DNA from: Neorhizobium vignae
Lineage (GTDB): Bacteria > Pseudomonadota > Alphaproteobacteria > Rhizobiales > Rhizobiaceae
Reading direction: 5' to 3'
Assembly (NCBI RefSeq): GCF_000732195.1
Contig: NZ_JNNU01000010.1
Coordinates: 124,001-188,000, forward strand
Length of the DNA: 64,000 nucleotides
Part shown: positions 1-64,000 of the stretch, in pieces
Numbering within the stretch: the stretch's first letter is position 1
How the letters are laid out: each line of letters starts with the position of its first letter
Translations under genes and position numbers: made by a program
Notes under the pieces: model-generated
Databases searched by the model: none
Told to the model about the DNA's origin: nothing
The model's input: the letters and a program-made list of their open reading frames with translations, nothing else

Positions 1-2
1 CG

Positions 3-881
3 GCTTCCGTCCTGCTTGGCCAGGAGGCTTCGACCGAAGCGATCAACAACCTGCGCAACGCGCTCGGCCTCAACGATCCCTGGTATATCCGTCTCGGCTC
101 CTATTTCGGCCGGCTGCTGCAGGGCGACATGGGCCGCTCGATCTTTCAGAATCAGGCAGTGTCGGAAATCGTCGCCGGCCGGCTGGGCGCGACCATCGAG
201 CTTGCGGTTGTCGCACTGATCCTTGCCTGTCTCGTCGGCATCTCACTCGGGGTTCTGGCTGCCACGCGACAGGGTTCGATCGTCGATACCGTATCGATGA
301 TCTTCGCCCAGCTTGGCGTTTCGATGCCGGTCTACTGGCTCGGCCTGCTGCTGATGCTGCTCTTTGCCGTGACGCTCGGCTGGCTTCCGGCAATCGGCCG
401 CGGCGCGCCCTTTCCCGAAGCGCTCTGGGCCGCTCTTACCGGCCGGCCGCAGGTCCTCATCGACAGTTTCGCGCATATCCTTTTGCCGGCAGTCGCACTT
501 GCCGCCAACTCCGCTGCGATCATCTCACGGCTCGTGCGCACGGCGATGCTCGAAGTGCTGCGTGAGGACTTCGTGCGCACCGCCTATGCCAAGGGCCTGC
601 GCCGCCAGCGCGTCATCCTTCGCCATGCGTTCCGCAACGCGCTCCTCCCGGTGCTGAGCGTCGTCGGCCTGCGCTTCGGTGCCCTGCTCGGGGGCGCGGT
701 GCTGACCGAAACCATCTTTGCCTGGCCGGGCCTCGGCCAACTGACCATCACGGCGATCTCGCAGCGCGACCTGCCGCTCATTCAGGGCATCGTGCTCACG
801 TTCGCGATCATCTTCGCGCTGGTGAACCTCGTCGTCGATCTTCTCTATGCGGTCGTCGATCCGCGCATCCGTTTGGGTTGA
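3..881 (+). CDS. Dipeptide/oligopeptide ABC transporter permease, DppB type (5' end cut off)
   Basis: The reading frame is already open at the left edge, so the N-terminus lies outside the window. The visible part begins within the DppB-type extracytoplasmic stretch (LRNALGLNDPWYIRLGSY, then GDMGRSI) and runs through five or so hydrophobic segments. The binding-protein-dependent permease signature lies around positions 560-760 (EDFVRTAYAKGLR, then ALLPVLSVVGLRFGALLGGAVLTE), with the EAA-loop glycine. The protein would sit in the inner membrane as one half of the permease dimer with the next gene, which starts within a few bases of this stop codon. The two ATPases encoded at 2754-4722 belong to the same system. 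The substrate-binding protein must be upstream and is not seen. Family assignment is firm. The substrate is unknown, although the downstream hydrolases suggest a small peptide or acylated amino acid. Confidence 0.93.
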   Translation, partial: ASVLLGQEASTEAINNLRNALGLNDPWYIRLGSYFGRLLQGDMGRSIFQNQAVSEIVAGRLGATIELAVVALILACLVGISLGVLAATRQGSIVDTVSMIFAQLGVSMPVYWLGLLLMLLFAVTLGWLPAIGRGAPFPEALWAALTGRPQVLIDSFAHILLPAVALAANSAAIISRLVRTAMLEVLREDFVRTAYAKGLRRQRVILRHAFRNALLPVLSVVGLRFGALLGGAVLTETIFAWPGLGQLTITAISQRDLPLIQGIVLTFAIIFALVNLVVDLLYAVVDPRIRLG

Positions 882-886
882 GGCTC

Positions 887-1732
887 ATGAGATTGTCCAG
901 GCGTTTCCGCAATATCTCCCTGATCCTCGGCATGTCGATCGTGCTGGCGATCGTCATCTGCGCCGTCTTTGCGCCCTATCTGTCGGCGCATGGCATCGAG
1001 CAGATGGACATGCGCAACCGCTTCTCCGGCCCGACGCTCACCCACTGGCTCGGCACCGACAATTTCGGGCGAGACCTCTGGGCGAGGCTGATCTACGGCG
1101 CGCGCGTCTCGCTGACCATCGCCTGCATCTCGGTCACCGCATCGGCTCTCATCGGCACGACGGTCGGGCTGACCGCGGGCTATTTCGGCGGATGGACGGA
1201 CCTGATCCTGATGCGGATCACCGACATCTTCCTGGGCTTTCCGGCGATCGTGCTCGCACTCGCCATCGTCGCGGTGCTCGGCCCCGGCACGATCAACGTG
1301 GCGATTGCCATCATCGTGGTCGCATGGACGGAATATGCACGCGTGGTTCGCGCGACGACGCTGGTCCTGCGCGAGCAGAACTATGTGCAGGCCGCAAGGG
1401 CGCTCGGCGCCCATCCGGTCCGCATCCTCGTCAAGGAAATCCTGCCCAATGCGATAGGGCCGATCATCGTGCTCGCCTCGCTCGGCTTCGGCACCGCGAT
1501 CATCTCGGAATCGGCGCTCAGCTTCCTCGGTTTCGGCCTGCCGCCGCCGGCGCCGACCTGGGGCTGGACGCTCGCCTACGGAACACGCTTCATGCGCGAC
1601 GAGCCGTGGCTGGCAATCATAGCAGGCGCCACGATCATGGTGACGGTGCTCGGCTTCAACCTGCTCGGCGACGGCCTGCGCGATGTGCTCGACCCGCGGC
1701 ATCTCTCGCGCTCTGCAGGCAAGAAGAAATAG
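887..1732 (+). CDS. Dipeptide/oligopeptide ABC transporter permease, DppC type
   Basis: This is the second inner-membrane permease subunit. It shows the N-terminal single membrane segment followed by the DppC hallmark (FSGPTLTHWLGTDNFGRDLWARLIYGARVSL), then the EAA loop (NYVQAARALGAHPVRILVKEILPNAIGPIIV) and a C-terminal GWGWTLAYG-like motif typical of the OppC/DppC family. Length (281 aa) is normal. I chose the ATG six bases past the upstream stop, with GAGG three bases before it. A TTG at 878 that overlaps the upstream TGA would add three residues and cannot be excluded. It pairs with the DppB-type gene upstream and is followed by the peptidase gene after 47 bases. No regulatory site of its own is visible. 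Confidence 0.93.
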   Translation: MRLSRRFRNISLILGMSIVLAIVICAVFAPYLSAHGIEQMDMRNRFSGPTLTHWLGTDNFGRDLWARLIYGARVSLTIACISVTASALIGTTVGLTAGYFGGWTDLILMRITDIFLGFPAIVLALAIVAVLGPGTINVAIAIIVVAWTEYARVVRATTLVLREQNYVQAARALGAHPVRILVKEILPNAIGPIIVLASLGFGTAIISESALSFLGFGLPPPAPTWGWTLAYGTRFMRDEPWLAIIAGATIMVTVLGFNLLGDGLRDVLDPRHLSRSAGKKK

Positions 1733-1779
1733 CCAACCCCTCAGGATCCAGACGACAACGACAGTGAAAGGAAACATCC

Positions 1780-2724
1780 ATGGTCAAGTCGATCAACAAG
1801 CTTCGTCCCAAATTCACGACCCATGCGGACGGCAGCGATGCCGTGCTCTTCATGCACGAACTTGTGGGCGAGACGGACGGTCCGACCATCGGGATCTCCG
1901 GCTCAATCCACGGCAACGAGAATGCCGGCTCGCAGGCGATCGTCGACCTCTTCCGCATCCTCAAGGACCTGCCGCTCAAGGGCCGCATTGTGCTTCTGCC
2001 GGTCGCCAACCCACGCGCCTTCGCCGTCAACCACCGCTTCACGCCGATTGACGAACTGAACCTCAATCGCGAATTTCCGGGCAACCCGAATGGCAACTAC
2101 ACCCAGCAGCTGGCCTATGCGATATCAGCCCAGTTCCTCGACAAGATCGACGTGCATCTCGACCTGCATTCCGGCACCGACCGCCCAACCGTCGATTACG
2201 TCTATATCTGGAACGACGAAGCCCTGTCCCGTTCCTTCGGTTCCAAGGTCCTCTACCGGCCCGCACAGGGCAAAGACGGCACGGTCTTCTCCGGCACGAC
2301 CAAGTCCGTGACCTTGGACAAGCGTGGCATTCCGGTCGTGGTCGTCGAACTCGGTGGCGGCATCATCGACCAGGGCCCTTACGTCGATCGCACAGTTGCC
2401 GGCCTCCTGAACATGCTGCGCCATCTGGGTGCCATTTCGGGGGACGTCACCCCGAACCCGAAGCAGGTGGTCGTCAACGAGATCGCCGGCATCCGACCGA
2501 CCCAGGCCGGCTGGCTGGAACCGCTGGCGCCGGCGAACGGCGAGCTGATCACGAAAGGCCAACTCCTCGGCCGTGTCGTCAGCCCTTACGACTTTGAAGT
2601 GCTGGAAGAAATTCCGACCCCCTTCGAAAACGGAATCATGATCATGCAGCACCTCTCCCGCAATCTCGTGGAGTCCGGCGACTACGGCTACATGGTCGGG
2701 AACATGGAAGGCGCCACCGACTGA
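1780..2724 (+). CDS. M14-like zinc deacylase, succinylglutamate desuccinylase/aspartoacylase family
   Basis: This is a cytoplasmic zinc hydrolase of the AstE/AspA branch of the M14 carboxypeptidases, which cleave an acyl group from an N-acyl amino acid or a related amide. The metal ligands are visible: HxxE in SIHGNENAGSQ (about residue 48) and the later His in VHLDLHSGTD (about residue 128). The catalytic Glu is in VVVELGGG (about residue 190). A C-terminal beta domain follows. Length (314 aa) fits the family. It lies inside the Dpp operon, between the permease and ATPase genes, so its substrate is probably the imported compound or a product of it. The specificity (succinyl, acetyl or other) cannot be read from the sequence. 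A good ribosome site (GAAAGGAAAC) precedes the ATG. Confidence 0.85.
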   Translation: MVKSINKLRPKFTTHADGSDAVLFMHELVGETDGPTIGISGSIHGNENAGSQAIVDLFRILKDLPLKGRIVLLPVANPRAFAVNHRFTPIDELNLNREFPGNPNGNYTQQLAYAISAQFLDKIDVHLDLHSGTDRPTVDYVYIWNDEALSRSFGSKVLYRPAQGKDGTVFSGTTKSVTLDKRGIPVVVVELGGGIIDQGPYVDRTVAGLLNMLRHLGAISGDVTPNPKQVVVNEIAGIRPTQAGWLEPLAPANGELITKGQLLGRVVSPYDFEVLEEIPTPFENGIMIMQHLSRNLVESGDYGYMVGNMEGATD

Positions 2725-2753
2725 TTGTCGGACGTGCTTCACGGATGAAATAG

Positions 2754-3755
2754 ATGGAAGATCGGGCTATGGAACACGCCGAACCGGCGCTTGCCGTCAG
2801 CGACCTGAATGTCGAGATCCTCGGGGAGAACGGGGCCTTTCCCGTCGTCTCGGAGATGAGCCTTTCGGTGCGCCCCGGCGAGACGGTCTGCATCGTTGGC
2901 GAAAGCGGCTGCGGCAAATCCATGACCGCGCTGTCGCTGCTGCGTCTCCTGCCCGACAGCGCCCGCGTCGCATCCGGCTCGATCAGGATCCATGGCGAGG
3001 ATTTTCTCGCCATGGATCGGCGCCAGGTCGAGGATTTCCGCGGCGACAAGATCGCCATGATCTTCCAGGAACCGCTATCGGCGCTGAACCCCGTGCTGAC
3101 GATCGGCGAACAGATCGCTGAATCCGTCCGCCAGCATCGAAGGCTTGGGCGGCGCGAGGCCTTTGCGCGCGCCGTCAAGTGCCTGGAACTGGTCCAGATG
3201 CCGGATCCCGAACGCCGCGCCCGGCAATATCCCCATGAACTGTCCGGCGGCATGCGGCAGCGCGCGATGATTGCTCTGGCGCTTGCCTGCGAGCCGAAGA
3301 TCATCATCGCCGACGAGCCGACGACGGCCCTCGACGTGACCGTGCAGGCGCAGATTCTCGGACTGATTTCCGACCTGCAGAAGCGGCTCGGCACCGCGCA
3401 GATCCTGATCACCCACGATCTCGGCGTCGTTGCCGAAATCGCCGACCGCGTCATCGTCATGTATGCCGGCCGGCGAGTTGAGGAATGCAGCGTCTACGAG
3501 CTCTTCGACAACCCGATCCATCCCTATACGGTCGGCCTGATGGGCGCCGTACCCCATCGGGACAGAACGGAAGCCGCCCCGGAGCGGCTGACGGATATTC
3601 CCGGCACCGTGCCGCCGCTCTGGGACCTGCCGAAGGGCTGCGCGTTTGCGCCCCGCTGTCCAGGCGCCTCGGTTCGCTGCCTGGAGGAACGCCCACCCTT
3701 CCTCGAAAAGAAACCCGGTCATTTCGCCGCCTGCTGGGAGCATGACAATGCCTGA
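2754..3755 (+). CDS. Oligopeptide ABC transporter ATP-binding protein, DppD/OppD type
   Basis: This is the first of the two nucleotide-binding subunits of the peptide-type importer. Walker A is GESGCGKS (about residue 49), the Q-loop is FQEPLSALNPV, the signature is LSGGMRQRAMIA, Walker B is IIIADEPTTALDVT, and the H-loop is ITHDLG. The C-terminal extension of the oligopeptide ATPases, with a cysteine cluster (CAFAPRCP...C...C), ends the protein and in relatives binds an iron-sulfur cluster. An ATG at 2769 with GGAAG eight bases before it is an alternative, slightly shorter start. Its 3' end overlaps the next gene by eight bases, which implies translational coupling. Family assignment is certain; substrate is not known. 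Confidence 0.93.
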   Translation: MEDRAMEHAEPALAVSDLNVEILGENGAFPVVSEMSLSVRPGETVCIVGESGCGKSMTALSLLRLLPDSARVASGSIRIHGEDFLAMDRRQVEDFRGDKIAMIFQEPLSALNPVLTIGEQIAESVRQHRRLGRREAFARAVKCLELVQMPDPERRARQYPHELSGGMRQRAMIALALACEPKIIIADEPTTALDVTVQAQILGLISDLQKRLGTAQILITHDLGVVAEIADRVIVMYAGRRVEECSVYELFDNPIHPYTVGLMGAVPHRDRTEAAPERLTDIPGTVPPLWDLPKGCAFAPRCPGASVRCLEERPPFLEKKPGHFAACWEHDNA

Positions 3756-4722
3756 TGCCGCGGCCCCTCTCCTCTCCGTTGAGAACCTCAAGGTGCATTT
3801 TGCCATCCGCTCCGGCGTCTTCCAGCGGCAGGTCGGCGAGGTGAAGGCCGTCGATGGCGTTTCCTTCTCGATCGGCTCGGGCGAAACGCTCGGCCTTGTC
3901 GGCGAAAGCGGCTGTGGCAAGTCGACCACCGGGCTCGCCCTCATGGGCTTGGTGAAGGCCACCGAGGGACAGATCGCCATGCAGGGGGCCGAGGACGTCA
4001 CGCAAATGCGGGGCATTCCACGATCCTACCGCCGCCGCATGCAGATCATCTTCCAGGATCCTTTCTCCTCGCTCAACCCGCGCCAGCGGGTGCGCGACAT
4101 CATCCGCGCGCCGCTCGATATCCATGGCATCGGCACGATCGAGGAACGGCGGGCCGAGGTCGCCAAGCTCATGTCGCTGGTGGGTTTGAGGCCCGATCAG
4201 GCCGACAATTTCCCGCACCAGTTCTCGGGCGGCCAGCGCCAGAGGATCGGCATTGCCCGGGCGCTGGCCCTCAAGCCCGATATCATCGTCTGCGACGAGC
4301 CGGTTTCTGCACTGGACGTGTCCGTACAGGCGCAGATCCTCAACCTGCTCGCCGACCTGCAGAAGGAACTCGGTCTTTCCTACCTGTTCATCTCGCATGA
4401 CCTCGGCGTGGTCGAACACGTCTCGCACCGGGTCGCCGTCATGTATCTCGGCAAGATCGTCGAGACCGGGTCGAAAGAGGCGATCTTCACGAAACCCCTA
4501 CATCCCTATTCGGAACTGCTGCTGCGCTCGGCACCTGCGCATGATCCGCGCAAGCGTCACAAGTTCAGCGCCGTCAGCGACGACATTCCGAGCGCCACGC
4601 GAAAACCCCTGGGCTGCGCCTTCCACACCCGTTGCCCCCTTGCGACCGATATCTGCCGCCAAATCGAACCGCGGCTCGAACGGAAGGCCGATGGCCAGTC
4701 CGTCGCCTGCCATCACCGATAG
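3748..4722 (+). CDS. Oligopeptide ABC transporter ATP-binding protein, DppF/OppF type
   Basis: This is the second ATPase of the importer. Walker A is GESGCGKST, the Q-loop is FQDPFSSLNPRQRV (typical of OppF), the signature is FSGGQRQRIGIARAL, Walker B is IIVCDEPVSALDVS and the H-loop is ISHDLGVV. A C-terminal CAFHTRCPLAT...C motif matches the oligopeptide-ATPase extension. I selected the ATG at 3748 because GGGAG lies seven bases before it. The frame is open upstream, but those codons only shadow the preceding gene, and another ATG at 3742 is too close to the ribosome site. It overlaps the upstream ATPase by eight bases and is followed after 12 bases by the GAF protein, so the operon continues. 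Confidence 0.93.
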   Translation: MPDAAAPLLSVENLKVHFAIRSGVFQRQVGEVKAVDGVSFSIGSGETLGLVGESGCGKSTTGLALMGLVKATEGQIAMQGAEDVTQMRGIPRSYRRRMQIIFQDPFSSLNPRQRVRDIIRAPLDIHGIGTIEERRAEVAKLMSLVGLRPDQADNFPHQFSGGQRQRIGIARALALKPDIIVCDEPVSALDVSVQAQILNLLADLQKELGLSYLFISHDLGVVEHVSHRVAVMYLGKIVETGSKEAIFTKPLHPYSELLLRSAPAHDPRKRHKFSAVSDDIPSATRKPLGCAFHTRCPLATDICRQIEPRLERKADGQSVACHHR

Positions 4723-4734
4723 AGGAGTTTCACG

Positions 4735-5220
4735 ATGATCGAGGACCTGATCGGGCTTCTGGCAGAACCTGGCCAGCCAAACTTCTTCTACGATGCGCTG
4801 GACGCCGCTCTCGCCAGGCACGTCGGCCACCGCCTGTTGACCCTGCTCTACACGGATGGCGACGAGGTGGCCCGCGTCTATTCGAACATGCCGGACGTTT
4901 ATCCCGTCTTCGGCCGCAAACCGATGGGCCTCACGCCCTGGGGCGATCTGGTGCTGCGCCGGCAGCAACCCTTTCTCGGCCGCGACCGAGAGGCCATCAA
5001 ATGGGCCTTCTTCGATCACGAGCTGATCGCCAGCATCGGCCTCAACGCCGCGATCAACATCCCGGTCGTCTATGACGGCGAGACAATCGGCACGATCAAC
5101 CTGCTGCACGAGGAATTCTTCTACGATGAGACGCATGTCGAGATCGCCAGGAAATTCGCTCCGCTGCTGCTCCCCGCCTTCCTCGAAGCCCGCCGCGCCC
5201 GCAATACGCGGGGAAATTGA
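4735..5220 (+). CDS. GAF domain protein in the peptide-transport operon
   Basis: A 161-residue protein that is almost entirely one GAF domain. The pattern is an N-terminal helix (residues 1-20), a beta strand with HRLLTLLYTD, the NMPDVYPVFGRKPMG turn, then GLNAAINIPVVYDGETIGTINLLHEE, which is the usual GAF core, and a C-terminal helix. No attached output or kinase domain is present. GAF domains bind small ligands, so this could be a soluble sensor or an enzyme-like ligand-binding protein. A strong ribosome site (GAGGAG) precedes the start. It sits between the importer ATPase and the amidohydrolase and its stop overlaps the next frame, so it is co-transcribed with them. Its role in catabolism is unknown; allosteric sensing of the imported compound is only an inference. 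Confidence 0.8.
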   Translation: MIEDLIGLLAEPGQPNFFYDALDAALARHVGHRLLTLLYTDGDEVARVYSNMPDVYPVFGRKPMGLTPWGDLVLRRQQPFLGRDREAIKWAFFDHELIASIGLNAAINIPVVYDGETIGTINLLHEEFFYDETHVEIARKFAPLLLPAFLEARRARNTRGN

Positions 5221-5234
5221 CAAGGAATAAGACC

Positions 5235-6464
5235 GTGACCTCCTATCTTTTCGAAAATGCCCGCATTGTCGACGGAACGAGCCCCCAGGCGAGCGAGCCG
5301 GTCTCGGTGCTCGTCGAGGGCGATATGATCAGCGAGGTTTCGCCCTTAATCAACAGTGCCGGCGCGCAGCGGATCAACCTTGCCGGCAAGGTGCTGATGC
5401 CGGGCCTGATCGACGCTCATGTGCATGTCATCGCCGGCATGGCGAACCTCGGCCAGAACGCCAAACTTCCCGATCCGATCGTCACCGTGCGCGCCTTCAA
5501 GATCATGGGCGACATGCTGATGCGCGGCTTCACCACGGTCCGTGATTTGGGCGGCGCGACCTCCGGCCTGCTGGCCGCCACGCAGGAAGCGCCCTGGCCG
5601 ACACCGCGGCTCAATATCTGTGGCAAGGCGCTCTCGCAATCCGGCGGCCACACGGACTATCGCGGCCCCTATGACGACACGCCGACGCCGAGGGCCGGCC
5701 ACACGCTCGGCAATCTCGGGCGCATCTGCGACGGGGTGCCGGAAATCCGCAAGGCGGCCCGCGAAGAACTGAAATCGGGAGCCCATTTCATCAAGGTCAT
5801 GGCAAACGGCGGCATCGCCTCGCCGACCGACCCGATCCACTTCCTTGGCTTCTCGCGGGAAGAGCTGATCGCCGCCGTCGAGGAGGCGGAGAACGCCGGC
5901 ACCTATGTCGCGGCGCATCTCTATACCGACAAGGCAATCCGCCGGGCGATCGAGTGCGGGATCCATTCGCTGGAACACTGCAACCTGATCACCCCTGAAA
6001 CTGCGACATTCGCCGCTGAGAAGGGCTGCATCTCCGTGCCGACGCTCGTCACCTACGAGAAGCTCGGCGTCGAGGGGCCGGCGCTTGGCTTGCCGCCCGC
6101 CTCTGTCGCCAAAGTCGATTCCGTGCGACTGGCCGGCATGGAATCGCTCTCGATCATGCGCGACGCCGGCTTGCCGATGGCTTACGGCACCGACCTGCTC
6201 GGCGAAATGCACCGCCATCAGTCGGAAGAATTCGTGATTCGCTCACGCGTCCTCCCCGCCCACGACGTGATCGCCTCGGCAACGCATGTCGCAGCAAAAT
6301 TGCTCAGGATGGAAGGCAAGATCGGATGTATCGCCCGCGGCGCCTTTGCCGATCTGATCGTAATCGACGGCAATCCGCTCGACGACATGTCGCTGCTCAC
6401 GCATCAGGGCGCCCATATGCCGATCATCGTCCGGGGCGGCAATTTCGTGAAGAACCGGAGATAA
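5235..6464 (+). CDS. Metal-dependent amidohydrolase (imidazolonepropionase/prolidase-like)
   Basis: A cytoplasmic amidohydrolase-superfamily enzyme with the N-terminal beta sandwich (ENARIVDG...VLVEGDMISEV), the HxH metal motif in GLIDAHVHV (about residue 60), a probable carboxylated Lys in HFIKVMANGG (about residue 185), later His residues in YVAAHLYTD and HSLEHCN, and the Asp in AYGTDLLGE. The C-terminal strand region ends in DLIVIDGNPLDD. This arrangement matches the Xaa-Pro dipeptidase/imidazolonepropionase-like group that cleaves acyl-dipeptides. I use GTG 5235, which has AAGGAA eight bases before it; a TTG at 5217 overlapping the upstream stop is an alternative. It is probably the last gene of the Dpp operon and acts on the imported peptide or amide. 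Confidence 0.87.
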   Translation: MTSYLFENARIVDGTSPQASEPVSVLVEGDMISEVSPLINSAGAQRINLAGKVLMPGLIDAHVHVIAGMANLGQNAKLPDPIVTVRAFKIMGDMLMRGFTTVRDLGGATSGLLAATQEAPWPTPRLNICGKALSQSGGHTDYRGPYDDTPTPRAGHTLGNLGRICDGVPEIRKAAREELKSGAHFIKVMANGGIASPTDPIHFLGFSREELIAAVEEAENAGTYVAAHLYTDKAIRRAIECGIHSLEHCNLITPETATFAAEKGCISVPTLVTYEKLGVEGPALGLPPASVAKVDSVRLAGMESLSIMRDAGLPMAYGTDLLGEMHRHQSEEFVIRSRVLPAHDVIASATHVAAKLLRMEGKIGCIARGAFADLIVIDGNPLDDMSLLTHQGAHMPIIVRGGNFVKNRR

Positions 6465-6539
6465 GTGTATGAAGCTGAGGCATAATTGGCGGCGATAACG
6501 GCTTGCCCTGCCCTGCTCCATCTCACAATCCGAGCACTA

Positions 6540-6860
6540 GGTTGGCGGAATGCAGTTGGCGTTCTGAACCTGATTGGCCAATGGGGACACCGTTGAGGTG
6601 GTTGGTGATCTGTTAGTGCGGCTGGGACCGCGCGCCGTGTGGCTCGCAGTGCCGGTTTAGGCGCAGGCCCCTTGGTTTTTTCCGGCTTGGCCTTTTTGGG
6701 GCGCTCATACTGCGGGAAGGCATAAGCGATCATTGCCATCAGTGCTTGCGCCTGCTCGCAGATTCATCGGGCTTTGCTGGCAGCCGCCAGCTGCTTTAAT
6801 GTCGCCTCGGCTGGGAGGTTGCCGCCGTTCTTCTGCGCTTGTTCTGCGATGAGCAGAGAA
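6540..6860 (-). pseudogene. Possible decayed small protein gene
   Basis: Between the amidohydrolase and the next amidohydrolase there is a stretch whose reverse strand reads like protein. A segment encoding LLIAEQAQKNGG...KQLAAASKAR is followed by an in-frame TGA near 6765, and then continues as ICEQAQALMAMIAYAFPQYE and a Lys/Pro-rich segment. The in-frame stop and the lack of a good start make an intact gene unlikely. It could be the remnant of a transposon accessory protein or of a hypothetical protein. I do not recognise it. The rest of 6465-6970 shows no gene, terminator or repeat that I can support. Confidence 0.25.
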
Positions 6861-6971
6861 AGACTGTTCCGTAAACATCAATCTCGTCAGCGGACTGAAG
6901 TGTAGAGAATAATGGGGCTGGGCATAGCCCCGCCTGAGACTTCCCTATGCAGGCTCCATGCCCGACGCCGT

Positions 6972-8508
6972 TTAGTGAATTTTGGCCCAGTCACTCAGGC
7001 CGGCCATCTCCCCCCCTGCGCGACCGCGCAGATCATAGGCCTCGCGCACAGCCTCCTCCTTGATACGCTCCACATCGAGGCCGACCAGCTTTCCGCCCCG
7101 CTTCATGACCCGGCCATCGACAAGCACTGTATCCACATTGGCGGCGCGGGCCGTGCGCCCGATCATGCCTTCCGGCCGTCCATAAGGCAGCATGTTGAGG
7201 TCATCGGCGCGCACGAGCACGATGTCGGCCCGCTTGCCAACGGTCAGCGATCCGGTCCTGTCGGCGATGCCCAGCGCCTTTGCGCCATTGATCGTCCCCA
7301 TCTTGATGACATCGGCAAAATTAATCGGTTTCGACTTCTCTGTGTCCGAACCCTTGAACGGGATGCCCATGTACCAAGCCGACGACATGGATTCGAACAT
7401 GTCTATCGGCGCAAGCGCGTTGGCGTCGAAGGACAACGACACATTGACCCCTGCGTTGAACATGTGCACGAGTTGCTGCGCCTGGTAGCCGGAGTTTCCA
7501 AGCCGCAGTTCGGAATGAACGGAGTAGCTCAGAGGCGCACCGGTTTCTGCCATCGCGGCACGGTCCTCGGGCTTCATGGACGAAATGGACGATGATCGTC
7601 TTCGGGCCGAGATAACCCCAGGTCTTCAGCGGCACCACGCCGTAGCTGTAGCTGCCCTGGCCGGCATGCATGGCCACCGGCAGGCCGCGTTCGAATGCCC
7701 AGTCCATTTCAGTGCGGAACAGCTTTTCGGTAAGGGTGGCCGGGCCGCGGGAATTCAGGCCGAAGGTTACCAGTTTTTCGAATGGCGAGTTCGCGTCGAA
7801 CCATTGCTTCTGGACCTGTCCCGCAAGCTCGAGGTCGATGAGCTTGTCCTTCATGAGCTGGTCGTGATGACCGAAGGTGAAAAGGGCGCGCATCCCGGAA
7901 TCCTTGTGCGCCCGCATCTCGGCCTCGACGGTCTCCGGCGACATGACGTGGTGGCAATAGTTGTGCAGGGTCGTCACGCCGGCATTCAGGCTCTCGGCCA
8001 TGGCCAGCATGTCGCTTGCATAGAATGACTGCGGCGTCATCTGCGGCACGAAGGCACGCTTGACGCCGAAATATTCCAGGCCCGGCGCCAGCATGTTGCG
8101 CATGATACTGGTCCAGATGTGGAAATGCGTATCGATCATCCCCGGCATGACGATCATGCGCGATGCATCGATGACCTCTGCGCCGGGCGCCTGGAGATTT
8201 GCGCCGATCGCCGCGATCTCGCCGTTGCGGACGTGAATATCGGCGCCTTCGATATTCCCCAGCTTCTCATCGACGGTCAGCAGCGAGCCGCCCTTTATAA
8301 GATATTCCTCGCGGTCCGGCAGGGCCCGTGGCGCCGATTGCTGCGCGCGTGCAGGACCTGGCGCGATCAAAGCAGGGGCTGCGAGCCCGAGCACGCCGGT
8401 GCAGGCGATGCCGCTTGCGCCGAGCAGCAGGGAGCGGCGGCCGAACCGCGGCTCGATAGGCTCGCCGCAGCAGTCGCACGGCGTGTCGGTTTCATGTTTT
8501 CCAGTCAT
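6972..8508 (-). pseudogene. Tat-exported amidohydrolase, broken by a frameshift
   Basis: The start at 8508 follows AAGGGG six bases before the ATG. The N-terminus carries CDCC and a twin-arginine signal (FGRRSLLLGASG, then a hydrophobic core ending ARA), so the product would be periplasmic. The next part is a cytosine-deaminase/TRZ-like amidohydrolase (MPGMIDTHFHIWTS, VTTLHNYCHH, VAMHAGQGS). Near 7577, after KTIIVHFVH, the frame is lost. The continuation (MKPEDRAAMAETGAPLS, then LSFDANAL and the C-terminal GKRADIVLVRADDL region) sits in another frame down to 6972. The bases read CATG where CATATG would restore the frame. It is either a real two-base loss or a sequence error. If intact it would be about 510 aa and might act on heterocycles or N-formimino compounds. 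It runs against the Dpp operon. Confidence 0.82.
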
Positions 8509-8529
8509 TTCGTTCCCCTTGTTGTTCAA

Positions 8530-9299
8530 TCAATGTTGGCTTATTTGATCGATGTAGGCTTGCGGGATTGTGCTGGTCGAAGATCTCCACTGCTGATGTG
8601 CAGCCACCCCTTGAGAAAACCGGAGGGTGGGAGCACCCGGAAAGAACCGATATCCCCCTGTTTCGGAATGCGGCTCGGCAACGCCATCGGCGCCGATGTT
8701 CAGCCTGTCGACCTCCTCGAAGCTGCGCGAACCGTCCGGGTAGAATGGCTGGCGTCCCTCAATCGACCAGCGCACAGGGATAGGCCGCGTCTTCCTCTCC
8801 CTTCGCCTGGTTCGCCATGTGGGGAGGCGGGTACGATCCGGCTTCCGGCAAGAGCTCGATCTCGTACACGGGTCATTCCTCGCTCGTGAGAGAAGCCGCC
8901 GTCCGCGGGTAGATAGCCGTCCGGCGGACCGTCGTACCCGACCGCGTCGGCTTCGAGGGGAGTTTCCGAATGCTGCTCGACATGGACCCTGGCAGGCGCA
9001 GCTCGGCGCTGTCCCCGTAACGCACCGTAGCGTCGAGGTTGGCCGTTGCGGTCCGTCCTTGTTTCCACCCCGGGACGAAGTCGCGCCTGGTTGAAAATCA
9101 CTATAGGCAGGGAATTGTGGATCGTCGCCGTGGGACCGGCTTGGTTGGCGATACGAGCACGAGTGGGATCGGTCATCCAGAAATTGACCTTCGTATGTTC
9201 GAAGTGACTGGATTAAAGCAAGAACCGCGTCAATCACTTGGCCAAGTCCAGAGAGCCGGAGCCTTGTCGGTGGGTGCCGCTCGATTTCGGCGCGCTTGC
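8530..9299. other. No intact gene seen; degenerate DNA
   Basis: Long open frames exist on both strands here, but none has a plausible composition, start, ribosome site or recognisable domain. Protein-like snippets appear in different frames on the reverse strand (for example SFEEVDRLNIGADGVAEPH in one and GYDGPPDGYLPADGGF in another), as expected for a gene that has taken several frameshifts. Position between two damaged amidohydrolase genes suggests a decayed catabolic cluster. I cannot name the former gene. Confidence 0.45.
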
Positions 9300-9649
9300 G
9301 GATATTGTGGATCGAAGTTTCGCTTTCTCGCGGCCCCTGCCGCATAGACCCGAGCGATCTTACCCTTCCATTTGAGGATCGTGCTATCCGCGATTACGGT
9401 ATCGCCGTTATGACGCATCCCCGAGTGGACCAGCATCTTATCGGGGCGTCCGGAACCTCGCGCCATGTTGAGCGCGTCGGCCTGCGCCAGCGCGATATCT
9501 GCCCCGGGAGCAATCGTGCCTGCGACATCACCGAAGCCGAGCGGAGGCACGCCATTGCGACTTGTCCAATGCAGGCACTGCAGCGGCGTGATGGCCGCAA
9601 GCGTCCCAGTCGGGGTGCCCCTTGCGCGGGCATACGACTGCAAATGCAA
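9300..9649 (-). pseudogene. C-terminal fragment of a second amidohydrolase
   Basis: The reverse strand encodes a segment resembling the C-terminal part of the amidohydrolase at 6972-8508: ITPLQCLHWTSRNGV...GTIAPGADIALAQADALNMA...DTVIADSTILKWKGKI. This corresponds to the helix preceding the composite beta domain and the strands of that domain (compare SLTVGKRADIVLVRADDLNM and VDTVLVDGRVMKRGGKL in the neighbour). The catalytic barrel is missing and no suitable start exists, so it is a remnant and not a gene. A tandem duplication followed by decay is the simplest origin. Confidence 0.55.
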
Positions 9650-9709
9650 TGCGCATCTGCTCTAAAAGCAAGTCGGGTCGAAAGCTTGGTTAGGGCCGCC
9701 TTCGTGCCT

Positions 9710-10252
9710 TCAGGTCACCAAAAGAAGCAGGACGTATGCAACGACCGTGAACATCAGCCCGCGGAAGGCATAGGAGACACAGCGGTATTTCTGCCGGGCG
9801 ATCAGGGACAGCACGTCGGCGTTGTCCAGGTATTCCTTGAAGAGATAGCCCACATCGCTTCTCTGCGCCGCGTGCTCGAATATTGCTCTGTGCTGCGGCC
9901 ATGTTCCCCAAAAAAGCGAGGTGGACTTCTCCACTCGCCGCGGCAGCACCACAAGGATGGCCGAAAGAATTGACGAAACTGAAGCAATAGCGAGCAAAGC
10001 GGAAACAATCACCGCTGCCCACGCGCCATCGGTATAACGCGCCAAGGTGAATACGCCTCGCCCCTCGCTCGACGAGATCAGAAAGGCGAGCATGAAGGTA
10101 AAGATATAGGCGGCCTTCTGATCGGATATCTTGATCTGATCGTAAAATACGTCGTTGATCTTTCGAACATGATTGAAGTATTCCTCGGTGATCTCGCCGG
10201 ACGCCATTGGCATTTCGAGCATCTCGGTCGGCACGCTTTCGAAGTCGCTCAA
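9710..10252 (-). CDS. Pycsar-effector-like (PycTM, DUF5706-type) membrane protein
   Basis: A 180-residue protein with an N-terminal amphipathic helix (about 20-45), then KISDQKAAYIFTFMLAFL (first membrane segment, about 45-60), a second hydrophobic hairpin (AAVIVSALLAIASVSSILSAILVVLP), a cytoplasmic portion (about 108-155, with SLFWGTWPQ and YLDNADVLSLIARQKYRCVS), and a C-terminal membrane segment. The conserved D-x-K-A near the first segment, the LP before the soluble part and the late I-x-x-K-Y are the hallmarks I associate with the PycTM family, whose members respond to cyclic pyrimidine nucleotides and disrupt the inner membrane in phage defence. The start is TTG, chosen because GGGGGA lies seven bases before it. 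It is divergent from the FecR/cyclase pair, 114 bases away. No pyrimidine cyclase is adjacent, so the nucleotide source is unclear. Family call is good but was made by eye. Confidence 0.65.
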   Translation of the reverse strand: MSDFESVPTEMLEMPMASGEITEEYFNHVRKINDVFYDQIKISDQKAAYIFTFMLAFLISSSEGRGVFTLARYTDGAWAAVIVSALLAIASVSSILSAILVVLPRRVEKSTSLFWGTWPQHRAIFEHAAQRSDVGYLFKEYLDNADVLSLIARQKYRCVSYAFRGLMFTVVAYVLLLLVT

Positions 10253-10365
10253 TTTGCTTTCCCCCTGTTCCGAACTGTTTCCCTGTTAATACAGTCCGGC
10301 CGAAAAGCAATGCCATTGCTAAAGCTCGTCTTGACTCCTGCCGCATTTCTACGCAGTTGTGAGGC

Positions 10366-13300
10366 ATGTCGGGGGCGTTCAATCGGTTTTATGTTGCAGC
10401 AGTTGTGCTGCCTATACTTGCTGGCGGGCTGATGTCTCCGGCAGCGGCGGAGCCTGTCCAACGGGCGGGGCCGGCTGCCGGCGCAGTCATTGCCCGCAAG
10501 GTGGGTGAGGAAGTCCGCTTTATCGACCTATCCGGCTGGCAGTTCGTCGACCTCAAGCAGGACCTCCTTACCGGCGACGTGCTGCGCACAAATGCGACCG
10601 GCCAGCTGGCGATCCTGTTTTCCGACCGGACGCAGGTCCGGCTTGGCCGCAATTCCTCGTTGGTCGTCAAGCAGATCACCGCCAGCACCAGTGCCGACAC
10701 CGTGCTGGAGCTTCAGTCCGGTACTATCTGGGCACGCGCAGAACGCGGCGGGCCTGGGGTCCGGGTCGAGACGCCGGCGGCGGCAGCAGCGATCCGCGGC
10801 ACCGATTGGACCATGACCGTCAAGGGCGACCAAACATCCCTCAACGTTCTCGAGGGTGTCGTCCAGCTGAGCAATCCGCAGGGCAGCGTCGAAGTGCGGC
10901 AGGGCGAAGGAGCGGTCGCCTCCATCGGCCAGGCGCCGCGTAAGATCGTCATTGTCGATTCCGACGACCGCGAGCAGATGTTGTTCTTCCTGCCGCCGCG
11001 CGCGGCATTCGGGCGGATGCCGCCATCTGCCCAGCCCGTCGCCGAGATGCGCCGCAATGCTGATCGTATCGCGGCCATTCCCCTCGATCGCCGCAGTGCG
11101 GAGGATTGGGTCGCACTTGCCGAAGCCCAGCTTTCGCTCGAAGGCAGGCAGCGGGCGCGGCAAACCCTCGCAAATCTCAAGGGCCGGCCGCTTTCCGCCT
11201 CGCAGCACGCCCGCGTGATGCTGATCGAGGCGGTTCTTGCCGCAAGCGAGACCCGCTATGCGGAGGCCGCCAGACTGTTCGAGAAGGCGCAGCGCGGCCT
11301 CGACCCGAAACGACGGGGTATCGCACTCTACGGCGGCTATTATGCCCGCGCGCTCGCCGATCCCAACCGGGCCGAGGCACTGCCGCCGCAGGTAGGAGGC
11401 CCGGACGGCGCATTTCTGCGCGCCTATGCGCTTGGTTTCCTGCAGGATCTGGGCGCGGCCATAAAGGTTCTCGAAGAGGCAGAACGCCAGTATCCGGACG
11501 ATCCGGAACTGCCGGCATATCGCGGCTGGCTTGCCATTCTGCTGAACGATCGCGCCCAAGCGGAAGAGGCGCTCAACCGTTCGCTCTCGATCGATCCCGC
11601 CGAACCGACGGCGCTCGAGGCCCGGTCACATTTTCGCGCAGGCTTCAAGGGTGACTATCAAGGCGCGCTTGCCGACCTCGAAGCAGCCGTCAAGGTCGCG
11701 CCCGGGAGTTCGACTACCTGGAACGCGATCGGCAACATCCACTCGGTGCGGAACGCCAACCGCGAGGCCGAAGCGGCCTTCAAGAAGGCGATCGAACTCG
11801 ATCCGCAGGATCCTCTCACCCATTCCAACCTTGCGCTCTTTTATCTCGACATCGGCCGTATCGAGGATGCCAAGCGGGAGATCGACACGGCCTTCGCCAT
11901 CGATCCGGGCTTCGATATCGCACTTGTCGCCCGCGGCCGTTACTATCTCCAGACCGGAGAACTGGACAAGGCGGTCGACGACCTGCTTGCGGCGAGCGTG
12001 GCCAATCCGGGTTATTCGCAGGCGCAATTGCTGCTTGCGGCAGCGAACTATGAGAAGGGCGACCGCGTACCGGCCGAGCAGGCGACGGAAAATGCCGAAC
12101 GGCTCGATGACAATGATCCGGTGATTTCTGCCCTGCGCACGGCAATTGCGATCGACAATTACGATTCGGAAGGCGCCATCCGCAACGCGCAGGAATATCT
12201 CAAGCGCTCGAAAGCCCGCGGCGGCGATTTCACCTCGCTTGGCGCCAACCAGCAGGCGGGATCGACGCTGAATGATGCATTCCGCCTGCAAGGCATGAAT
12301 GCCTGGGGCGAATATTATAGCGACGCGGCCTTCGATCCGTTCGCCGGCACCGCTTATATCGACCAGAGCATCCGCGGCAGCGCCAATCCCTTCGTCAACA
12401 ACTATTTCTACGGCGACAACGTCATCACCAACGCGCCGAACGGACAGGCTTTCTCGTCCTTCCTGCAGGGCCTGATGCTCGAACCGCATATCATTTCCGG
12501 CCGCTCACGCTCCGCCAACATCATCCGGCGCCCGTTCTTCGAGGGCTCGATCGGCGGCGGGATCAATTCCGCCGGCGGCGAACTGGACTATATTGGGGAG
12601 GGAGAGGTCCAGGGATATAGCAACCTGCCATTCCCGATCAGCTTCTATGGGAATTTGCAGTGGCAAAGGGTGCCGGACAGCCGGGATATTGGCGCGTTCA
12701 CCGATCTTAATACGGACAACAAGATCATTGGAGGCAATGGTTACCTGACTGCAAGCCCGACAGCGCATGATCGATTTGTTCTCTACTACAATACTGCGAA
12801 GGGCGACTCCGAATTCGACTTCCAACGACTTGTGGATATCGATCCTCTGTTTGGACTAGGATTTCCGTTTTTTGTTCCGGATATCACCCAGCAATTACAT
12901 ACTAACAGACTGACAAGTGGCGGAATCGGCTGGAGCCATACGATTGAGCACGAAAATGTAGTCAGCTCCGCATTGCTCTTTAATCGTACCGATAGTCGAA
13001 GCGACCGTTCTGAAGTGCTTGATATCTTAGGATTCCCTTTTGAGATCGACAGCGCAAAAAGCAGATCCGAACAAGATACTTATATCGCCGCGCTCAATCA
13101 CACGGTCGGAACCGGAAATTTCACCTGGAGGTACGGCATCGAGGCTGGATGGCTCGATAGTTACCAATCGCAAGACACGTTTGACTTTCTATCAGGTGCA
13201 GCAAGCGCTTCGTCATCGAGCCATGTCGGCATCGGCCGCATCTATGTGGACCTGCTCCATGAAATCAATCCCGATCTCAAGGCCGAATATGGTCTCTTTG

Positions 13301-14046
13301 GGACTTTGCTTTCAGGAGACGGCGTGGACGTCCAACGTCTCGATCCCCGCGTCGGGATTGCTTGGTCGCCTGCGAACGGACAATGGCTGCGTGCAGGCTT
13401 CATACGTAGCAGCGTGGATGTATCAACTCCGACACTCTCCCCAATCGGGATTGTCGGTCTGCAGCCGAACCAGATTTCGACCGACCCGGAAGGCTATACC
13501 AATACCGTTGCGCTTCGGTGGGACGCGGAATGGACGCCGGACTTCTTCACTGCCTTGGACTTCCAACATCAGGATGTGAAAAATCCGCAGATCGGTATTC
13601 CGCTTTCCGCCATACCTTTTACCACTTCTAAAGGCCGCATCGATCGCGGCAGCCTGAGCGGCAATCTTCTGCTCGGCCACGGCTTCGGTCTCTCATCGAC
13701 TGTTGCATACACCGACTCCGAGGACCGTGACCCTTCATCCGCGACATTTGGCGGCCCCTTGCCTTTCGTACCGGAATGGGGAGGACAGGTGGCTCTCACC
13801 TGGGTCAATGAAGCGAATGTGAAGGCCACGCTTGCCGCCAATTATGTAGGCAATCGCGTCGATGAAGTCGGTATCGAACTTGACGACTACTGGACCCTCG
13901 ACGCCAGCCTGACCTGGGAACCCTTCGACAAGCGTTTCGAACTGGATCTCACGGCCTACAATCTCCTGGATGAAGACATCGAAGTGAGCGCCGGCACGCC
14001 CGGCTGGGGCCGGTCCTTCAGGGGCACGCTCAAAGTTCGGTTCTGA
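10366..14046 (+). CDS. FecR-TPR-beta-barrel outer-membrane protein, 1226 aa
   Basis: A three-part envelope protein. A signal peptide (about 1-31) is followed by a FecR domain (about 45-185; LLTGDVLRTNATGQLAILFSD, then VRVETPAAAAAIRGTDW), a helical TPR region (about 345-600, with repeats such as NAIGNIHSVRNANREAEAAFKKAIELDP), and a C-terminal region (about 690-1226) that alternates like beta strands and ends in Phe (TLKVRF), as porins do. The C-terminal residues would place it in the outer membrane with FecR and TPR in the periplasm. It is translationally coupled to the CHASE2 cyclase by a one-base overlap. The likely job is to sense or transmit an envelope signal to that cyclase. Bases 12600-13700 look less GC-rich than the flanks, unlike the rest of the gene. 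The ribosome site is poorly spaced. Confidence 0.82.
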   Translation: MSGAFNRFYVAAVVLPILAGGLMSPAAAEPVQRAGPAAGAVIARKVGEEVRFIDLSGWQFVDLKQDLLTGDVLRTNATGQLAILFSDRTQVRLGRNSSLVVKQITASTSADTVLELQSGTIWARAERGGPGVRVETPAAAAAIRGTDWTMTVKGDQTSLNVLEGVVQLSNPQGSVEVRQGEGAVASIGQAPRKIVIVDSDDREQMLFFLPPRAAFGRMPPSAQPVAEMRRNADRIAAIPLDRRSAEDWVALAEAQLSLEGRQRARQTLANLKGRPLSASQHARVMLIEAVLAASETRYAEAARLFEKAQRGLDPKRRGIALYGGYYARALADPNRAEALPPQVGGPDGAFLRAYALGFLQDLGAAIKVLEEAERQYPDDPELPAYRGWLAILLNDRAQAEEALNRSLSIDPAEPTALEARSHFRAGFKGDYQGALADLEAAVKVAPGSSTTWNAIGNIHSVRNANREAEAAFKKAIELDPQDPLTHSNLALFYLDIGRIEDAKREIDTAFAIDPGFDIALVARGRYYLQTGELDKAVDDLLAASVANPGYSQAQLLLAAANYEKGDRVPAEQATENAERLDDNDPVISALRTAIAIDNYDSEGAIRNAQEYLKRSKARGGDFTSLGANQQAGSTLNDAFRLQGMNAWGEYYSDAAFDPFAGTAYIDQSIRGSANPFVNNYFYGDNVITNAPNGQAFSSFLQGLMLEPHIISGRSRSANIIRRPFFEGSIGGGINSAGGELDYIGEGEVQGYSNLPFPISFYGNLQWQRVPDSRDIGAFTDLNTDNKIIGGNGYLTASPTAHDRFVLYYNTAKGDSEFDFQRLVDIDPLFGLGFPFFVPDITQQLHTNRLTSGGIGWSHTIEHENVVSSALLFNRTDSRSDRSEVLDILGFPFEIDSAKSRSEQDTYIAALNHTVGTGNFTWRYGIEAGWLDSYQSQDTFDFLSGAASASSSSHVGIGRIYVDLLHEINPDLKAEYGLFGTLLSGDGVDVQRLDPRVGIAWSPANGQWLRAGFIRSSVDVSTPTLSPIGIVGLQPNQISTDPEGYTNTVALRWDAEWTPDFFTALDFQHQDVKNPQIGIPLSAIPFTTSKGRIDRGSLSGNLLLGHGFGLSSTVAYTDSEDRDPSSATFGGPLPFVPEWGGQVALTWVNEANVKATLAANYVGNRVDEVGIELDDYWTLDASLTWEPFDKRFELDLTAYNLLDEDIEVSAGTPGWGRSFRGTLKVRF

Positions 14047-15953
14047 TGGGCGGCGGGCACGAACTCTCCTTTTTCGCCCGGCGCATTTTCTCGTCGCGCA
14101 GGATTCACATAACCGTTCTCGCGGCATTTTTCTTCGGAGCGGCTGGACTTATCGCCCGCCTGCCCGGCTGGCCGCTGATTGACTACCGGGCTTTCGATTA
14201 CCTTTCGACCGTCTGGGCGGAGCCTGTTGCCAAGGACGGGCCGATCATCGTGGCGATCGACGAGCCGTCGCTAGCGGAAATCAACATCCAGTGGCCGTGG
14301 CCGCGCAGCCTGCATGCGAGGCTGATCACCCAACTGAGGGCCGCTGGCGCCAAGGTGATAGGCCTCGACATCATTTTCTCCGAGCCGTCGGCCCCGGCCG
14401 AGGACGAAGCGCTCGCCGAAGCACTTGGTCCGGATGTGGTGCTGGCGGGCGACGAGACCCTTGTGACCTCGGACCAGGCCGACCAGTTCATCCGGGTCAT
14501 GCCGCTGCAGATGTTTTCCGACCGGCAGGCGCCGACCGGTATCGCCTCGATCGGCTTGCACCGGGACGGCGTGCTGCGCGCGATGCCCGACTATGACGAC
14601 GGCTTTGCCGCCATGGTCGCGGCGGCCGCAGGTATTGAGGCGGACTTGCCGGAGCCGGGAAGCCTCATCCAGGTGTTTGGCGGTCCCCGCACCTATCCAA
14701 CGGTGTCCTACTATCAGGCCCTCGATCCCGGAAATTTCCTGCCGCCAGGGATATTCAAGGACCGGATCGCCATTGTCGGGTTGAGCCTGCAAAATGCGCC
14801 GTCGATCGACAGCGGCGGGGCCGACGTCTTTCCGACCTCCTATACGGTTCACAATGGCAAGCTGACGGCTGGCGCCGAGATCCAGGCGACCATACTCGAC
14901 AACCTGCGGCTCACGAGTTCCATCGCCGAAGCCAGCGGCCCGATGAAACAACTGCTGCTGCTGACCGCAGTCGTGGCGGCCTCTGTGCTTGTCTGGAAAG
15001 GTACCGGCTGGCGTACGGTGGCACTGGGCGCGGTGGCGATTGTCGTGCTGTTCGTCGGCAGCTATGTCAGCTTGCGCTTCGGCCGCATCTTCCTGTCCCC
15101 CATGACGTCCTCGCTCGCCTTTGCCGGCTTGGCCGCGGCGCAGGCGACGCTCGATTATGCGCAGGAGCGGAAGAAACGCCGTCAGATCACTCGGGCTTTC
15201 TCGCAATATCTGGCCCCCGCACTCGTCGATCAACTCGCGCGCGATCCATCCAGACTGAAGCTCGGCGGCGAAACCCGCGAACTTTCAATCCTGTTCTGCG
15301 ATGTGCGGGGCTTCACTACGATCGCAGAACAGCTCAAGGATGATCCCCAACAGTTGACGATGCTGATCAACCGGCTGCTGACACCGCTGTCCGACATCGT
15401 GCTTTCCCATGGCGGCACGATCGACAAATATATCGGCGACTGTCTGATGGCCTTCTGGAACGCACCGCTCGACGACCCGTCGCACGCGGTCCATGCGGTA
15501 TCCGCCGCGCTGGATATGCTCGACTCGATGCAGGCGCTGAACCGCGACCTGAAGGCCGAAGCGGAGGCGACGGGACGGACTTTCTATCCGCTGGCGATCG
15601 GGATCGGCATCAACACCGGCGAATGTGTCGTGGGCAACATGGGCTCGACGACTCGTTTCGACTATTCCGCACTCGGGGACGCCGTCAATCTGGCAGCGAG
15701 ACTTGAAAGCGCTTCGAAGTCTTACGGGGTGCCGCTGCTCCTGGGTGAACGGACCGCACGGGCCGTGGGCGATACATTCGCGGTCCTTGAAGTGGACCGG
15801 ATCACGGTCAAAGGCAAAACGGAGGAGGTTCCTGTCTCCACAGCAGTTCGCCACAATACTGTGGTGGGGCGAGAGGCCGACGACGAGGCCATTCACGCGC
15901 AACACCGCGGCAATAGCGATGCAACGGACTTCGGCGCCGATCCTCACCCATAA
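14046..15953 (+). CDS. CHASE2 sensor class III nucleotide (probably adenylate) cyclase
   Basis: Makes a cyclic nucleotide in response to a periplasmic signal. A short cytoplasmic start leads to a membrane helix (about 18-40), a CHASE2 periplasmic sensor (about 45-300), then three membrane helices (about 305-375), and a class III cyclase domain (about 410-600). Catalytic landmarks are the first metal-binding Asp in LFCDVRGFT (418), the Lys in DKYIGD (461) with its second metal Asp, and FDYSALGDAVNLAARLES (around 540). Lys plus Asp at the base-selecting positions fits adenylate rather than guanylate chemistry. The start overlaps the stop of the FecR gene (TGATG). Cyclic nucleotide from this enzyme could be read by the divergent PycTM-like protein, but that is inference. 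Length is usual for the family. Confidence 0.9.
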   Translation: MGGGHELSFFARRIFSSRRIHITVLAAFFFGAAGLIARLPGWPLIDYRAFDYLSTVWAEPVAKDGPIIVAIDEPSLAEINIQWPWPRSLHARLITQLRAAGAKVIGLDIIFSEPSAPAEDEALAEALGPDVVLAGDETLVTSDQADQFIRVMPLQMFSDRQAPTGIASIGLHRDGVLRAMPDYDDGFAAMVAAAAGIEADLPEPGSLIQVFGGPRTYPTVSYYQALDPGNFLPPGIFKDRIAIVGLSLQNAPSIDSGGADVFPTSYTVHNGKLTAGAEIQATILDNLRLTSSIAEASGPMKQLLLLTAVVAASVLVWKGTGWRTVALGAVAIVVLFVGSYVSLRFGRIFLSPMTSSLAFAGLAAAQATLDYAQERKKRRQITRAFSQYLAPALVDQLARDPSRLKLGGETRELSILFCDVRGFTTIAEQLKDDPQQLTMLINRLLTPLSDIVLSHGGTIDKYIGDCLMAFWNAPLDDPSHAVHAVSAALDMLDSMQALNRDLKAEAEATGRTFYPLAIGIGINTGECVVGNMGSTTRFDYSALGDAVNLAARLESASKSYGVPLLLGERTARAVGDTFAVLEVDRITVKGKTEEVPVSTAVRHNTVVGREADDEAIHAQHRGNSDATDFGADPHP

Positions 15954-16340
15954 TGTGCCGGCGTTGCCGGCTACCATGGGGAGGCGCTGTCGTTGGCGGA
16001 TCGTTCTTCGGATTTCCGAGCAACGAGCCGCCAGTGTTTTGCCAGACGGCAGTCGAGGTCTAAACTTCAGCGGAATGATCCGGATGTCCGCTCGGGAATG
16101 ACATCCATCATAGCAAGCCTTGCCTGATACCGATGAGTTGCTTGCCGTGCGACCTGAGAACACGTTGCCACTCGATGCTTGCCGTCGATCGCTAGCTTGG
16201 AGGCCTCATGGCCAGCCGAATGAGCGGATTATGACCTGGCTCGTCCGGCAACGCATCGGCGACGTCCGACCCGTCTTGACAAGAGCAACCTCGGAACAAA
16301 ACAAACACCCACGCGCTTATCCTCGACAAGGGGATCAATA
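15954..16340. other. Intergenic stretch, no gene seen
   Basis: No coding frame with plausible start and composition was found on either strand. The right end holds a candidate stress-type promoter (see 16293-16317) for the small membrane protein at 16341. No clear terminator follows the cyclase. Confidence 0.4.
16293..16317 (+). promoter_or_regulatory. Candidate EcfG-type general stress promoter
   Basis: GGAAC at 16293-16297 is followed after 16 bases by CGCT at 16314-16317. Rhizobial EcfG (RpoE2) promoters have GGAAC, 16-17 bases, then CGTT, so the -35 is perfect and the -10 matches three of four bases. The ATG of the small membrane protein is 24 bases downstream of the -10, which is a sensible leader length. 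Confidence 0.35.
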
Positions 16341-16439
16341 ATGGGCACGTATATTGTAGTTTTTTTGGCATTTCTGGCATTCTTCGCCTTGGTGGCTCTC
16401 GTATTCTATTGCACGTGCCCGCCTTTTCCCGACGATTGA
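16341..16439 (+). CDS. Single-pass small membrane protein, 32 aa
   Basis: A tiny gene with an excellent ribosome site: AAGGGG seven bases before the ATG. The product starts MGTYIVVF and is one continuous hydrophobic helix (about residues 4-23) with a short Cys-Thr-Cys-Pro-Pro tail ending in PDD. Two cysteines at the membrane exit (C24 and C26) are notable. It overlaps nothing, has its own candidate stress promoter, and is followed by a spacer of 74 bases. Small single-helix proteins often regulate or bind larger membrane complexes, but nothing here tells which. I do not recognise it. Confidence 0.6.
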   Translation: MGTYIVVFLAFLAFFALVALVFYCTCPPFPDD

Positions 16440-16513
16440 ACCGCGGCCCACTCGCCATGACCTTGTCTGCTACGAGTTCTTGACTCCTTGCAACTTCGTG
16501 TCAGTTTCCCGGC

Positions 16514-16705
16514 ATGAGTACACGCCACCGCTTCGATCGCCGCAAGGACGGCGAACATACCTGGGAAATATTCGACACCACCAACGGTCGAACCGTGGTT
16601 TTCAGGGGCGAGCCGTTTTGCGGCCTACCGCAAGATAGTGCAGATACCTTGGCCGACTATATGAACTCGGTGGGTATGGTGCCTGATAGGGTCACACTGC
16701 ATTGA
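16514..16705 (+). CDS. Small conserved-looking hypothetical protein, 63 aa
   Basis: A short, charged, soluble protein (MSTRHRFDRRKDGEHTW...). It has a regular pattern of beta strands (EIFDTTNGRTVVFRGEPF) then a helix (DSADTLADYMNSVG), consistent with a folded domain of about 60 residues. No membrane segment, cysteine pair or catalytic motif is visible. The ribosome site is weak (GTTTCCCGGC). Its stop codon overlaps the start of the decayed gene that follows. Similar short hypothetical proteins are common in rhizobia. Function is unknown. Confidence 0.5.
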   Translation: MSTRHRFDRRKDGEHTWEIFDTTNGRTVVFRGEPFCGLPQDSADTLADYMNSVGMVPDRVTLH

Positions 16706-17012
16706 GCCCGACGACCGATCTAAGTGCGGAGCTCGTGCGAGCCGCGAATGAGGTCGAGAAGCTCCCGGCGCAGAAGCTCGCCGACTCGTCGACCGGCCAA
16801 TGACGACGATTCGAGCCATGCGCGAGACGATCGGCATCCCTGGCAGCCGACCGGCGCGGACGCGGTGATCGACCTGCAGACATTAGCTGTGGCGCTGGGG
16901 TCGGCAATCGATCAAAGGATGATGTCAAAGCAGGCCTGCTGAAGGCTGCCGGCATTGTCCGGGACCTGGATATTTGCTGGATACGGGGACGGAGATCCAT
17001 TTCGACCGGAAT
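16702..17012 (+). pseudogene. Small helical protein gene with several frameshifts
   Basis: Protein-like pieces appear one after another in different frames: LSAELVRAANEVEKL (from a TTG overlapping the previous stop, ending at a TGA at 16801), TIRAMRETIGIPGSRP (from an ATG at 16800), GADAVIDLQTLAVALGSAIDQ, DDVKAGLLKAAGIVRDLDI, and LDTGTEIHFD. Read together they form one plausible small helical protein, so I take this as a gene with multiple indels. The alternative is that only the first piece of 33 aa is made. Function is unknown. Confidence 0.35.
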
Positions 17013-17067
17013 GAGGCAGGAACCGCGCGCGAATGGCGCTCCGGAAACCGGCTTGACTGGTGCAGGC

Positions 17068-17096
17068 AAAAAAGCCCCGGCCAAAGGCGCGGGGCT
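17068..17096 (-). terminator. Rho-independent terminator of the Gly/Thr-rich secreted protein
   Basis: Read on the reverse strand, AGCCCCG (17096-17090) pairs with CGGGGCT (17079-17073) around a 10-base loop and is followed by a run of six T. This is a textbook intrinsic terminator starting 23 bases after the stop codon at 17119. Confidence 0.85.
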
Positions 17097-17118
17097 CTTC
17101 GTGGAAACCGCTAATCGA

Positions 17119-17436
17119 TCAGCACGAGTTGGCCTGATTGACCGGGCTGTTTGCGGTGGAGGTGGAAGCGTTGTTTCCGGCCGCACCTGCAACAGTCGGG
17201 CTCTTGCCGCAGTTGGAATTGGAACTGCCGGCTGTGCCCGCGCCCTGCGTATTGGCTGTACCCGTTGCTGACGTGCCGGGGGCCGTCGTATCGGTCGCCG
17301 TACCAGCGCCAGTTCCGGCCCCGCCGGAGCCGCCCGTGCCAGTACCGCCCGTACCAGTGCCGCCGCCGGTACCCTGGGCGAATGCGGAGGTGGCTAAACC
17401 AAGCGCCAAGGCGCTCACAGTTAGAAGTTTCATCAT
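17119..17436 (-). CDS. Secreted low-complexity Gly/Thr/Ala-rich protein
   Basis: The product begins MMKLLTVSALALGLATSAFAQ, a clear Sec signal peptide with cleavage after AFA. The mature part (about 84 residues) is made of Gly, Thr, Ser and Ala (tracts such as GTGGTGTGGSGGAG) with two cysteines (NCGKSP and the C-terminal Cys). Such proteins are usually flexible periplasmic or surface proteins of unknown role. The start is preceded by GAGGAAA. A candidate EcfG-type promoter lies 49 bases upstream and a strong terminator lies just beyond the stop, so this is a single-gene transcription unit. The low complexity makes family assignment unsafe. Confidence 0.75.
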   Translation of the reverse strand: MMKLLTVSALALGLATSAFAQGTGGGTGTGGTGTGGSGGAGTGAGTATDTTAPGTSATGTANTQGAGTAGSSNSNCGKSPTVAGAAGNNASTSTANSPVNQANSC

Positions 17437-17484
17437 GAATTGTTTCCTCTCGTTTCGTCGTGGCTTTATGCCTACGAAAAGACG

Positions 17485-17509
17485 AACAGCGAGGTGCATC
17501 GAATGTTCC
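17485..17509 (-). promoter_or_regulatory. Candidate EcfG-type general stress promoter
   Basis: On the reverse strand GGAAC (17509-17505) is followed after 16 bases by TGTT (17488-17485). EcfG promoters have GGAAC then CGTT, so the -10 matches three of four bases. It is positioned about 49 bases ahead of the start of the Gly/Thr-rich secreted protein. Confidence 0.4.
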
Positions 17510-17717
17510 TCGCAAAAGTTGAATTAAACGAGTGACGACATCTAGAATTCGGAAACAAACGTCGCCGGCCTATGCTGGGGAGCCGGAGCGTATCGTCTCT
17601 TTCCTCTGTCGCTGCACCTACACCTGACTTGGCGCTCCGCCTTTCCAAATTCGGCAGCTCAAGGGCCGCGCAAGTTTCCGCCTCCAAATAAGCGCAAGCT
17701 AAATTAGGGAGATGCCG

Positions 17718-17831
17718 ATGACTTACGAATGGGATGCGGAACGTTTTCTTATGGCTCGTGCGAAAAAGAGGGGCGCCAGCGTCAGCCTGATCGCCATAGC
17801 CACCATGCTGGTTTACAGGGCGTTGGTTTGA
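17718..17831 (+). CDS. Small hydrophobic-tail protein, 37 aa
   Basis: MTYEWDAERFLMARAKKRGASVSLIAIATMLVYRALV: a charged N-terminal half and a hydrophobic C-terminal half (about residues 22-34). AGGGAG lies six bases before the chosen ATG; an ATG at 17712 is directly next to the ribosome site and less likely. It is isolated, with a terminator about 170 bases downstream. The charged-then-hydrophobic layout suggests a tail-anchored or membrane-associated microprotein. I do not recognise it, and a chance open frame cannot be excluded. Confidence 0.4.
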   Translation: MTYEWDAERFLMARAKKRGASVSLIAIATMLVYRALV

Positions 17832-17998
17832 GCGGGAGCGGCGCGATCATCGATCGCCACAAGGGAACCGTTCAGCACTCGAACGGTTAGAACACCATCA
17901 GGAGGCCGGGAAAGCTCACATCGCCAAGGACCATTGGGTGATCGAGAACTTTTCCGGGAGAACGGACGCAGTGCGACCGCGCTCTACTCCCGACATGG

Positions 17999-18034
17999 GC
18001 CCTGCCAGTTAGTCCTGCTGGCGGGGCTTTTTTT
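17999..18034 (+). terminator. Rho-independent terminator (plus strand)
   Basis: CCCTGCCAG (18000-18008) pairs with CTGGCGGGG (18018-18026) with one G-T wobble, plus an outer G-C pair, and is followed by seven T. It ends a transcript that must start upstream on the plus strand. The 37-aa gene at 17718 is the only candidate I can name; a small RNA is the alternative. Confidence 0.8.
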
Positions 18035-18567
18035 GTGCTTGCTCCAACCCTAACCACGCTTTGCGCTTGTCTATCTGTCCCGGGCAATTTGCGATAGCCA
18101 GGGACGAAACGCCCCGCAGCCGGCTAAGGCTACGGGGCTCAGGCCCGCCACGAAACGCGCGAATAAGTGCGTCACCCCGACTTTGGCTGGGCCAGCTCCT
18201 AGGTCAATCAACGCTGTTGCTCGACCCGGCCGAGACGCCCCCGACGATCGAGAATGATGTCGCGCTGGCCATGGACGCTCCCTGAGCCGCCTTCACTTCG
18301 TTGAGAGCGCCACCGCGATTGCCTGCCTCTGATTCTTGTTGAGCTCGGCAATGTTGGTCGAGAGCGCGGCGACGGAAGAGCGCATTTGACGACATTGCAG
18401 CCACGAACGCTTCGATCTGCCAGACCGCATCTTGCCCCCCAGGTTGGACTGTCGCCGACCGAGATTGGTAACCCATTCGCCGAGCTTGGCGGCCAAGCGC
18501 GGACCCGCCGCATCGTTCCGCCCTGTGGCAGGCTCACCCTTCGCGGAGCAACGGTCCAAAATAATCG
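18035..18567. other. Intergenic stretch with a hairpin, no gene seen
   Basis: No convincing coding frame was found. A strong hairpin at 18111-18138 (GCCCCGCAGCC against GGCTACGGGGC, one internal mismatch, six-base loop) is followed on the reverse strand by only a weak T-rich tail, so it may be a reverse-strand terminator for the hutH remnant or just a structured RNA element. Confidence 0.4.
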
Positions 18568-19589
18568 TTACAGAACCAGCGTGTCTCCTTCCGAGGAGAT
18601 TGGGGTTGTTCCGATCATCGCGCGAACTTTGGCGACCGCGACGTTCAGCGGTCGGTCGTCACGATAAAAGGAGACCGTCTCGCGAACCCGTTTATGGAGA
18701 ACCGTCGCCCGCGCCGCCTTTTTTGCTGATCCGGTCTGCAAGTCATACGCCTGCGCTGCAGCCATCACTTCGATGGCCAGGACGGTCTGCAGATTGTCGA
18801 TGATCGTCAACGCCTTGTCTGCTGCCGGCGTCGCATGGGTCAGGATGTCCTCCTGCAGTGCCGAGGTGATGCCTCCATCAAGGCTTGCGGGTGCCGCCAG
18901 CCGGCGGTTTTCGGCGACGAGTGCTGCTGCCGTGTACTGGATGATCATGAACCCGGATGCGACGCCGCTGGCCTCGGCGAGAAAGGCCGGCAGTCCGCTG
19001 ACCAGGGATTGACCATCCGGTCGATCCGGCGTTCGGATATGGCTGCGAGCTCTGCTGCAGCCGTTGCAAGGCTGTCCATGGCAAGACCGAGGGCGGCGCC
19101 CACCGCATGGGCCTGCGAATGGACTTCGGGCGTTTCAGGCGAACCGGCAACGATCGGATTGTCCGTGACACTCGAAAGTTCCTGATCAACGATGTCTGCG
19201 ACATACGCCAAGGCATCACGCACGGCCCCGTGGATCTGCGGCACGCCACGCAGGCTCAACGCATCCTGGGTGCGGCTGCCGGCCGATTGCGCGAGAAGCG
19301 CGCTTCCGGCGAGCCACTGGCGCAGATTGCGCCCGACATGCTGCAGACCGGGTGATTGGCGCAGCGCCAGTGGCATTTCCGCGAAGGGATCGGCCTGGGC
19401 GCCAAGATTCTCGTAGGTCATCGCGGCAGCGGCAACGGCCCAATCGGCAAGGTGGAAGAGACGCGAAACCGCCAAGGCACCGAGACCGGTGGCACATGGC
19501 GTTCCATTGACGAGACTGAAGCCTCCTTTGCCTGCAGCATGCTTCGGGGCCGGCTCGCCGGGCCGCTGGTTGTCAAAAACCACACCCAT
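18568..19589 (-). pseudogene. hutH: Histidine ammonia-lyase remnant, truncated and frameshifted
   Basis: The reverse strand carries the C-terminal two-thirds of an aromatic amino-acid lyase, which normally deaminates histidine to urocanate. Recognisable parts are GGFSLVNGTPCATGLGAL, QDALSLRGVPQIHGAVRDAL, SSVTDNPIVAGSPETPEVHSQAH and, in another frame, FMIIQYTAAALVAENRRLA. The catalytic Ala-Ser-Gly motif that forms the MIO cofactor lies N-terminal to this region in the family and is absent. A one-base loss near 19005-19010 (in RMVNP...VSGLPAF) breaks the frame; the remainder continues to the stop at 18568. Both lesions mean it is inactive. No other hut gene is nearby. Confidence 0.88.
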
Positions 19590-19715
19590 GTGCTGTTCCC
19601 GACCTCATCCCGAGCGTTCTATACACGCGAGGTCTACCTTCTCGATCTCGAAACGGAGACGTGCTTCTGATTGATAACATCAGATCGCCGAACCGGGCTG
19701 CAGCCCGCGGTGGAT

Positions 19716-20726
19716 TTAGACGGATTCGCGCTCGACAAGCGCGCATTCGACCTTCAGCTGGTCATGGCTGCTTTTCAGGCCGCCGGCGATGTCGTGGATC
19801 ATTTCCACGGCCATGGCGCCCATCTCGAACAGCGGCAGGTGCAGGGTTGTCAGCGGCGGACGGATGAACTGGGCGATGTCGCGATTGTCGAACCCGATCA
19901 CGGAGACGTCCTTCGGGATGGACTTTCCCCGCTCCTTGAGCGCCTCGACGCACCCCAGCGCCATCAGATCGTTGGCGCAGAAGATGGCGTCGGGGGGATT
20001 GGGCAGGTCCATCAGGAAATGGGTTTCGCTATAGCCTGATGACGGCTCCCAATTACCGTAGCGCACCAGTTGCGGGTCGAAGGTGAAGTCGTTGCTGGCC
20101 AGCGCCTGCTTGTAGCCGCGCAAACGGTCACGCGGATTGTCGAGACCCTCCTGGCCGTTGATCAAGGCGATCCGGCTGCGGCCGGCACGGATTAGCCGCT
20201 CCGTGGCGGCGCGGCCACCGGCGACGTCTCCAGGCACGATGGAGGGCAGTCGTCTGTCCTGGTCGTAGCAATTGACCAGCACTGAAGGCACGTTAAACAG
20301 GGCCGCCGGCGGGTCAATCTTGCGGGTCAGGATGGTGCCGAAGATATAGCCCAGCAGGGGTTGTTGCTGGCACAGCGAAAACACGTCCTCCTCGGGGTCC
20401 TCGCCCGCACGAAAAATCCCGAGCGTGACGATAATGCCGAATTCGAGCGCCTTTTCCCGCGCTCCCTCGAAGGCGAGCGCCATCCAGGGATCGGTTGTCA
20501 GCTCGTCCGTGATAAAGCAGATGACCCTGCTGTCCGATAGGTCTCCAGACGGCGACCTGTTCGGGAGTCTGTATCCAAGCTCCTGAACCGCATCCATTAC
20601 CTTTTTGCGCGTGGCTTCGCTGAAGCGGGCGCCGGAACTGCCGTTGAGGATCAGGGAAACGGTTGCCTGTGACACACTTGCTCGGGCCGCGACATCCATC
20701 ATGGTTGGTTTCAAGGAGTTCTCCAT
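19716..20726 (-). CDS. LacI-family transcriptional regulator of the sugar ABC systems
   Basis: An N-terminal LacI helix-turn-helix (MMDVAARASVSQATVSLILNGS, about residues 9-30) is followed by a periplasmic-binding-protein-like effector domain (DSRVICFITDELTTDPWM onward, with GYKQALASNDF, IFCANDLMALG and SVIGFDNRDIAQFIRPPLTT). Length (336 aa) is normal. The ATG at 20726 (MENSLKPTM) is my choice; a GTG at 20738 is an alternative and neither has a strong ribosome site. It is downstream of the permease and ATPase genes in the same direction (33 bases after the permease), so it is probably co-transcribed and controls the divergent promoter region near 22600. The inducer is presumably the transported sugar; identity unknown. 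Confidence 0.9.
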   Translation of the reverse strand: MENSLKPTMMDVAARASVSQATVSLILNGSSGARFSEATRKKVMDAVQELGYRLPNRSPSGDLSDSRVICFITDELTTDPWMALAFEGAREKALEFGIIVTLGIFRAGEDPEEDVFSLCQQQPLLGYIFGTILTRKIDPPAALFNVPSVLVNCYDQDRRLPSIVPGDVAGGRAATERLIRAGRSRIALINGQEGLDNPRDRLRGYKQALASNDFTFDPQLVRYGNWEPSSGYSETHFLMDLPNPPDAIFCANDLMALGCVEALKERGKSIPKDVSVIGFDNRDIAQFIRPPLTTLHLPLFEMGAMAVEMIHDIAGGLKSSHDQLKVECALVERESV

Positions 20727-20758
20727 GCCGCTTGCCACAATACCGCGAGGTTTTCCAC

Positions 20759-21748
20759 CTATCGCCGCATATTCCGGAATCGGTCGAATGCCACAGCAAC
20801 GATTATGAACGTACCTATGAACATTCCCTGCCAGAAAGTCGAGATCCCCAACAGGATCAGGGAGTTGCGAATCACCTCTATCAACAATGCGCCAACCACC
20901 GCACCAAGCGCATTTCCCTCCCCGCCCGCCAGGTTGGCGCCGCCGATCACGGCGGCCGCAATCACGGTCAGTTCCATTCCCTGTCCGAGATTGGTCGTGA
21001 CGCTTCCCAGCCAGCCGGCCATCAAGATGCCGGCCAGCCCCGCGGTCATGGCCGAGAACATATAGATACTGACTTTAAGTCTCCGCACCGGGATGCCGGC
21101 CAGCACAGCCGCATTCTCGTTACCGCCGATGGCAAAAAGATGCTGGCCCCACCTCGTCCAGCGAAACACCAGCGACATGACCACGGTCAGCACACACAGC
21201 ACATATAGCGGATGGGGAAGCCCGAATGTCGAGCCGCCGCCGATCCATAGCAGCCGGCCGTGATCGGGGCCGAACTCCCATATCATCTTGTTGTCCGAAA
21301 GTACCATCGCCAGAGACCGGGCGGCCGACAGGCTCCCAAGCGTCACGACAAAGGCCGGCATGCCGGCATAAGCGATCAGGATGCCGTTAAGCAGGCCGAC
21401 CAGCAGGGCGGCTCCCAGGGCAAGACCGGCAGAAAGCCAGAAACCCATGCCCCCAGACATGGCCACACTGATTACCATGGCGCTCAGCACCACGTTCGAG
21501 CCGACGGACAGGTCGATGCCGCCCGATGCGATCACGGCCGTCATGCCGATGGCAATGATCGCCACGAAAGCGAAGTTTCGGGCGACATTGAAGAGATTAC
21601 GCTCGCTGGTGAACGCGTCAGTCATCAGCGACAGGGCCAGGCATGCCAGGACGGCCGCTATGAAGACCCAAAAGACCTGCAGGTTCTTCAGCCGGGCAAA
21701 CCAGCTGTCGTGCCGGGAATTGTTGATGATCTCGTCGAGTGTCGTCAT
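20759..21748 (-). CDS. Sugar ABC transporter permease, RbsC type
   Basis: An inner-membrane permease of the ribose/xylose/fructose branch with eight to ten hydrophobic segments. Recognisable motifs are GMTAVIASGGIDLSVGSNVVLSAM, AYAGMPAFVVTLGSLSAARSLA, RRLKVSIYMFSAMTAGLAGILMAG, and IGGANLAGGEGNALGAVVGALLIEVIRNSLILLGIS near the C-terminus. Length (329 aa) is usual. A ribosome site (AGGAG) precedes the ATG. It follows the ATPase gene after 12 bases, and the LacI regulator follows it. Together with a binding protein (one of the two encoded at 23680-25762) it would import a monosaccharide or polyol. Confidence 0.92.
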   Translation of the reverse strand: MTTLDEIINNSRHDSWFARLKNLQVFWVFIAAVLACLALSLMTDAFTSERNLFNVARNFAFVAIIAIGMTAVIASGGIDLSVGSNVVLSAMVISVAMSGGMGFWLSAGLALGAALLVGLLNGILIAYAGMPAFVVTLGSLSAARSLAMVLSDNKMIWEFGPDHGRLLWIGGGSTFGLPHPLYVLCVLTVVMSLVFRWTRWGQHLFAIGGNENAAVLAGIPVRRLKVSIYMFSAMTAGLAGILMAGWLGSVTTNLGQGMELTVIAAAVIGGANLAGGEGNALGAVVGALLIEVIRNSLILLGISTFWQGMFIGTFIIVAVAFDRFRNMRR

Positions 21749-21760
21749 GGCGATTTTCTC

Positions 21761-22501
21761 CTAGGCAGCATCGATGGCGCCGGTGATCAGTCCGGTCACT
21801 TCCTCGGGCGACGAGGCGCCCACCAGTTTGTGGCAGACCAAGCGCCCGCGGCGCAGGACGGCGATCTTGTCGGATACGCTGAAGATGTCCGGCATCCGGT
21901 GGCTGATCAGGATCACGCTGATGCCGCGGTCGCGCAGGCGGCGGATCAGGTCGAGTACTTCAGCCACCTGGCGCACCGAGATGGCCGCCGTCGGTTCGTC
22001 CATCATCACGATCTTCGGTTCAGACAGCAGCGTGCGGGCGATCGCGACCGCCTGCCGCTGCCCCCCGGACATGCGGCGCACGAGCTGCCGCGGGCGCGTT
22101 TCGGACTTGAGCTGCTTGAACAGGTCGGCTGAGACTGTGTTCATCCGCTTGTAATCGATATATCGGATCGGCCCGAACCGGCGCAGCGGCTCTCTGCCCA
22201 AGAAGACGTTTGAGGCGGCCGAGAGATTGTCGGCAAGCGCGAGGTCCTGGTAGACCATCTCCACCCCTTCACGCTGCGCATCAATCGGCCTGTGAAAGAC
22301 GACAGATTTTCCATCGATGCTGAGTTCGCCGGTAGACGGGCGGAAATTGCCGGCGATGATCTTGACCAGCGTGGACTTGCCCGCGCCGTTGTCGCCCATC
22401 AGTCCCAGCACTTCCCCTGGTTCGATGGACAACGACACGTCGTTGAGTGCCTGGATGGCCCCGAAGTTTTTCGAAATTCCCGAAAAGACAAGTCGCGACA
22501 C
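21761..22501 (-). CDS. Sugar ABC transporter ATP-binding protein, single-domain FrcA type
   Basis: A single nucleotide-binding domain of 246 residues, unlike the double-domain RbsA proteins. Walker A is GDNGAGKST, the Q-loop is VYQDLALADNLS, the signature is MSGGQRQAVAIAR, Walker B is IVMMDEPTAAIS, and the H-loop is ISHRMPD. Single-domain ATPases of this type pair with RbsC-type permeases, as in the fructose system of rhizobia. The start is GTG, supported by GGGGAGGAG six bases before it. It is first in the leftward operon (ATPase, permease, LacI) and faces the epimerase across a 156-base AT-rich control region. Confidence 0.9.
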   Translation of the reverse strand: MSRLVFSGISKNFGAIQALNDVSLSIEPGEVLGLMGDNGAGKSTLVKIIAGNFRPSTGELSIDGKSVVFHRPIDAQREGVEMVYQDLALADNLSAASNVFLGREPLRRFGPIRYIDYKRMNTVSADLFKQLKSETRPRQLVRRMSGGQRQAVAIARTLLSEPKIVMMDEPTAAISVRQVAEVLDLIRRLRDRGISVILISHRMPDIFSVSDKIAVLRRGRLVCHKLVGASSPEEVTGLITGAIDAA

Positions 22502-22580
22502 GTGGCTCTCCTCCCCCGCGATGGCTTCCTGAGGCGCCGGCAGGCGGCACTTCGCCCCGCCCGCGCCCCTGTTTTGCGCA

Positions 22581-22624
22581 TTTAATAACTAAATACTTGA
22601 CTTAATATTATTAGTAAACAAAAT
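22581..22624. promoter_or_regulatory. AT-rich divergent promoter/operator region
   Basis: The 156-base gap between the leftward ATPase and the rightward epimerase contains a markedly AT-rich segment with TTGACT (22597-22602) and the interrupted palindrome ACTTAATATTATTAGT (about 22600-22616). This is the obvious place for promoters of both operons and for a LacI-family operator. A related AT-rich palindrome precedes the second binding-protein gene (24734-24745). Confidence 0.4.
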
Positions 22625-22657
22625 CCGTCACGCAAGAATGTTGCAGGGGAGTGCGAC

Positions 22658-23638
22658 ATGAAACTGCTGGTGACAGGCGCCACAGGGAAGGTAGGGCAGG
22701 CTTTCCTGCCGGCGTTCCTGTCTGATCTCCGTTTCGCGGATTGGGAGGTGGCGGCGCTTTGCAACAACAGGACCATCGAGCCCGCAGACCGCCTGTCCGT
22801 CGTCGCCGGTTCCATGTCGGATCCCGCCGTCGTCGCCGACGCCTTGCAAGGGGTGAGCCATGTGATCCACATGGCCGCCGTCAAGGAAACGCCGGAACAT
22901 ATTTTCGATGTCGCGCTTAAGGGCCTTTTCCTGCTGCTCGACGCGTTCCGCAAATCCGATACCGCCCGGCAGTTCATCCTTCTCAGCGGCGATTGCACCG
23001 TGGGGCATATCTTTCAACGCTACGACGAGCCGATCACGGAAGCCTCGCCGCGTCGCGCCTACAAGGGCTGCTATGCCCTGACCAAGACCCTCGAGGAGGT
23101 GATGCTGGAGCAGTTCGGCATCCAGTATGGGGTGAATTGGACGACCCTGCGGTCGCCCTGGATCATGGAAAAGGATGACTTCCGCTTCGCTCTTGCCCTG
23201 GGCGACGACCAGTTCGGCGGCCCGAACTGGGCGGAACTGATCGATGCAGATGCGCTCGAACAATATCGCACGGGCGGCTATGCGCCCGTCATGCGCGACG
23301 CCGGGGGCGGCTACCTGAGGCGCAATTTCGTCCATGTCGACGATGTGGTCGGGGCGATCCTGGCTGCCATCGACAACCCGCACGCCAGCGGCCAGCTCTT
23401 CAACATTTCAATGGACCAACCAGTGGATTACGGCGATCTCGGAGCACGTCTGGCGGCGCGGCATGGACTAAGGCCGATCGAGATCGACACCCCGTTTCAC
23501 AGCAACTGGCTCGATAATTCCAAGGCAAGAATGCTGCTTGGCTGGGTACCGCAGGTCGATCTCGAGCAGATGATCGATCGCGCGTGGCGCTACGAGCGCG
23601 CGGACAACGACCCGCGCATTGTCTGGTATCCCGGCTGA
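22658..23638 (+). CDS. NAD-dependent sugar epimerase/dehydratase (short-chain, extended)
   Basis: A Rossmann-fold oxidoreductase. The nucleotide-binding glycine motif is LVTGATGKVGQAF (residues 4-16), the NAD-contacting stretch is VIHMAAVKETPEH, and the catalytic Tyr-Lys pair is YALTK (about residue 144-148). The C-terminal region is substrate-binding. Length (326 aa) suits the extended SDR family. A ribosome site (CAGGGGAG) precedes the ATG. It opens the rightward operon, ahead of the binding-protein gene, so it probably converts the imported sugar or polyol. Epimerase, dehydrogenase or reductase activity cannot be told apart by sequence alone. Confidence 0.85.
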   Translation: MKLLVTGATGKVGQAFLPAFLSDLRFADWEVAALCNNRTIEPADRLSVVAGSMSDPAVVADALQGVSHVIHMAAVKETPEHIFDVALKGLFLLLDAFRKSDTARQFILLSGDCTVGHIFQRYDEPITEASPRRAYKGCYALTKTLEEVMLEQFGIQYGVNWTTLRSPWIMEKDDFRFALALGDDQFGGPNWAELIDADALEQYRTGGYAPVMRDAGGGYLRRNFVHVDDVVGAILAAIDNPHASGQLFNISMDQPVDYGDLGARLAARHGLRPIEIDTPFHSNWLDNSKARMLLGWVPQVDLEQMIDRAWRYERADNDPRIVWYPG

Positions 23639-23679
23639 GGCATGAGGCCTCGATCGGTGTAAGAGGAGGAGGAAAGAAA

Positions 23680-24672
23680 ATGAAAATCACTCTATTGGCA
23701 ATGGCGGCCATATCAGTTGCGGCGATCGCTGCGGCGCCGGCCGCTGCGCAGGGTAAGAAGACGTTGGCGATCGTCGTCAAGGGTCTCGACAATCCTTTCT
23801 TCGAGCAGATCAATCTGGGATGCAAGAAGTGGAAGTCGGAGAATGCGAGCAGCGAATATGAATGCCTCTATACCGGCCCGGCCTCATCGGCGGATGAGGC
23901 CGGTGAGGTCCAGATCGTCGACGACCTGCTGACGAAAGGCGTTGCGGCCATCGCCATTTCGCCCTCGAACGCGCCGGCCATGGCGACCCGCATCAAGGCC
24001 ATCGCCCCGTCCGTTCCGGTCATGACAGTCGATGCGGACTTTCTCGAGAAGGACCACGGCCTGCGAAAGACCTATCTGGGCACCGACAACTACCTGATGG
24101 GCGTGAAGATGGCCGAGCAGGCCATGAAGCTGAAGCCCAAGGGTGGATCGGTCTGCCTGCAACTCGGCAACGTGGCGGCCGCCAATATCAATGCCCGCGC
24201 GCAGGGCTTCCGCGACACCATCGGCGGCGCCAAGAATATCGATCGCCTGACCGGACAGGGCGGTTGGAAGGAAATCGCAGGGTGCCCGGTTTACACCAAT
24301 GACCAGGCTGACCTTGCTAACCAGCAGATGTCCGATGTGTTCACTGCAAATCCCACGCTGGACGCCTTTATCCTTGTTGGCGGCTGGGCGCAGTTTGCCC
24401 CGCAGGCCTATGCGCAGGTCACGGACCAGGTGATGCCCAAGCTCAAGAGCAAGGATCTGATCATCATCGCCGGCGATACGCTACCGCCACAGACCAAGGC
24501 CTTCCGCGAAGGTCGAAGCCATTCGCAGGTTGGCCAGCGCCCCTTCGAGATGGGCTACAAGGCGCCTGACGTCATGATCAAGCTGATTAAGGGCGAGAAA
24601 GTGGCCGATCCACTGTTTACGGGCCTTGACGTCTGCAACCTCGACGATCCGGGTTTCTGTGCCAAGAACTAG
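23680..24672 (+). CDS. Periplasmic sugar-binding protein of a ribose-type ABC system (first of two)
   Basis: A secreted binding protein (330 aa) with a signal peptide (MKITLLAMAAISVAAIAAAP, then AAAQ as the cleavage region). The mature part has the type I binding fold: KTLAIVVKGLDNPFFEQINLGCKKW, then VDDLLTKGVAAIAISPSNAPAM, VPVMTVDADF and LDAFILVGGW. It contains several cysteines (CKKW, ECLY, CLQLG, AGCPVYT, NLDDPGFC), more than usual for such proteins. A very strong ribosome site (AGGAGGAGG) precedes it. It follows the epimerase gene after 41 bases. Its partner permease is probably either the leftward FrcA-type system or the rightward one. Confidence 0.9.
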   Translation: MKITLLAMAAISVAAIAAAPAAAQGKKTLAIVVKGLDNPFFEQINLGCKKWKSENASSEYECLYTGPASSADEAGEVQIVDDLLTKGVAAIAISPSNAPAMATRIKAIAPSVPVMTVDADFLEKDHGLRKTYLGTDNYLMGVKMAEQAMKLKPKGGSVCLQLGNVAAANINARAQGFRDTIGGAKNIDRLTGQGGWKEIAGCPVYTNDQADLANQQMSDVFTANPTLDAFILVGGWAQFAPQAYAQVTDQVMPKLKSKDLIIIAGDTLPPQTKAFREGRSHSQVGQRPFEMGYKAPDVMIKLIKGEKVADPLFTGLDVCNLDDPGFCAKN

Positions 24673-24731
24673 TGCGGATCCATGCCAGGGACCGAGGCGC
24701 CGGTTCGTTTCAAGGCCCCTGGCAGGATGCG

Positions 24732-24756
24732 AATTATTAATAATAGCATTAATTTC
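24732..24756. promoter_or_regulatory. AT-rich perfect palindrome before the second binding-protein gene
   Basis: ATTATTAATAAT (24734-24745) is a perfect 12-base palindrome within an AT-rich patch (followed by AGCATTAAT) in the 142-base gap between the two binding-protein genes. It resembles the AT-rich motif near 22600. It could be a LacI-family operator with an internal promoter for the second transport system. Confidence 0.35.
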
Positions 24757-24814
24757 GCCAGCAGATGTGAAACCGTGGTTAGCGCGACCTTTGAGGGCCG
24801 CGGGGAGGAGCAAC

Positions 24815-25762
24815 ATGAAACGTCTCAATTCGCTGATACTTGCCGCAGGCCTGGTGCTTGCCGCCAGTCCGTCACTTGCCGAGGACAAGCCGGCGCTCGC
24901 CTTTGTCGTCAACGCCGCATCCGATTTCTGGAAACTGGCTGAGGCTGGCGTGAAGGCGGCCCAGGCCGAATTGCCGGGTTACGACCTGCAGTTCCGTTAC
25001 CCGGCTCAAGGAACCGCCGCCCTGCAGAATGCCCTGATGGACGATCTGGTCGCCGCCGGGGCGGATGCGATCATGATCTCGTCGGCCGATCCGAAAAACT
25101 CGATCGACGCCTTCAACAGGATCGCGGCCCAGGTGCCGCTATTCACCACCGACAGCGACGCGCCCGCCAGCAAGCGCATCGCCTATCTGGGTTCGTCCAA
25201 TACGGATGCCGGGGTCCAGGCCGGCGAGATCGCGCGGGTGGCCATGCCCAAGGGCGGAAAATGCATGGGCTTCGTCGGCTTCCTGGGGGCCGACAATGCC
25301 GTCGAACGGATCGCAGGCTTCCGAAAGGCGGTCAAAGGATCCGGCATAGAGCTGGTCGATGTGCGCGGCGACGACGTCGATTTCGCCCGCGCCCGGTCGA
25401 ATGTCGATGACGTGCTGGCCGCCAACCCCGACATCACCTGCATGGTCGGCTTCTATTCCTATAATCCGCCCAAGATCTACGAAGCCCTGCAGGCGGCCGG
25501 CAAGCTGGGAAAAATCCAGGTCATCGCCTTCGACGAAGATCCCGTCACGCTCGGCGCGGTGAGGGAAGGCAAATTCGCCGGAACGGTGGTCCAGGATCCC
25601 TACCAATGGGGATACCAGGGCATGAAGCTGATGGCCGCCTACCTGAAGGGCGACAAGTCGCAGATACCGGCAAACGGCCTGATCATCGTGCCGACCAAGA
25701 AGATCGACAAAGGCAATGTCGATGCCTTCGCCGCCGAACTGAAGGCACGCGTGGGGAAATAG
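24815..25762 (+). CDS. Periplasmic sugar-binding protein of a ribose-type ABC system (second of two)
   Basis: A 315-residue type I binding protein. The signal peptide is MKRLNSLILAAGLVLAASPS, cleaved near SLAED. The mature part begins KPALAFVVNAASDFWKLAEAGV and contains DLVAAGADAIMISSADP, VPLFTTDSDAP and GFYSYNPPKIYEAL, then the hinge region VIAFDEDPVTLGAVREG and GTVVQDPYQWGYQGM. The long open frame upstream is not coding; GGGGAGGAG before this ATG fixes the start. It is the binding protein most likely to serve the ATPase and permease that follow directly. A 12-bp hairpin sits between this gene and the ATPase. Confidence 0.91.
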   Translation: MKRLNSLILAAGLVLAASPSLAEDKPALAFVVNAASDFWKLAEAGVKAAQAELPGYDLQFRYPAQGTAALQNALMDDLVAAGADAIMISSADPKNSIDAFNRIAAQVPLFTTDSDAPASKRIAYLGSSNTDAGVQAGEIARVAMPKGGKCMGFVGFLGADNAVERIAGFRKAVKGSGIELVDVRGDDVDFARARSNVDDVLAANPDITCMVGFYSYNPPKIYEALQAAGKLGKIQVIAFDEDPVTLGAVREGKFAGTVVQDPYQWGYQGMKLMAAYLKGDKSQIPANGLIIVPTKKIDKGNVDAFAAELKARVGK

Positions 25763-25783
25763 AAGTCGTCTCCAAAACGGTCC

Positions 25784-25814
25784 TGCTGCACGAACTCGCC
25801 TGGTTCGTGCAGCA
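25784..25814 (+). repeat. Strong intercistronic hairpin after the binding-protein gene
   Basis: TGCTGCACGAAC (25784-25795) pairs perfectly with GTTCGTGCAGCA (25803-25814) around a seven-base loop, and no T-run follows. It lies 21 bases after the stop of the binding-protein gene and ahead of the ATPase gene. Such hairpins protect the 3' end of the upstream message in other ABC operons and so raise binding protein over membrane subunits. The stem is seen; that role here is inference. Confidence 0.7.
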
Positions 25815-25844
25815 CCTGTCCGTTCCTGCCATCCGGGAGTTTCG

Positions 25845-27350
25845 ATGACGGCCCATCGGCAAAAAGACATATCGCTCGACCTTCTGGGGATCACCAAGGT
25901 TTATCCGGGAGCAATCGCCCTCAACAATGTCTCGCTGAGCATTCGCGGCGGTGAGGTGGTCGGCCTGGTTGGAGAAAACGGTGCGGGGAAATCCACGCTG
26001 ATGAAAGTGCTAAGCGGCGCCATCACGCCGGACGGAGGTCGCATCGTCATCGATGGCGAGGAAGTGACATCTCTGACATCGGCGCGCGTGCATGAGCGCG
26101 GCATCGCCCTTGTCCACCAGGAACTCAATCCGTTTCCCAATCTCGATGTGACGGCAAACGTCCTTCTGGGTCGGGAAATCAGGCGCGGGATGTTCGGCTT
26201 TCTCGACCAGGCCGCCATGGAGCGCAAGGTCGCGCCGATCCTCGCCAGGCTGGATACTCGTTTCGGTCCGAATGACGCTGTCTCAGCCCTGTCCCTGGCC
26301 GACCACCAATTGCTTGAAATCGCCCGCGCGCTTTCGATCGATCCGCGCCTGCTCATTCTCGACGAACCCACGTCCAGCCTGACCCTGTCCGAGACCAAGC
26401 GTCTCCTTGACGTCATCAGGCAGCTGAGCGCCGACGGCGTGGCGGTGCTGTTCATCACCCACCGCCTGGCTGAAATCGAGGAGGTGGCGAGCCGCGTCGT
26501 GGCGCTGCGTGACGGCCGCAATGCCGGAACCCTCGGTTGCGGCGAAATCACCAAGGACGCCATGATCCGGTTGATGATCGGACGCGATGTCGGCCAGTTC
26601 TATGAAAAGGCAGAGCATGATCCCGGCTGGCCGGTCCTGGAATTGAAGGGCCTGCGCACGAAGGCCTTTCCGCAGCATCCGCTCGACCTTTGCCTGCGCG
26701 CGGGCGAAATCCTGTGCCTGACGGGCCTGGTCGGCGCGGGGCGTACGGAGCTTGCCCGCGCGCTTTTTGGCATAGACCGCATCGAAGGGGGGGCGCTGGA
26801 AATCAAGGGCCAGCGGCTCGCCGACCATTCCGTTCCAGCCGCCATCGCCGCCGGCCTCTGCCTGGTCCCGGAGGATCGCAAGACAGAAGGCCTTTTTCTC
26901 GATTTCTCCATCACCGAGAACATCGCCATGCCGAGCCATGCCGCGCTGTCGCGGCTAGGATTTGTCGATATGGGCGCCGAGACCGCCCTGGCTGAGGCAT
27001 CGCGGCGCAAGCTGAACATCAAGACGGCAGGCCTTGGTCGCGCGGCGGCAGAAATGTCCGGTGGCAACCAGCAGAAGGTGGTCTTGGCCAAATGGCTGGC
27101 AATGAAGCCGAGGATAATCATTCTGGACGAGCCTACGCGCGGCATCGATGTCGGCGCCAAAGCGGAAGTCTACCGCCTGATGCAGGCCCTCGCCGCCGAT
27201 GGGGTAGCGCTGCTGATGATCTCTTCGGACATGGAAGAGGTGATCGGGATATCCGATCGGGTCGCCGTCATGTGCCGCGGTCGCCTCGCCGGTACGCTCG
27301 TACGCGATCAACTGACCGAGGAGGCCATTCTCCAACTGGCCGTGGAATAG
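25845..27350 (+). CDS. Sugar ABC transporter ATP-binding protein, double-domain RbsA/MglA type
   Basis: Two fused nucleotide-binding domains in 501 residues. The N-terminal domain has GENGAGKST, VHQELNPFPNL, ALSLADHQLLEIARAL, LLILDEPTSSL and FITHRLAE. The C-terminal domain has a degenerate Walker A (GLVGAGRTEL), then MSGGNQQKVVLAKWLA, IIILDEPTRGIDVG and MISSDMEE, as in ribose-type ATPases where the second site is modified. GGGAG five bases before the ATG supports the start. The gene follows the hairpin and is followed after 12 bases by its permease. This is a complete second importer alongside the FrcA-type one. Confidence 0.94.
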   Translation: MTAHRQKDISLDLLGITKVYPGAIALNNVSLSIRGGEVVGLVGENGAGKSTLMKVLSGAITPDGGRIVIDGEEVTSLTSARVHERGIALVHQELNPFPNLDVTANVLLGREIRRGMFGFLDQAAMERKVAPILARLDTRFGPNDAVSALSLADHQLLEIARALSIDPRLLILDEPTSSLTLSETKRLLDVIRQLSADGVAVLFITHRLAEIEEVASRVVALRDGRNAGTLGCGEITKDAMIRLMIGRDVGQFYEKAEHDPGWPVLELKGLRTKAFPQHPLDLCLRAGEILCLTGLVGAGRTELARALFGIDRIEGGALEIKGQRLADHSVPAAIAAGLCLVPEDRKTEGLFLDFSITENIAMPSHAALSRLGFVDMGAETALAEASRRKLNIKTAGLGRAAAEMSGGNQQKVVLAKWLAMKPRIIILDEPTRGIDVGAKAEVYRLMQALAADGVALLMISSDMEEVIGISDRVAVMCRGRLAGTLVRDQLTEEAILQLAVE

Positions 27351-27362
27351 GGACTCCCTAGC

Positions 27363-28361
27363 ATGCAGAAAAAAGATATCGGATTAGCCACGCTTGTGAT
27401 CACCGTCGGCGCAATCGTCGCGGTGATCAACCCACGGTTCCTGTCGCCGATCAACCTGGCCAACACGGCAAACCTGATCGGCCTGTTCGGGCTGTTCTCC
27501 ATTGCCGAGGCCTTCGTCATCGTCACGGCGGGCATCGAACTGTCCATCGGCTCGGTGATCGCCTTGATTGGCGTCATATTTATCGATCTCATCGCCAGCT
27601 TCGGCGTTCCCTGGCCAATTGCACTTGCAATCGCGATGGCGCTGTCGCTCGCCATCGGCCTTCTGCACGGCTGGCTGATAACCCGCCTCAAGCTTCAGCC
27701 TTTCGTCGTCACGCTGTGCGGGCTTTTGATCTATCGCGGCATTGCGCGCTTCTACACCAGGGATGGCACCGCCGGCTTCACCTTCGGGTCCGACTTTCCG
27801 ATGCTGGAATATCTGATCGCGGGCCGCACAGCCGGCGTGCCGCATTCCGTCGTCGCGTTCCTGCTGGTAGCTGTTGCCGCCTGGTTTCTCCTGCACCGGA
27901 CGGTGCTCGGCCGGCATCTCTTTGCCGTCGGCAAAAATCCCGAGGCGGCGAGTTTTGCAGGTATCGATACAACCAGGGTCGTCATCCAAGCCTATATGCT
28001 CTGCACTTTCCTGACGGGCATTTCGGCGGTATTTTTCGCCATGTATACCCGCTCTGTCCAGCCCTCATCCCATGGCAATTTTTACGAGCTGTATGGCATA
28101 GCCGCCGCGGTCCTTGGCGGCTTCTCCTTGCGGGGTGGCGAGGGGTCGATCATTGGTGTGGTGCTGGGCGTGATCCTGCTTCAGGTACTGCAAAACCTCG
28201 TCAATCTTTTGGGCATCCCCTCCTCACTGAATTTCGCCGTCATGGGCAGTGTCATCCTTGCCGGTGTGATCGCCGACACCCAGTTTTCCCGCTACCGCGA
28301 CGCCCGCAGGCAGGCCACTGCCATGGCCGCCTTAGAAGACGGCAGCAAACCTCAAGTGTGA
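27363..28361 (+). CDS. Sugar ABC transporter permease, RbsC type (second system)
   Basis: An RbsC-type membrane subunit of 332 residues with multiple hydrophobic segments and family motifs: EAFVIVTAGIELSIGSVIALIGV, HGWLITRLKLQPFVVTLCGLLIYRGIARF, GRHLFAVGKNPEAASFAGIDTTRVVIQAYM, and the C-terminal AAVLGGFSLRGGEGSIIGVVLGVILLQVLQNLVNLLG. It forms the channel for the double-domain ATPase immediately upstream. It ends the rightward operon. No clear terminator is visible in the next 150 bases. Confidence 0.93.
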   Translation: MQKKDIGLATLVITVGAIVAVINPRFLSPINLANTANLIGLFGLFSIAEAFVIVTAGIELSIGSVIALIGVIFIDLIASFGVPWPIALAIAMALSLAIGLLHGWLITRLKLQPFVVTLCGLLIYRGIARFYTRDGTAGFTFGSDFPMLEYLIAGRTAGVPHSVVAFLLVAVAAWFLLHRTVLGRHLFAVGKNPEAASFAGIDTTRVVIQAYMLCTFLTGISAVFFAMYTRSVQPSSHGNFYELYGIAAAVLGGFSLRGGEGSIIGVVLGVILLQVLQNLVNLLGIPSSLNFAVMGSVILAGVIADTQFSRYRDARRQATAMAALEDGSKPQV

Positions 28362-28839
28362 GCTGAAAGCTTCCGACGAAGGCTACCTTGCAGGGGCGAA
28401 ACGGCATTTGGAGAAGGCAGGCGTATTAGGACCGCTCGGCACAGATACAGTCAATGTTTTGACTGGGAACAAGTATCGCTTTCGGCATTCCTGGAGGCCA
28501 GACGATGGGCATCGCACGAAAAGAGGGACATCGCGGCGTTCCATCCCCCAGACCGGTGTATCGATAACGAAGGTCGAGTCATCGATGGGCTCCGGCCGGT
28601 GAAACCTCCTCCCCCGGTTTGCGAGCTCATCATCGCGCTGACTAGTTCATCGGGCGAGCGTTCAGCATATCGCAGCCACGGCGCAACTTGCATAGGGCCT
28701 TCGCCTCGTCATGCGGCGCACTGTCGGTCATCCGCACCGCCGACATCAATGACAATCTTCGGCAACATCATATAACAACTATAAACAATCATCCGCACCA
28801 AAGTCGCTTAACCGTCTTCCAGATTATTGATGGAGCGGC
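28362..28839. other. Intergenic stretch, no gene seen
   Basis: I found no frame with a credible start or protein-like composition in these 478 bases. The right end (about 28750-28800) is AT-rich and probably holds the promoter of the glycosyltransferase-like gene. No terminator or repeat was recognised. Confidence 0.4.
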
Positions 28840-29841
28840 ATGATGGTTACGATTGTTTGCATGAAATGGGGAACGGCCTTCACCGCCAACCATGTCAATG
28901 CTCTTTATGCCGGCGTATTGCGCAACATGGAGGAGCCGTTCGACTTTGTGTGCCTGACGGACGATCGTCGCGGCCTTGCTTCCACCATTATCACCCGTCC
29001 TATCCCGAACCTCGGCCTACCCGAGCAGGCGTGGAGACGAGGGTGCTGGCCCAAGATCGGAGTGTTTGCCCCCGGTCTTTTCCCGCCTGGAGAGGTCGTG
29101 CTTTTCCTCGATCTTGACGTCATGGTCCAACGATCACTCGCTCCGCTGATCGGCTTGCTTCGAGAGCGCCGCCATTTTGTGATCCAACGGGAATGGAATC
29201 CGGATCTCTGGAACCTGCTCCCAAACAGCTGCAGGCCGGACAGGGGTGCGCAGTCATCCGTCGTTGGATTTCATGCGGGAAATGTCGATGAAATTTACCA
29301 TGACTTTGCAAGCAAGGCTGACGCGATTATCGCGCAGTTCAAGAACGACCAATCCTACCTGACGCAGGCGGTTCGGCAAAAAAGTTATTGGCCGACAGGT
29401 TTCTGCGTCAGCTTCAAGAGAAGCTGCACGAAATACTTTCCCATCAATCTGCTCCTGCCGAGGATCAAGCAGCCGCGGAACGCGAAAATCATTGTTTTCC
29501 ACGGCAAGCCCAGGCCCTGGGATACGATGGTCGAAAAAGGCGAGCGATGGGGTTCGAAAAGGCGATTTGGCGTCGGGCCCGTACCCTGGATCAAGCAATA
29601 TTTCAATCAGGCCGACGCCATGTTGGCTTCCCTCGCGGGCGAACCGGACCCAGTCGTTCCACACGCTTGGCGCACAAGTCCGATATCGGTCCCCAGAGCT
29701 GCAGCCAAATTCGAGGCAGGCGCGACAGTAAGCGCCGGTCCAGAAGGGGTAAGCCCCCCGGATTATGGCCAGCGCTACGCCGCCTCCGCGACAGGCAATG
29801 CGGACAGCACCGGTTCGCGCTGTGATGGAAGAAGGGAATAG
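28840..29841 (+). CDS. Glycosyltransferase-like protein with a DxD motif
   Basis: A 333-residue protein resembling bacterial nucleotide-sugar transferases of the GT-A fold. Near the N-terminus is VTIVCMKWGTAFTANHVNALYAG, then FVCLTDD, and a probable metal-binding DLD in VVLFLDLDVMV (about residue 87-95). Later motifs are VVGFHAGNVDEIYHDFAS, NDQSYLTQAVRQ and IIVFHGKPRPWD, near the C-terminal catalytic region. The last 70 residues are low-complexity and may be disordered. GGAG four bases before the ATG supports the start; an ATG at 28843 is equally possible. The receptor-like small protein follows after 11 bases. Acceptor and donor cannot be told; exopolysaccharide or lipopolysaccharide decoration is a guess. 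Confidence 0.7.
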   Translation: MMVTIVCMKWGTAFTANHVNALYAGVLRNMEEPFDFVCLTDDRRGLASTIITRPIPNLGLPEQAWRRGCWPKIGVFAPGLFPPGEVVLFLDLDVMVQRSLAPLIGLLRERRHFVIQREWNPDLWNLLPNSCRPDRGAQSSVVGFHAGNVDEIYHDFASKADAIIAQFKNDQSYLTQAVRQKSYWPTGFCVSFKRSCTKYFPINLLLPRIKQPRNAKIIVFHGKPRPWDTMVEKGERWGSKRRFGVGPVPWIKQYFNQADAMLASLAGEPDPVVPHAWRTSPISVPRAAAKFEAGATVSAGPEGVSPPDYGQRYAASATGNADSTGSRCDGRRE

Positions 29842-29852
29842 GTGAGCATGAC

Positions 29853-30194
29853 ATGGTTGACGTGTCGGAAGGCATTCGGGAACGTCCGCCAGTTCTCGTT
29901 TATGTTGCAAACCAGAAAGTAGCCGCCCAGCTGTGCAACATTCTCGGCAAGCATGAGTTTGCGCTCAAACATATCGATGACAGGCACAAGTTCACCGAGG
30001 AGTTGCGGCAGAATCGATATGCGGCGATCGTTACCAACACCGCGCAGATAGCCGAAGCCAGAAAACACGCCCGCAAGCCGATCATCAACTACGAAATCTT
30101 CGTTCACGACCGTCCAGACGAAGACAATCGCCCTCGGATTCATTTCGATACCGCGGCATTTGTCCAGCGCATTCGCTTTCACGTGGCGGATTAA
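29853..30194 (+). CDS. Degenerate receiver-like protein, 113 aa
   Basis: A small alpha/beta protein with the look of a response-regulator receiver: a first strand (VLVYVANQK), a helix, then a strand (FALKHIDDRHKFTEELRQNRY) and AAIVTNTAQIAEARKHARKPIINYEIF. The third strand, where the phosphorylated Asp should follow, reads AAIVTNT with no Asp, so it would not be phosphorylated. It could bind a partner protein. It begins 11 bases after the glycosyltransferase-like gene, probably in the same transcript. I cannot name a family with confidence. Confidence 0.55.
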   Translation: MVDVSEGIRERPPVLVYVANQKVAAQLCNILGKHEFALKHIDDRHKFTEELRQNRYAAIVTNTAQIAEARKHARKPIINYEIFVHDRPDEDNRPRIHFDTAAFVQRIRFHVAD

Positions 30195-30212
30195 AGCCAT
30201 TCGCGCAAACGT

Positions 30213-31568
30213 TCACCGAACCTGCGCGGTGACGCCGTCAGCCTGGAGATCTGCTGGAAACGTAAACCGTGCCAACAACCCGGATGGCTCCCCGTCCAAC
30301 AGCTCCAGCGTTCCCCGGTGGGCCTGCACGATTTCCGCAACGATGGACAATCCAAGCCCGAAACCAGCGTTGCCATCAGTCCTCGCCGCATTCAGTTTGA
30401 AGAATGGTTCCAACACCCTTGCACGTGATTCCTTCGGTATCCCGGGACCATTGTCCGACACGTCGACCACCACCCTGTCTCCGCTTCGCTTCAGCTCGAT
30501 TGCGACCTTCTCGCCAAATTTCACGGCGTTTTCACAAAGATTGGTCACTGCACGCGTTATCGCGAGGGGCTTGCAATTGGCGGACAGATGATTGGGGCCG
30601 ATATAATTGATCTTATGGCCCACATCGTCAAACTCGCTGCAGATCGTCTGCAGCGTCGTTGCGAGGTCAATCGTTTCCACCTGCTCCCGATGGTGGTCGT
30701 CACGCAGATAGCTGAGGCTCTCCTTGAGAAGGCTATCGATGCGAGAGATATCCGCCAGCAACATATCGCGCAATTGCGCGTCGCCGACCCGCTCCACTCG
30801 AAGTCTCAGTCTCGTCAATGGCGTGCGCAGATCGTGGCTCACTCCACGCAGCATCCGCGTCCTGCTTTGGATCATATCGGTGATACGACCGCTCATCCCG
30901 TTCAAGGAGCGTGCAACAGCAACGATCTCCACGCTGCCTTCCTCGTCGAAGATGACCCGGCCGGACGTGATGTCGGCATTCGCAGCCGCTGAAGCAATCT
31001 TCCGCAGCGGTCGCGTGATCGCCCGGACCCCGAACGAAGAAAACAGCACGATCAAGGTGATGAGCGCCAGTAGATAGTGTGGCCCCCGGACGAGGACCTC
31101 GCTCCAGAACGCCGTGCTTGGAAGACCGCCCAAAACGAGGATTGTTTTGTCGTCAACCTCGGTTGAGAGGACGCGCTTGTCATCGACAAAGGTTTGCCAG
31201 CCACCGAGTGGCGTCTGCCTCCCGTCGGGGGAAAAAAGCCAGTCTATCGTCGCGTCCAGGACGCTTTCCTGCGGTGATGAGTTCTTGAACGTTTCCGCCA
31301 GGGCGCGCGGTCGCAGATTGAGATCCCAACCGGCACGATTGGCTGCACGAAGAACGATGTCGCGTTCCTCAGGCGTGGCTGTTTTGAGGATGGAACCTAT
31401 CGTAAACACACTGTCGGCGAGTTCCTCAACGTCAACCATCGGATATCCATTTCCGACACGCTGCTCGAGAAAAGAGCCGCCTAAGACGGTGATGGTGAGG
31501 CCGAGAAGAATAACGCCGGTGATCTGACTGTGGATCGTCGATAGGCCTGGAAGCCGCCGGAAAAACAT
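30213..31568 (-). CDS. Sensor histidine kinase of an OmpR/PhoR-type two-component system
   Basis: A membrane kinase of 451 residues. An N-terminal membrane helix (about 15-35) leads into a periplasmic sensor (about 40-165), a second helix, a HAMP linker (ITRPLRKIASAAANADI), then the phosphoacceptor His in VSHDLRTPLTRLRLRVE (about residue 245). The ATP-binding domain shows LCENAVKFG (N box), DVSDNGPGIP (G1) and GFGLGLSIVAEIV (G2). The longer open frame upstream to 31853 shadows the promoter region; the ATG at 31568 has AGGG five bases before it. The probable partner regulator is at 32925, separated by the oppositely oriented MipA-type gene. The 5' region contains the paired boxes at 31673-31740. 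Confidence 0.9.
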   Translation of the reverse strand: MFFRRLPGLSTIHSQITGVILLGLTITVLGGSFLEQRVGNGYPMVDVEELADSVFTIGSILKTATPEERDIVLRAANRAGWDLNLRPRALAETFKNSSPQESVLDATIDWLFSPDGRQTPLGGWQTFVDDKRVLSTEVDDKTILVLGGLPSTAFWSEVLVRGPHYLLALITLIVLFSSFGVRAITRPLRKIASAAANADITSGRVIFDEEGSVEIVAVARSLNGMSGRITDMIQSRTRMLRGVSHDLRTPLTRLRLRVERVGDAQLRDMLLADISRIDSLLKESLSYLRDDHHREQVETIDLATTLQTICSEFDDVGHKINYIGPNHLSANCKPLAITRAVTNLCENAVKFGEKVAIELKRSGDRVVVDVSDNGPGIPKESRARVLEPFFKLNAARTDGNAGFGLGLSIVAEIVQAHRGTLELLDGEPSGLLARFTFPADLQADGVTAQVR

Positions 31569-31672
31569 GAGCACCCTGTCGAAATTATGAAGCGCGCCTG
31601 AGCCGACGCCGCTCAACGAAGCAGAAATATAGGCGAACTCCCTCACAAGGTCCCAAATTTCTTGCTGCTTGA

Positions 31673-31740
31673 TTGTTACGTTTTGTTGCGGCCGGGCCGC
31701 CGCGTTGCTGATCGCGGCGAGCCGCAACAAAGCGTAACAA
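31673..31740. promoter_or_regulatory. Paired OmpR-type binding boxes between kinase and MipA genes
   Basis: Two 19-base boxes face each other. TTGTTACGTTTTGTTGCGG (31673-31691) and, inverted, CCGCAACAAAGCGTAACAA (31722-31740), which reads TTGTTACGCTTTGTTGCGG on the reverse strand, match at 18 of 19 bases and are separated by 30 bases. Each box is itself a direct repeat (GTTACG, four bases, GTTGCG) with a 10-base period, as expected for an OmpR-family regulator binding as a tandem dimer. The spacing suggests divergent control of the kinase and MipA-type genes. Confidence 0.7.
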
Positions 31741-31830
31741 AAAAACACGCACCGGGGGGCTCCGGCATGAAACACAAGCCGTCGCAGGCTCCTCTGTGTG
31801 GGGGGACTGATAACCTGTTCTGGAGCCCTT

Positions 31831-32679
31831 ATGCTAGATCTTGAAAAAGCCAAGCGGCGTCTTTCGCCCCTCGCCTTATGCGCCGCATTCAGCGTTGTAG
31901 GATTGTCCCCAAACGCCTATGGCGCCGACCAGGCCACCACGGAGCAGACGCCGGAGCCACCTTTCGACAGGCAGCGTTTCGACAAACGCCAGCCGGAGCG
32001 CAACTGGAGCCTGATCGTTGGTGCCGGCGCCTCTTACGATCCCAAATACGAAGGGAGCGACGAATTTGAAGTCAGCCCCATTCCCTTCGTGGTGTTCAGC
32101 TATGGCGAATGGTTGGAAATCGATCCAGGTGGGATCAGCGTCACTGTCCTGGATCAAAGCGGATTTTCCATCGCCGCTCAGATCGGTTATGAAACGGGGC
32201 GGGATGACGGTGACGGTGATCGCCTCCGCGGGCTCGGCGACATCGATTTCGCCGCAACAGTCGGCGCAAAGGTCGGCTATGAATGGGGTCCGGTGGAAAT
32301 CTATGCGAGCGTTGACCAGACCATCGCTGGCAGCGAAAGCCTGATTGGAAAGTTTGGTATCGAATACTCGGCACCCGTCACGGAGCGTCTCATTCTGGGC
32401 GCACGCGCCGAAGCCACCGTGGCCGATGACAAGCATATGCAGGCTTATTTCGGCGTCGATGCCGCGCAGTCGGCACGTTCAGGCCTGCCTGAATATAAAG
32501 CAGGAGCAGGCTTGAAGCGTGTCGATCTTTCTGCCTCTGCCACATACGCTCTGAGCGATCATTGGTTGGTGCGCGGGGAAGCAGGCATCGGAGTGCTCAC
32601 CGGAGATGCCGCGGATAGCCCTATCGTTGAGAAGAAGATCCAACCTTCCGTTTCTGCTTTTGTCGGCTACAAGTTCTGA
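31831..32679 (+). CDS. MipA/OmpV-family outer-membrane protein
   Basis: A 282-residue outer-membrane beta-barrel. The signal peptide is at residues 1-32 (MLDLEKAKRRLSPLALCAAF, ending near AYGAD). The mature part begins with the MipA-family pattern WSLIVGAGASYDPKYEGSDEFEVSPIPF and DIDFAATVGAKVGYEWGPVEIYA, then VTERLILGARAEATVADDKHMQAYFGV and ends SVSAFVGYKF, with the terminal Phe of an outer-membrane protein. The start has GGAG five bases before it. It lies between the kinase and regulator genes in the opposite direction, and downstream of the paired boxes, so it is probably a target of that regulator. Family members scaffold murein enzymes or act as porin-like stress proteins. Confidence 0.85.
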   Translation: MLDLEKAKRRLSPLALCAAFSVVGLSPNAYGADQATTEQTPEPPFDRQRFDKRQPERNWSLIVGAGASYDPKYEGSDEFEVSPIPFVVFSYGEWLEIDPGGISVTVLDQSGFSIAAQIGYETGRDDGDGDRLRGLGDIDFAATVGAKVGYEWGPVEIYASVDQTIAGSESLIGKFGIEYSAPVTERLILGARAEATVADDKHMQAYFGVDAAQSARSGLPEYKAGAGLKRVDLSASATYALSDHWLVRGEAGIGVLTGDAADSPIVEKKIQPSVSAFVGYKF

Positions 32680-32924
32680 AGCCTCGCAGAGAAATGAAAG
32701 GCGTGTCGCCTGCACGGTCGCTTCCGATCCATAAGGCGGCACACGTTGGCCCTGGCGATATCTTTGACTGCCAGAGGTTATGCCGTGGCACTCGCAGCGG
32801 GCGTCCAGCGCCTGCTCGAGGTCATAACATCTGGCACCAAACGATCTTGCTCGGCTATTTGTGCTGGCCCTGCTACCGCGGCCGCATGGCATTACGGCGC
32901 CGGAGAACGATTGAGGCCTCTGTT

Positions 32925-33647
32925 TCAGACTTCCTCCACCGACGCGGTGAAAGTATATCCTCCCAGCCTGACCGTCTGCAGGAGCGTTGGCTCGCGAGGA
33001 TCAGCCTCGATCTTTTGACGAAGGCGGCTGATATGCACATCAATACTGCGCTCGATCGGCCCTGCCAGCCCGGAATGGGTAAACAAGAGCAGTTCCTCGC
33101 GGGTGATGACCCTGCCCGGATTTCTGCAGAACGCCAGCAGCAGATCAAATTCCGTTGTTGTCAAAGCGACGCGAGCGTTGCTGGGATCGTGAAGCCGGCG
33201 CCGCATCGGGTCAATCACCCATCCGTCGAAGCGCAACCTCCTTTGAGCGGAGCTGCTTGTCAGGCCATAAGAGGCGCGGCGCAGGAGACTGCGGATCCGA
33301 GCGACCACTTCTCTCGGGCTGAAGGGTTTTGTAATGTAGTCATCGGCGCCGACTTCAAGTCCCACGATCCGATCGACTTCCTCTCCGAGTGCCGTCAGCA
33401 GGATTATCGGGATCGTTCTTTCCGAACGGATGCGTTTGCAGATGCTTAGGCCATCTTCGCCCGGCAGCATGACATCGAGGATGATCAGATCATAGGAATT
33501 GCTGCGAAGCAGGGACTGCATCACGTTTCCGTCCTCGGCCACGGTCGGCAGCATCCCGCTTTCTTGAATTGTCGATGCCAGAAGATTGCCGATTTCGAAG
33601 TCGTCTTCCACGATCAATATCTTCGCGGACGCTGAATTGGGCTGCAT
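32925..33647 (-). CDS. OmpR-family response regulator
   Basis: A two-domain regulator of 240 residues: a receiver with the acidic pair EDD (residues 14-16), the phosphorylated Asp58 in LIILDVMLPGEDG, the Thr/Lys switch (LLTALGEE and YITKPF), and a winged-helix DNA-binding domain (RVALTTTEFDLLLAFCRNPGRVITREELL, then RSIDVHISRLRQKIEADP). I chose the ATG at 33647 with AGGGA about eight bases before it. The longer open frame to 33761 only covers the upstream box. A single box precedes it (33709-33727). It is the likely partner of the kinase at 30213-31568. It probably recognises the TTAxG-type repeats found at four sites around this region. Confidence 0.93.
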   Translation of the reverse strand: MQPNSASAKILIVEDDFEIGNLLASTIQESGMLPTVAEDGNVMQSLLRSNSYDLIILDVMLPGEDGLSICKRIRSERTIPIILLTALGEEVDRIVGLEVGADDYITKPFSPREVVARIRSLLRRASYGLTSSSAQRRLRFDGWVIDPMRRRLHDPSNARVALTTTEFDLLLAFCRNPGRVITREELLLFTHSGLAGPIERSIDVHISRLRQKIEADPREPTLLQTVRLGGYTFTASVEEV

Positions 33648-33708
33648 AGGTCTTTCCCTGTTCGAGGACCCTACAATGGGCCGGCTGCTGGTCCTCAGAT
33701 ATTTCGCT

Positions 33709-33727
33709 TTGTTAAGTTTTGTTGCGG
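33709..33727. promoter_or_regulatory. OmpR-type box upstream of the response regulator
   Basis: TTGTTAAGTTTTGTTGCGG matches the paired boxes at 31673 and 31722 with only one or two differences, again as GTTAAG, four bases, GTTGCG. It lies 62 to 80 bases upstream of the regulator start at 33647, on the side expected for a promoter, so autoregulation is likely. Confidence 0.65.
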
Positions 33728-33871
33728 TCGCCACGCGCAGCGTACAGGATACCGAACGCATCTTGCTATGGCGATAAGAGCCGCACCGCCCTGCGATATA
33801 CGGCAGGGCCGGCCAGGTGGTTGGCCGGCCCTCCGCTGGGAGTGCAAGCGTCCTTGCGACGCCTGCAACCT

Positions 33872-36800
33872 TCAGATCTCGGCCGACTGGAGGAAGGGCT
33901 TGAAGATCCGAGCGGTACGATCGCCAAAATCGGACATGATCAGGTGGAGCGATGGGATGACGATCAACGAGAGAACGGTAGAAACGAGCAGACCGCCAAT
34001 CACCGCGATCGCCATGGGCGCCTTGAATTCGCCGCCGTCCCCTACCCCGAGCGCGGAGGGGGCCATTCCCCCGATCATAGCAAACGTGGTCATGATGATG
34101 GGGCGAACCCGCTCCGAGCAGGCTTCAACGATCGCATCGACCCGAGACAGTCCATCGGCTTCGCGTTCAATGGCGAAGTCCAGGAGCATGATGGCGTTTT
34201 TCGTGACGATCCCCATCAGCATCAGGATACCGATGACGACGGGAAGCGAGACGGCATTGCCGCTGAGCATGAGGCCAGCTGCAACGCCACCGATCGACAG
34301 GGGAAGGGAGGCCAGAATGGTCCAGGGCGCCAGCAGGCTTCCGAAAAGGAGGATCAGAACGACAAGCACGAGCATGACACCCGATCCCATCGCCACCGCA
34401 AAGCTTGAGAACACCTCGCCTTCGGTATCGGAATCCCCGGTCGCCTGAATGCGCACGCCCGCCGGCAGGCTCTTGACGCTTTCGAGCTGTGCCAGCCTGT
34501 CGAGACCCTGGCCTGACGTCGTACCGTCAGCCATGTCGGCTGAGATTTCGATGCGACGCTGGCGATCGAATCGCTCGATGGCGGCGATCCTCTCATCAAA
34601 GCTGACGTCGGCGACGGAAGACAACGGAACCGATGTGCCTCTCGTCGTCGGGACTGACAGCATTTCGAGGGTTGGCAAATCGTCGCGAGCATATGTCTGG
34701 AGCAGCACACGGATTGGAATCTGTCGGCCGCCGTCGATGAAGTTGGGCAATCGACTATCGACGTCGCCCACCGTCGATACACGGATCGTGCGGGCAAGTT
34801 CTGCCGGCGATACGCCGATCGTTGAAGCCTTGTCCGCGTCGATTTTCACCCGCAGTTCTGGTCGCGTTGCCGCGTTGTCGGCGGTCGGGTTGACGAAGTT
34901 TTCGTCGACGGCAAGCTCCTGAAGTATGTTATCTGCCGCCCGCTGAGCCAGAACGCCATCCGCAGACAGGACAGCGAAAGATATGTCCCGCCCGCCGCGG
35001 GTGTTGAGAAAGCGCAGCCTGACGTCAGAAATAGAGGAAAGCGCCTTTTCAAGATCGGCTTGTATCGAGAACGATGAACGGTCGCGCTCGGATTTGTGGA
35101 GCAGATCGATCAGGACGACCGCATATCGTACGTCTTCCTGTCCGGCCGTACTCGACCCTGCCCTGACGAATACGCCTTCCACCGCGAAGTCCCGCCGGAT
35201 CAGGGCAGCTATTTCGTCCGTCGCCGCCCTTGTTTCGTGCAAAGCCGCCCCAGGGGGAAGCTCCACCGAGAGGGTCAAGCGCCCGGTGTCCTCTTCCGGC
35301 AAAAAGGCGGTCGGCAGCGAGGTCAGGGCGTATAAAGCCAGTGCAAAGGCCGCAAAGGCGCATCCGACTGTCATCCATCGCCACCGCAGACCGACCTTCA
35401 GCAGCCTCTCATAGGCCGACACCAGACGCCCTCTGCGAATCTGCGACGGAGGGGCGTTCGTCATGATGTATGCAGCCATGATCGGCGTGATCAATCGGGC
35501 CACCAGAAGTGAAAAGAACACCGCTATCGCAACGGTTAGCCCGAATTCTCGAAAGTACAGCCCGACCACGCCGCTCATGAAACCCACGGGTGTGAAGACA
35601 GCCATGATGGTGGCCGATATGGCTATGACAGCAAGCCCTATTTCATCAGAGGCGTCCAATGCAGCGCGGAAGGCGGATTTGCCCATGTCGCGGTGACGCA
35701 CCACGTTCTCAATTTCAACGATCGCATCATCCACGAGAATTCCTGTCACCAGGGTGATCCCAAGCAAACTGAGAATGTTGAGGGAAAAGCCCAGGAGATC
35801 GACGGCAAAAAAGGTCGGGATGATCGAAAGCGGAAGCGCGATTGCGGCTACGACCGTGGCCCGCCAGTCGCGCAGGAATAGATATACGACGACGATTGAC
35901 AATGCCGCGCCCTCATAGAGGGTATGCATGGCCGAGTTGTAGTTGCCTGCCGTGTAGGACATATTGTCGTCGACCAGCTTGAAGCGGATCGACGACTGTT
36001 CGAGATTTAACTTCTCCAGTGCGGTGGCCACTTCCTGCGCAACAGCGAGTTCGCTCGAACCCCTTGCGCGATATACCGCGAAACCGACGACGTCCTCCTG
36101 ATCCAAAGTGGCAAAGGCCCGGGCTTCGGCGATCGTATCCTGGACGCTGCCGACATCTTCCAGTTTCACACTGGCGTCATCCGACAGGAGGATGCGAGAA
36201 GCACCGAGTTCGGCGATCGTCTGCGCCGCCGCGACGGCCGTCAGCGTCCGTTCTCTGCCATTCAGGTTGCTGCGGCCGCCAGAACGATCCAACTGGCTTG
36301 CGATGAGGCTTTCGTTAACGGCATTCGCCGTCAGGGAGAGCGCCTGCAATCGCGACGGATCGAGTTCGACATGGATCTCCCTGTCAGCACCTCCGACACG
36401 ATCGATGCGGCCAACGCCCTTCAGGCCCTGCAAATGCCGGGCAACGACATCGTCGACGAACCACGAAAGCTCTGCGACGGTCATGTCCGGGCTTGTCACG
36501 GCATAGGTCACGACCGCTTGCGCTTCTTCCTCGGCCCGTTCGATCACAGGCTCATCTATTCCGTCGGGAAGATCGCTGCGGATTTTCGCAACTGCGTCGC
36601 GGACGTCACCCATGGCGCGGTCTGGCGAAATGACGCCCAACTCGAATTCGACAGCGGTAACCGAACGGCCTTGAGTAACGGTCGACTTGATCTCTTCCAC
36701 CCCCGCAAGAGACGCTACCGCGTCTTCAACAAGGCGAGTGACTTCAGTCTCCAACTCGCTCGGCGCGCCGCCGGGTTGGTCGATAATGACATTCACCGCC

Positions 36801-36928
36801 GGCTCGTCGATGGTCGGGAAGTAGGTGACGGGCAGCCCTGAAAAGCTGTAGAGACCCGCGGCGACAAGGACTAGGAATAGGAGGATCGAGGGAAGCGGAT
36901 TACGGATCGCCCAGGCGGATATGTTCAT
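33872..36928 (-). CDS. RND-family efflux pump, inner-membrane permease
   Basis: A 1018-residue proton-driven export pump. The N-terminus (MNISAWAIRNPLPSILLFLV) is the first membrane helix, followed by a large periplasmic loop (FPTIDEPAVNVIID, TRLVEDAVASLAGVEEIKS). The proton-relay helix contains LVTGILVDDAIVEIENVVRHRD with paired Asp (about residue 400), and a second half repeats the pattern, ending with FMLSGNAVSL-like and GIVTKNAIMLLDFAIERE motifs. Length is slightly short of the 1040-residue AcrB type and nearer the MdtB/HAE subfamily. The start overlaps the adaptor stop (ATGA). No outer-membrane channel gene is adjacent; the pump may use a TolC-like protein elsewhere. It probably belongs to the regulon marked by the boxes at 38247 and 33709. 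Confidence 0.94.
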   Translation of the reverse strand: MNISAWAIRNPLPSILLFLVLVAAGLYSFSGLPVTYFPTIDEPAVNVIIDQPGGAPSELETEVTRLVEDAVASLAGVEEIKSTVTQGRSVTAVEFELGVISPDRAMGDVRDAVAKIRSDLPDGIDEPVIERAEEEAQAVVTYAVTSPDMTVAELSWFVDDVVARHLQGLKGVGRIDRVGGADREIHVELDPSRLQALSLTANAVNESLIASQLDRSGGRSNLNGRERTLTAVAAAQTIAELGASRILLSDDASVKLEDVGSVQDTIAEARAFATLDQEDVVGFAVYRARGSSELAVAQEVATALEKLNLEQSSIRFKLVDDNMSYTAGNYNSAMHTLYEGAALSIVVVYLFLRDWRATVVAAIALPLSIIPTFFAVDLLGFSLNILSLLGITLVTGILVDDAIVEIENVVRHRDMGKSAFRAALDASDEIGLAVIAISATIMAVFTPVGFMSGVVGLYFREFGLTVAIAVFFSLLVARLITPIMAAYIMTNAPPSQIRRGRLVSAYERLLKVGLRWRWMTVGCAFAAFALALYALTSLPTAFLPEEDTGRLTLSVELPPGAALHETRAATDEIAALIRRDFAVEGVFVRAGSSTAGQEDVRYAVVLIDLLHKSERDRSSFSIQADLEKALSSISDVRLRFLNTRGGRDISFAVLSADGVLAQRAADNILQELAVDENFVNPTADNAATRPELRVKIDADKASTIGVSPAELARTIRVSTVGDVDSRLPNFIDGGRQIPIRVLLQTYARDDLPTLEMLSVPTTRGTSVPLSSVADVSFDERIAAIERFDRQRRIEISADMADGTTSGQGLDRLAQLESVKSLPAGVRIQATGDSDTEGEVFSSFAVAMGSGVMLVLVVLILLFGSLLAPWTILASLPLSIGGVAAGLMLSGNAVSLPVVIGILMLMGIVTKNAIMLLDFAIEREADGLSRVDAIVEACSERVRPIIMTTFAMIGGMAPSALGVGDGGEFKAPMAIAVIGGLLVSTVLSLIVIPSLHLIMSDFGDRTARIFKPFLQSAEI

Positions 36929-38160
36929 TGAAATCGCGCTCCGAGCCGATTTGAGGTAGGCGTGGATGCGTCGGCACGCGCTGCCGGCGTCGCGGCCAAT
37001 ACGGGCCTTACCCTCTCCTGTGCCTTCAGGAAGGCACCTGATTTCAGGACCACCTCCTCGCCCTCCCGGATGCCATCGACGATTTCCACAAAGCCGCCTT
37101 GCTGGGATCCGATGCGGACCGGACGGATATCCACGAGCCCGTTTGAAACGACGTAAACGTTGTGGCCAGCCGCAGTGCTTTTGACGGCCGTCCCCGGGAG
37201 GAGAACATTTCGCCGGTCTTCGATACCGATGCTACCGCGCGCAAAGACGCCTGGGACAAGTCTGGCCTTGTCTGCAAGCTCGATCCGCACGGTCCCGCTT
37301 CTGGTCCTGGGATCGAGTTGCGCGGCGTTCAGGCGGACGGTTCCCGCGATGGCTTGGTCACGTCCTGGCAAGGTAATTTCGGCACTCATACCTTCGCGCA
37401 GCCGAACGAAGCTTGTCTCCGTCACCTGCGCCACGAACTCGATATCATCATCGTCAGCGATGACAAAAAGAGGTTCGGCTGAACTTGATGTCATCGCACC
37501 CACACGCGCTTTCCGGCTCAAGATACGACCCGAGCTGGGCGCCCGCACGGTGCTTCTCTGAACAGTCAGTTCGATTTCCCGCCGCTCGCTGGCGATCAAC
37601 TGTTGATCTGCGTTGGCGAGCTCCAGCGATTGGCGCGCCAGTCGCAACTCCGCGACGGCTCGGGCGTGAGCGTTCAAGTCCTCCTCGAGGACATTGTCGG
37701 CGATCGCACCCTTTGGCTGCAGCGAGCGGCTGCGTTCCAGCTTCTTGCGTGCTTCGGCTTCGGTGACCATCGCCACATCTATCTTGCTGCTGTCAACCGC
37801 CACGGCAGCATGCGCGCGAAGGACGTTCACTGCATTCTTGTCCAGCAACATCAGGGCTTCGGTCGTGTCCAGGACCGCGAGCGCCTGGCCGCGTTCAACA
37901 TGTTGTCCGGCCTCTACCAGAACCTGCCGCACCTCCTTGCCGAGGACCGCGGGATAGACCTCGATCTCTTCGCGCGCCGCGAGCGAACCAACCACCTCGA
38001 TCCTTTCCGTCAGCGCACCTCGCTTGGCGATGATCGTCGTTACCGGCATTTGAGCGTCTGCTGACGCCACCGTCGAAAACACACATGCGAGCACCGCCGC
38101 TTTACCGACAAGCGCGCAGCATCGTTGAAGCGTGGATGATGCGGTTGATAATGCGATCAT
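36925..38160 (-). CDS. RND efflux pump periplasmic adaptor (membrane fusion protein)
   Basis: A 411-residue adaptor that links the RND permease to an outer-membrane channel. A hydrophobic N-terminal segment (AAVLACVFSTVASADAQM) is a signal or membrane anchor. Then comes ERIEVVGSLAAREEIEVYPAVLGKEVRQVLVEAGQHVERGQALAVLD (lipoyl half), a helical hairpin (about 100-185), the second lipoyl half (STVRAPSSGRILSRKARVGAMTS) and a beta-barrel plus C-terminal domain (LVPGVFARGSIGIEDRRNVLLPGTAV). It is coupled to the permease by an ATGA overlap and is first in the leftward operon. A box 87 bases upstream (38247-38265) suggests control by the neighbouring OmpR-type regulator. Confidence 0.92.
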   Translation of the reverse strand: MIALSTASSTLQRCCALVGKAAVLACVFSTVASADAQMPVTTIIAKRGALTERIEVVGSLAAREEIEVYPAVLGKEVRQVLVEAGQHVERGQALAVLDTTEALMLLDKNAVNVLRAHAAVAVDSSKIDVAMVTEAEARKKLERSRSLQPKGAIADNVLEEDLNAHARAVAELRLARQSLELANADQQLIASERREIELTVQRSTVRAPSSGRILSRKARVGAMTSSSAEPLFVIADDDDIEFVAQVTETSFVRLREGMSAEITLPGRDQAIAGTVRLNAAQLDPRTRSGTVRIELADKARLVPGVFARGSIGIEDRRNVLLPGTAVKSTAAGHNVYVVSNGLVDIRPVRIGSQQGGFVEIVDGIREGEEVVLKSGAFLKAQERVRPVLAATPAARADASTPTSNRLGARFQ

Positions 38161-38246
38161 TGAGTGGACCTTTTAAGTGGGCCGCCGAGCGCCCTTGACT
38201 TGTTTGGTCACACGATAGCGATGGGAAGGAGCCACACTGTGTAGTC

Positions 38247-38265
38247 ACATTAAGAAATGTTACGG
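38247..38265. promoter_or_regulatory. OmpR-type box upstream of the efflux operon
   Basis: ACATTAAGAAATGTTACGG has the same architecture as the other boxes: ATTAAG, four bases, GTTACG, a 10-base-period direct repeat, and ends in the shared CGG. It is the most divergent of the four copies. It lies about 87 bases upstream of the adaptor start. Confidence 0.5.
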
Positions 38266-38485
38266 CACGCTCGTGTCTCAGGTTCTTAACGGGCGCCGCC
38301 CGTTAGATGGAGCGGCACCGACCCCAGTGGCCGGCGCTAAATCGCCTGTTTTCACCTTCAGGCATGGAATGTTGCGATGCGATACTTTGCGACAATTTCC
38401 CTGTTTTGCGGCATACGCGTGCGACAAACACCTTCTATGTTTGGGATGCGTCAAGGAGACGCTATCGAAACTGAAGGAAAAACTC

Positions 38486-38755
38486 ATGACCAAGATCTTC
38501 CTATCCTCCGCTATCGCTGCTCTGCTGGCTTCGGCCGCATTCGCCGTCCCGGCGCTTGCCGAGGGTGATTATTATGAAGGTGCCTCCAAGAGCGGCGCTT
38601 CGTCGCGTCCTGCCAATCCTCTGCGGGTCGACAGCACCAGGACCTTCGGTTATCCGAGCACGTCCGGCCAGTCGGTGTTTGGCGGAACCACCCGCGATGA
38701 TCGTCGCCCATTCGACAGCGGCGACTATTATGAAGGCGCCAACCGCCCGAACTGA
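38486..38755 (+). CDS. Small secreted protein with repeated GDYYEGA motif
   Basis: An 89-residue protein with a signal peptide (MTKIFLSSAIAALLASAAFA, cleaved near ALAEG). The mature part is about 65 residues and polar, and carries the motif GDYYEGA twice (just after the signal peptide, and near the C-terminus as SGDYYEGANRPN). A good ribosome site (GAAGGAAAA) precedes the ATG, and the upstream open frame is not needed. It is isolated between the efflux operon and the second two-component system. I do not recognise a family; secreted, low-complexity and repetitive features suggest a periplasmic or surface protein. Regulation by one of the neighbouring two-component systems is only a possibility. 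Confidence 0.75.
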   Translation: MTKIFLSSAIAALLASAAFAVPALAEGDYYEGASKSGASSRPANPLRVDSTRTFGYPSTSGQSVFGGTTRDDRRPFDSGDYYEGANRPN

Positions 38756-39015
38756 CAACTCGCAGTTCATTCAAGGCACCGTCCGCGGCAAGGTCGCAAA
38801 TATTGCCGCGGCGGCCCCTCTCCGGTCTGGGCAGAATCCAGGCGGATGAGCGGGGAACCAAAGGTATCAATTTCGCTGCAGTCCCACCCCGCCCTATGCC
38901 AGCCCACGCCCAATCGTGCGCACGTCGTGGGAGCCGGGCCTGGGAACTTGCAACAGAATTCGATGGAAGGGCTTGCCGACGCAATGCTATCATTTCCGGG
39001 TGTAGAGGGCAGTTC

Positions 39016-39738
39016 ATGCAGGCATCATCCCATATCGCAGTTGTCGATGATCATCAGGACATCCGGGATCTGGTCGGGAAATATCTCGGACAGCAAGGTT
39101 ATCGCATCAGCTCCGCCGACAGCGGCGCCGCCTTGCGCAAGATCCTGGAGCGAAACGTCCTTGACCTCATCATCCTCGACATCATGATGCCCGGTGAAGA
39201 CGGCCTTTCGGTGTGCAGACACATACGCAGCACGACGAACGTGCCCATCATATTCCTCACCGCCATGGCGGACGATACCGACCGCATCATAGGCTTGGAA
39301 TTGGGAGCGGACGACTATGTCGTAAAGCCGTTTAATCCCAGGGAATTGCTCGCCCGCGTCCGCGCCGTCCTGCGGCGGGCAACCACCCTGCCAACGCAGC
39401 CGCGCGACAACATCAAGGCAAAAGTCATCAGGTTCGACCAATGGCGGCTTGATGTCGGCCGGCAAGAACTGACCGACGAGGACGGCGTTGTCGTTTCCCT
39501 GAGCACCGTGGAATTCCGTCTGCTCAAAGCCTTTCTCGAGCATCCCGGGTTCGTTCTCACGCGCGATCAGCTCCTTGATCTGACTGCCGGCAAAGCCGCG
39601 GAGATTTTCGACCGCAGCATCGACCACCAGGTCAGCCGCTTGCGCAAGAAGATCGAAGCCGATCCCAAGAACCCGACAATCATCAAAACCCATTGGGGCG
39701 GCGGCTACAGTCTTTCCGCCGATGTGGTGCTGCAATGA
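39016..39738 (+). CDS. OmpR-family response regulator (second system)
   Basis: A receiver plus winged-helix protein of 240 residues: acidic pair VDDH (10-13), phosphoacceptor Asp55 in LIILDIMMPGEDG, LTAMADDTDR, DDYVVKPFNPREL, and the DNA-binding helix-turn-helix (VVSLSTVEFRLLKAFLEHPGFVLTRDQLLD, then RSIDHQVSRLRKKIEADP). It is a close relative of the regulator at 32925. GAGGG about seven bases before the ATG supports the start. Its stop overlaps the start of the kinase that follows (ATGA). The two genes form a clean pair, unlike the first system. Confidence 0.94.
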   Translation: MQASSHIAVVDDHQDIRDLVGKYLGQQGYRISSADSGAALRKILERNVLDLIILDIMMPGEDGLSVCRHIRSTTNVPIIFLTAMADDTDRIIGLELGADDYVVKPFNPRELLARVRAVLRRATTLPTQPRDNIKAKVIRFDQWRLDVGRQELTDEDGVVVSLSTVEFRLLKAFLEHPGFVLTRDQLLDLTAGKAAEIFDRSIDHQVSRLRKKIEADPKNPTIIKTHWGGGYSLSADVVLQ

Positions 39739-41219
39739 TACGGTTTTGGACCAGAAGTCTCGCTGCGCAGTTTATCGGTTTCATGCTCCTCGCGCTCGCG
39801 AGTTCCCAGGCATTGTCGTTCCTGATCTCCTGGGACGAACGCGACAAGGCGCTCAAGGCAGTATCAAAAAGCGAATTCTTCAGCCGCACCGCGACCATTA
39901 CCAGGCTCATGGAGTCGATTCCGCGCAACCTGAGGCAGGACGCCCTCGCCGCCAGCGAAACCAGTTATGCCCGGTTCTGGCTGAGTGAACAGGCTCCGGA
40001 TGACGCCGACGCCTGGCGGGGACGCGCCGTCGAAGAGCTTGCGCGTCCCCTGCCAAACCTCCCGAACTTTCCGCCGGAATGGCGCGTTCAGCCGGCAGCC
40101 ATCGACAGGCCGGAAGAACGCAGGAGGATTGTCGCGAAAAACGCCGGCGAAGCCTGGGTCACGCCCGCGCCTGGTGTGTGGAGCCTCGCCCAGCCGGCGA
40201 GGTTCGCCTATATCGGCCAATCGGACGGGTTTGGCCTTGCGGTCCAGCTTCAAGACGGACTGTGGCTGAACTCTGCCTATTACAAAGTCATTCCCAATAA
40301 TTGGTGGACCTCACAATCCCTCTTCACCTTGTCGATTACGGCCCTCATCCTCTCGGTCATCGGGGTCTTGACGGCGAACCGTATCGCAAGACCGCTTCGA
40401 CGGCTTGCCGTGTCGGCGGAGGCTCTGGGTCGCGGAGAGTCGCTCCCGCCCCTGCCGGAGGAAGGGCCGGACGATATCCGACGGACCGCAGAGGCATTCA
40501 ACCGGATGCAGCAGAGCCTTCACCGCTTCGTGGAAGACCGGACCCGGATGCTGGCGGCAATCGGCCATGACCTGCGCACTCCGCTGACATCCTTACGTTT
40601 GCGCGCCGAGTTTGTCGGAGATCCGGAACTCCAGCAGAAGATGCTGGTCACGATCGACGAGATCCAGGTCATGACTGAGGCAACGATCGCATTCGCAAAG
40701 GGCGAGGCGACGGTCGAGGAAACAAAAACGGTCAATCTCAATGCATTGGTGGAGAGCCTGTGTGCCGATCTGGAAGAGATGGGCCAACGGGTCGAGTATG
40801 TCGAAAGCAGGAAGATAACCTACAGATGTCGTCCCGACGGGCTACGGCGCGCTGTCCGCAATCTCATTGAAAACGCGATCCGTTATGGCGGGCAGGCCAC
40901 AGTCTTCGTGCGCCAATCGCCATCGGCGACTGAAATCATCGTGGAGGATCCCGGCCCCGGCATCCCTGAGGCGATGCGCGAGAAGGTCTTCTCTCCCTTC
41001 TTCCGCCTGGAGAAGTCTCGCAACCGTGAAACGGGCGGGGTCGGTCTGGGCTTGTCCATTGCCAGAGCAATCGTTCGACACCATGGCGGGGATATCGTGC
41101 TTGCCTCGAACAATCCGGGCTTGAGAGCTTCGATCTCTCTTCCCGTCATCGAGCGACCTGAACTAACACAAGCGGCTCGACGTCCACGAGAAAACATCGC
41201 GGCGCAATGGACGCTCTAG
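39735..41219 (+). CDS. Sensor histidine kinase (second system)
   Basis: A 494-residue membrane kinase. An N-terminal helix (about 10-30), a periplasmic sensor (about 35-175), a second helix (about 180-210), a HAMP linker (IARPLRRLAVSAEALGRGES) and the phosphoacceptor His in IGHDLRTPLTSLRLRAEFV (about residue 277). The ATP-binding domain has NLIENAIRYGG (N box), VEDPGPGIP (G1) and GGVGLGLSIARAIVRHHGG (G2). It overlaps the regulator by four bases. The N-terminal part has a high share of polar residues, and the signal sensed is unknown. Confidence 0.94.
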   Translation: MIRFWTRSLAAQFIGFMLLALASSQALSFLISWDERDKALKAVSKSEFFSRTATITRLMESIPRNLRQDALAASETSYARFWLSEQAPDDADAWRGRAVEELARPLPNLPNFPPEWRVQPAAIDRPEERRRIVAKNAGEAWVTPAPGVWSLAQPARFAYIGQSDGFGLAVQLQDGLWLNSAYYKVIPNNWWTSQSLFTLSITALILSVIGVLTANRIARPLRRLAVSAEALGRGESLPPLPEEGPDDIRRTAEAFNRMQQSLHRFVEDRTRMLAAIGHDLRTPLTSLRLRAEFVGDPELQQKMLVTIDEIQVMTEATIAFAKGEATVEETKTVNLNALVESLCADLEEMGQRVEYVESRKITYRCRPDGLRRAVRNLIENAIRYGGQATVFVRQSPSATEIIVEDPGPGIPEAMREKVFSPFFRLEKSRNRETGGVGLGLSIARAIVRHHGGDIVLASNNPGLRASISLPVIERPELTQAARRPRENIAAQWTL

Positions 41220-41633
41220 CTCCTGCCCGAGGGCGAATATCAATTCCTTCTCGGTCACCTCCACCGGAGCGTTGAAGACCCCGATCAATGCCAGGATCGA
41301 CGCTGTCAATCCAACCGAGGTCAGCGACGTGGAATTCCACCATCGGCCGGTGTTCTCCTGGTACGAAGCAAAGCTCAAACAGCGTCCGTCGCCAAGCTGG
41401 ACCGCGAGGCCAATCCTCCGCGTCGGTCGAAAATCCTGCCTCTCCAGATAGGACTAAAGGCTGCCCCGCCTCGGGGCTAAAGTCCGAAGCGGCGTGGCGG
41501 CCACAGTTTGGTCGGATTCCACCTGAACTTTTCGGGCTGCCAAAACAGGTTCCTTGGGGTTCAAAACAAAGCACGGCGGCAAAATGCGAGTGAGGCGGGA
41601 GTTATCACAAGTTCTGCGCAACTGGGGGGCTCC
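41220..41633. other. Intergenic stretch; one weak reverse-strand frame
   Basis: These 414 bases separate the second kinase from the acyltransferase. A reverse-strand frame (41163-41378) encodes a peptide with one hydrophobic segment (SVGLTASILALIGVFNAP) but has only a TTG start, no ribosome site, and overlaps the kinase, so I do not call it. The acyltransferase promoter must lie here; no box was recognised. Confidence 0.35.
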
Positions 41634-42860
41634 ATGCTACATGCACGCGACCGACAATTGGATGGCCTTAGAACTCTTGCCGTCTCGACGGTTCTATACG
41701 CGCATTTTTTCGCGGCCGATGGATCCCACTGGGGCCATATCGGCGTACGTCTGTTCTTCGTTCTCAGCGGCTTCCTGATAACCCGACTTTTGCTGGAAGC
41801 GCGCTCGACCACCCAGTTCGAACCAGGCATCGCGATAAGATCGTTCTATATTCGCCGGGCCTTGCGCATATTCCCCCCGTACTTTGCAGTGCTGAGCTTC
41901 GTCTGGTTGGTCAACCTCGAGGACGCCCGCGGCAGCATCAAATGGCATGCCCTTTACCTCTCGAATTTCTGGTATGCCCTTCGTGATGAATGGACGCCCT
42001 GGGTGCTCTGTCACACCTGGAGCCTGAGCATCGAAGAGCAGTTCTATGTCGTGTGGCCGCTCGTCATCCTCCTCGCCCCGCGTCGCTGGCTTGAGCCGAT
42101 TTGCCTCGCTCTCATCGCGTGCTCGCTCGCCTATCGGTTCTACTGGCCGTTCACGGGCACGCCTTCGCTCGCGCGGGATCTTCTTCCCCCTGCATCGATG
42201 GACGCGCTGGTGTCCGGCGCGCTCCTTGCACTCCATCGCGCGCGGTCACCGACATTGCCGCACTGGATGCGGCTGAGTTCGGCACCCCTGCTTGTCGCTT
42301 CAGCCATTCTGATGTGGGCGAAACCGCTCTCCCTGTCACCGACGCTCGCCTGGATGAACTGGATCGGCCTGGAGGTTCTTCCTCTCATCCCGCTCACGGC
42401 CCTGGTCGGATACTGTTCGTCCGGCCTGCGGGGAGCTCCCGGCCGACTATTGGAACTCTCCCCGATTACCGCTGTCGGACGTATCAGCTACGGGGTCTAC
42501 CTGTTCCATCCGATCGTTCTCTCCTTCGTGGTAAGCGCACAGCCGTGGATTCCGTTCAACGTCTCGGAACAGGGGTTCGGACGCCTCATCTTGGCGACCA
42601 CAGGAACGTTGGCATTGGCCACAATCTCGTGGCTGGCGTTCGAAAAACCGCTCAACCAGTTCAAGCGCTATTTCCCATATGTCCCCCAAAGCAGGCAGGC
42701 TACCGACCCGTCGTTCGGCAAGCCGGAAGGATCCGGAGACCTGCGTTTTGCGGACCCGACGTATGACGCGCCGTCTGCGACAGCCATTTCGGAGGCTGCG
42801 CAAATGCAGGAACTTCAATTTTCCACGCCATTGCGAGTCGAACGATGTCCTCCCCGCTGA
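41634..42860 (+). CDS. Acyltransferase 3 (OafA/YrhL type) membrane O-acyltransferase
   Basis: An integral membrane O-acyltransferase of 408 residues. Characteristic motifs: RQLDGLRTLAVSTVLYAHFF with the catalytic His, GVRLFFVLSGFLITRLLLE, RSFYIRRALRIFPPYFAVL, and TWSLSIEEQFYVVWPL (the conserved SIEEQFY motif). Ten or so hydrophobic segments follow. The first ATG within this frame (41508) is implausible; the ATG at 41634 with GGGGG just before it and the family start (RQLDG) fix the start. It transfers acetyl, acyl or succinyl groups onto a glycan or glycolipid. It overlaps the first glycosyltransferase by 16 bases, so the four genes to 46754 are one operon. Confidence 0.9.
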   Translation: MLHARDRQLDGLRTLAVSTVLYAHFFAADGSHWGHIGVRLFFVLSGFLITRLLLEARSTTQFEPGIAIRSFYIRRALRIFPPYFAVLSFVWLVNLEDARGSIKWHALYLSNFWYALRDEWTPWVLCHTWSLSIEEQFYVVWPLVILLAPRRWLEPICLALIACSLAYRFYWPFTGTPSLARDLLPPASMDALVSGALLALHRARSPTLPHWMRLSSAPLLVASAILMWAKPLSLSPTLAWMNWIGLEVLPLIPLTALVGYCSSGLRGAPGRLLELSPITAVGRISYGVYLFHPIVLSFVVSAQPWIPFNVSEQGFGRLILATTGTLALATISWLAFEKPLNQFKRYFPYVPQSRQATDPSFGKPEGSGDLRFADPTYDAPSATAISEAAQMQELQFSTPLRVERCPPR

Positions 42861-43948
42861 TCTCCGTCATATTGCCCGTCTACAACGGCGAACCCTATCT
42901 CGCTGCCGCGGTCGAGAGCATCCTGCGGCAGGACTACAGGCGCCTTGAGATCGTCGCCATCGATGATGGCTCGAACGACCACTCGCTAGATATTTTGCAG
43001 CGATATCAGAAGCTTGACGATCGCGTTCGGATCGTTTCGCGCGAAAACCGCGGGCTGATCGCGACCTTGAACGAGGGCATTGCCCTGGCCAGAGGTGACC
43101 TGATCGCCCGAATGGACGCGGACGATATCTCCTATCCAACCCGCTTTTCCCGTCAAATCGCTCTCTTTGACCAGCAGCCCCAGCTTGCGATCTGCGGAAC
43201 CGAAGTCGATCGGCTTCTCGGCCGCCGCGTCGTGCGCAGCACGCCAAATCCCATTTACCAGTCGGCAGATTGGCACATATTGTCGCTGTTCTTCACGATC
43301 TTCCTGCATTCGACGGTGATGTACAATCGCAAGATCATTCCCGATGATATGCTGGTTTATGACGCAAGCTATGTCCACGCCGAGGACTTCGATCTCTTCA
43401 GGCGCATGACCCGTGAGTTTCCGGCGGCGATGATCGATGAGAGCCTGATCGCCTACCGTATCCACAGCGACAGCGTTACCAACAAGCACAGGCGGCAAAT
43501 GCGCCGAACCCATCTGAAGATCGTCGCCGAGAACCTCGAACGGCAGGCTCTTAGCCACGATCCCGAAGCTCTTCTCGCCATCGGCGCAGCCGTTACGCCG
43601 GATACGGTGCGCCGAGCCGCCGATTGCATGCTCGCGATCGAAGGAAAGGTCGCCGAGCAAGTGGGTGCGAGCGCCCGCAGCTACGCGGAAGGAGCCCTGT
43701 GCTTCTTCTATTTCCTCTACCAATTCATTGCTGACGAACAACGTCCGGAGCTGACCCACGCGTTTCTTAAGCGAACGGGAAAATGGGATGTCATCCGGCG
43801 CCGGGAACGCTACGGCCTCCGAGCCGCGGTCGCTGCGCCCTGGCTGAGCCGCATGTCGGAAGAGGCGATCCGGAGGCTCGATGGGGTGGCACGATATTAT
43901 CAATCGGTACCGGCCAAGACGGTGTTACCGCTTCGAGGGCTCGCCTGA
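42845..43948 (+). CDS. GT2-family glycosyltransferase (first)
   Basis: A 367-residue inverting glycosyltransferase. The GT-A signatures are SVILPVYNGEPYLAAAVESIL (residues 6-27), VAIDDGSNDHSLDIL (about 39-53) and the metal-binding DAD in RMDADDISYPTRFSR (about residue 96-98). Near residue 185 is EDFDLFRRM, the acceptor-side Asp region. The C-terminal third is less conserved. A ribosome site lies inside the upstream gene. It overlaps the acyltransferase by 16 bases and meets the second GT2 gene at TGATG. Donor and acceptor sugars are unknown. Confidence 0.92.
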   Translation: MSSPLISVILPVYNGEPYLAAAVESILRQDYRRLEIVAIDDGSNDHSLDILQRYQKLDDRVRIVSRENRGLIATLNEGIALARGDLIARMDADDISYPTRFSRQIALFDQQPQLAICGTEVDRLLGRRVVRSTPNPIYQSADWHILSLFFTIFLHSTVMYNRKIIPDDMLVYDASYVHAEDFDLFRRMTREFPAAMIDESLIAYRIHSDSVTNKHRRQMRRTHLKIVAENLERQALSHDPEALLAIGAAVTPDTVRRAADCMLAIEGKVAEQVGASARSYAEGALCFFYFLYQFIADEQRPELTHAFLKRTGKWDVIRRRERYGLRAAVAAPWLSRMSEEAIRRLDGVARYYQSVPAKTVLPLRGLA

Positions 43949-44967
43949 TGTCCGGGGAGCACAAGCAGGCCCTGCACGCCAGTCCCCCCTTGTCTCCTGA
44001 GGGGCGTCACCCCATTGATGCGAGCTTCATCGTCTGCACGCGGAACAGGGCAGCCGCGCTCGAGGCATGTATCCGCTCGATCGAAACCGCCTGTAAAGCC
44101 TGTTCCTTAAGCTGCGAACTGGTGGTGGTCGACAATGGATCCACCGACGATACAGCCGCGCGTTTATCCCACATCACGGCGAAATCCGCTGTCCCCGTCA
44201 GATGGATGGTGGAGCCGCGGCCGGGCCTGGCTGCCGCGCGCAATACGGGAATGGAGCGGGCGCGGGGCAGGATTCTGATCTTTATCGATGATGACTGCGT
44301 CGTCGAGACCTCCTATCTCCAGGATCTGAACCGGCATTATTCGGCCGGTGAGCGATGTATTATCCGGGGTGGTCGCGTCGATCTCGGCAGCCCGCACGAC
44401 CTGCCTTTCACGATCAAGCGGTCGCGATTTCGGGCCCGTTTCACGCCGGATGTTCATCCGGGCGGATTTGTGCTCGGCTGCAACATGACCATGCATCGAG
44501 AAGCCGCGGCCCGCATCGGGCGCTTTGACGAACGGTTCGGGGCCGGCGGCCCGTTGCGGTCCGCAGAAGATACGGATTACTTCGTCCGTGCCTATCAACT
44601 CGGCATTCCAATCGAATATGTTCCCGACATGACGGTCCAGCACTTTCACGGCCGAACCACACGCGATGCCATCGAGCGGCTTCACCGGGATTACAGCTTT
44701 GGAAACGGCGGCCTCTACGTCAAGCACGCGTTCAAGGCATCCTGGCTGCTTCGTCATTTCTGCTGGACGACCCGATCGGCCTGGCGCGAACTGTTCGGCG
44801 GCTACCGTTTCGATCCGGAGATTTCCCTGTCCCACCTGACGATCGTGGCCATGAACCTGGTTGGAGCAGCCAAGTTTGCCCTACTAGCCATTCGGTGGCC
44901 AAAACAGACGGATGCCGACACGACCAGCCATCTGCGCCGCCCGCAACGGGAATCGCCGCCATGCTAG
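43948..44967 (+). CDS. GT2-family glycosyltransferase (second)
   Basis: A 339-residue GT2 enzyme. After about 25 residues comes DASFIVCTRNRAAALEACIRSIE, then VVVDNGSTDDTAARLS and PGLAAARNTGMERARGRILIFIDDD (metal-binding DDD at about residue 115). Later, SAEDTDYFVRAYQLG is the ED motif typical of GT2 and VQHFHG a conserved His region. The start overlaps the previous stop at one base (TGATG). Its stop overlaps the ABC exporter start by seven bases. Together with the first GT2 it would build a short oligosaccharide on a lipid or peptide carrier. Confidence 0.92.
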   Translation: MSGEHKQALHASPPLSPEGRHPIDASFIVCTRNRAAALEACIRSIETACKACSLSCELVVVDNGSTDDTAARLSHITAKSAVPVRWMVEPRPGLAAARNTGMERARGRILIFIDDDCVVETSYLQDLNRHYSAGERCIIRGGRVDLGSPHDLPFTIKRSRFRARFTPDVHPGGFVLGCNMTMHREAAARIGRFDERFGAGGPLRSAEDTDYFVRAYQLGIPIEYVPDMTVQHFHGRTTRDAIERLHRDYSFGNGGLYVKHAFKASWLLRHFCWTTRSAWRELFGGYRFDPEISLSHLTIVAMNLVGAAKFALLAIRWPKQTDADTTSHLRRPQRESPPC

Positions 44968-46754
44968 ATTTCCTGACATCGAGTTCTCACCTCATGCGCG
45001 AGGCTCTGGGGAAAAACACCGGCCTGTTGGCAATCGTGGTTATCCTCGGACTGAGCAGCGCGGTGCTCGAGGGCACCGGGATCGGTCTTGTCATCCCGAT
45101 GCTCAGCATCATTGCCGGCGAGAACGATGCTTCGGGAATGGCTGGCCTTTCCGCCGTCTTTCAGCGGGTAGGAACCGGATTGGACGATCAGACCCGGCTG
45201 ATCGTCATCGCGGCCGCCATTCTGGGATTGATCACCGTGAAGAACGTGCTGGCCTTTGCCAACGCGGTGCTCGCCAATTTCATATATGGCAAGGCCGGTC
45301 ATTCGATCCGGCACCGTCTCGCCGACCAGCTTTTGACGATCGGCTACCCGTTCTTCCTGCAGCAAAGCCCGGGCCGGCTTCTGAACATCATCTCCAACGA
45401 GTCCTGGCGGGCCTCGGATGCGGTCCAGACCATCCTTGCCGCGATCGTGAATGCATCAGCGGCCGTTATCCTGCTCGCATTTTTGCTGCTTCTTTCGTGG
45501 CAGATGTCGCTATGCGTCACACTTGGGCTCGTCCTGATCCAAGCCATCCATGCCTTGCTGTCGGCAGGACTGAAGGGCCCGAGCCGCAACGTCACGTCGT
45601 TCAACAGTGAACTTGCCGCCAGGATGCTTCACCTCGTTCACGCCGGGCGCCTGATCCGCGCATTCGGACAGGAGGTGCGTGAAAGAACGATCTTCGACGC
45701 GGCTTCGAATGCCGTGCGGAAGGCGGGCTTCGTTCTCAACAGCCGCCAGGCAGCGCTCCCGCCGCTAACCGAAGTGCTGCATTCCGCCCTCTTTCTGGGG
45801 GTGGTGGTCAGCGCATGGCGGGTCGGGGTCGGGTTCCCGGTGATCGTGGCTTTCGTCGTCCTGCTTTATAGGCTGCAACCGCATGTCCGCGCGCTGCAGA
45901 TGGCCTGGAGCCAGATCCAGGGATGGAGTGGAGCGCTGGAAGAAGTCAGGTGGCTACTGGATACCTCCGACAAACCGGCGCCTCCCCAGGGTAGCCGTTC
46001 GATCCAGGGGCTCCGCCGGCAGATCAAGTTCGACCAGGTAACCTTCAGGTATCCGGGTTCCAGCACGCGGCCCGTGGTCCTGCGGTCGGTAAGCTTCGAC
46101 ATTCGCCAAGGCCGCTCGACCGCAATAATCGGCAGGTCGGGCGCCGGCAAGAGCACGATTGTCAATCTCCTATGCCGATTTGTAGAGCCGGATCAGGGGA
46201 GCATTCTTGTCGACGGCATTCCCCTCGACCAAATCGATCCCGCTGAGTGGCGCCGGCAGATTGCGCTTGCCAGCCAGGATCTTGAACTGGTGGATGGCAC
46301 GATTTTCGAGAACATCGTCTACGGCCACGACACTTCCCTCCCTGAGGCGGAAAGCGCGGCCAGACTTGCCGAAGCGCACGAATTTATCGAGAAGCTGCCT
46401 GACGGATATGAAACTGTCGTCGGTTACCGGGGAGCGAGCCTGTCGGCCGGTCAACGACAGCGGATCGCACTGGCCAGAGCTCTGGTCCGCGATCCGGAAA
46501 TCCTGATCCTGGACGAGGCCACGAATGCCATGGACGGCTTGTCCGAGGCATCGATCGTGGAGACGCTGAAATTAAGAGCCGGGCGCCGCACCACGATCGT
46601 TGTCAGCCATCATCACAGCACCATCTCCTTCTGCGACGAGGTCGTCATTCTCGGTGCCGGCCGCGTCCGCAATCAGACGCCCTTTGCCGAGGTTGCATCC
46701 TTGAGCATGGAACAGCTTTACGAACATGAGACATCGCATGGCAGCCAATCGTGA
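44961..46754 (+). CDS. ABC exporter, fused transmembrane and ATPase domains
   Basis: A 597-residue half-transporter: an N-terminal six-helix transmembrane domain (about 20-325) and a C-terminal ATPase (about 350-580). Walker A is IGRSGAGKSTIVNL (about residue 391), Q-loop IALASQDLELVDGT, signature LSAGQRQRIALAR, Walker B LILDEATNAMD and H-loop VVSHHHS. I used the ATG at 44961 because it overlaps the GT2 gene by seven bases and begins the transmembrane domain; an upstream open frame only shadows that gene. It resembles MsbA/polysaccharide or lipid exporters. It likely moves the glycan or glycolipid made by the three upstream enzymes. It works as a dimer. Confidence 0.92.
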   Translation: MLDFLTSSSHLMREALGKNTGLLAIVVILGLSSAVLEGTGIGLVIPMLSIIAGENDASGMAGLSAVFQRVGTGLDDQTRLIVIAAAILGLITVKNVLAFANAVLANFIYGKAGHSIRHRLADQLLTIGYPFFLQQSPGRLLNIISNESWRASDAVQTILAAIVNASAAVILLAFLLLLSWQMSLCVTLGLVLIQAIHALLSAGLKGPSRNVTSFNSELAARMLHLVHAGRLIRAFGQEVRERTIFDAASNAVRKAGFVLNSRQAALPPLTEVLHSALFLGVVVSAWRVGVGFPVIVAFVVLLYRLQPHVRALQMAWSQIQGWSGALEEVRWLLDTSDKPAPPQGSRSIQGLRRQIKFDQVTFRYPGSSTRPVVLRSVSFDIRQGRSTAIIGRSGAGKSTIVNLLCRFVEPDQGSILVDGIPLDQIDPAEWRRQIALASQDLELVDGTIFENIVYGHDTSLPEAESAARLAEAHEFIEKLPDGYETVVGYRGASLSAGQRQRIALARALVRDPEILILDEATNAMDGLSEASIVETLKLRAGRRTTIVVSHHHSTISFCDEVVILGAGRVRNQTPFAEVASLSMEQLYEHETSHGSQS

Positions 46755-46832
46755 GAATGACGTTTGATCCCGCCGGAACCGCCGCGTTCTCAAGACCAGG
46801 CGCCAAGCGACGATGGGGGTCTGCCCTTAGCC

Positions 46833-48416
46833 TCAGCGAACCGTAACAGCCAACGGCATGATCTCGTCTTCAGCCATCCGCCAGGTGTTGCGGCCGGCCG
46901 ACTTCGCCCGGTAAAGTGCGCGATCTGCGGCCTGAACAAGCGTTTCTCGATCGCCGGCGGCAACTCTTGCAGCCGCTATGCCTATGCTGACCCCGATGCT
47001 GATCGATAGTCCCTTGATCCGGAAGGGTGCGTTCAGGGCCGCTATGCACCGATCGGCAAGGTCGATATCCGCCTGGTTTTCGGTTTTCACGAGGATTGCG
47101 AATTCGTCGCCGCCGAGGCGGGCGACCAGATGTCCGGCTGCGGCCGAGCGCAAGCGCTCGCCGGCAAGCTTCAAGACCTCGTCGCCGGCGGCATGGCCGA
47201 ACGTGTCATTGACCGGCTTGAATCCGTCGAGATCGAGGCAGTAGACGATGACGACGCCCTCGGTCGCTTCAGACTTGAATGCCGCGTCGAGCGCTTTGTA
47301 GAACTGCATACGGTTCGGCAGGCCCGTCAGAACATCGTGATGCGCCAGCCTGTTGGCCTCCGCCTCCGCCAGCACGCGGTCGCTGACGTCCGCGATCGTC
47401 AGCAGAAGCCGTCGATCGCCGCCGTCGTGGAGCAACCGGACATAAATGAGGACGTGGTGTTCCCGGCCCTGCGCCGTTCGCTGGCGCCAGACGGTGCGGG
47501 CTTCGCAGTCGCCATCGAGGTTGCGGAGCCTCCCGGCGAACTCCTCACCCTGGCCTTCGGCGTGCATGTCGAAAACGGCTTTGCCAAGAAGAACCGATCT
47601 GTCGTAGCCATAGAAGTGAAGCGCCGCGTGATTGGCTTCAAGGATCGCAAGGCTGTCCCCGTCACAAAGCAGCATCGGCATCGGGTTGGCATCGAACAGT
47701 TGCCGAAGCCACTCCTCCCGTTGCTTGAGGCTGCTAATGTCTATACGCATCCCGATGGCGCCGCCATCCGGCGTGCGGCGATCGTCATAGCGCAACCATC
47801 GCCCGTCTTTCATTAGCCGCTCCTCCTGGGAAACGGGCTGTCGAAACTTCGCCATGCGCTCGCTGAGCCAGACATCCTGGTCCGGCACCACCTCCTGGAT
47901 GCTGCCGCCTGCAAGGCTGATTTTCAAAATCTCCTCGAACGGAATTCCGGGCGTCAGGTATTCGGCGATATCGGCATAAAGATCGGCGTATTTCTGGTTC
48001 CAAAGGACGTAACGGTCCTTGGCATCGAAGACACAGACCGCCTGCGGCAACATCTCGATGACGTATCGCAGACGAAGATTGGCTTCCCGAGCGGCGAGCC
48101 CGGCGGACTTCTCCTGGCTGCCGACATCGATCCAGACCACGGTGAGCGGCTCGTCCGAGCCGGGACATGGCGAAACTCTGATATTGCAGGTCCGGGTTTG
48201 CCCTGCCCTGTCGCTCAAGAGAACCGACGAACCCTCGGGATTGTCCAGCGGCCACCCCGGCAGAAGATCGGTTATGTCTTTGCCTTGCAAAGTGTCGGCT
48301 GCGCGAAACAGTATTCTTGCCTCGGCATTCGCAAAGGTGACAAAGCCCGCCGCGTTCACAATGAGCGCGGCGAGCGGACAGGATTCCAGGAGGTTCATCA
48401 CTTCCGCACCAAGCAT
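46833..48416 (-). CDS. PAS-PAS-GGDEF diguanylate cyclase
   Basis: A 527-residue cytoplasmic protein. An N-terminal PAS-like segment (about 5-105), a second PAS (about 125-230, QAVCVFDAKDRYVLWNQKY), a third PAS (about 240-350, PMPMLLCDGDSLAILEANHAAL) and a GGDEF domain (about 365-520) with the catalytic LVARLGGDEFAILV motif intact (about residue 433). The product should make cyclic di-GMP, which controls adhesion and polysaccharide export. No EAL domain is present. I chose the ATG at 48416, with GAGGGAG a few bases before it; a GTG 15 bases earlier is an alternative. No membrane segment is seen, and the ligand of the PAS domains is not known. It faces away from the exporter operon. Confidence 0.92.
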   Translation of the reverse strand: MLGAEVMNLLESCPLAALIVNAAGFVTFANAEARILFRAADTLQGKDITDLLPGWPLDNPEGSSVLLSDRAGQTRTCNIRVSPCPGSDEPLTVVWIDVGSQEKSAGLAAREANLRLRYVIEMLPQAVCVFDAKDRYVLWNQKYADLYADIAEYLTPGIPFEEILKISLAGGSIQEVVPDQDVWLSERMAKFRQPVSQEERLMKDGRWLRYDDRRTPDGGAIGMRIDISSLKQREEWLRQLFDANPMPMLLCDGDSLAILEANHAALHFYGYDRSVLLGKAVFDMHAEGQGEEFAGRLRNLDGDCEARTVWRQRTAQGREHHVLIYVRLLHDGGDRRLLLTIADVSDRVLAEAEANRLAHHDVLTGLPNRMQFYKALDAAFKSEATEGVVIVYCLDLDGFKPVNDTFGHAAGDEVLKLAGERLRSAAAGHLVARLGGDEFAILVKTENQADIDLADRCIAALNAPFRIKGLSISIGVSIGIAAARVAAGDRETLVQAADRALYRAKSAGRNTWRMAEDEIMPLAVTVR

Positions 48417-48606
48417 AGCTCCCTCAGGCACGCCGATCTGCCCGGAAAAATCTACGGATGCAGGATAAGCTGCAAGAATGAAATAAATCGCTAAAATTCA
48501 AACGCGCATATAGATGGCGCAGCCTCGCTCTGGCATTCCGACCTCCGAGCGAGGGCCACCGTGCGTTTTGGAGACCAAACCTTTTAGTCCGCACCCGGAT
48601 TTCTCA

Positions 48607-49590
48607 TCACAGGCGACCTCCAAGCTCATCCTCGATATGGACCCGAATGATCTCGTCGAAATTTTTCTCCGCGGTAAAGCCGAGGGCGGTGGCCCGTTTT
48701 GCCTCGAAACCGGGTGCCCAGCCCGCAACCATTCTCATGATCATTTCGTCCGGGACGCGACGAATGAGATTTACCGCCCTGTCGCCCGCCACGCGGCGAA
48801 GCGCATCGATCTGATCGCCGACGGTCGCGCTGACCCCCGGCATGGAAAGATTGCGGTGCGGCCCGACGCTCTCGAGATCCATATTCGCCGCATGGACGAG
48901 GTATCCGACGGCCGAACGAGGCGATGTGTGCCAGTGACGCACGTCATCCGACACGGGCAGGATCGCCTCCTGTCCGATTAACGGCTCCCGCAGAATGTTG
49001 GAGAAGAAGCCGGATGCGGCCTTGTTGGGTTTGCCAGGCCTGATGCACACCGTCGGCAACCGGATGCCGATGCCGTCGAAGAAACCCCGGCGGGTGTAGT
49101 CCGAAAGAAGCAGCTCCGAAATGGCCTTCTGTGTGCCATAGCTGGTGAGCGGCGTCAGATGGAAATCATCGGGAATGGGGAATGGCAGCGGGGCACCCGC
49201 GACAGCGATGGACGACGTGAAGACGACCCGTGGCCTGTAGCCGTCCTCGCCGTTTGCGAGGCGGATCGCATCGAAAAGGTAGCGGGTGCCATCCAGATTG
49301 ACCCGGTAGCCCTTTTCGAAATCGAGTTCTGCCTCCGCCGAGACGATCGCGGCAAGGTGGAAGATCACGTCGGGGCGGGACGCGATAAGCCTCTCGGCCT
49401 CGCCCGGCGTCGAGAGGTCGGCGTCGCTCGTTGCCACGGATCCGGTAAATCCCTCCACACGATCGGGCTTCACAACGTCGACGAGGGTCAGCTTGTCGAT
49501 CGGCCTGCCGAGCACGCCACCCTCCGCGATGAGCCGCGCCGTCAATTTGCGACCCACCATCCCGGCCGCGCCTATGATCAGAATATGCAT
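48607..49590 (-). CDS. denD: D-erythronate dehydrogenase-like NAD-dependent epimerase family protein
   Basis: A 327-residue extended short-chain dehydrogenase. The nucleotide-binding motif is ILIIGAAGMVGRKLTARLI (residues 3-21). The segment VIFHLAAIVSAEAELDFEKGYRVNLDG and the catalytic pair YGTQK (about residue 155) are typical. It resembles DenD, which oxidises D-erythronate to 2-keto-D-erythronate in the degradation of four-carbon sugar acids. The start is the ATG at 49590 with GGGAGG four bases before it. It is divergent from the FAD-linked dehydrogenase, with a palindromic box between them. The D-erythronate specificity is by family similarity, and the other pathway enzymes (OtnC, OtnI) are not seen here. 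Confidence 0.8.
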   Translation of the reverse strand: MHILIIGAAGMVGRKLTARLIAEGGVLGRPIDKLTLVDVVKPDRVEGFTGSVATSDADLSTPGEAERLIASRPDVIFHLAAIVSAEAELDFEKGYRVNLDGTRYLFDAIRLANGEDGYRPRVVFTSSIAVAGAPLPFPIPDDFHLTPLTSYGTQKAISELLLSDYTRRGFFDGIGIRLPTVCIRPGKPNKAASGFFSNILREPLIGQEAILPVSDDVRHWHTSPRSAVGYLVHAANMDLESVGPHRNLSMPGVSATVGDQIDALRRVAGDRAVNLIRRVPDEMIMRMVAGWAPGFEAKRATALGFTAEKNFDEIIRVHIEDELGGRL

Positions 49591-49650
49591 GCGTCCTCCC
49601 GTTTCGACCAAAGCACATGACTGCCCGGATACGCCAAATTTATATTGTAC

Positions 49651-49665
49651 GGTTGTCTGATAACC
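49651..49665. promoter_or_regulatory. Palindromic GntR-type operator between denD and the FAD dehydrogenase
   Basis: GGTTGTCTGATAACC is a near-perfect 15-base palindrome (arms GGTTGTC and GATAACC around a central T, one mismatch). A sequence matching 12 of 15 bases (GGTTGTCAGACATCC) lies upstream of the TRAP operon at 52066-52080. Both lie where the encoded FadR-type GntR regulator could bind. Confidence 0.6.
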
Positions 49666-49769
49666 TTATATGCTTCCGTTGAAAACAGGATAGTTGTGCG
49701 CCGGGACAAGGCGTGGGGCAAAGGAAACTATCCAGCCAGGGAACGGATCATCCGAAGGAACCGCCGAGA

Positions 49770-51215
49770 ATGACGAGCCTGCAAACTGACCCGGCCGGAG
49801 AGCATCGCCTTCTCCTGCGATCGATGCTTGGCGAGGACCTTGTCCTGACCGACATAGATGCGATGGCGCGGTACTGTCGCGATTGGCACGGCGATGTGAC
49901 CAGTGCTGCGGTCGCTGTCCTGAGGCCGCGATCGACGGATGACGTGGTGGCCTGCGTGAAAGGCTGCCGTGACCTCGGCCTCATGATCGTCCCGCAGGGC
50001 GGCAATACAGGCCTCGTGTTGGGCGGCATTCCCGACGCGCCGGAGTGTCAGGTCGTTCTCAGCCTGGAACGAATGAACCGTATCCGCAAGATCGATGTCG
50101 ACGACTTCTCAGCCGTCGTCGAGGCGGGCTGCATCCTGTGGGAGCTGAAAGAGGCGATCGCCGCAGAGGGAATGTTCTTCCCGCTGGCGCTCGGTGCGCA
50201 GGGAAGCTGCCGGATAGGCGGCAATGTCTCGACCAATGCCGGGGGCATCAACGTGCTTCGATACGGCATGACACGCGAACTGGTGCTGGGCCTGGAAGTC
50301 GTGCTGCCGGACGGTACGATTTTCGAAGGTCTCTCGACGCTCCGGAAGGACAATCGCGGCATAGACTTGAAACAGCTCTTCATCGGCGCCGAAGGCACGC
50401 TCGGCATCGTCACCGCCGTGTCGATCAAGCTGACGCCCAATCCCGATCAGGTGGCGACCGCCCTTGTCGGCCTTGCCTCTCTGGAGGACGCAATCACCCT
50501 CTATCGCCGTGCCCGGCGCGACTGCAGCGATTTGATGTCCGCCTTCGAATTCATGCCGCCCCTTGCATTCACGCTCGCGCGGGAAGCCATCCCGGACCTG
50601 CCGCTTCCGATGGCCACCGACTATCCCTGCTATGTTCTCATGGAGGTTTCCGGTTCGGGCCTCGTCGATATCGGCGACCTGATGCAGCGGTTCCTCGAAG
50701 GTGTCATGGAAGACGGAATCGTCCTCGACGGCGCGATCGCCTCATCACAGGCGCAGGCGCGAAACCTGTGGCTGATCCGCGAAGGAATGAACGAAGGCCA
50801 GGCGAAACGTGGTGTCCACATGCGCAGCGACGTTTCGGTTCCGCTCTCCAAGGTGCCCGCCTTTGTCGCCGAGGCCGAAAAGGCGATCCACGAGGCGCTG
50901 CCCGACTGCGTTTGCGTCTCCTACGGTCATGTCGGCGACGGGAATGTCCATCTCAACGTCCTGCCATCCGCGGAACTGCCCCATGAGCAGCGGCTCGAAA
51001 GGATCTATCAGTCCAAGACCATCCTGAACCAGGTGCTTGACCGCTTCCAGGGAAGCCTCAGCGCCGAACACGGCATCGGCCGCCTCAAGCGGGCGGATTT
51101 CGATGCACGCCTTCCGGAAACCAAGCGCCGGATGCTGACGGCTATCAAGAACGCAATCGATCCCGACATGATGATGAACCCGGGCTGCCAGTTGAATTTT
51201 ATTCGGAAGTCATAG
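49770..51215 (+). CDS. FAD-linked 2-hydroxyacid dehydrogenase (GlcD/D-2-hydroxyglutarate dehydrogenase type)
   Basis: A 481-residue flavoprotein of the VAO superfamily. The FAD-binding region has MIVPQGGNTGLVLGGIP (about residue 70-87), SCRIGGNVSTNAGGINVLRYG (about 150) and ELVLGLEVVLPDG. The C-terminal substrate domain has YGHVGDGNVHLNVL and the conserved SAEHGIGRLKRADF motif with its His (about residue 430). It should oxidise a 2-hydroxyacid and pass electrons to the respiratory chain. The start follows a ribosome site (AAGGAA). It is divergent from denD and followed after 28 bases by the GntR regulator. The substrate is probably a sugar-acid intermediate of the same pathway. Confidence 0.88.
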   Translation: MTSLQTDPAGEHRLLLRSMLGEDLVLTDIDAMARYCRDWHGDVTSAAVAVLRPRSTDDVVACVKGCRDLGLMIVPQGGNTGLVLGGIPDAPECQVVLSLERMNRIRKIDVDDFSAVVEAGCILWELKEAIAAEGMFFPLALGAQGSCRIGGNVSTNAGGINVLRYGMTRELVLGLEVVLPDGTIFEGLSTLRKDNRGIDLKQLFIGAEGTLGIVTAVSIKLTPNPDQVATALVGLASLEDAITLYRRARRDCSDLMSAFEFMPPLAFTLAREAIPDLPLPMATDYPCYVLMEVSGSGLVDIGDLMQRFLEGVMEDGIVLDGAIASSQAQARNLWLIREGMNEGQAKRGVHMRSDVSVPLSKVPAFVAEAEKAIHEALPDCVCVSYGHVGDGNVHLNVLPSAELPHEQRLERIYQSKTILNQVLDRFQGSLSAEHGIGRLKRADFDARLPETKRRMLTAIKNAIDPDMMMNPGCQLNFIRKS

Positions 51216-51243
51216 AAGAGCGTCAGGAGGGAGGGCCGGCGCC

Positions 51244-51960
51244 GTGGTATTGGACTTCAGCCAGATCAGACGAAACGAGCATCTGCCCACACGGATCGCG
51301 TCGCAGATCGGACGCGAGATCAGTGACGGCCGGATCGCGCCCGGCGAGAAGCTGCCGACGGAACACATTCTGGCAAAGACCTTTGGCGTCAGCCGATCGG
51401 TCGTGCGCGAAGCGATCGCGCAGCTTCGCAATGAGGGTCTGGTCGAGACCCGGCAAGGTGTGGGAGCGTTCGCCACCGATTTTGAGCACAGGCAGTCGAT
51501 TCGCATCGAACAGGGCAACCTTGCAGATCACGCGAGTTTTCAGAGCCTGTTTCAGCTCAGGCTGCCCCTCGAGATCGAAGCAGCCGGTCTCGCAGCCACC
51601 AATCACGCCGCCGAAGACCTTGTGAAGCTCGACGAAGCGCTCGAACAGATGACGGGCGGAGAGAAGTGGACCGAGAAAGGCGTCCTCGCCGACCTCGCCT
51701 TCCATCGCCAGATCGCGGCTTCAACGCATAACGAGTACTTCCTGCTATTCCTCGGTTTTATCGCCGAGCGAATTCATCTGGCCATCAATACGGCCAGGGA
51801 GGCAGCCGTGCTGACCGAGATCGTCGAAGTGACGATCGCGGAACATGTCGCAATCCGCGACGCCGTTGCGAGCCGCGATCCCATCCGCGCCCGGGAGGCA
51901 ATGCGCCATCACCTTCACGGTGCGGCAAGCCGTCTCGACCTTCAATTGAAAGTTTACTAA
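51244..51960 (+). CDS. GntR-family (FadR subgroup) transcriptional regulator
   Basis: A 238-residue regulator. The N-terminal winged helix reads RIASQIGREISDGRIAPGEKLPTEHILAKTFGVSRSVVREAIAQL (about residues 18-65), the typical FadR-type sequence. The C-terminal helical effector domain (about 75-225) has the metal-binding Asp/His pattern of the FCD family (LAFHRQIAASTHNEYF and EHVAIRDAV with MRHHLHGAA). Start is GTG with an excellent ribosome site (AGGAGGGAGGG). It probably represses the divergent denD/oxidase genes and the TRAP operon through the shared palindrome. The ligand is unknown, presumably a sugar acid. Confidence 0.92.
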   Translation: MVLDFSQIRRNEHLPTRIASQIGREISDGRIAPGEKLPTEHILAKTFGVSRSVVREAIAQLRNEGLVETRQGVGAFATDFEHRQSIRIEQGNLADHASFQSLFQLRLPLEIEAAGLAATNHAAEDLVKLDEALEQMTGGEKWTEKGVLADLAFHRQIAASTHNEYFLLFLGFIAERIHLAINTAREAAVLTEIVEVTIAEHVAIRDAVASRDPIRAREAMRHHLHGAASRLDLQLKVY

Positions 51961-52059
51961 GCTTCCAGTCAGTCGCCTCGTTAGATCGATCCAGGGGATT
52001 TCCCGAAAGCGGTCAAGGGCCGCTGGACAGCGAGTAAAACTCTCTTTAGAGATACCGCA

Positions 52060-52086
52060 GGTGGAGGTTGTCAGACATCCTGACAA
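52060..52086. promoter_or_regulatory. Candidate GntR-type operator upstream of the TRAP operon
   Basis: GGTTGTCAGACATCC (52066-52080) resembles the operator at 49651-49665, and within the same stretch TTGTCAG (52068-52074) and CTGACAA (52080-52086) form a perfect inverted repeat around a five-base spacer. It lies 210 bases before the TRAP start. The intergenic region 51961-52296 holds no gene that I can support. Confidence 0.55.
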
Positions 52087-52296
52087 TTGAGGGAGCGCGC
52101 GAGAGGCCATTGCGATGGAGGAGAGTCTGATCGCATACCAAATAGGAAGCCGCGTCGTGACGTCCAGCCTACCGCTTGAGCCGCTGATCGATGCAGCGGA
52201 TCATCGGGGCAAACGCCCTGAGCGGAATTTGAAGTTGTGGACAGTGACGAAGACCTTCGCTTGGCGCGGGCTCTTGTAAGAATTAGGGAGGGGAAC

Positions 52297-52830
52297 ATGC
52301 AAAAGGCAATCGATCTTTTTTTTAAGGCGTTGGAAGTCCTATTGATCCTGCTGCTTTCAGCAATGGCGATCATGGTGTTTGCCAATGTGGTTCTTCGCTA
52401 CGCCTTCAATTCCGGCATGTCCGTCTCTGAGGAACTTTCCCGCTACTTCTTCGTCTGGCTGAGCTTCGTCGGCGCAGTCGTTGCATTTCGCGAACATGGT
52501 CACCTCGGCGTCGAGAGCGTCGTGGCGCTTTTCGGCCGCAAGGGCCGGCTCGTCTGCATGATCGTGGCCAACCTCGTCATCCTCGCTTGCTCGATGATCT
52601 TTTTCTGGGGGACTTGGCAGCAGTTCGAGATCAACGCCAGCATGAGCGCGCCGGTGACCGGCATTTCGATGATCTGGGTCTACGGCATCGGCCTGTTTAC
52701 CGGCGCCGGCTTGTCGCTGATCGCGCTGGAGCGGCTGTTCCGCTATGTCACCGGCCGGGCGACGGCGGAGGAGATCAGCATCTTTGCCGGTGAAAACCTG
52801 ACGATCGAGCAGATGGCGGAGCGTACCTGA
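52297..52830 (+). CDS. TRAP transporter small permease (DctQ type)
   Basis: A 177-residue membrane protein with four hydrophobic segments. It begins MQKAIDLFFKALEVLLILLL and contains ANVVLRYAFNSGMSVSEELSRYFFVWLSFVGAVVAFREHGHLGVES, which is the DctQ-family fingerprint. The ATG at 52297 has AGGGAGGGG nine to eleven bases before it, so the upstream open frame is not used. It links to the large permease by a TGATG overlap. As a TRAP component it acts with the large permease and binding protein to import an organic or sugar acid, driven by a sodium gradient. Confidence 0.93.
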   Translation: MQKAIDLFFKALEVLLILLLSAMAIMVFANVVLRYAFNSGMSVSEELSRYFFVWLSFVGAVVAFREHGHLGVESVVALFGRKGRLVCMIVANLVILACSMIFFWGTWQQFEINASMSAPVTGISMIWVYGIGLFTGAGLSLIALERLFRYVTGRATAEEISIFAGENLTIEQMAERT

Positions 52831-54107
52831 TGACCCTGATCGTCTTCATCGTATCGCTTCTCGGCGCCATGGCGATCGGCGTGCCGGTGGCATTTTCGCT
52901 GATGTTCTGCGGTGTCGTGCTCATGTGGTACATGGACATGTTCAACACCCAGATCATCGCTCAGAACATGATCGCAGGTGTCGATACCTTTACCCTGCTC
53001 GCCATTCCGTTCTTCATTCTCGCAGGAGAACTGATGAACTCGGGCGGCTTGTCGCGCCGGATTATCGATTTTGCCATTGCCTGCGTCGGCCATATCCGCG
53101 GCGGCCTCGGCATCGTCGCGATCATGGCGGCAATCATCATGGCGAGCATCTCGGGCTCGGCCGCGGCCGATACCGCCGCGCTTGCCGCCATCCTCATCCC
53201 GATGATGGCCAAGGCTGGCTATAACGTTCCGCGTTCCGGCGGCCTGATCGCCGCAGGCGGCATCATTGCGCCGGTCATCCCGCCGTCGATGGCCTTCATC
53301 GTCTTCGGCGTCGCCGGCAACGTCTCGATCACCCAGCTTTTCCTCGCCGGCATCTTTCCCGGCATCCTGATGGGCCTGTCACTGATCATCGCCTGGCTCA
53401 TCGTCGTGCGGAAGGACAATGTCCAGCCGCTGCCGAAGGCGTCGACGGGGGAACGCCTGCGCGTCACCGGTCGTGCCGCCTGGGCGCTCGGCATGCCGGT
53501 GATCATCCTCGGCGGCATCAAGGCCGGCATCATGACGCCGACCGAGGCCGCCGTCGTCGCCGCCGCCTACGCGCTCTTCGTCGGCATGGTGATCTATCGG
53601 GAGCTGAAGCCAAGCCACCTGCCGCACGTCATCCTGCAGGCCGCCAAGACCACCTCGGTCATCATGTTCCTGGTCGCGGCGGCGCTGGTCTCCTCGTGGC
53701 TGATCACCGCGGCCAACATCCCGGCCGAAATCGTCGGTTACATCGAGCCACTGATCGACCGCCCGATGCTGCTGATGTTCGCCATCATGATCCTGGTGCT
53801 CGTCGTCGGCACTGCGCTCGATCTGACGCCGACCATCCTGATCCTGACGCCGGTCCTCATGCCGATCGTCAAGCAGGCCGGCATCGACCCGGTCTATTTC
53901 GGCGTGCTCTTCATCATGAACAATTCCATCGGCCTCATCACTCCGCCGGTTGGCGTCGTGCTGAACGTGGTCAGCGGCGTCGCCCGCATTCCGCTCGGCA
54001 AGGTGACGGCAGGCGTATGGCCGTTCCTGATCGCCGAAACCATCGTTCTGTTTCTTCTGGTCCTGTTCCCGGACCTCGTGCTCGTGCCTGCACGCTGGCT
54101 CCATTAA
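52830..54107 (+). CDS. TRAP transporter large permease (DctM type)
   Basis: A 425-residue membrane protein with about 12 helices of the DctM family. Family motifs: LLAIPFFILAGELMNSGGLSRRIIDFA, GGLGIVAIMAAIIMASISGSAAADTAALAAILIPMM, GGIIAPVIPPSMAFIVFGV and LIDRPMLLMFAIMILVLVVGTALDLTPTILILTPVLMPI. The C-terminal region (NSIGLITPPVGVVLNVVSGVARIPLGKV) is also typical. It overlaps the small permease stop by one base (TGATG). The binding protein gene follows after 32 bases. Substrate is not fixed by sequence. Confidence 0.95.
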   Translation: MTLIVFIVSLLGAMAIGVPVAFSLMFCGVVLMWYMDMFNTQIIAQNMIAGVDTFTLLAIPFFILAGELMNSGGLSRRIIDFAIACVGHIRGGLGIVAIMAAIIMASISGSAAADTAALAAILIPMMAKAGYNVPRSGGLIAAGGIIAPVIPPSMAFIVFGVAGNVSITQLFLAGIFPGILMGLSLIIAWLIVVRKDNVQPLPKASTGERLRVTGRAAWALGMPVIILGGIKAGIMTPTEAAVVAAAYALFVGMVIYRELKPSHLPHVILQAAKTTSVIMFLVAAALVSSWLITAANIPAEIVGYIEPLIDRPMLLMFAIMILVLVVGTALDLTPTILILTPVLMPIVKQAGIDPVYFGVLFIMNNSIGLITPPVGVVLNVVSGVARIPLGKVTAGVWPFLIAETIVLFLLVLFPDLVLVPARWLH

Positions 54108-54139
54108 ACCTGTCTCAAGCTCATCCATGGGAGGATAAT

Positions 54140-55144
54140 ATGAGAAAACTGCTGCTCACAACTACTGCACTTGCCATCGCTTGCGCATCGGCCGCCCCGG
54201 CCTTTGCCGAATTCAAGACGCGCAACATCCGCGTTTCGAACGGCATCAACGCCGACCATCCGGTCGGCAACGGCATCGCCGCCATGCAGAAGTGCCTCGA
54301 CGAGAAGTCCGGCGGCAAGATGAAGCTGACAGCCTTCTGGGGCGGCGCGCTCGGCGGCGACCTGCAGGCCACCCAGGCCCTGCGCTCCGGCGTCCAGGAA
54401 GCCGTGGTGACGTCGTCGTCGCCGCTGGTCGGCATCGTCCCCGCCCTCGGCGTCTTCGACCTGCCCTTCCTGTTCGGCAATGCGCAGGAAGCCCACAAGG
54501 TGCTCGACGGCAAGTTCGGCGACATGATGAACCAGAAGCTCGACGCCGCCGGTCTTGTCAACCTCGCCTATTGGGAAAACGGCTTCCGTAACCTGTCGAA
54601 CTCGGTTCGCCCGGTCACCAAATGGGAAGATTTCTCGGGGATGAAGGTTCGCGTCATGCAGAACAACATCTTCCTCGACACCTTCCAGAACCTCGGTGCC
54701 AACGCCACCCCGATGGCCTTCGGCGAAGTCTTCTCGGCGCTCGAAACCAAGGCGATCGACGCACAGGAAAATCCCTATGTGACGATCGACACGTCGAAGT
54801 TCTTCGAGGTCCAGAAATACGTCACCGAGACCAACCACGCCTACACGCCGTTCCTCTTCTTGTTCTCCAAGGCAATCTTCAACACCTATGCCCCGGACGA
54901 GCAGGCTGCCCTTCGCGCCTGCGCGGTCGTCGGCCGGGATGTGGAACGCCAGGTGATCGGCGATCTCAACAAGAAGTCGCTTGAGAAGATCAAGGCGGCC
55001 GGCCTGCAGGTCAACACGCTTTCGCCGGAAGAGCAGCAGCGCATCCGCGAAAAGTCCGCGATCGTCTATGAAAAGCACAAGGCGACGATCGGCGCCGACG
55101 TGGTCGACGGCATCGTCGCCGAGCTCAAGGAAGTCCGCAAGTAA
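54140..55144 (+). CDS. TRAP transporter solute-binding protein (DctP type)
   Basis: A 334-residue secreted binding protein. The signal peptide is MRKLLLTTTALAIACASAAP, cleaved after AFAE. The mature part has the DctP pattern: TRNIRVSNGINADHPVGNGIAAMQKCLDEKSGGKMKL, ALRSGVQEAVVTSSSPLVGIVPALGVFDLPFLF, the gate segment FSGMKVRVMQNNIFLDTFQNLGANATPMAF (with the Arg that binds carboxylates in this family) and DAQENPYVTIDTSKFFEVQKYV. A strong ribosome site (GGGAGGAT) precedes the ATG at 54140. The upstream open frame is not coding. A conserved Arg suggests an organic acid as ligand, in keeping with the sugar-acid genes around it. Confidence 0.93.
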   Translation: MRKLLLTTTALAIACASAAPAFAEFKTRNIRVSNGINADHPVGNGIAAMQKCLDEKSGGKMKLTAFWGGALGGDLQATQALRSGVQEAVVTSSSPLVGIVPALGVFDLPFLFGNAQEAHKVLDGKFGDMMNQKLDAAGLVNLAYWENGFRNLSNSVRPVTKWEDFSGMKVRVMQNNIFLDTFQNLGANATPMAFGEVFSALETKAIDAQENPYVTIDTSKFFEVQKYVTETNHAYTPFLFLFSKAIFNTYAPDEQAALRACAVVGRDVERQVIGDLNKKSLEKIKAAGLQVNTLSPEEQQRIREKSAIVYEKHKATIGADVVDGIVAELKEVRK

Positions 55145-55192
55145 CGGAACGCACCCGTAACCCGGATGTAATAGCCCGTCTGAGGAATGAAA

Positions 55193-55220
55193 ACCCGCGG
55201 TGCCCCAAAGCGCCGCGGGT
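55193..55220. terminator. Bidirectional terminator between the TRAP operon and DMT gene
   Basis: ACCCGCGG (55193-55200) pairs with CCGCGGGT (55213-55220) around a 12-base loop. On the reverse strand the stem is followed by TTTTC, and on the plus strand by a T-rich stretch. It lies between convergent genes, 48 bases after the TRAP stop and 4 bases before the DMT stop. Confidence 0.7.
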
Positions 55221-55224
55221 TACT

Positions 55225-56139
55225 TCATTCCGGAACAGCAGGAAGCACGCTCTGGCGCTTCTTGAGCATCTGCTCTCGGATGAAGATGAAGAGGCCGGAA
55301 GCAACGATCAGGGCGGCCCCGACCATCATGCCGAACCTTGGGATGTCGCCGAAAAACATCCAGCCGAAGATCACGGCCCAGAGCAGCAGCGTATATTGAA
55401 GCGGTGCCACGGTCGCGGCATCGGAGATCTTGAGGGCGCGGTTGACCAGCATATGGGCCGCCATGGCGACGATACCGAGCAGCCCGAGCAGAAGAAGATC
55501 GCGGCTCGATGCGATCGGCGACCAGTCCATGGGCGCGAAGGCAAGGCCGGCGATACCGGCTCCCATGACCTGGAAGAAGACCAGCGCACTATCCGGCGTA
55601 CCACGCAGGAAGCGCCCCGAGATCAGCATGAAGGCAAAGGCGGCGCTGCCGACGATCGAAATGACAGCCGGCATGCTGAACATGGCGCTCGAGGGTTCAA
55701 GCGTGATAATGACGCCGACGAAACCGACGGCAATCGCCGTCCAGCGTCGCCAGCCGACCTTTTCGCCGAGCAGGAAGGGCGAGCACGCAGCAACGTAGAT
55801 CGGCGCCGCTAGCCAATAGGTCATGACGTCGGCGAGTGGCAGGTACATCACCGCATAATAGAAGCAGAACACTTCAGCAGTCGAAAACGCCACGCGGAAG
55901 AACTGCATGCCGGGCCGTTCGACGGTCAGCAGATTGCCAAGGCCCGCCTTCCAGACCATCGGCACGAGGATGATCAGTGCCGCAAGGCTGCGGATCAGGA
56001 CAACCTGACCAAGCCCGTAATTCGCAACGAGCCACTTGCCCATGGCGTCATTGAGAGCAAACATCAGCATGCCGAGAAGCATCAGCATCGGGCCGGTCAT
56101 GCTCGCGGTCTTGAGCACGGTCGCCGAGGATATAGTCAT
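55225..56139 (-). CDS. DMT-superfamily (EamA) transporter
   Basis: A 304-residue membrane protein of ten helices made of two EamA repeats. The first repeat has MLMFALNDAMGKWLVANYGLGQVVLIRSLAALIILVP, then FFRVAFSTAEVFCFYYAVMYLPLADVMTYWLAAPIYVA. The second has FFQVMGAGIAGLAFAP and MLVNRALKISDAATVAPLQYTLLLWAVIFGWMFFGDIPR. A ribosome site (AAGGTG) precedes the ATG. It follows the enolase-superfamily gene by 12 bases in the same direction, so the two are probably co-transcribed. Its substrate is likely an organic or sugar acid exported or imported alongside that dehydratase. Confidence 0.88.
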   Translation of the reverse strand: MTISSATVLKTASMTGPMLMLLGMLMFALNDAMGKWLVANYGLGQVVLIRSLAALIILVPMVWKAGLGNLLTVERPGMQFFRVAFSTAEVFCFYYAVMYLPLADVMTYWLAAPIYVAACSPFLLGEKVGWRRWTAIAVGFVGVIITLEPSSAMFSMPAVISIVGSAAFAFMLISGRFLRGTPDSALVFFQVMGAGIAGLAFAPMDWSPIASSRDLLLLGLLGIVAMAAHMLVNRALKISDAATVAPLQYTLLLWAVIFGWMFFGDIPRFGMMVGAALIVASGLFIFIREQMLKKRQSVLPAVPE

Positions 56140-56151
56140 TTCAATTGCACC

Positions 56152-57354
56152 TTAGAGAATGGAGACGTCGGAGGTCCGCCGGCTGACGGTAAAGGCTCGA
56201 TCGAGCTCGGGGTTGAGCTCCAGCCCGAGGCCCGGGCCTGGTGGCACGGTGATCATGCCGTTTTTCACCTCCGGCAGCGCCGTCACCAGATCCCGATACC
56301 ATGTCCTGTAGAACGCGCGCACGCTTTCCTGCACAAGTGCGTTCGGTGCGTTGAGAGACAGATGCGTCGAGGCACAGAGGACCACGGGGCCGGTGCAGTC
56401 GTGCGGCGCGACCGGCAGATGCCAGGCTTCCGCCATGGACGCGATCTTGCGGGCCTCCGAAAGGCCTCCGCACCAGGATATGTCGAGCATGACGATGCCG
56501 GCAACGCCGGTTTCCAGGTAATCGCGAAAGCCCCAACGGGTCGCGAGCGTCTCGGAGGCTGAGATCGGCGCCGGCGACACTTCCGCATACCGCTTCAGGC
56601 TCGACAGGCTGTCCATCTTGATCGGATCTTCGTGCCAGAAGGTCTGGTACGGCGTCAGCGCCTTGGCGATCTGCATGGCCGGCAGGAGTTGCCACATGGA
56701 GTGGAACTCGACCATGACATCCATCCTGTCGCCGACGGCCTTGCGGATCTTCTCGAAAGGCTGAAGCGCAAGCTTCAGGTCCGGCATCGAGATATACTGG
56801 CCCTTCGTCCTCTCCGCAGCCGCGTCGAACGGCCAGATCTTCATCGCCGTGATGCCCTCTTCGAGCAGCGATTCGGCCAGTTCGTCGGCACGATGCAGAA
56901 AGCCGTTCAGATCGTCATAGGTGGCGCCCCCCGTCAGACCGTAGTTGGCTGTCGCCTGGCCGGTCGTTTTCTTGATATATTCCGTGCCGGCGCAGGTATT
57001 GTAGGTGCGGATCTCCCTGCGGCTGAAGCCTCCCAGCAGCTGGGCGATGGGCTGGTTCGTGACCTTTCCGAAAATGTCCCAAAGGGCGATATCGAACGCC
57101 GAATTGCCCCGAACCTCCGCGCCTGAGGAACGAAAACCGATATAACCGACCAGTTCCTGCGCCAGGAGGTCGATCTGCAGCGGGTCGCGGCCGATGACCC
57201 GCGGAGCCACGTATTCGTGGATATAACTCTCCACGGTCTCTGCCCCGAAAAAGGTTTCGCCGAGGCCGGTAATACCCTCATCGGTGTGGACCAGTACCCA
57301 CAGCAGGTTCGCACGCTCTGCGACGCGCACAGTTTCAAGCTTGGTGATCTTCAT
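56152..57354 (-). CDS. Enolase-superfamily sugar-acid dehydratase (mandelate racemase group)
   Basis: A 400-residue enzyme with an N-terminal capping domain (residues 1-115) and a C-terminal barrel. Visible catalytic landmarks are the metal-binding Glu in VEFHSMWQ (about 215), Glu in WHEDPI (about 243), Glu in SETLATRWGF (about 267), an Asp in DISWCGG (about 290) and the general-acid His in APHDCTGPV (about 318), together with a Lys motif in MKIWPF (about 168). This matches the gluconate/mannonate dehydratase subgroup of the mandelate racemase family, where His and Asp act as a dyad. The start is the ATG at 57354 with GGGAGG five bases before it. It should dehydrate an acid sugar, fitting the neighbouring TRAP and DenD-like genes. 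Confidence 0.87.
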   Translation of the reverse strand: MKITKLETVRVAERANLLWVLVHTDEGITGLGETFFGAETVESYIHEYVAPRVIGRDPLQIDLLAQELVGYIGFRSSGAEVRGNSAFDIALWDIFGKVTNQPIAQLLGGFSRREIRTYNTCAGTEYIKKTTGQATANYGLTGGATYDDLNGFLHRADELAESLLEEGITAMKIWPFDAAAERTKGQYISMPDLKLALQPFEKIRKAVGDRMDVMVEFHSMWQLLPAMQIAKALTPYQTFWHEDPIKMDSLSSLKRYAEVSPAPISASETLATRWGFRDYLETGVAGIVMLDISWCGGLSEARKIASMAEAWHLPVAPHDCTGPVVLCASTHLSLNAPNALVQESVRAFYRTWYRDLVTALPEVKNGMITVPPGPGLGLELNPELDRAFTVSRRTSDVSIL

Positions 57355-57854
57355 TGTTGCCTCCCTTTGCGAATTCAACCACAGGCCTTGGCCTTTGGTA
57401 AGGCAAGACCCGCGATTTTGTCGCCCACAGGATAATCATCAGAGCGCAGTTTGCCGGCACCGATCAAAAATTCCGAAAGCGATGAAAAAAAGGAGCGGAC
57501 AAATCGTCCTTGTTGCCGAGCGCCTGCGAAGCAAGAGCAAGGCACGCAAAATCGGATGACAGGAACGGGTTCGCCGCCATGAGATCACAGCTTCAGGCAC
57601 CGCAGACCGAAACGAGCCCGTTGCATCGAGGCAACGTGGTGCGTTCGGCCCCTGCTCATCCTGCAGGCCCGAGCTTCAAATTGTCTCCTGCCCCGGCGCC
57701 GCAGCCGGCAATCCAGAAAAAACATTCTCAGCAGCCAGATCACTGTCGGCGGATGCCCGGCTGAAAACCGGCACAGGCTGTCGGCCCCGGCCGCCTGGCG
57801 CTGACTGGAAAGCCATTGCGTGGTCGTCGGCTTGTGCAATGGGGATGGAGACAT
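57355..57854. other. Intergenic region with no clear gene
   Basis: About 500 bases separate the enolase-superfamily gene from the siderophore operon. Short open frames exist, one starting at 57482 and encoding 25 residues, but none has a good ribosome site. I looked for RirA-type (TGA, nine bases, TCA) and Irr-type boxes and found none that I can support. A promoter for the siderophore operon must lie here. Confidence 0.4.
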
Positions 57855-59639
57855 ATGCAATCGTCAAGACAGACCGCGGAAGCGGCGACATTCCAGAGTT
57901 TTGCGAACTGCTATCTGCGGGAGGTCAGTTCCGGCACCCGGATTGTCCACCGCAGCATCAGCGGAGCGGTCGATGCCATCGAATGGCCACTGCCGCAGCA
58001 GCAGATGCTCTTGCGCGCAGAGATCGTCTCCGCGTCCGTCTGCGGACCGCAGCATTTCGGCAGGTTGTGGACGCGCGCCGCGTCCGACATGTCCTGGCGG
58101 GCGGTCGAGCCGATGTCGGCGCTGCATCTCCTCCTCCAGGAAGCCTACCGGCAAATGGAGGACGACCGGACCGATACCCTGCGCAGCTTTGAACTGGAGC
58201 TGCTGGTGCGCGTTCTCGACAGCTACCAGCAGATGACGCTCTACCTTGAAGAGGCCTCTCCCGCGCCGCCGGACGAGGGACATTTCATCGAGGCGGAACA
58301 ATCGCTCGTCTTCGGCCACTGGCAGCATCCGACGCCGAAGAGCCGGCAGGGCATGACATTCTGGCAGCAGGAGCGATATGCCCCGGAACTGCGCGGACAA
58401 TTCCAGCTGCAGTATTTTGCCGCCAGGACAGAACATGTCCGCGAGGCTTCAGCGCGAACGATGCAGGCGCACGAAATCATCCGCTCCGAACTTGGCGCAT
58501 CCGGAGCCGATCCCGGCATCGACCCGGACGAGTGCCTCATACCCATGCATCCGCTGCAGGCTGAAGCGCTGCTTCTTGATCCGAGCATCCAGGCGATGCA
58601 GCGCGACGGCCGCCTGCGTCATCTCGGCCCTGCCGGGTCTCTCTTCACCGCGACGTCGTCGGTACGTACCGTCTACAGCCCTCATTCCGATTGGATGCTG
58701 AAGTTCTCGCTTCCCGTGCGCATCACCAATTCCGTGCGCATCAATCGCCGGCCGGAGCTTGAAGCCGGGGTAGCGATGGCAAAACTGATAGAGGGCATCG
58801 GCTTTGCCGAGCGCTCCAAAAACTTCCGCATCATCCAGGATCCCGCCTATATCACCCTCGATATACCGGGCCGCGAGGAAAGCGGTTTCGAAGTCATCCT
58901 GCGCGAGAATCCATTCAAGGGCGCGAGGGCCCAGGGCGTCGTGACGGTCGCCGCCCTCACCGCCGACCCCCTTCCCGGCGACCTGTCGAGACTGGAGCGG
59001 ACCATCCGCAGGCTCGCAGCCAGAGGCGGCGACGGTATTTCAAACATCGCGCTTGCATGGTTCCGGCGTTATCTCGGCTGCGCCGTGGAGCCACTGATCC
59101 GGCTCTACGACGACTACGGAGTGGCGCTCGAAGCCCACCAGCAGAACACCCTCCTCGATATCGGCATGGGTTATCCGGGCGCCAGCTACTATCGCGACAA
59201 CCAGGGCTTTTATCTTTCGGAGCGTTATCGCAGCCTGCTTGCCGGGCATGCACCGGAAACGGAAACAATTGCCTCGCTCTATTTCCCGGATGCCGAAATC
59301 CGTGATCGGTTCGCCTATTACCTGATCGTCAACCAGGTCTTTTCCGTCATCAGCCGCATGGGCCATGACGGAGTTTGCGACGAGGGTGTGCTTCTGTTTG
59401 CCCTGCGGGCGCATCTGGAACACTGCGCCGAAACGATGTCCGGCGCCGGGCGGGATTTTGCGAGGCACATTCTCGATCTGCCGACGATCACGTCGAAGGC
59501 CAATCTTACGACCCGCCTTTTCGATGTCGACGAACTGCAGTCGAACGGCGTGCATTCCCTGTATCGGTCCATCCCGAACCCGCTGAGGGTTCCGATCGCC
59601 CTTTCAGCACCGAGGACCGGCCATGCCATTGCCTCTTGA
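57855..59639 (+). CDS. asbA: Siderophore synthetase, AsbA-like (IucA/IucC family)
   Basis: A 594-residue NRPS-independent siderophore synthetase. In petrobactin synthesis AsbA condenses citrate with spermidine using ATP. Motifs: MHPLQAEALL (about residue 230), SVRTVYSPHSDWMLKFSLPVRITN (about 267) and EAHQQNTLLDIG (about 425), all characteristic of the family. The frame is open earlier, but the ATG at 57855 has GGAG five bases before it. It opens a four-gene operon, overlaps the next gene by 17 bases, and is 500 bases from the divergent dehydratase. I call it AsbA rather than another NIS synthetase because the order matches asbABCDE. Substrate specificity needs a phylogenetic test. Confidence 0.82.
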   Translation: MQSSRQTAEAATFQSFANCYLREVSSGTRIVHRSISGAVDAIEWPLPQQQMLLRAEIVSASVCGPQHFGRLWTRAASDMSWRAVEPMSALHLLLQEAYRQMEDDRTDTLRSFELELLVRVLDSYQQMTLYLEEASPAPPDEGHFIEAEQSLVFGHWQHPTPKSRQGMTFWQQERYAPELRGQFQLQYFAARTEHVREASARTMQAHEIIRSELGASGADPGIDPDECLIPMHPLQAEALLLDPSIQAMQRDGRLRHLGPAGSLFTATSSVRTVYSPHSDWMLKFSLPVRITNSVRINRRPELEAGVAMAKLIEGIGFAERSKNFRIIQDPAYITLDIPGREESGFEVILRENPFKGARAQGVVTVAALTADPLPGDLSRLERTIRRLAARGGDGISNIALAWFRRYLGCAVEPLIRLYDDYGVALEAHQQNTLLDIGMGYPGASYYRDNQGFYLSERYRSLLAGHAPETETIASLYFPDAEIRDRFAYYLIVNQVFSVISRMGHDGVCDEGVLLFALRAHLEHCAETMSGAGRDFARHILDLPTITSKANLTTRLFDVDELQSNGVHSLYRSIPNPLRVPIALSAPRTGHAIAS

Positions 59640-61359
59640 AGCCGTGGGAGAACCTCGCGACCGCGTCATCCGCCAGCTTATGGCAGCCCTGCTGTTCGAG
59701 GGCGTCATAGAGGTGCGCGAAAGCGCCTGTGACGGTGCGACGCAATTTCAGTGGATGCTCGGTGGCCGGGAATTCCGGTGCCGCGGCACGATCGGCCCGT
59801 TCGGACGCACCCGCATCGCGACGGGCTCGGTGGAGATGCGGGCCGTGGATGGCCATTGGGAAAGCGCCTCGCTCGGCGCGATCATCCCGTCATTGCCCGG
59901 TACCGGGATCACACGGGGCAAGCTGCTCGGCGAACTGGAGCAGACGATCGCCTTTTCCGAATGGAACCACCAAAATCTGCCCATGAAGAACCGCCGCGCC
60001 CTCGCCCTTGTCGAACTGGAAGGTGCCATCGACGAAGGGCATCCGTACCATCCCTGTTACAGAGCCCGAAGCGGATTTTCGTTTGCCGATCATGCCGCCT
60101 ACGGACCGGAATCAGGGCAGGCATTCCAGCTCGTCTGGCTGCTCGTCGCGCAAAGACATCTCGCCCAGGCGCTACCGGGCAGCAGAGACGCCTTCTGGCG
60201 TGCCGAACTTGGCGATGAGACGTGGGCTGTGCTGGAGGCGAGGCGGAAACGGCTTGGCGTGGCAGCCGGAGATTTCGGGCTGTTGCCGCTCCACCCGTGG
60301 CAATGGAAAGACCTTGGCGAAACCATGCGCGCGGGGTGGATCGCCGCGGGAGAGGCGCATTACCTCGGCCCCGCGGGTGATCGCTACGTGGCAAGCCAAT
60401 CGGTCCGGTCCCTGTTCAATGTCGACCGACCGCTTGCGGCAAGCATCAAGCTGCCGCTCAATATCGTCAACACTTCGTCGCGCCGGACGCTGGAGCCGCA
60501 TTCGGTGTGCACGGCGCCGGTGCTGTCCGCCTGGATCGCCGGTATCGTCCGCGACGATCCGCTGTTCGGCCGGGAATTTCCCCTCGCCATCCTGCAGGAA
60601 TATGCCGGGATCATCGCCGATGCCGGAGGTCCATTGGCCGGCCAGCTGGGTGCGATCTGGCGGGAGAACGCCGAGGCGATGCTCTCGTCCGGCGAGGCAA
60701 TCATCCCGTTCAACGCGCTGATGATGATCGAAGCGGACGGAAAGCCCTTCGCGGATGAGTGGATCGAGCGTTTCGGGCTCATGCCATGGCTGAACCGGCT
60801 TCTGGAGGTCGCCGTCCTGCCTGTCTGGCACCTCCTTGTCGCCCACGGGATCGCCGTTGAAGCCCACGGCCAGAATATGCTGCTCGTCCACCGCGACGGC
60901 TGGCCGGTGCGGCTTATCCTGCGCGATTTCCACGAGAGCGTGGAATTTGCGCCCGATTTCCTGCGCGAGCCGAAGAGAGCTCCGGATTTCGCTGCGCTGA
61001 ACCCGCTCTACCGCCACGCGGAACCGGATCAGTATTACTGGACGGACAATCTCGATTCCCTGCGGGAGCTCGTGATGGACACGCTTTTCGTGTTCAATCT
61101 GGCGGAAATCTCGCATCTTCTCGACGTCTGTTACGGACTTCCGGAGTTCCGTTTCTGGCAGCGGGTCGAAGGTCTGCTCGCCGGCTATGCGCAAGAGCAG
61201 GGCATGCAGCACCGGCAGTCGCTGCTGGGGCATAACCGCGCGCTCATCCTCACCGAATCCCTGATCACCCGAAAGCTCCTCGCGCTGAAGCCGGAATATC
61301 ACCACGAGGTGCCGAATGCCTTGGCTGCCAGGACGTCTGAACGAAGGAGAAAGCCATGA
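59623..61359 (+). CDS. asbB: Siderophore synthetase, AsbB-like (IucA/IucC family)
   Basis: A 578-residue NIS synthetase. In petrobactin synthesis AsbB makes the second amide bond between citrate and a spermidine arm. Motifs: HPWQWKDLGETMRAGW (about residue 223), SVRSLFNVDRPLAASIKLPLNIVN (about 260), VEAHGQNMLLVHRD (about 412) and LILRDFHESVEF (about 434), all matching the ATP-grasp-like fold of the family. Its ATG overlaps the first synthetase by 17 bases and its stop overlaps the AMP ligase by four. A truncated version is excluded by length. The pair of different NIS synthetases is expected for petrobactin, which has two amide bonds to citrate. Confidence 0.82.
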   Translation: MPLPLEAVGEPRDRVIRQLMAALLFEGVIEVRESACDGATQFQWMLGGREFRCRGTIGPFGRTRIATGSVEMRAVDGHWESASLGAIIPSLPGTGITRGKLLGELEQTIAFSEWNHQNLPMKNRRALALVELEGAIDEGHPYHPCYRARSGFSFADHAAYGPESGQAFQLVWLLVAQRHLAQALPGSRDAFWRAELGDETWAVLEARRKRLGVAAGDFGLLPLHPWQWKDLGETMRAGWIAAGEAHYLGPAGDRYVASQSVRSLFNVDRPLAASIKLPLNIVNTSSRRTLEPHSVCTAPVLSAWIAGIVRDDPLFGREFPLAILQEYAGIIADAGGPLAGQLGAIWRENAEAMLSSGEAIIPFNALMMIEADGKPFADEWIERFGLMPWLNRLLEVAVLPVWHLLVAHGIAVEAHGQNMLLVHRDGWPVRLILRDFHESVEFAPDFLREPKRAPDFAALNPLYRHAEPDQYYWTDNLDSLRELVMDTLFVFNLAEISHLLDVCYGLPEFRFWQRVEGLLAGYAQEQGMQHRQSLLGHNRALILTESLITRKLLALKPEYHHEVPNALAARTSERRRKP

Positions 61360-62636
61360 TCCAGATCGATGGACGGCTCTACGATCACGCCTATTTCGAT
61401 GAAACTTCGCAAAGCATTGCCGCACAGATCGGCCTTGCTCAAAACGACCGCGGACACTACGCGGTCTGCTTCAGCGAGACGACGCAATGGCTTTCCCTGT
61501 TCTTCGCCATCCGCAAGGCCGGCGCCAGCGTCCTGCCGATTCATCCCGGCACGCCCTATGCCGCCGCCCGAAAACTGGCGATCACGGCCAACTGCGACCG
61601 GCTTTTCTACAACAGCCTGACGGCCGAAGTGCTCGACGCGCGGCAGGAGGCGCCAAAGCCGGGCCGGCTGCTGCATATGAGTTCGGGGACGACCGGGGCG
61701 GCAAAATGCATCGCCCGGCCCTGGGCTGAAATCGACCGGGAGGTCGAAAGCTATGTCGCAACCTTCCGCGAACCCGAAGGCATGACGCCCGTCATCGCCT
61801 GCCCGACCACCCATTCCTATGGGCTGATCTGCGGGATCCTCGTGGCTCTCAAGCGCGGCCAGATCCCCGTCATCGTCGAGACCGCCAATCCGAAATATCT
61901 CCTGAAAGTGCTGCGCGAAACCGAACGGCCGCTCCTCTATTCCTCCCCGGCGATCCTCCACACGCTCTCGCGGCTTTTGCCCGAGGGGGAAAAACTTCAT
62001 GCGGCTATGACCTCCGGCACACTGCTGCCCGATCCGTGGTTCGTGCAGATCCGCGCAAAGAGCGAACATCTCTTCCAGCAATATGGCTGCTCCGAATCCG
62101 GCTGCATCGCCATCAACCCGGACATGCGGGCCGCAGGCGACATGGGTTTCGTCCTGCCGCATCTGACGGCCGAGACCGGATCGGGCGTTGACGATGCCGG
62201 GGAGATCGTCGTCCGGAACGATGGCGGCGCGGCAATCCACACCCGCGACCTCGGTTACCGCCGCAAGGACGGTATGCTGGTCTTCGTGTCGCGCATGGAC
62301 GACATGATCAACGTCTCGGGTCTCAACGTCTATCCCGGCGACGTGGAGGATGCGGTGATGGCTATGCCTGGCGTCACCGACGCCGTCGCCTTCCGCAAGG
62401 CGGATCGTTTTGCCGGCGAACGTGTCGTGCTGCTCTACAGCGCCAGCAAGCCGGTGGCGCCGCAGGATATCCGCGCCTGGTGCAGCCGCCATCTCGCCAG
62501 CCACCAGTTGCCGATGGAGATGATCCAGGTCGGCGAAATCCCCCGCCAGGCGAACGGCAAGATCAGCCGCCGCGAGGTCGCGGCCCGCCATGCGGCCGGC
62601 GAGTTCGCAGCCCCCGAAGCAGGAGTTGCCTCATGA
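61356..62636 (+). CDS. asbC: AsbC-like 3,4-dihydroxybenzoate adenylating enzyme
   Basis: A 426-residue AMP-forming acyl-CoA ligase family protein. The phosphate-loop motif is LLHMSSGTTGAAKCI (about residue 105-119), then TSGTLLPDPWFVQI and FQQYGCSESGCI, DDMINVSGLNVYPGDVEDAV (about 318) and the catalytic-Lys region RQANGKISRREV (about 400). In petrobactin synthesis AsbC adenylates 3,4-dihydroxybenzoate and loads the carrier protein AsbD. Here AsbD is fused to the next enzyme. It overlaps both neighbours by four bases (ATGA), so the order and amounts are tied together. Similarity to other aryl-AMP ligases cannot be excluded. Confidence 0.82.
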   Translation: MIQIDGRLYDHAYFDETSQSIAAQIGLAQNDRGHYAVCFSETTQWLSLFFAIRKAGASVLPIHPGTPYAAARKLAITANCDRLFYNSLTAEVLDARQEAPKPGRLLHMSSGTTGAAKCIARPWAEIDREVESYVATFREPEGMTPVIACPTTHSYGLICGILVALKRGQIPVIVETANPKYLLKVLRETERPLLYSSPAILHTLSRLLPEGEKLHAAMTSGTLLPDPWFVQIRAKSEHLFQQYGCSESGCIAINPDMRAAGDMGFVLPHLTAETGSGVDDAGEIVVRNDGGAAIHTRDLGYRRKDGMLVFVSRMDDMINVSGLNVYPGDVEDAVMAMPGVTDAVAFRKADRFAGERVVLLYSASKPVAPQDIRAWCSRHLASHQLPMEMIQVGEIPRQANGKISRREVAARHAAGEFAAPEAGVAS

Positions 62637-63934
62637 CGCGCGAAGATATTCTCGAAGCCGTCCGGACCGTGCTTTCCGAGCACATGGCCCATCCGCATAT
62701 GCGTGGCTTCGCACCCGAAGCGCGCCTCAACGAGGACCTTTATCTCGATTCCGTCCTGATCCTGCAGATCTTCCTCAATCTCGAGCTGGAATACGGCCTT
62801 GCCATGCCGGAAGAAGCGATCGCGCGGCAGGAACTCGACACGGTTGCGGATCTCGTGGCCCTCTACGTGCCGAAGGCCATCATTCCCTCTTTCCCGATGA
62901 CAGGCGGAACGGCAGATGAGGGCGTCCATGGTGAGGCCTATTACGACATCAAGGTACATTGCTTCGTCAGTTGCGTCTGCGACGGTCTGAAACGGCAGGG
63001 GCTCGACCAGCGGCCCTTCTATTTCGGGGTCTGGGACGCGAGATTTACCGTCAGCGAAAGCTTCCAGCTCCTCTATCATTCGCCGGAGATAACCCAGGAC
63101 TTCTTCCGCGACTGGTTCCAGCGGCTTTACCAGGTCCAGGTCCGGGAGTGGTACGACCCGGCAAAATCGAAGAGCGACAACCTCGCCACGCTTTTCGACC
63201 TCGTCGACAGCCGCCCGGAGACCGGCTCGGTCATGGTCATGCTCGACATGTTCCATCTTCCCGAGCGCGAGAACAAATTCAACCAGAACCCCTTCCCGCA
63301 TTATCTGATGCTGCAGAAGACCGCCGACCCCGGCAAATGGTTCGTGCATGATCCCGATTACCGATGTGAAGGCGAGATCGAGCGGGAAAAGGTGATCCAC
63401 GCGATCATGCAGCCGACGGTCGGCGGCGGTTACGTCTTCGACAACGCACAGGCACGCAATCCGGCGCCGGAAGATCTGAGGGATTATTTCGAGGCCTGCT
63501 TCGTCGCTGAGCGCAATCCTTTGTCCGACGCCGTACGCGGCATCGTCACAGCCCATATCGACGGCCGCAACGGGCTGCAGCTGGCGAACCTGGCATCGGC
63601 GGTTCGCGAACTGCCGGTGATCACCATCCGCAAATATGCCTATGAGCACGGTTTCGCTTTCTTCTGGCGCGCCCTGAAACTGCCTTCCGCCGAATTCGAA
63701 ATCTGGTGCGAGGAGATCGAAGCGCTCGTCCAATCGCTGAAAAACCTGCATTACGCCTGCATGAAACTCGGCCAGACCGGCGACAGGAACCAGGCCGGTG
63801 CAGTCTTCGAGCGCCTTGACGAGGCCGATCGGCTGGAACGCAAACTGAAAGCCAGGCTTGGCGAGGTCTTTTCCGACTGGTGCGACCAAAATGTACCGCT
63901 CACCGCGCCGAGGCTTAGAAGGGCCGCCGGATAA
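62633..63934 (+). CDS. Fused AsbD carrier domain and AsbE condensing enzyme
   Basis: A 433-residue fusion. Residues 1-85 form an acyl-carrier domain with Ser40 in the DLYLDSVLI motif, the site for phosphopantetheine. Residues 95-433 form a larger domain resembling AsbE (YYDIKVHCFVSCVCDGLK, FYFGVWDARFTV, VMVMLDMFHLPE). In petrobactin synthesis in Bacillus, AsbD and AsbE are separate proteins: AsbD holds 3,4-dihydroxybenzoate and AsbE joins it to spermidine. Here the frame passes without a stop from one to the other. The true start is the ATG at 62633 overlapping the AMP ligase stop (ATGA). The earlier open frame to 62480 is a shadow. AsbF is not in this window. Confidence 0.78.
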   Translation: MTREDILEAVRTVLSEHMAHPHMRGFAPEARLNEDLYLDSVLILQIFLNLELEYGLAMPEEAIARQELDTVADLVALYVPKAIIPSFPMTGGTADEGVHGEAYYDIKVHCFVSCVCDGLKRQGLDQRPFYFGVWDARFTVSESFQLLYHSPEITQDFFRDWFQRLYQVQVREWYDPAKSKSDNLATLFDLVDSRPETGSVMVMLDMFHLPERENKFNQNPFPHYLMLQKTADPGKWFVHDPDYRCEGEIEREKVIHAIMQPTVGGGYVFDNAQARNPAPEDLRDYFEACFVAERNPLSDAVRGIVTAHIDGRNGLQLANLASAVRELPVITIRKYAYEHGFAFFWRALKLPSAEFEIWCEEIEALVQSLKNLHYACMKLGQTGDRNQAGAVFERLDEADRLERKLKARLGEVFSDWCDQNVPLTAPRLRRAAG

Positions 63935-64000
63935 GGCGGAAACATGCATCTATCTCGCCGCTTCGCTTCTCCCAAAGGTGTCGGGACGGGTCGGAGGGAC

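Follow-up and report, generated by a model that had tools for sequence, protein, structure and literature searches.

The closest described relatives of the locus studied here are the petrobactin genes asbABCDEF of Bacillus and the fprA-asb-fat locus of S. fredii (PMC8822346), with both of which it has the enzymes A, B, C, D, and E in common. Six asb genes are named in the S. fredii strain of that study; in the S. fredii USDA 205 locus of our survey, D and E form one frame and asbF is present. The FatBDCE-type importer, TonB receptor, FecI/FecR-type signalling, and RirA-type box of the S. fredii locus recur in Neorhizobium vignae, but the signalling, receptor, and importer genes there all lie downstream, whereas the receptor gene fprA heads the S. 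fredii operon (PMC8822346). One published account describes D fused with E in the rhodopetrobactin, roseobactin, and methylolanthanin (mll) loci and also equates DUF6005 with AsbE (PMC11317620). The mll and rhodopetrobactin loci, as tabulated there, share with N. vignae sigma/anti-sigma/TonB signalling and a DUF2218 gene. They also carry an asbF homologue (mllF, Rpa1_2628) and a GNAT acetyltransferase, whereas N. vignae has no asbF; no GNAT acetyltransferase was found among ten ORFs scanned around its cluster. B and C are fused in mll (PMC11317620) and separate in N. vignae. Compared with the asbABCDEF locus, the N. vignae cluster differs in having D and E fused and asbF absent. The fusion, put forward in an earlier note on this DNA as a streamlining, is not a novel point, being in print (PMC11317620) and present in all 80 named relatives that were retrieved. 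The asbF-less clusters and the CtaG-like reading of the AsbE active site described below go further.

The operon lies at the end of the window, the 64,000-nucleotide stretch of N. vignae DNA that was analysed (Table 1). The gene order asbA, asbB, asbC, then a fused 433-aa frame, which had been read from the sequence earlier, is borne out by the open reading frames and domain searches, and adjoining genes overlap by 17, 4, and 4 bases. The asbA frame (57816–59639) opens at TTG 57816; the ATG chosen previously was kept as the likely start, the sequence ATGCAATCGTC at this point being common to 11 of 14 aligned loci. AsbA and AsbB each contain IucA_IucC and FhuF domains (Pfam). Among solved structures the best match of AsbA is IucA (5jm7, E 5.7e-44), with AcsD next, and that of AsbB is petrobactin AsbB itself (3to3, E 1e-99). 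AsbC scores 560.8 bits, above the cut-off of 513, against the NCBIfam model PRK08308, which we take to represent AsbC although the model's own name does not say so. Gene order, Pfam and NCBIfam domains, and the 3to3 match support the assignment to petrobactin-type NIS siderophore genes, and a 97% identical protein in Neorhizobium galegae agrees with the proposed rhizobial host. The locus holds the two NIS synthetases AsbA and AsbB, an AsbC, and the AsbD carrier with AsbE as one fused protein, but an AsbF query gave no clear match to this 3-dehydroshikimate dehydratase in cluster or genome, and we therefore call it petrobactin-type rather than a complete petrobactin locus.

Table 1. Features of the N. 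vignae asb locus; positions are those of the window
Feature	Position	Strand	Details
asbA-like NIS synthetase	57855..59639	+	594 aa from ATG 57855; PF04183 8.7e-59, PF06276 1.2e-36 (Pfam)
asbB-like NIS synthetase	59623..61359	+	578 aa; PF04183 6.8e-63 (Pfam)
asbC-like aryl adenylating enzyme	61356..62636	+	426 aa; PF00501 (AMP-binding), PF13193 (Pfam)
Fused gene asbDE	62633..63934	+	433 aa
AsbD-like aryl carrier domain	62633..62860	+	asbDE residues 1-76; phosphopantetheine Ser40 at 62750-62752
Linker	62861..62944	+	asbDE residues 77-104; pLDDT <50 at 82-97 and 101-103
AsbE/DUF6005 domain, predicted papain-like aryltransferase	62945..63934	+	residues 105-433 plus stop
Predicted catalytic triad	Cys110 62960-62962; His223 63299-63301; Asp240 63350-63352	+	invariant residues
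Start of gap	63935..64000	.	where most relatives carry asbF; gap 260 bp, extends to 64194 outside the window

The N-terminal carrier domain of asbDE matches the NCBIfam AsbD model PRK07639 over residues 1–76 (E 4.4e-19) with 68.7 bits, below the 100-bit cut-off, and residues 27–77 match Pfam PP-binding weakly (E 0.025, below cut-off). All 51 aligned asbDE members match PRK07639, Ser40 is a serine in each of these 51 relatives, and structure comparison of the predicted model gives an ACP fold (Z 10.7). The linker, mostly of low confidence in the model, is presumably flexible and leads into DUF6005 (PF19468; residues 105–420, E 2.6e-147). These domain searches uphold the suggestion of a carrier with Ser40 joined to an AsbE-like domain, and no stop or frameshift separates the two. 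One open frame runs through the carrier and most, if not all, of DUF6005 in 80/80 named loci (L077–L156, the best 80 of 240 matches; the fused frame of L104 ends early), which excludes a sequencing slip as the cause of the fusion.

In the predicted structure of asbDE (pLDDT 85.1, pTM 0.81), the folds nearest to the AsbE domain are those of CtaG (Z 16.9 over 282 residues), the carrier-dependent enzyme AziU3 (16.0), and CcbD (15.4), aligned over about 280–290 residues at 10–15% identity; CtaG is also the top Foldseek match (E 6.3e-08). A PDB sequence search with AsbE gave carrier-domain and designed coiled-coil chains only, among the matches listed (38 of 38; 60 of 129). CtaG (closthioamide), AziU3, and CcbD/LmbD are papain-like, amide-forming enzymes that depend on a carrier, and the AsbE domain resembles their fold at Z 15–17. 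Cys110, His223, and Asp240 are invariant in 51/51 aligned relatives, and in the model the cysteine stands at a helix start and the histidine at a strand, followed by the acid, as in papain-like enzymes. The Cys-His-acid order is common to CtaG, AziU3, and CcbD, and the spacing is also close to that in CtaG (113/17 versus 117/16). The alignment starts at residues 102 (AsbE domain) and 3 (CtaG), which would place Cys110 on Cys11 if gap-free between; PDB titles list the CtaG variants C11A, H128A, and D144N and a PHBA complex. CtaG has been proposed to move 4-hydroxybenzoate from the carrier CtaH onto a carrier-bound amine (PMC6772006), and CcbD acts via a Cys acyl-enzyme, with a substrate bound to a carrier (PMC12945683). 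In contrast to the AsbE domain, which is fused to its carrier, no carrier fusion is mentioned in the available portions of these two accounts, and the amine acceptors of CtaG, AziU3, and CcbD are other than those proposed for AsbE. DUF6005 has been assigned to the papain-like families before, and its gene context suggested a possible connection with siderophore biosynthesis (PMC10318531); the terms petrobactin and AsbE are absent from the main text of that paper. The match of the modelled domain to CtaG and CcbD and its putative Cys-His-Asp triad are results of the present analysis beyond the published label. We predict that the AsbE domain works as a papain-like acyltransferase with a Cys-His-Asp triad, which would give AsbE a concrete, testable active site.

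AsbF makes 3,4-dihydroxybenzoate. With a verified AsbF query (best solved match AsbF 3dx5, E 1.1e-79), no clear match was found in the N. vignae cluster or genome, where the best E value was 0.106. Among the best 80 of 240 matches, asbF follows the fusion in 59 loci and is missing from 21 clusters in several lineages. It is also missing from 10 of the 17 clusters of the genus, a set that overlaps the 21; of the 16 other DUF6005-bearing genomes in the genus, 13 also belong to the named set, so neither survey is independent of the other. Strong AsbF matches in the genus are confined to the 7 genomes, of 17 with DUF6005, that carry asbF beside asbDE, and many genomes of the genus, four asbF-less ones included, show weak partial AsbF-superfamily matches (E 1.1e-5 at best). 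At E 1e-6 no AsbF was found in the 21 asbF-less named genomes, with 5/5 control genomes positive. For L144/L163, where the locus ends just past asbDE, absence rests on this genome search, and five asbF-less Methylobacterium (G134, G137, G143, G162, G193) were judged from the flank only. Relocation was rejected, there being no clear match elsewhere in the own, genus, or 21 asbF-less named genomes. No convincing asbF remnant was seen in the 15 gaps searched (best E 0.014, in sister locus L042), and no replacement gene beside asbDE in L107, L133, L135, and L143, where the ten ORFs scanned either had no match or matched a binding protein, FecCD permease, ABC protein, FecR, or cytochrome c. One change of asbF state does not suffice, since at least 3 are needed on one tree and 5 on a wider one; these counts fit gain or loss alike. 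A trio of asbF-bearing clusters nested among asbF-less ones could reflect a regain or several losses, and the AsbF tree fits either.

We favor, at slightly better than even probability, a petrobactin-type operon asbA-asbB-asbC-asbDE in which AsbE acts via Cys110, AsbF has been lost, and the acid comes from aromatic catabolism. The aryl acid that AsbC would activate and load onto Ser40 of the carrier is most likely 3,4-dihydroxybenzoate. From there the papain-like AsbE domain, tethered to the carrier, would accept the aryl group on Cys110 and acylate an amine of spermidine or homospermidine with it, and AsbA and AsbB would couple two aryl-polyamine arms to citrate. Petrobactin itself carries two 3,4-dihydroxybenzoyl-spermidine arms on citrate. 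With the dedicated 3,4-dihydroxybenzoate synthase lost, the acid would be drawn chiefly from 4-hydroxybenzoate hydroxylated by PobA, or as protocatechuate from soil, and the operon's own genes downstream would supply signalling at the cell surface, a receptor, and an importer.

The genome encodes this 4-hydroxybenzoate hydroxylase (pobA, 677 bits) next to pcaI, pcaJ, pcaF, and a PcaR-type regulator, on a separate contig from the asb cluster (C13 versus C10). Scored at E 1e-100, PobA is present in 20/21 asbF-less versus 42/59 asbF-bearing named genomes, with L115, L118, and L123, below the family cut-off, counted as present; the asbF-less genome with no match at this threshold is Rhizobium sp. 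CFBP 8762 (L107). In Methylobacterium the counts are 9/9 versus 2/15, but the nine form one clade with genomes of 6.5–7.9 Mb against 4.5–6.1 Mb in the 15 others, and clade membership or genome size is a potential confounder. Within Neorhizobium pobA is near-universal (over cut-off in 54 of 57 genomes) and hence explains nothing there. On the 97-locus tree, from which 8 duplicate Methylobacterium loci were left out, asbF changes state 5 times, and the pattern depends on these changes. An independent-pairs test gave a mean of 1.7 pairs in which PobA accompanied the absence of asbF, as predicted, 1.0 opposite, and 1.3 with no difference, 4 usable pairs being too few for any significance; a sign test requires at least six independent pairs that differ in PobA. 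Corrected for ancestry, the independent events are too few for the asbF-PobA link to be proven.

Other explanations of the missing asbF were weighed against this supply from aromatic catabolism. Another dehydroshikimate dehydratase, of the QuiC/QsuB type (PMC7442255) or an unrecognised sugar-isomerase relative, might replace AsbF from elsewhere in the genome. Such enzymes are known to exist and weak AsbF-superfamily matches do occur, but the best of these in the own genome, a 68-aa piece, resembles hydroxypyruvate or 2-oxo-tetronate isomerase, and we consider a replacement unlikely. If the cluster used 4-hydroxybenzoate itself, giving a methylolanthanin-like product, no 3,4-dihydroxybenzoate synthase would be needed and PobA would be irrelevant. 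Methylolanthanin of M. extorquens AM1 bears two 4-hydroxybenzoates and hydroxybenzoate analogues are reported in small amounts for R. palustris (PMC11317620), and PHBA is present in a crystal structure of a CtaG variant. However, AM1 retains the asbF homologue mllF (PMC11317620), so 4-hydroxybenzoate use alone does not entail asbF loss, and the PobA tendency of asbF-less genomes would go unexplained. When 8 asbF-less and 14 asbF-bearing clusters were compared, no alignment column of AsbC or AsbDE separated them, which speaks against a changed AsbC pocket and favors an unchanged substrate; 6 AsbB and 2 AsbA columns differ, so some difference between the two kinds of cluster is possible. Taken together, this makes 4-hydroxybenzoate an unlikely substrate.

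That the operon is a decaying remnant which makes nothing after asbF loss would fit the absence of a biosynthetic gene that most relatives have, and in the asbF-less N. galegae pNgVX record (L022) asbB and asbC are each broken. On the other hand, every one of the ten asbF-less genus clusters read from genomes has A, B, C, and DE at full length, 8 of these ten have a RirA-type box, receptor and importer genes are retained alongside, and dN/dS values of 0.07–0.24 in four asbF-less pairs indicate purifying selection on the other asb genes; we regard decay as very improbable.

Supply of the acid by aromatic catabolism leads to a broader proposal, which we offer tentatively and hold to be possible rather than probable: several alphaproteobacterial lineages may have rewired a catechol siderophore to aromatic catabolism, dropping the AsbF branch and taking protocatechuate via PobA or from plant phenolics. 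Ring cleavage of protocatechuate is iron-dependent. Iron starvation might itself disable this step and so divert the acid into the siderophore. If this is true, siderophore supply hinges on aromatic catabolism, perhaps on root exudates, asbF is an unsafe marker of the fused petrobactin-type siderophore class, and genome mining that requires it misses about a quarter of fused-type clusters (21 of the best 80 of 240 matches).

Past position 64000, where the earlier note had hoped for AsbF, a receptor, and an exporter, lie a sigma/anti-sigma pair, a TonB receptor, and FatBDCE-type importer genes. The expected receptor is therefore there, with an importer besides; AsbF is not, and no exporter was recognised among the cluster-neighbor ORFs examined. 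Phage records gave no match. Upstream of asbA, a RirA box is absent from 13 of 14 loci and present in L041. In N. vignae the gap after asbDE contains an 18-bp hairpin, at about 64002–64043, and a RirA-type TGA-N9-TCA box at 64050.

The structure of the cluster at the right end of the window, where adjacent asb genes overlap by a few bases, is summarized in the table below. The open reading frames and family matches bear out the order asbA, asbB, asbC and a fused 433-aa gene that had been observed in the earlier note, and the cluster is of the petrobactin type. The fused protein shares 97% identity with a protein of the Neorhizobium galegae plasmid pNgVX. In the source genome the window spans C10:124001-188000.

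Genes of the asb cluster in the window (draft genome of 6.34 Mb)
Gene	Position	Family and closest relatives
asbA	57855-59639	IucA_IucC/FhuF; best solved relatives IucA and AcsD
asbB	59623-61359	IucA_IucC/FhuF; best solved relative petrobactin AsbB
asbC	61356-62636	AMP-binding
fused gene, 433 aa	62633-63934	carrier domain and DUF6005 (E 2.6e-147)

The fusion of AsbD with AsbE is real and ordinary. The novelty that the earlier note attached to it does not hold, as an excerpt of PMC11317620 reports it in the mll, rhodopetrobactin and roseobactin loci and both domains share one frame in 80/80 loci (the best 80 of 240 matches). The AsbD model is matched by all 51 aligned members. AsbD and AsbE also form a single frame in Sinorhizobium fredii USDA 205 (L088:6001-7323), whereas the locus of another strain is written asbABCDEF in the published excerpt. 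On a plasmid of Roseateles sp. XES5 (L027:11005-14004), asbB and asbC form one 999-aa frame resembling mllBC, although that fusion is described in the same excerpt of PMC11317620 as not observed in characterised homologues.

The one uncommon feature of the cluster is its lack of asbF, which recurs among relatives. A gene annotated as sugar phosphate isomerase/epimerase lies directly 3' of the fusion in five relatives (Phaeobacter, Azospirillum, Aureimonas, Pararhizobium, and Roseateles); the best solved match of the Pararhizobium copy (3dx5, E 1.1e-79) identifies it as AsbF, and the other four copies match it. The earlier note proposed looking for AsbF past the window end, but no asbF directly follows the fused gene, and a search of the own genome with Pararhizobium AsbF gave a best match of E 0.106. 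DUF6005 is present in 17 of 57 Neorhizobium genomes, with asbF adjoining it in 7 and missing there in 10; strong AsbF matches are confined to those 7, and weak partial matches (E 1.1e-5 or worse) occur in 23 others. Among the best 80 of 240 matches, asbF is missing from both strands at 21 loci, including Neorhizobium, Peteryoungia and relatives, Rhodopseudomonas infernalis, and four Methylobacterium. None of these 21 genomes has AsbF at E 1e-6, with 5/5 controls positive. The asbF state changes at least three times on one tree and five times on another.

Judged by their sequences, the asbF-less clusters are not decaying, because dN/dS is 0.07–0.24 in the four pairs measured and none of the four genes (asbA, asbB, asbC, and asbDE) is truncated in any of the 10 asbF-less Neorhizobium clusters. 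The N. galegae pNgVX record (L022:12994-16001, CP090555.1) is broken, with asbB and asbC each split into two overlapping pieces, whereas both genes are intact in close relatives; the breaks reflect either sequencing error or true decay. Alignment columns separating 8 asbF-less from 14 asbF-bearing clusters number two in AsbA, six in AsbB, and zero in AsbC and AsbDE; the lack of any distinguishing AsbC or AsbDE column argues for use of the same substrate.

Aromatic catabolism is a plausible but unproven replacement for asbF. The own genome carries a full-length pobA, encoding 4-hydroxybenzoate hydroxylase, within a beta-ketoadipate gene group on a different contig from the cluster. Among the best 80 of 240 matches, PobA occurs in 20/21 genomes without asbF versus 42/59 with it (Fisher p 0.03, ancestry ignored). 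DUF6005 is found in 24 of 111 Methylobacterium genomes, where the corresponding values are 9/9 versus 2/15 (p 4e-5, ancestry ignored). The link is only suggestive, since the nine asbF-less Methylobacterium are a single clade with larger genomes and an ancestry-aware test had four usable independent pairs (means 1.7 as predicted, 1.0 opposite, and 1.3 no difference). Rhizobium sp. CFBP 8762 (L107), on a long branch, is an exception, having asbABC-DE with neither asbF nor a PobA match.

In the predicted model of the fusion, a low-confidence linker joins an ACP-like domain to a domain that is papain-like, a label already given to DUF6005 in an excerpt of PMC10318531. The closest solved folds are CtaG, AziU3, and CcbD. 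Cys-110, His-223, and Asp-240 are invariant in 51/51 aligned members, and the model places Cys-110 at the start of a helix and His-223 within a strand; the residues mutated in CtaG are, by PDB titles, Cys-11, His-128, and Asp-144. Excerpts describe CtaG as the proposed mover of 4-hydroxybenzoate off the carrier CtaH (PMC6772006) and CcbD as having a Cys-His-Glu triad, a carrier-bound substrate, and a ping-pong reaction (PMC12945683). By analogy, we infer that AsbE works as these enzymes do: the aryl group would first sit on Ser-40 of the carrier and then pass to Cys-110, and the amide to the polyamine would form last, from aryl-Cys-110. A literature search, thin on subscription journals and preprints, listed no paper naming both CcbD and petrobactin, and the listed publications naming both petrobactin and PobA concern, by their titles, engineered production or use of aromatic acids; no firm claim of novelty is made for PobA supply or a CtaG/CcbD-like AsbE.

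Past the 260-bp gap 3' of the fused gene lie genes for a sigma factor, a FecR protein, a TonB receptor that carries an STN signalling domain, and a DUF2218 protein, along with those for a binding protein, an ATPase, and two permeases; the DUF2218 gene and the second permease are assigned from their resemblance to genes annotated on the N. galegae plasmid. The receptor sought past the window end is thus present, and no exporter gene, also sought there, was recognised among the ORFs examined. The best NCBIfam match of the binding protein is the catecholamine-siderophore lipoprotein SstD, far under the cut-off. The 260 bases of the gap fold strongly (z -4.9), and between asbDE and the sigma gene, just past window position 64000, an 18-bp hairpin that lacks a T run (L003:2003-2044) occupies the place of asbF in most relatives and may mark the end of the biosynthetic transcript. 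The gap also holds a box, TGACTATTGCATTCA, at 64050. The TGA-N9-TCA box, absent from loci L053 and L054 and found in the other 13 of 15 compared gaps, matches the RirA motif given in an excerpt of PMC8822346.
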